A DNA stretch of 5,613 nt from Deltaproteobacteria bacterium (GTDB lineage Bacteria; Desulfobacterota; Desulfobacteria; Desulfobacterales; ETH-SRB1). The stretch is from NCBI GenBank assembly GCA_019314185.1, contig JAFCZU010000448.1, positions 1 to 5,613 of the forward strand, given 5' to 3'. A program made the position numbers and the translations under genes. This document shows, piece by piece, positions 1 to 5,613 of the stretch (the stretch's first letter is position 1; the number at the start of each line of letters is the position of its first letter). The notes beneath the pieces were generated by a model. The model saw nothing but the letters and a program-made list of their open reading frames with translations, was not told the origin of the DNA and made no database searches.

Positions 1-24
1 CTAATAGGACAAGTCCTTAATCAG

Positions 25-97
<73 letters not shown>

Positions 98-123
98 CTC
101 CTTTAGCTAATTTCCTTGGTATA

Positions 124-156
124 GGGTTAGTCATTTTGATGGCTAACCCTTTTTTA
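124..156 (+). terminator. Intrinsic terminator of the tRNA-Phe gene
   Basis: GGGTTAGTC (124-132) pairs with GGCTAACCC (141-149) over 9 bp, including one G-T pair, with an 8-nt loop. It is followed by six T (150-155). It lies 27 bp after the tRNA. The opposite strand has no U-tract, so it should act on the plus strand only. Confidence 0.9.
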
Positions 157-158
157 GT

Positions 159-290
159 TTAGCCGCAAATAAGGTTCAAGCCTTCATCAATGTATCCCTT
201 GGCCTCCCAGTTGCGGATTTGTTTTTGGGTGACGCCAGTCATTTTGGCTGTGTCACCGATGCTGTAATTCTTTTTTGTTAAATTTTTCAT
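159..290 (-). CDS. Short MerR-type helix-turn-helix protein, 43 aa, probably truncated
   Basis: The start is fixed by AAGGAGG (299-305 on the complement) about 8 nt before ATG. The sequence contains YSIGDTAKMTGVTQKQIRNW (residues 9-28) and then EAKGYI, the N-terminal helix-turn-helix and first wing of the MerR superfamily. In relatives the Y-S-I-G-x-x-A-x-x-x-G-V motif contacts promoter DNA. Members normally run 70-150 residues with a longer wing and a dimerisation helix. Here the chain ends after only nine more residues (DEGLNLICG). That tail does not match the usual continuation and resembles later MerR helix sequence (IDEG-L), so an internal deletion is possible. Without the dimerisation part it is unlikely to act as a normal MerR regulator, although the ribosome binding site is intact. 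It converges with the tRNA-Phe terminator. The family call is firm; activity is doubtful. Confidence 0.75.
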   Translation of the reverse strand: MKNLTKKNYSIGDTAKMTGVTQKQIRNWEAKGYIDEGLNLICG

Positions 291-361
291 AGAACTAACC
301 TCCTTGAATTATTGTTGAGGGCAAAAAAAAGCCCCTTCTGTATATAAGGGAGGTTAGTTTA
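291..361 (-). promoter_or_regulatory. Leader of the MerR-type gene with competing hairpins and SD sequestration
   Basis: Read on the minus strand, the leader carries AACTAACCTCCCTT (complement of 346-359). This is complementary to AAGGAGGTTAGTT (complement of 293-305), which includes the gene's SD: 11 contiguous pairs, a one-base bulge and 2 more. The same upstream arm can instead form a short stem, TCCCTT with AAGGGG, followed at once by eight U, which looks like an intrinsic terminator. A third option is GGGC-U8-GCCC (320-335). The folds are mutually exclusive. This is seen by eye; a switching function is inferred. Confidence 0.5.
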
Positions 362-428
362 TTCCTGCGGTTGAAAGATAAGTTTGGGGAAAGTTATTCG
401 TCTCAACATTAGGGGAGGTTAAATTATT

Positions 429-551
429 ATGCCCTGAAGAAAGAGATCGGCAAAGCAGTTCAGTCAGGAATTTAAATTGAAGGTTGTACTGGGATCAATG
501 AGAGAGGAGCTAACCACAAATCAAATAGCAGCTAAATATATTTCACGCTGA
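429..551 (+). pseudogene. IS3-family transposase OrfA remnant
   Basis: From the ATG at 429, preceded by GGGGAGG (413-419), the frame reads M-P-stop-RKRSAKQFSQEFKLKVVL and, shortly after, TTNQIAAKYISR-stop-R. This is the N-terminal helix-turn-helix of IS3-family OrfA proteins (RKR-x-S/T-x-x-F-K-x-x-V-x-L ... IA-x-KY ... ISxWK). TGA occurs at codon 3 and at codon 41, where the family usually has the Trp of the S-x-W-K/R motif. No OrfB (DDE integrase) sequence could be read downstream in any frame, so only about 40 residues of a normally ~100-residue OrfA survive. Terminal inverted repeats were not identified. It is dead as a transposase. Family assignment rests on motif memory and is fairly secure. 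Confidence 0.7.
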
Positions 552-850
552 AGGGGGGCTGCTGATCACATAATTCAGTGATTAGTTTTTGGAATAAATG
601 AAACAATTGTTTGGATATTTTGCCAATATCCCAACCGTCTGTGAATAAGGCTGAATGTTTGATGTATAGCAGAGATCAAAAGGCGCGGTAACGTGCACAT
701 AACCAGATCAATGAACGTGTCCAGATAGAGGGCGGTTGGGGCTGGCGAAGGGCAAGATAACTATTGAGAACATCATCTATTATCAGTGACAAAGCTACAT
801 AAAATTTTCAGGATTACAGCATCTGCTCGTTGCAAAAAATTTCTTCCAGA
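552..850. other. About 300 bp without a recognisable gene
   Basis: All six frames are short or interrupted. The plus-strand text just after 551 (R-G-A-A-D) may be a few more codons of the OrfA remnant. Beyond that no motif, RNA fold or repeat stood out. It is best described as decayed insertion-sequence or filler DNA. Confidence 0.4.
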
Positions 851-890
851 AAAAAAAGGACCGCTGAGACATAGCTAACAGTCCTTTTTC
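851..890. terminator. Bidirectional intrinsic terminator
   Basis: GGAC (858-861) pairs with GTCC (881-884) and GCT (863-865) with AGC (873-875). The stem is bounded by A7 (851-857) on the left and T5 (885-889) on the right, so each transcript strand ends in a U-tract. On the minus strand it lies about 90 bp after the stop of the secreted-protein gene and is its probable terminator. On the plus strand it would stop read-through from the IS3 remnant. Confidence 0.7.
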
Positions 891-979
891 ATTTTTCTTC
901 AACACGTTAAGCGATCGGCTCGTCATCAAAACCCTGCCTTCGCAAAGAAAATACTTTTTTTTATTATCAATAAATCATA

Positions 980-3067
980 TCATTTCAAGTTGTTATCGTG
1001 GGAAACCACAATCTCTACTGTTGCAGAACTGCTATTATTTGAATCATCCGTTGCAGTGATTACTACAGAATATACCCGGCCATTCCCACTGCCAGACCTT
1101 TCAGCTCGCAATAACAACTGGATCAACCCCATCTCCTGATTGATTACTGGAATCGTCCAATCAGGGGCCATATCCCCATCGCCTAAATCTTCTTCAGGTT
1201 CGTTGCTTGCTACAGTTGCAATCAAGGTTACTGGCAATCCACTGTTGTCGTTAGCATTCGCCTCTATTAAAATATCAATCATTTTGTGATTTGGCGGCCA
1301 AAGAATGCTCTGACTTGGAACTGGTGCCAGGGTAGGAACAGATGTATCTACAATCTCAAGATTAATGTCGCTCATAACAGTAGCGTTGATATTGTCATCT
1401 ACGTAAAGAGCAATGATGTGTTGTCCCAGACTCAATCCTGAAATAATACAGGAAGGCAACTCAACAGGGAATCCTTCAGCAAGGGCTTGAACAGTTCCTG
1501 TGCAAAGCACATCTGTATCTTCCATCCATTGATAATCAAGCATATCTCCGTCAAAGTCAGATACTTCTCCACATAAGTTTATTTCAGCACCATACGCATA
1601 CACTCCACCACCGCAAGCGGCTGCTTGAGGTGCAGAATTCTCTATTGTCAGTATCATTTCATCTGTGGATGTTACTTGTCCGTCAGTAATTTCCAAGGTT
1701 AGGGTATAAGTGCCTATATTCGAGAAAAGTGATACCAGCTCGAGTGGGCATGACCCATCTTCATTCACGAAATTCCAGTCCGTTAGGATATTTTCCTCCT
1801 CACGCCAGCGATATTCAAGGACATCGGGGGAGTCAGGGTTACTCGCAGTGCCTTGGATAACAGTTGATGCAACAGCCTCGCTGGAAATGGCGATGTTCTC
1901 TCCGGCCTCGGCCATAGGAGGATTTCCTGGGATCGCAAGAAATATCTCAAAATTAGTTTGACCACCCAGGAACTGCCTCACCCAAACAATATAGTTGTTG
2001 TTATTTAACTGAGGCCCCAACTCCCCGTAATCGTTGTTTGTTATTTGTATAATTTCTAAACCGTCATAGAGGAAAATTTCCCAGTCATTTCCGTCTGATT
2101 CCGCCCATGCAACGTAACCATTATCATTGATCTTATAATACCCACTGATTGACCATGAGTCCGATAATTTGGTGGTAGTGGAACCATCATACAAAAAAAT
2201 CCCTTCAGAACTGTGCCACACCACATGACCGTTATTATTTATTTGGGGCTCCCTATCATCATAATCGTTATTAGTAAGCTGTGTGATCGTACTGCCGTCA
2301 TATAGGAATATTTCAATATCTGTCCCATCGCTTCTGTCCCAGACTACATAACCATTATCATTTATCTGGGGGTTGTTGTTAAAAAAAGGCGAAGTTGTAA
2401 GGCTAATAACCTTATTGAGAGTTGATCCGTCATATAAAAATATGGCAGATGCATTGAAGAAGCCTAAGTGTATTCCCCCCTGCAAGACCACTTGGCCTTG
2501 ATTATTTATCTTTGGATTTCTTAAAGTGATGTAAGCATTCGGATATTTATCAAGATTTGCTACAAATTTTGTTATGTTTGATCCATCATAAAGAAAGGAA
2601 CCTGCAAAAACTGCATTTACGTCCATCTTGATGTATTCTTCCCATACTACAAAGTCATTATTATTAAAATCTACGGCCCGTTTAAAATCTGTCTCAGAGT
2701 TTGTCAATTGCGTGATGTCTGTGCCATCGAAAAGGAACAATTCTTCATTTGTTCCATCCAACTCAGACTGAGACCAGAGGATATGGCCGGTATTATTTAT
2801 CCAGACATCATCATCAGAAAGGTTATTATCTGTAATCTGATAAGTGGTTAAACCATCATAAAAAAACACTTCATTGTCGGTTCCCCCAGCACCAAATATA
2901 TCCCCTCCAAACCAAGCTACTTGGTTATTGTCATTTATTTGGGGGCCGTAATCGCTTCTGTCGTTGTCTGTAAGTTGGATTATTGTGTAATCTTGAGCAT
3001 ATGCAGTTAACGTAAATGTAAAAATTATCCCTACTGAGAATAGTAAAATTAATCTTAATTTTTTCAT
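980..3067 (-). CDS. Secreted beta-propeller / PKD-like / Ig-like multidomain protein, 695 aa
   Basis: The start follows AAAGGAGGT by 6 nt. Residues 1-24 form a Sec signal peptide (KK-R, hydrophobic core, AYA before Q25). Residues 31-380 are eight repeats of about 37-52 aa, each opening with a Q-L-T-N-N-D-like strand, then P-Q-I-N-x-N-G-x-V-V-W, and closing with E-I-F-L-Y-D-G. This is the pattern of TolB/WD40-like propeller blades, and eight units could close one propeller. Residues about 386-477 and 478-575 resemble two PKD-type domains; the second has four Cys (485, 499, 522, 540). Residues about 579-690 form an Ig/HYR-like module with LWPPNHKM (589-596), GDGD (629-632) and LRAERSGSGNGR (653-664), a module I recall from many secreted bacterial proteins. 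No C-terminal anchor or sorting signal is visible. A surface-binding role for polysaccharide, protein or matrix is inferred; no catalytic motif was seen. It is transcribed alone with its own leader and terminator. Confidence 0.88.
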   Translation of the reverse strand: MKKLRLILLFSVGIIFTFTLTAYAQDYTIIQLTDNDRSDYGPQINDNNQVAWFGGDIFGAGGTDNEVFFYDGLTTYQITDNNLSDDDVWINNTGHILWSQSELDGTNEELFLFDGTDITQLTNSETDFKRAVDFNNNDFVVWEEYIKMDVNAVFAGSFLYDGSNITKFVANLDKYPNAYITLRNPKINNQGQVVLQGGIHLGFFNASAIFLYDGSTLNKVISLTTSPFFNNNPQINDNGYVVWDRSDGTDIEIFLYDGSTITQLTNNDYDDREPQINNNGHVVWHSSEGIFLYDGSTTTKLSDSWSISGYYKINDNGYVAWAESDGNDWEIFLYDGLEIIQITNNDYGELGPQLNNNNYIVWVRQFLGGQTNFEIFLAIPGNPPMAEAGENIAISSEAVASTVIQGTASNPDSPDVLEYRWREEENILTDWNFVNEDGSCPLELVSLFSNIGTYTLTLEITDGQVTSTDEMILTIENSAPQAAACGGGVYAYGAEINLCGEVSDFDGDMLDYQWMEDTDVLCTGTVQALAEGFPVELPSCIISGLSLGQHIIALYVDDNINATVMSDINLEIVDTSVPTLAPVPSQSILWPPNHKMIDILIEANANDNSGLPVTLIATVASNEPEEDLGDGDMAPDWTIPVINQEMGLIQLLLRAERSGSGNGRVYSVVITATDDSNNSSSATVEIVVSHDNNLK

Positions 3068-3070
3068 GCG

Positions 3071-3101
3071 GTTACCTCCTTTGAATTAAAAGATGAGGTG
3101 A
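3071..3101 (-). promoter_or_regulatory. SD-sequestering hairpin before the secreted-protein gene
   Basis: On the minus strand ACCTC-AT-CTTT (3099 down to 3089) pairs with AAAGGAGGT (3082 down to 3074). This gives nine base pairs with a two-base bulge and a 6-nt loop. The right arm is the whole Shine-Dalgarno sequence of the 695-aa gene, so translation should depend on opening the stem. The pairing is read directly; a regulatory role is inferred. Confidence 0.5.
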
Positions 3102-3278
3102 TAAGTAATCGCTTTTTCGACCCACGTCAAAAAACAGAGCGACTATGCCGAACCACCCCTATTTTTGGCAGATAATTAACCATCGTTTGGGGCCAGGAAA
3201 TTCCTCTTTCCTGACTGCCATTGTTACATCTTCGACCTCACAGATTGATTTATTGTAGAAACTATTTTGTGCCCATAA
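3102..3278 (-). promoter_or_regulatory. Hairpin-rich region upstream of the secreted-protein gene
   Basis: This stretch lies between the umuC stump and the secreted-protein gene. CAGGAAA (3194-3200) with TTTCCTG (3207-3213) is flanked by GGC (3191-3193) and GCC (3217-3219). TGCC/GGCA arms flank the CCACCCC tract near 3150-3172. AGTCGCT can pair with AGCGATT across 3105-3145, enclosing GAC-GTGG-GTC. A TTGACG -35-like hexamer (complement of 3125-3130) has no good -10 at standard spacing. No known riboswitch core was recognised, and no umuC continuation. Confidence 0.3.
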
Positions 3279-3530
3279 TCACATATCGGCATAAAGAGCG
3301 TAGTTGGATGAAAAGACCTGAACTCCATGGGTTTTAATTAACTTACTGATCTTAAATACCGGAATACCCGTTTTAATGCCAAGAGCCTTGGCTTCGTTTG
3401 ACCTGGCAATAACACAGCCGTCATTATTGGAAAGCACTACAACAGGCTTTTTGGCAAGCTTTGGATTAAAAACCCGCTCACAGGAGACATAAAAGTTATT
3501 GCAGTCTACAATGGCAAAGGCAGGAAGCAT
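3279..3530 (-). pseudogene. umuC: umuC, N-terminal stump of DNA polymerase V catalytic subunit (83 of about 420 codons)
   Basis: The stump holds the start of a Y-family polymerase palm/fingers: [16 protein letters not shown] (residues 6-21) with the first metal-binding Asp9 and steric-gate Tyr14. [21 protein letters not shown] and [11 protein letters not shown] follow, all typical of UmuC. The frame meets TGA straight after ADM, where family members continue S-S-R-V-M. No continuation is visible in other frames before 3102. The second catalytic pair (S-I-D-E), thumb, little finger and beta-clamp motif are lost, so no polymerase activity is expected. ATG lies 12 nt after the restored umuD stop, the usual umuDC arrangement. 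Loss of the 3' part by deletion or replacement is inferred. Confidence 0.9.
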
Positions 3531-3542
3531 AAGTCATTACCG

Positions 3543-3973
3543 TCAAAGAGGATGGATTACGTTTGTTACTACACCCCAGATCTCGAAATTTGTTTCTTCT
3601 TCTATCTGCATGGGCTTGTAGTTTTCATTTTCAGGCATCAAAAAATTTTGCCTTTTATAATACGAATCCTTTTTACTGTTAAATCACCGTTAACTACGGC
3701 GATTACGACTTTTTTATCAGCAGGTTCGATGGCGCGATCCACGATCAGGATATCTCCGGGATGTACCCCAGCATCGACCATGGAATCTCCCGCGACCCTA
3801 ACAAAAAATGTTGCAGCAGGATGCTTAATAAGGTGTTTGTTCAGGTCCAGCTCGCCTTCAATATAATCTTCTGCAGGGGACGGGAATCCAGCTTCAACCG
3901 GAATCATGAACAAAGGGCGTTCGCATTCGGTTGACTGGTCAGGATAGTATATGGCATCTATATTTGCAGGCAT
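3543..3973 (-). pseudogene. umuD: umuD, SOS mutagenesis protein, single frameshift near the 3' end
   Basis: From ATG at 3973 the frame encodes a UmuD/LexA-type S24 serine protease domain. Ala28-Gly29 (EAGFPSPAEDY) is the self-cleavage site, GDSM holds the nucleophile Ser64, and Lys101 in LTVKR is the general base. All three sit four positions after E. coli Cys24-Gly25, Ser60 and Lys97. The frame stops at TGA (3638-3640) after residue 111. Adding one base to the A6 run at 3640-3645 (T6 on the coding strand), or a -1 slip there, restores 32 more codons (LMPENENYKPMQIEEE, then EIWGVV) ending at 3543. The total becomes 143 aa, the normal size. A true indel, a sequencing homopolymer error and slippage cannot be told apart here. 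With umuC truncated, decay is the simplest reading. UmuD' would normally pair with UmuC to form Pol V. Confidence 0.88.
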
Positions 3974-4197
3974 GTTATCACTTCTAAAAAAACGAAATTA
4001 GTTTATAAATTTATCATACCGCATTTTCTGATAAAATTATAGTAAAAATATAGAGTGCTTTAGGCTCAAGATATCTTGCCACAAATCACCAGAATGTTGC
4101 CGTGTGCTGCATATATCCATACTGAACACTTACTTTTTAAAGTTAGCTTTAACTGCTTGTTTTGTCAATGAAACAGGATGAGAATCAATTGATACTG
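3974..4197 (-). promoter_or_regulatory. Region upstream of umuD; promoter and SOS operator expected, not identified
   Basis: A modest SD (GAAGTGA) precedes umuD. Upstream are AT-rich TATAAT/TATGAT-like hexamers (complement of 4010-4045) without a convincing -35. Small palindromes occur at 4005-4014 (ATAAATTTAT), 4067-4078 (CAAGATATCTTG) and 4137-4152 (TTAAAG-TTAG-CTTTAA). None matches the CTGT-N8-ACAG or GAAC-N4-GTTC LexA boxes. The last could be a weak terminator for the split gene at 4198-5007. Confidence 0.25.
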
Positions 4198-4307
4198 CTA
4201 AATGACATCTTCTCGATCCTTGCGGTCTCTCTCAAAATCCATCTTTTTCTCAAGTTCCCTACGCTTTTTTTCCTCCAACCCTTCCTCATATGCCCATCCC
4301 ATTGCTC

Positions 4308-4312
4308 CACCA
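4308..4312 (+). repeat. Target-site duplication CACCA, left copy
   Basis: CACCA abuts the left terminal repeat and is repeated at 4809-4813. Removing one copy with the element restores the split gene's frame. The next base on each side differs, so the duplication is exactly 5 bp. Confidence 0.8.
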
Positions 4313-4339
4313 TGTTAAGATGCGAATAGTGTAACGCTT
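4313..4339 (+). repeat. Left terminal inverted repeat (outer box)
   Basis: It matches the reverse complement of 4782-4808 at 25 of 27 positions, with mismatches at positions 2 and 8. It contains TGCGAATAGTGTAACGCTT (4321-4339), identical at both ends. Confidence 0.9.
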
Positions 4340-4355
4340 GATACCCATTTCACTG

Positions 4356-4375
4356 ACAAAATAGTGTAACGCTTT
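4356..4375 (+). repeat. Left inner box of the element
   Basis: ACAAAATAGTGTAACGCTTT is identical over 20 bp to the reverse complement of 4680-4699 and shares the 14-bp core with the outer boxes. It is a likely second transposase-binding site. Confidence 0.85.
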
Positions 4376-4476
4376 TTCCCCGCCTTACCCTGCCCCAAAA
4401 AATTATTAAATACCCCGCCTATCCCGCAAATATTGCCATAAACATGAAAAACATAATGACCATTTTGATTTTTGAC

Positions 4477-4505
4477 TTGACATTAAGCCTATATTTTTCT
4501 ATAGC
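4477..4505 (+). promoter_or_regulatory. Sigma-70-type promoter inside the element
   Basis: TTGACA (4477-4482) is a perfect -35. A 17-bp spacer follows, then TATAGC (4500-4505) as -10. Transcription would begin near 4512, just before the palindrome at 4528-4551. No gene follows, so it may be a relic of the parent element's promoter or drive a short RNA. Confidence 0.5.
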
Positions 4506-4527
4506 TAATTAAAATTGAACTACATCA

Positions 4528-4551
4528 AATTGTCCCCAATTGGGGACAATT
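4528..4551. repeat. Perfect 24-bp palindrome (TTGTCCCC ... GGGGACAA)
   Basis: The two 12-bp arms are exact reverse complements with no loop. It starts about 16 bp downstream of the inferred start of the internal promoter, an operator-like position. It could equally be a cruciform or REP-like sequence picked up by the element. Confidence 0.7.
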
Positions 4552-4679
4552 ATCATATCAATTACGAATATAACTCCTTGAAATTTAATCAAATATTTAT
4601 TTTATACCCCCTACGCATTCAGCTCTAAAAATCCTTTTTCAAAATTAGTAAAAAAATACTCAAATTCTGAAATTTTGCT

Positions 4680-4699
4680 AAAGCGTTACACTATTTTGT
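4680..4699 (-). repeat. Right inner box of the element
   Basis: Reverse complement of the left inner box, 20 of 20 matching. A weaker, oppositely oriented look-alike, TGCGATAGTGT, lies at 4714-4724. Confidence 0.85.
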
Positions 4700-4781
4700 T
4701 ACTCCTACAAATCTGCGATAGTGTTTATCCTGCTGAAATTATGGGTAATACTTATTTTTTAAAAAATGTGAGGAAAGAAAA

Positions 4782-4808
4782 AAGCGTTACACTATTCGCA
4801 ACTTAATA
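4782..4808 (-). repeat. Right terminal inverted repeat (outer box)
   Basis: Partner of 4313-4339. On the minus strand its GAA-TAG supplies the premature stop codon (4792-4794) of the split acidic gene. Confidence 0.9.
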
Positions 4809-4813
4809 CACCA
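4809..4813 (+). repeat. Target-site duplication CACCA, right copy
   Basis: Direct repeat of 4308-4312 adjoining the right terminal repeat. It lies inside the coding sequence of the split gene across codons 65-67 of the ancestral frame. Confidence 0.8.
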
Positions 4814-5026
4814 AGAAGAAAGGCATCTTTGCCAGTGAATTCATCATCCTCTGATTCAGCCTCATACGGTTCATCATTGGATTTATTGTCATCATCAATA
4901 AGGTCATCCATTTCAAGGTTTTCCTCAAGGCTGTCCTCAAAAGAATCCTCATCCATGAATTCGCCTTCATCGAAATCCTCATCAAAATTATCAAAAAAGT
5001 CTTCCATTTTTTCACCTCCTGAAAAC

Positions 5027-5067
5027 AAAAAGCCCCCAAAACTGGAATATCAGACAATGAGGGCTTT
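5027..5067 (-). terminator. Intrinsic terminator between two small genes
   Basis: On the minus strand AAAGCCCTC (5067-5059) pairs with GGGGGCTTT (5037-5029) over 9 bp with one G-U, around a 21-nt loop. A run of five T ends at 5027. It lies 26 bp after the stop of the 53-aa gene and about 20 bp before the start of the split acidic gene. It can serve as terminator of the first and attenuator of the second. Confidence 0.75.
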
Positions 5068-5093
5068 CGTTTCTGTTTAAGATTATTATTGTT

Positions 5094-5255
5094 TTAACTC
5101 ACACCCCTCCTTTTTTGCTGTTTTTTTCTGTCTAAAATCTTCGGCAGATACTCGAAAACAAACTCAATTCCTTTGGTCATAGGAATACCAAGTGCCCAGG
5201 AAATTCGCCTTAAAGTGGAAGATGATTTCATGCTCAACTCTGGGGTATATGCCAT
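5094..5255 (-). CDS. Conserved-looking small protein, 53 aa, function unknown
   Basis: The start is the ATG at 5255, preceded at 7 nt by AAAGGAGGTGAAAG. An in-frame ATG 27 nt upstream has no SD and is rejected. The sequence MAYTPELSMKSSSTLRRISW (1-20), then ALGIPMTKGIEFVFEYLPKILDRKK, looks like two or three short helices and then a basic tail (QQKRRGVS). The T-L-R-R-I-x-W-A-x-x-x-P-M-T-K pattern reminds me of small uncharacterised proteins from anaerobic Proteobacteria, some of which may end in a cysteine-rich zinc-binding segment. No cysteine is present here, and the tail is encoded across A7 and A6 runs, so a lost 3' segment cannot be excluded. Size and basic character would suit a DNA- or RNA-binding protein; this is inference. 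It is the first gene of a minus-strand pair with the split acidic gene. Confidence 0.7.
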   Translation of the reverse strand: MAYTPELSMKSSSTLRRISWALGIPMTKGIEFVFEYLPKILDRKKQQKRRGVS

Positions 5256-5280
5256 TGCTCTTTCACCTCCTTTCAAACGC

Positions 5281-5315
5281 AAAAAGGGCGGCTGCCTTTT
5301 AAGACAAACCGCCCT
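5281..5315 (-). terminator. Terminator-like hairpin (attenuator?) before the 53-aa gene
   Basis: On the minus strand AGGGCGG (5315-5309) pairs with CCGCCCT (5291-5285). Inside, TGTCTT pairs with AAGGCA, and TTTTT follows (to 5281). The SD of the 53-aa gene begins about 7 nt later. No gene was found upstream for it to terminate, so it may act as an attenuator. Confidence 0.65.
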
Positions 5316-5613
5316 CTTGCTCTGGTTTTATTGATATATGTGTTTACTACTGATTACTAAACTTTAATTAATGGCCCTTAACAGATAGCCGTGGGGGCTA
5401 TAAAGTATACCTCACGAAATATTCCCTTATTCATATATAAGGGTGCCGACGACAATAAATCCGGTTAGATTCTGATTGATGACAATGATGAAAATGGCAG
5501 GAAATATATCGGCGGATGCCGCCAAATCAAAATAACCACGATGCATTGTAGTTCTATGAATGCTAAAAACTCGCTAACAAAAGTGGGTCGCCTTACTAAA
5601 TAAAATATTACCG
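5316..5613. other. About 300 bp without a supported gene
   Basis: Two small hairpins are visible: ATAGCC-GTGGG-GGCTAT (5385-5401) and CCCTTAT-TCATAT-ATAAGGG (5424-5443). A plus-strand frame is open from 5469 to 5603 but lacks a start codon with an SD. No convincing promoter for the minus-strand genes was found, though one should lie here or beyond the edge. Confidence 0.4.

Follow-up and report, generated by a model that had tools for sequence, protein, structure and literature searches.

Background

Tn7 duplicates 5 bp of its target. Two repeats at each end are given as a feature of IS21 (PMC10122671), and the ends of Tn7-like elements are described as asymmetric (PMC13370975).

The window, i.e. 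the whole 5613-base stretch of DNA analysed here, contains a 496-bp insert which, like the prokaryotic MITEs, is short, lacks a transposase gene, has terminal inverted repeats and a target site duplication, and has ends related to those of a complete transposon. It differs from them in that its parent family is unnamed in the libraries searched. The complete members of this family share with IS21 the gene order, with the AAA ATPase gene behind that of the transposase, the two repeats per terminal repeat and a related predicted fold, but they have no IS21 profile match, and the element in genome G015 carries three extra upstream genes. The predicted transposase fold, the several repeat copies at each of two unequal ends and the ATPase partner are also found in the Tn7-like systems (TnsB, TnsC, TniQ), whereas no TniQ or TnsA match was found among the five genes of the G015 element. 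Clean target duplications in the family are of 6 bp in eight elements and of 5 bp in two. The likeness to phage Mu (MuA/MuB) lies in the predicted fold of the transposase core; the family is not a phage, and no sequence match to Mu was found.

Judged on Pfam and NCBIfam profiles and on predicted fold, we place the family beside Tn7 and IS21 and inside neither, because neither a TniQ nor a match to the IS21 profile was found. No description of it was found in the literature searched, including passages of PMC10122671, PMC10293859 and the MITE review PMC10969869. An MITE inside a gene is an already known kind of event, and the insertion itself is ordinary.

Results

The insertion and the interrupted gene

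The plus strand of the window reads CACCA, the 496-bp element, and CACCA again (Table 1). The left end of the element starts with TGTTAAGATGCGAATAGTGTAACGCTT and the opposite end, read inward, with TATTAAGTTGCGAATAGTGTAACGCTT. An inverted pair of this quality occurs once in the window, i.e. as one pair counted from both sides, and never in 20 first-order Markov copies. The sequence-only reading had placed the element at 4313-4808, with terminal repeats and a CACCA target duplication, and our analysis finds this exact to the base. No transposase gene lies inside, the longest listed frame there being 43 aa. The insert is an MITE by its terminal inverted repeats and target duplication, the lack of a transposase, its sharing of the ends of a complete element and the existence of a copy elsewhere.

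Table 1. Features of the insertion and of the gene that it interrupts
Feature	Position	Strand	Basis
MITE of 496 bp (non-autonomous transposable element lacking a transposase gene)	4313..4808	.	Terminal inverted repeats, target duplication, L102 without the insert, 92% identical copy L029
Left terminal inverted repeat, 27 bp, holds repeat copy L1	4313..4339	+	25/27 match to right end
Right terminal inverted repeat, 27 bp, holds repeat copy R1	4782..4808	-	Pairing with left end
Target site duplication CACCA, left copy	4308..4312	+	Read in window
Target site duplication CACCA, right copy	4809..4813	+	Read in window
Repeat copy L2 of the left end, 35 bp inward of L1	4360..4375	+	Repeat comparison
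Repeat copy R2 of the right end, 101 bp inward of R1	4680..4695	-	Repeat comparison
Perfect 24-bp palindrome AATTGTCCCCAATTGGGGACAATT	4528..4551	.	Similar one in ~190-aa gene of three relatives
Acidic gene, codons 1-66	4810..5007	-	Rebuilt frame
Acidic gene, codons 67-102, then stop TAG at 4198-4200	4201..4308	-	Rebuilt frame
Present shortened frame, 66 codons + VLSCE, stop 4792-4794 (71 aa)	4792..5007	-	Frame listing

Excising the element and one CACCA fuses codons 1-66 to the remaining 36 codons in a frame of 102 aa with no internal stop, exactly the acidic product that had been rebuilt from the letters of the window. The rebuilt junction reads AFLLGGAMGWAYEE, as it does in the closest homologue, P0002, which also has 102 aa. 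The VLSCE tail of the present frame is encoded by the target duplication and the element. Since the product would lack the conserved C-terminal stretch, we presume that the insertion has inactivated the acidic gene.

The gene sits upstream of a gene for an S24 (UmuD/LexA-type) peptidase, and of the 16 stretches tested only locus L102 (with L069, which is the same place) has this neighbour too. Behind this peptidase (111 aa, 3638-3973, minus strand) comes an 83-aa piece of a Y-family polymerase (3279-3530, minus strand) covering positions 1-75 of 148 of the IMS profile, and the umuDC-like pair looks decayed. Elsewhere in the window we observed a 695-aa protein with a hydrophobic start and a PKD domain (980-3067, minus strand), in which repeats of the types 'PQINDNG-VVW' and 'EIFLYDG--ITQLT' can be seen by eye, and, near the contig start, an intact tRNA-Phe gene (GAA) at 25-98, behind which lies a short MerR-like frame (159-290).

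Uninterrupted homologues and an empty site

A protein search with the unjoined N-terminal frame (71 aa) as the query retrieved 19 proteins, namely that of the window itself and 18 homologues. The junction is crossed by 17 of the 18 homologues (P0002-P0018), which carry a conserved AMG-AYEEG-like stretch; the 72-aa P0012 ends ten residues beyond the junction. P0019 departs from the others just before the junction, a divergence that in its sequence looks like a frameshift. A profile built from 16 of the 18 homologues (P0012 and P0019 being left out) matched 11 places in eight of the 291 genomes from the order of genome G001, all 11 spanning the junction and two having an in-frame TGA. Uninterrupted homologues, which the sequence-only reading had named as what would confirm it, are the rule in both searches, and none of the 18 proteins simply ends near residue 66, as would be expected if the acidic protein had always stopped there. 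Peptide patterns of the acidic protein gave no match in genome contigs or viral contigs, although the later profile did match, and the protein had no match in plasmids.

An empty site, which the sequence-only reading had suggested looking for, was found in G001 (contig C351, locus L102), a Desulfobacteraceae bacterium, isolate Grevelingen. L102 aligns to window positions 3729-4047 (85.6%), 4039-4305 (82.4%) and 4811-4877 (83.6%) with the order kept, and only four bases separate the pieces that match 4039-4305 and 4811-4877. None of the five loci aligned across the junction has a gap there. The L102 copy of the acidic gene lacks the first ~30 codons, so it looks decayed at its other end.

Copies and short relatives

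The same genome holds a second copy of the MITE, L029, which is 483 bp long, 92% identical over 485 columns and flanked by ATCGCT on both sides. We scanned the two-core pattern of the element ends over the species genomes and obtained 29 loci. The terminal sequence assigns six of them to the family (L015, L017, L022, L029, L031 and L032; L015 and L017 come from one genome). Five of the six are from Desulfobacteraceae, Desulfobacterales or Desulforhopalus, and one is assigned to Deltaproteobacteria only. The other 23 were set aside from their repeat context as tandem repeats or as having unlike flanks, with genes listed for three of them (L010, L011 and L013).

A search of the 291 genomes of the order with the element DNA matched 23 at E 0.001, with two candidates scored per genome; several of the hits, being short and internal, do not necessarily mark elements. 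The left end of the MITE is closest to those in G174 (92% over 83 bp) and G257 (88% over 82 bp). Adjoining the G257 left end is a transposase frame 63.5% identical to the L032 transposase, with a stop at codon 8. The transposase match in G001 covers the last part only (residues 327-552 of 553, 52% identity) and lies beside an ATPase gene on a 3.4-kb contig, while G003 and G004, two of the five genomes with related ends, gave no transposase match.

The 18-base end pattern also occurs in six viral contigs, which we rejected as unrelated, all of them sharing flanking sequence; in L003, the only one of the six with genes listed, the pattern falls within a long phage gene. The pattern is paired in two viral contigs, of which L007 has no related ends and L008 has the left end of a family member. 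In L008 (an IMG/VR contig) this end, at 10321-10445, lies at the contig edge, and a primase-helicase-like gene was seen by eye. Viral or integrative elements may thus carry the family along. Neither the element DNA nor the transposase matched anything in plasmids or phages.

Repeats at the ends

Each end of the window element has two copies of the core repeat, with a different spacing on the two sides. The spacing is 34-35 bp on the left and 100-104 bp on the right in the window, L029, L048, L032, L090, L092 and L134, and the right-end spacing is 101-102 bp in L061 and L100. This unequal spacing is not universal in the family: L022 (246 bp) has 34 bp between the cores at both ends, and L031, L091, L096 and L097 (189-218 bp) have right-end spacings of 24-36 bp. 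L052 (213 bp) has a single core at each end.

The palindrome pattern TGTCCCC-GGGGACA is found in the MITE and in the ~190-aa genes at L032 1437, L065 1544 and L100 551, and nowhere else in 634 kb of compared sequence (part of it overlapping), with no match in L090 or L134. The palindrome may be a binding site. We also considered it as a gene remnant, and this idea gained no support.

Complete transposons

Complete members of the family, ~4.3-4.5 kb long, code for three small proteins besides a DDE-type transposase and an AAA ATPase, and their ends carry the repeats of the MITE with the unequal spacing. L032 (Desulforhopalus) has both ends in 4275 bp; its transposase has 553 aa and its ATPase 222 aa, and three small proteins are encoded as well. 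L090 (G123) has 4508 bp, a duplicated CCAGCT and open frames for the ~190-aa protein, the transposase and the ATPase. G015 has at least three copies of 4462 bp in one chromosome, 99.1-99.8% identical, with the transposase frame open in each and with repeats of AAGCAT, GTCGTT and TCTCC at their flanks, i.e. a 5- or 6-bp duplication for each copy. Such near-identical copies with duplications of their own are what recent movement leaves. The three small genes upstream of the transposase in the G015 element (L134, 1591-3203) encode a cysteine-rich, a CHC2 zinc-finger and a ~190-aa protein.

We tabulated the duplications of 15 elements for which both ends were available. A clean duplication was observed in ten, eight of 6 bp and two of 5 bp, the window being one of the latter; the 5-bp case in G015 could be read as 6 bp with the border moved by one base. 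Three elements show a duplication only after a border shift of 1-4 bases, and L032 and L092 show none. The 5-bp duplication of the window is slightly atypical, and the rebuilt frame is unaffected by this.

The L032 transposase matched only three of 395 genomes from the phylum, one of them weakly (G065, 31% over 97-247), and hence complete elements are uncommon among the species genomes. The transposase gene of L092 (G133) lacks approximately residues 335-429, and this element is a possible intermediate between a complete element and an MITE.

Transposase and ATPase

By hmmscan, two transposases of the family matched no Pfam or NCBIfam model above the shown cut-off. There were 697 transposase homologues at E 0.001 among 7997 candidates scored; none of the 120 listed has a Pfam domain, and of their names two read 'integrase', one 'transposase' and the others 'hypothetical protein'. 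Foldseek matched the predicted transposase structure to ShCAST TnsB at E 5.7e-10 (7svw_B) and to the Mu transposase at E 5.0e-8 (4fcy_A), with low TM-scores of 0.27-0.31 of a model that is itself only fair (pLDDT 72), and in the structure comparison retroviral integrases reach a tied Z. The predicted fold resembles TnsB, MuA and IstA. Two ATPases scanned against Pfam gave no IstB profile, only other AAA or P-loop families below the cut-off. Among the five genes of the G015 element, no TniQ was matched at E up to 1, and no TnsA was matched.

Discussion

We are highly confident of the explanation that the MITE, presumably mobilised in trans with the transposase and ATPase that a complete relative supplied, was inserted between codons 66 and 67 and duplicated 5 bp. 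The borders, the duplication, the empty site, the second copy and the complete relatives with the same end anatomy are the observed parts of this explanation. By analogy with the TnsB, IstA and MuA systems, the transposase of the relative would bind the two repeat copies at each end, pair the two ends and join them to the target with a 5- or 6-bp stagger. The AAA ATPase would help to choose the target, as in TnsB/TnsC, IstA/IstB and MuA/MuB, and the MITE would need both proteins supplied in trans. The insertion would remove the conserved C-terminal part of the acidic protein.

One could instead regard the element as an MITE of a true IS21-family insertion sequence. We consider this unlikely, since the IS21 profile NF033546 has no match at the elements in G002, G015 and G123 and no hit by hmmscan of the two transposases, a profile comparison with 12 IS21 proteins gives a probability of 0.6%, and the three extra genes are present. 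We give hardly any credence to a non-mobile repeat or a recombination product between two unrelated reading frames: 496 bp without a transposase gene would fit it, but the target duplication, the copy elsewhere with a duplication of its own and the restored frame speak against it, and the syntenic empty site in L102 contradicts it.

Domestication, with the element giving its host a new C-terminus (VLSCE) or a promoter, is in our view very unlikely. The shortened 71-aa frame is open and one promoter-like match lies inside the element; however, the two such matches in 4150-5100 are fewer than in shuffles (mean 3.3), and a VLSCE-type ending occurs in none of the 18 homologues. Insertion of an MITE that was presumably mobilised in trans stays our explanation, and for the host, an uncultured and probably sulfate-reducing bacterium, the insertion is probably routine gene decay.

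The new aspect is the parent family, which looks as if it works like the relatives of IS21 and Tn7 while failing defining tests of both. We offer as a tentative proposal, to which we lean slightly less than to its opposite, that the insert belongs, as a non-autonomous member, to a family not yet described, that the TnsB/MuA/IstA-type transposase of this family is missed by the Pfam and NCBIfam models, and that in it the CHC2-type zinc-finger protein or the ~190-aa protein, where Tn7 relatives carry TniQ, could be a new target selector or regulator. It was through the ends of the MITE that we came upon this transposon family, which bears no family label in the libraries searched. Its TnsB-like chemistry, ATPase and unfamiliar helpers would offer a fresh comparison for target choice by ATP-dependent transposons, and the MITE in the window a compact natural substrate for such work.
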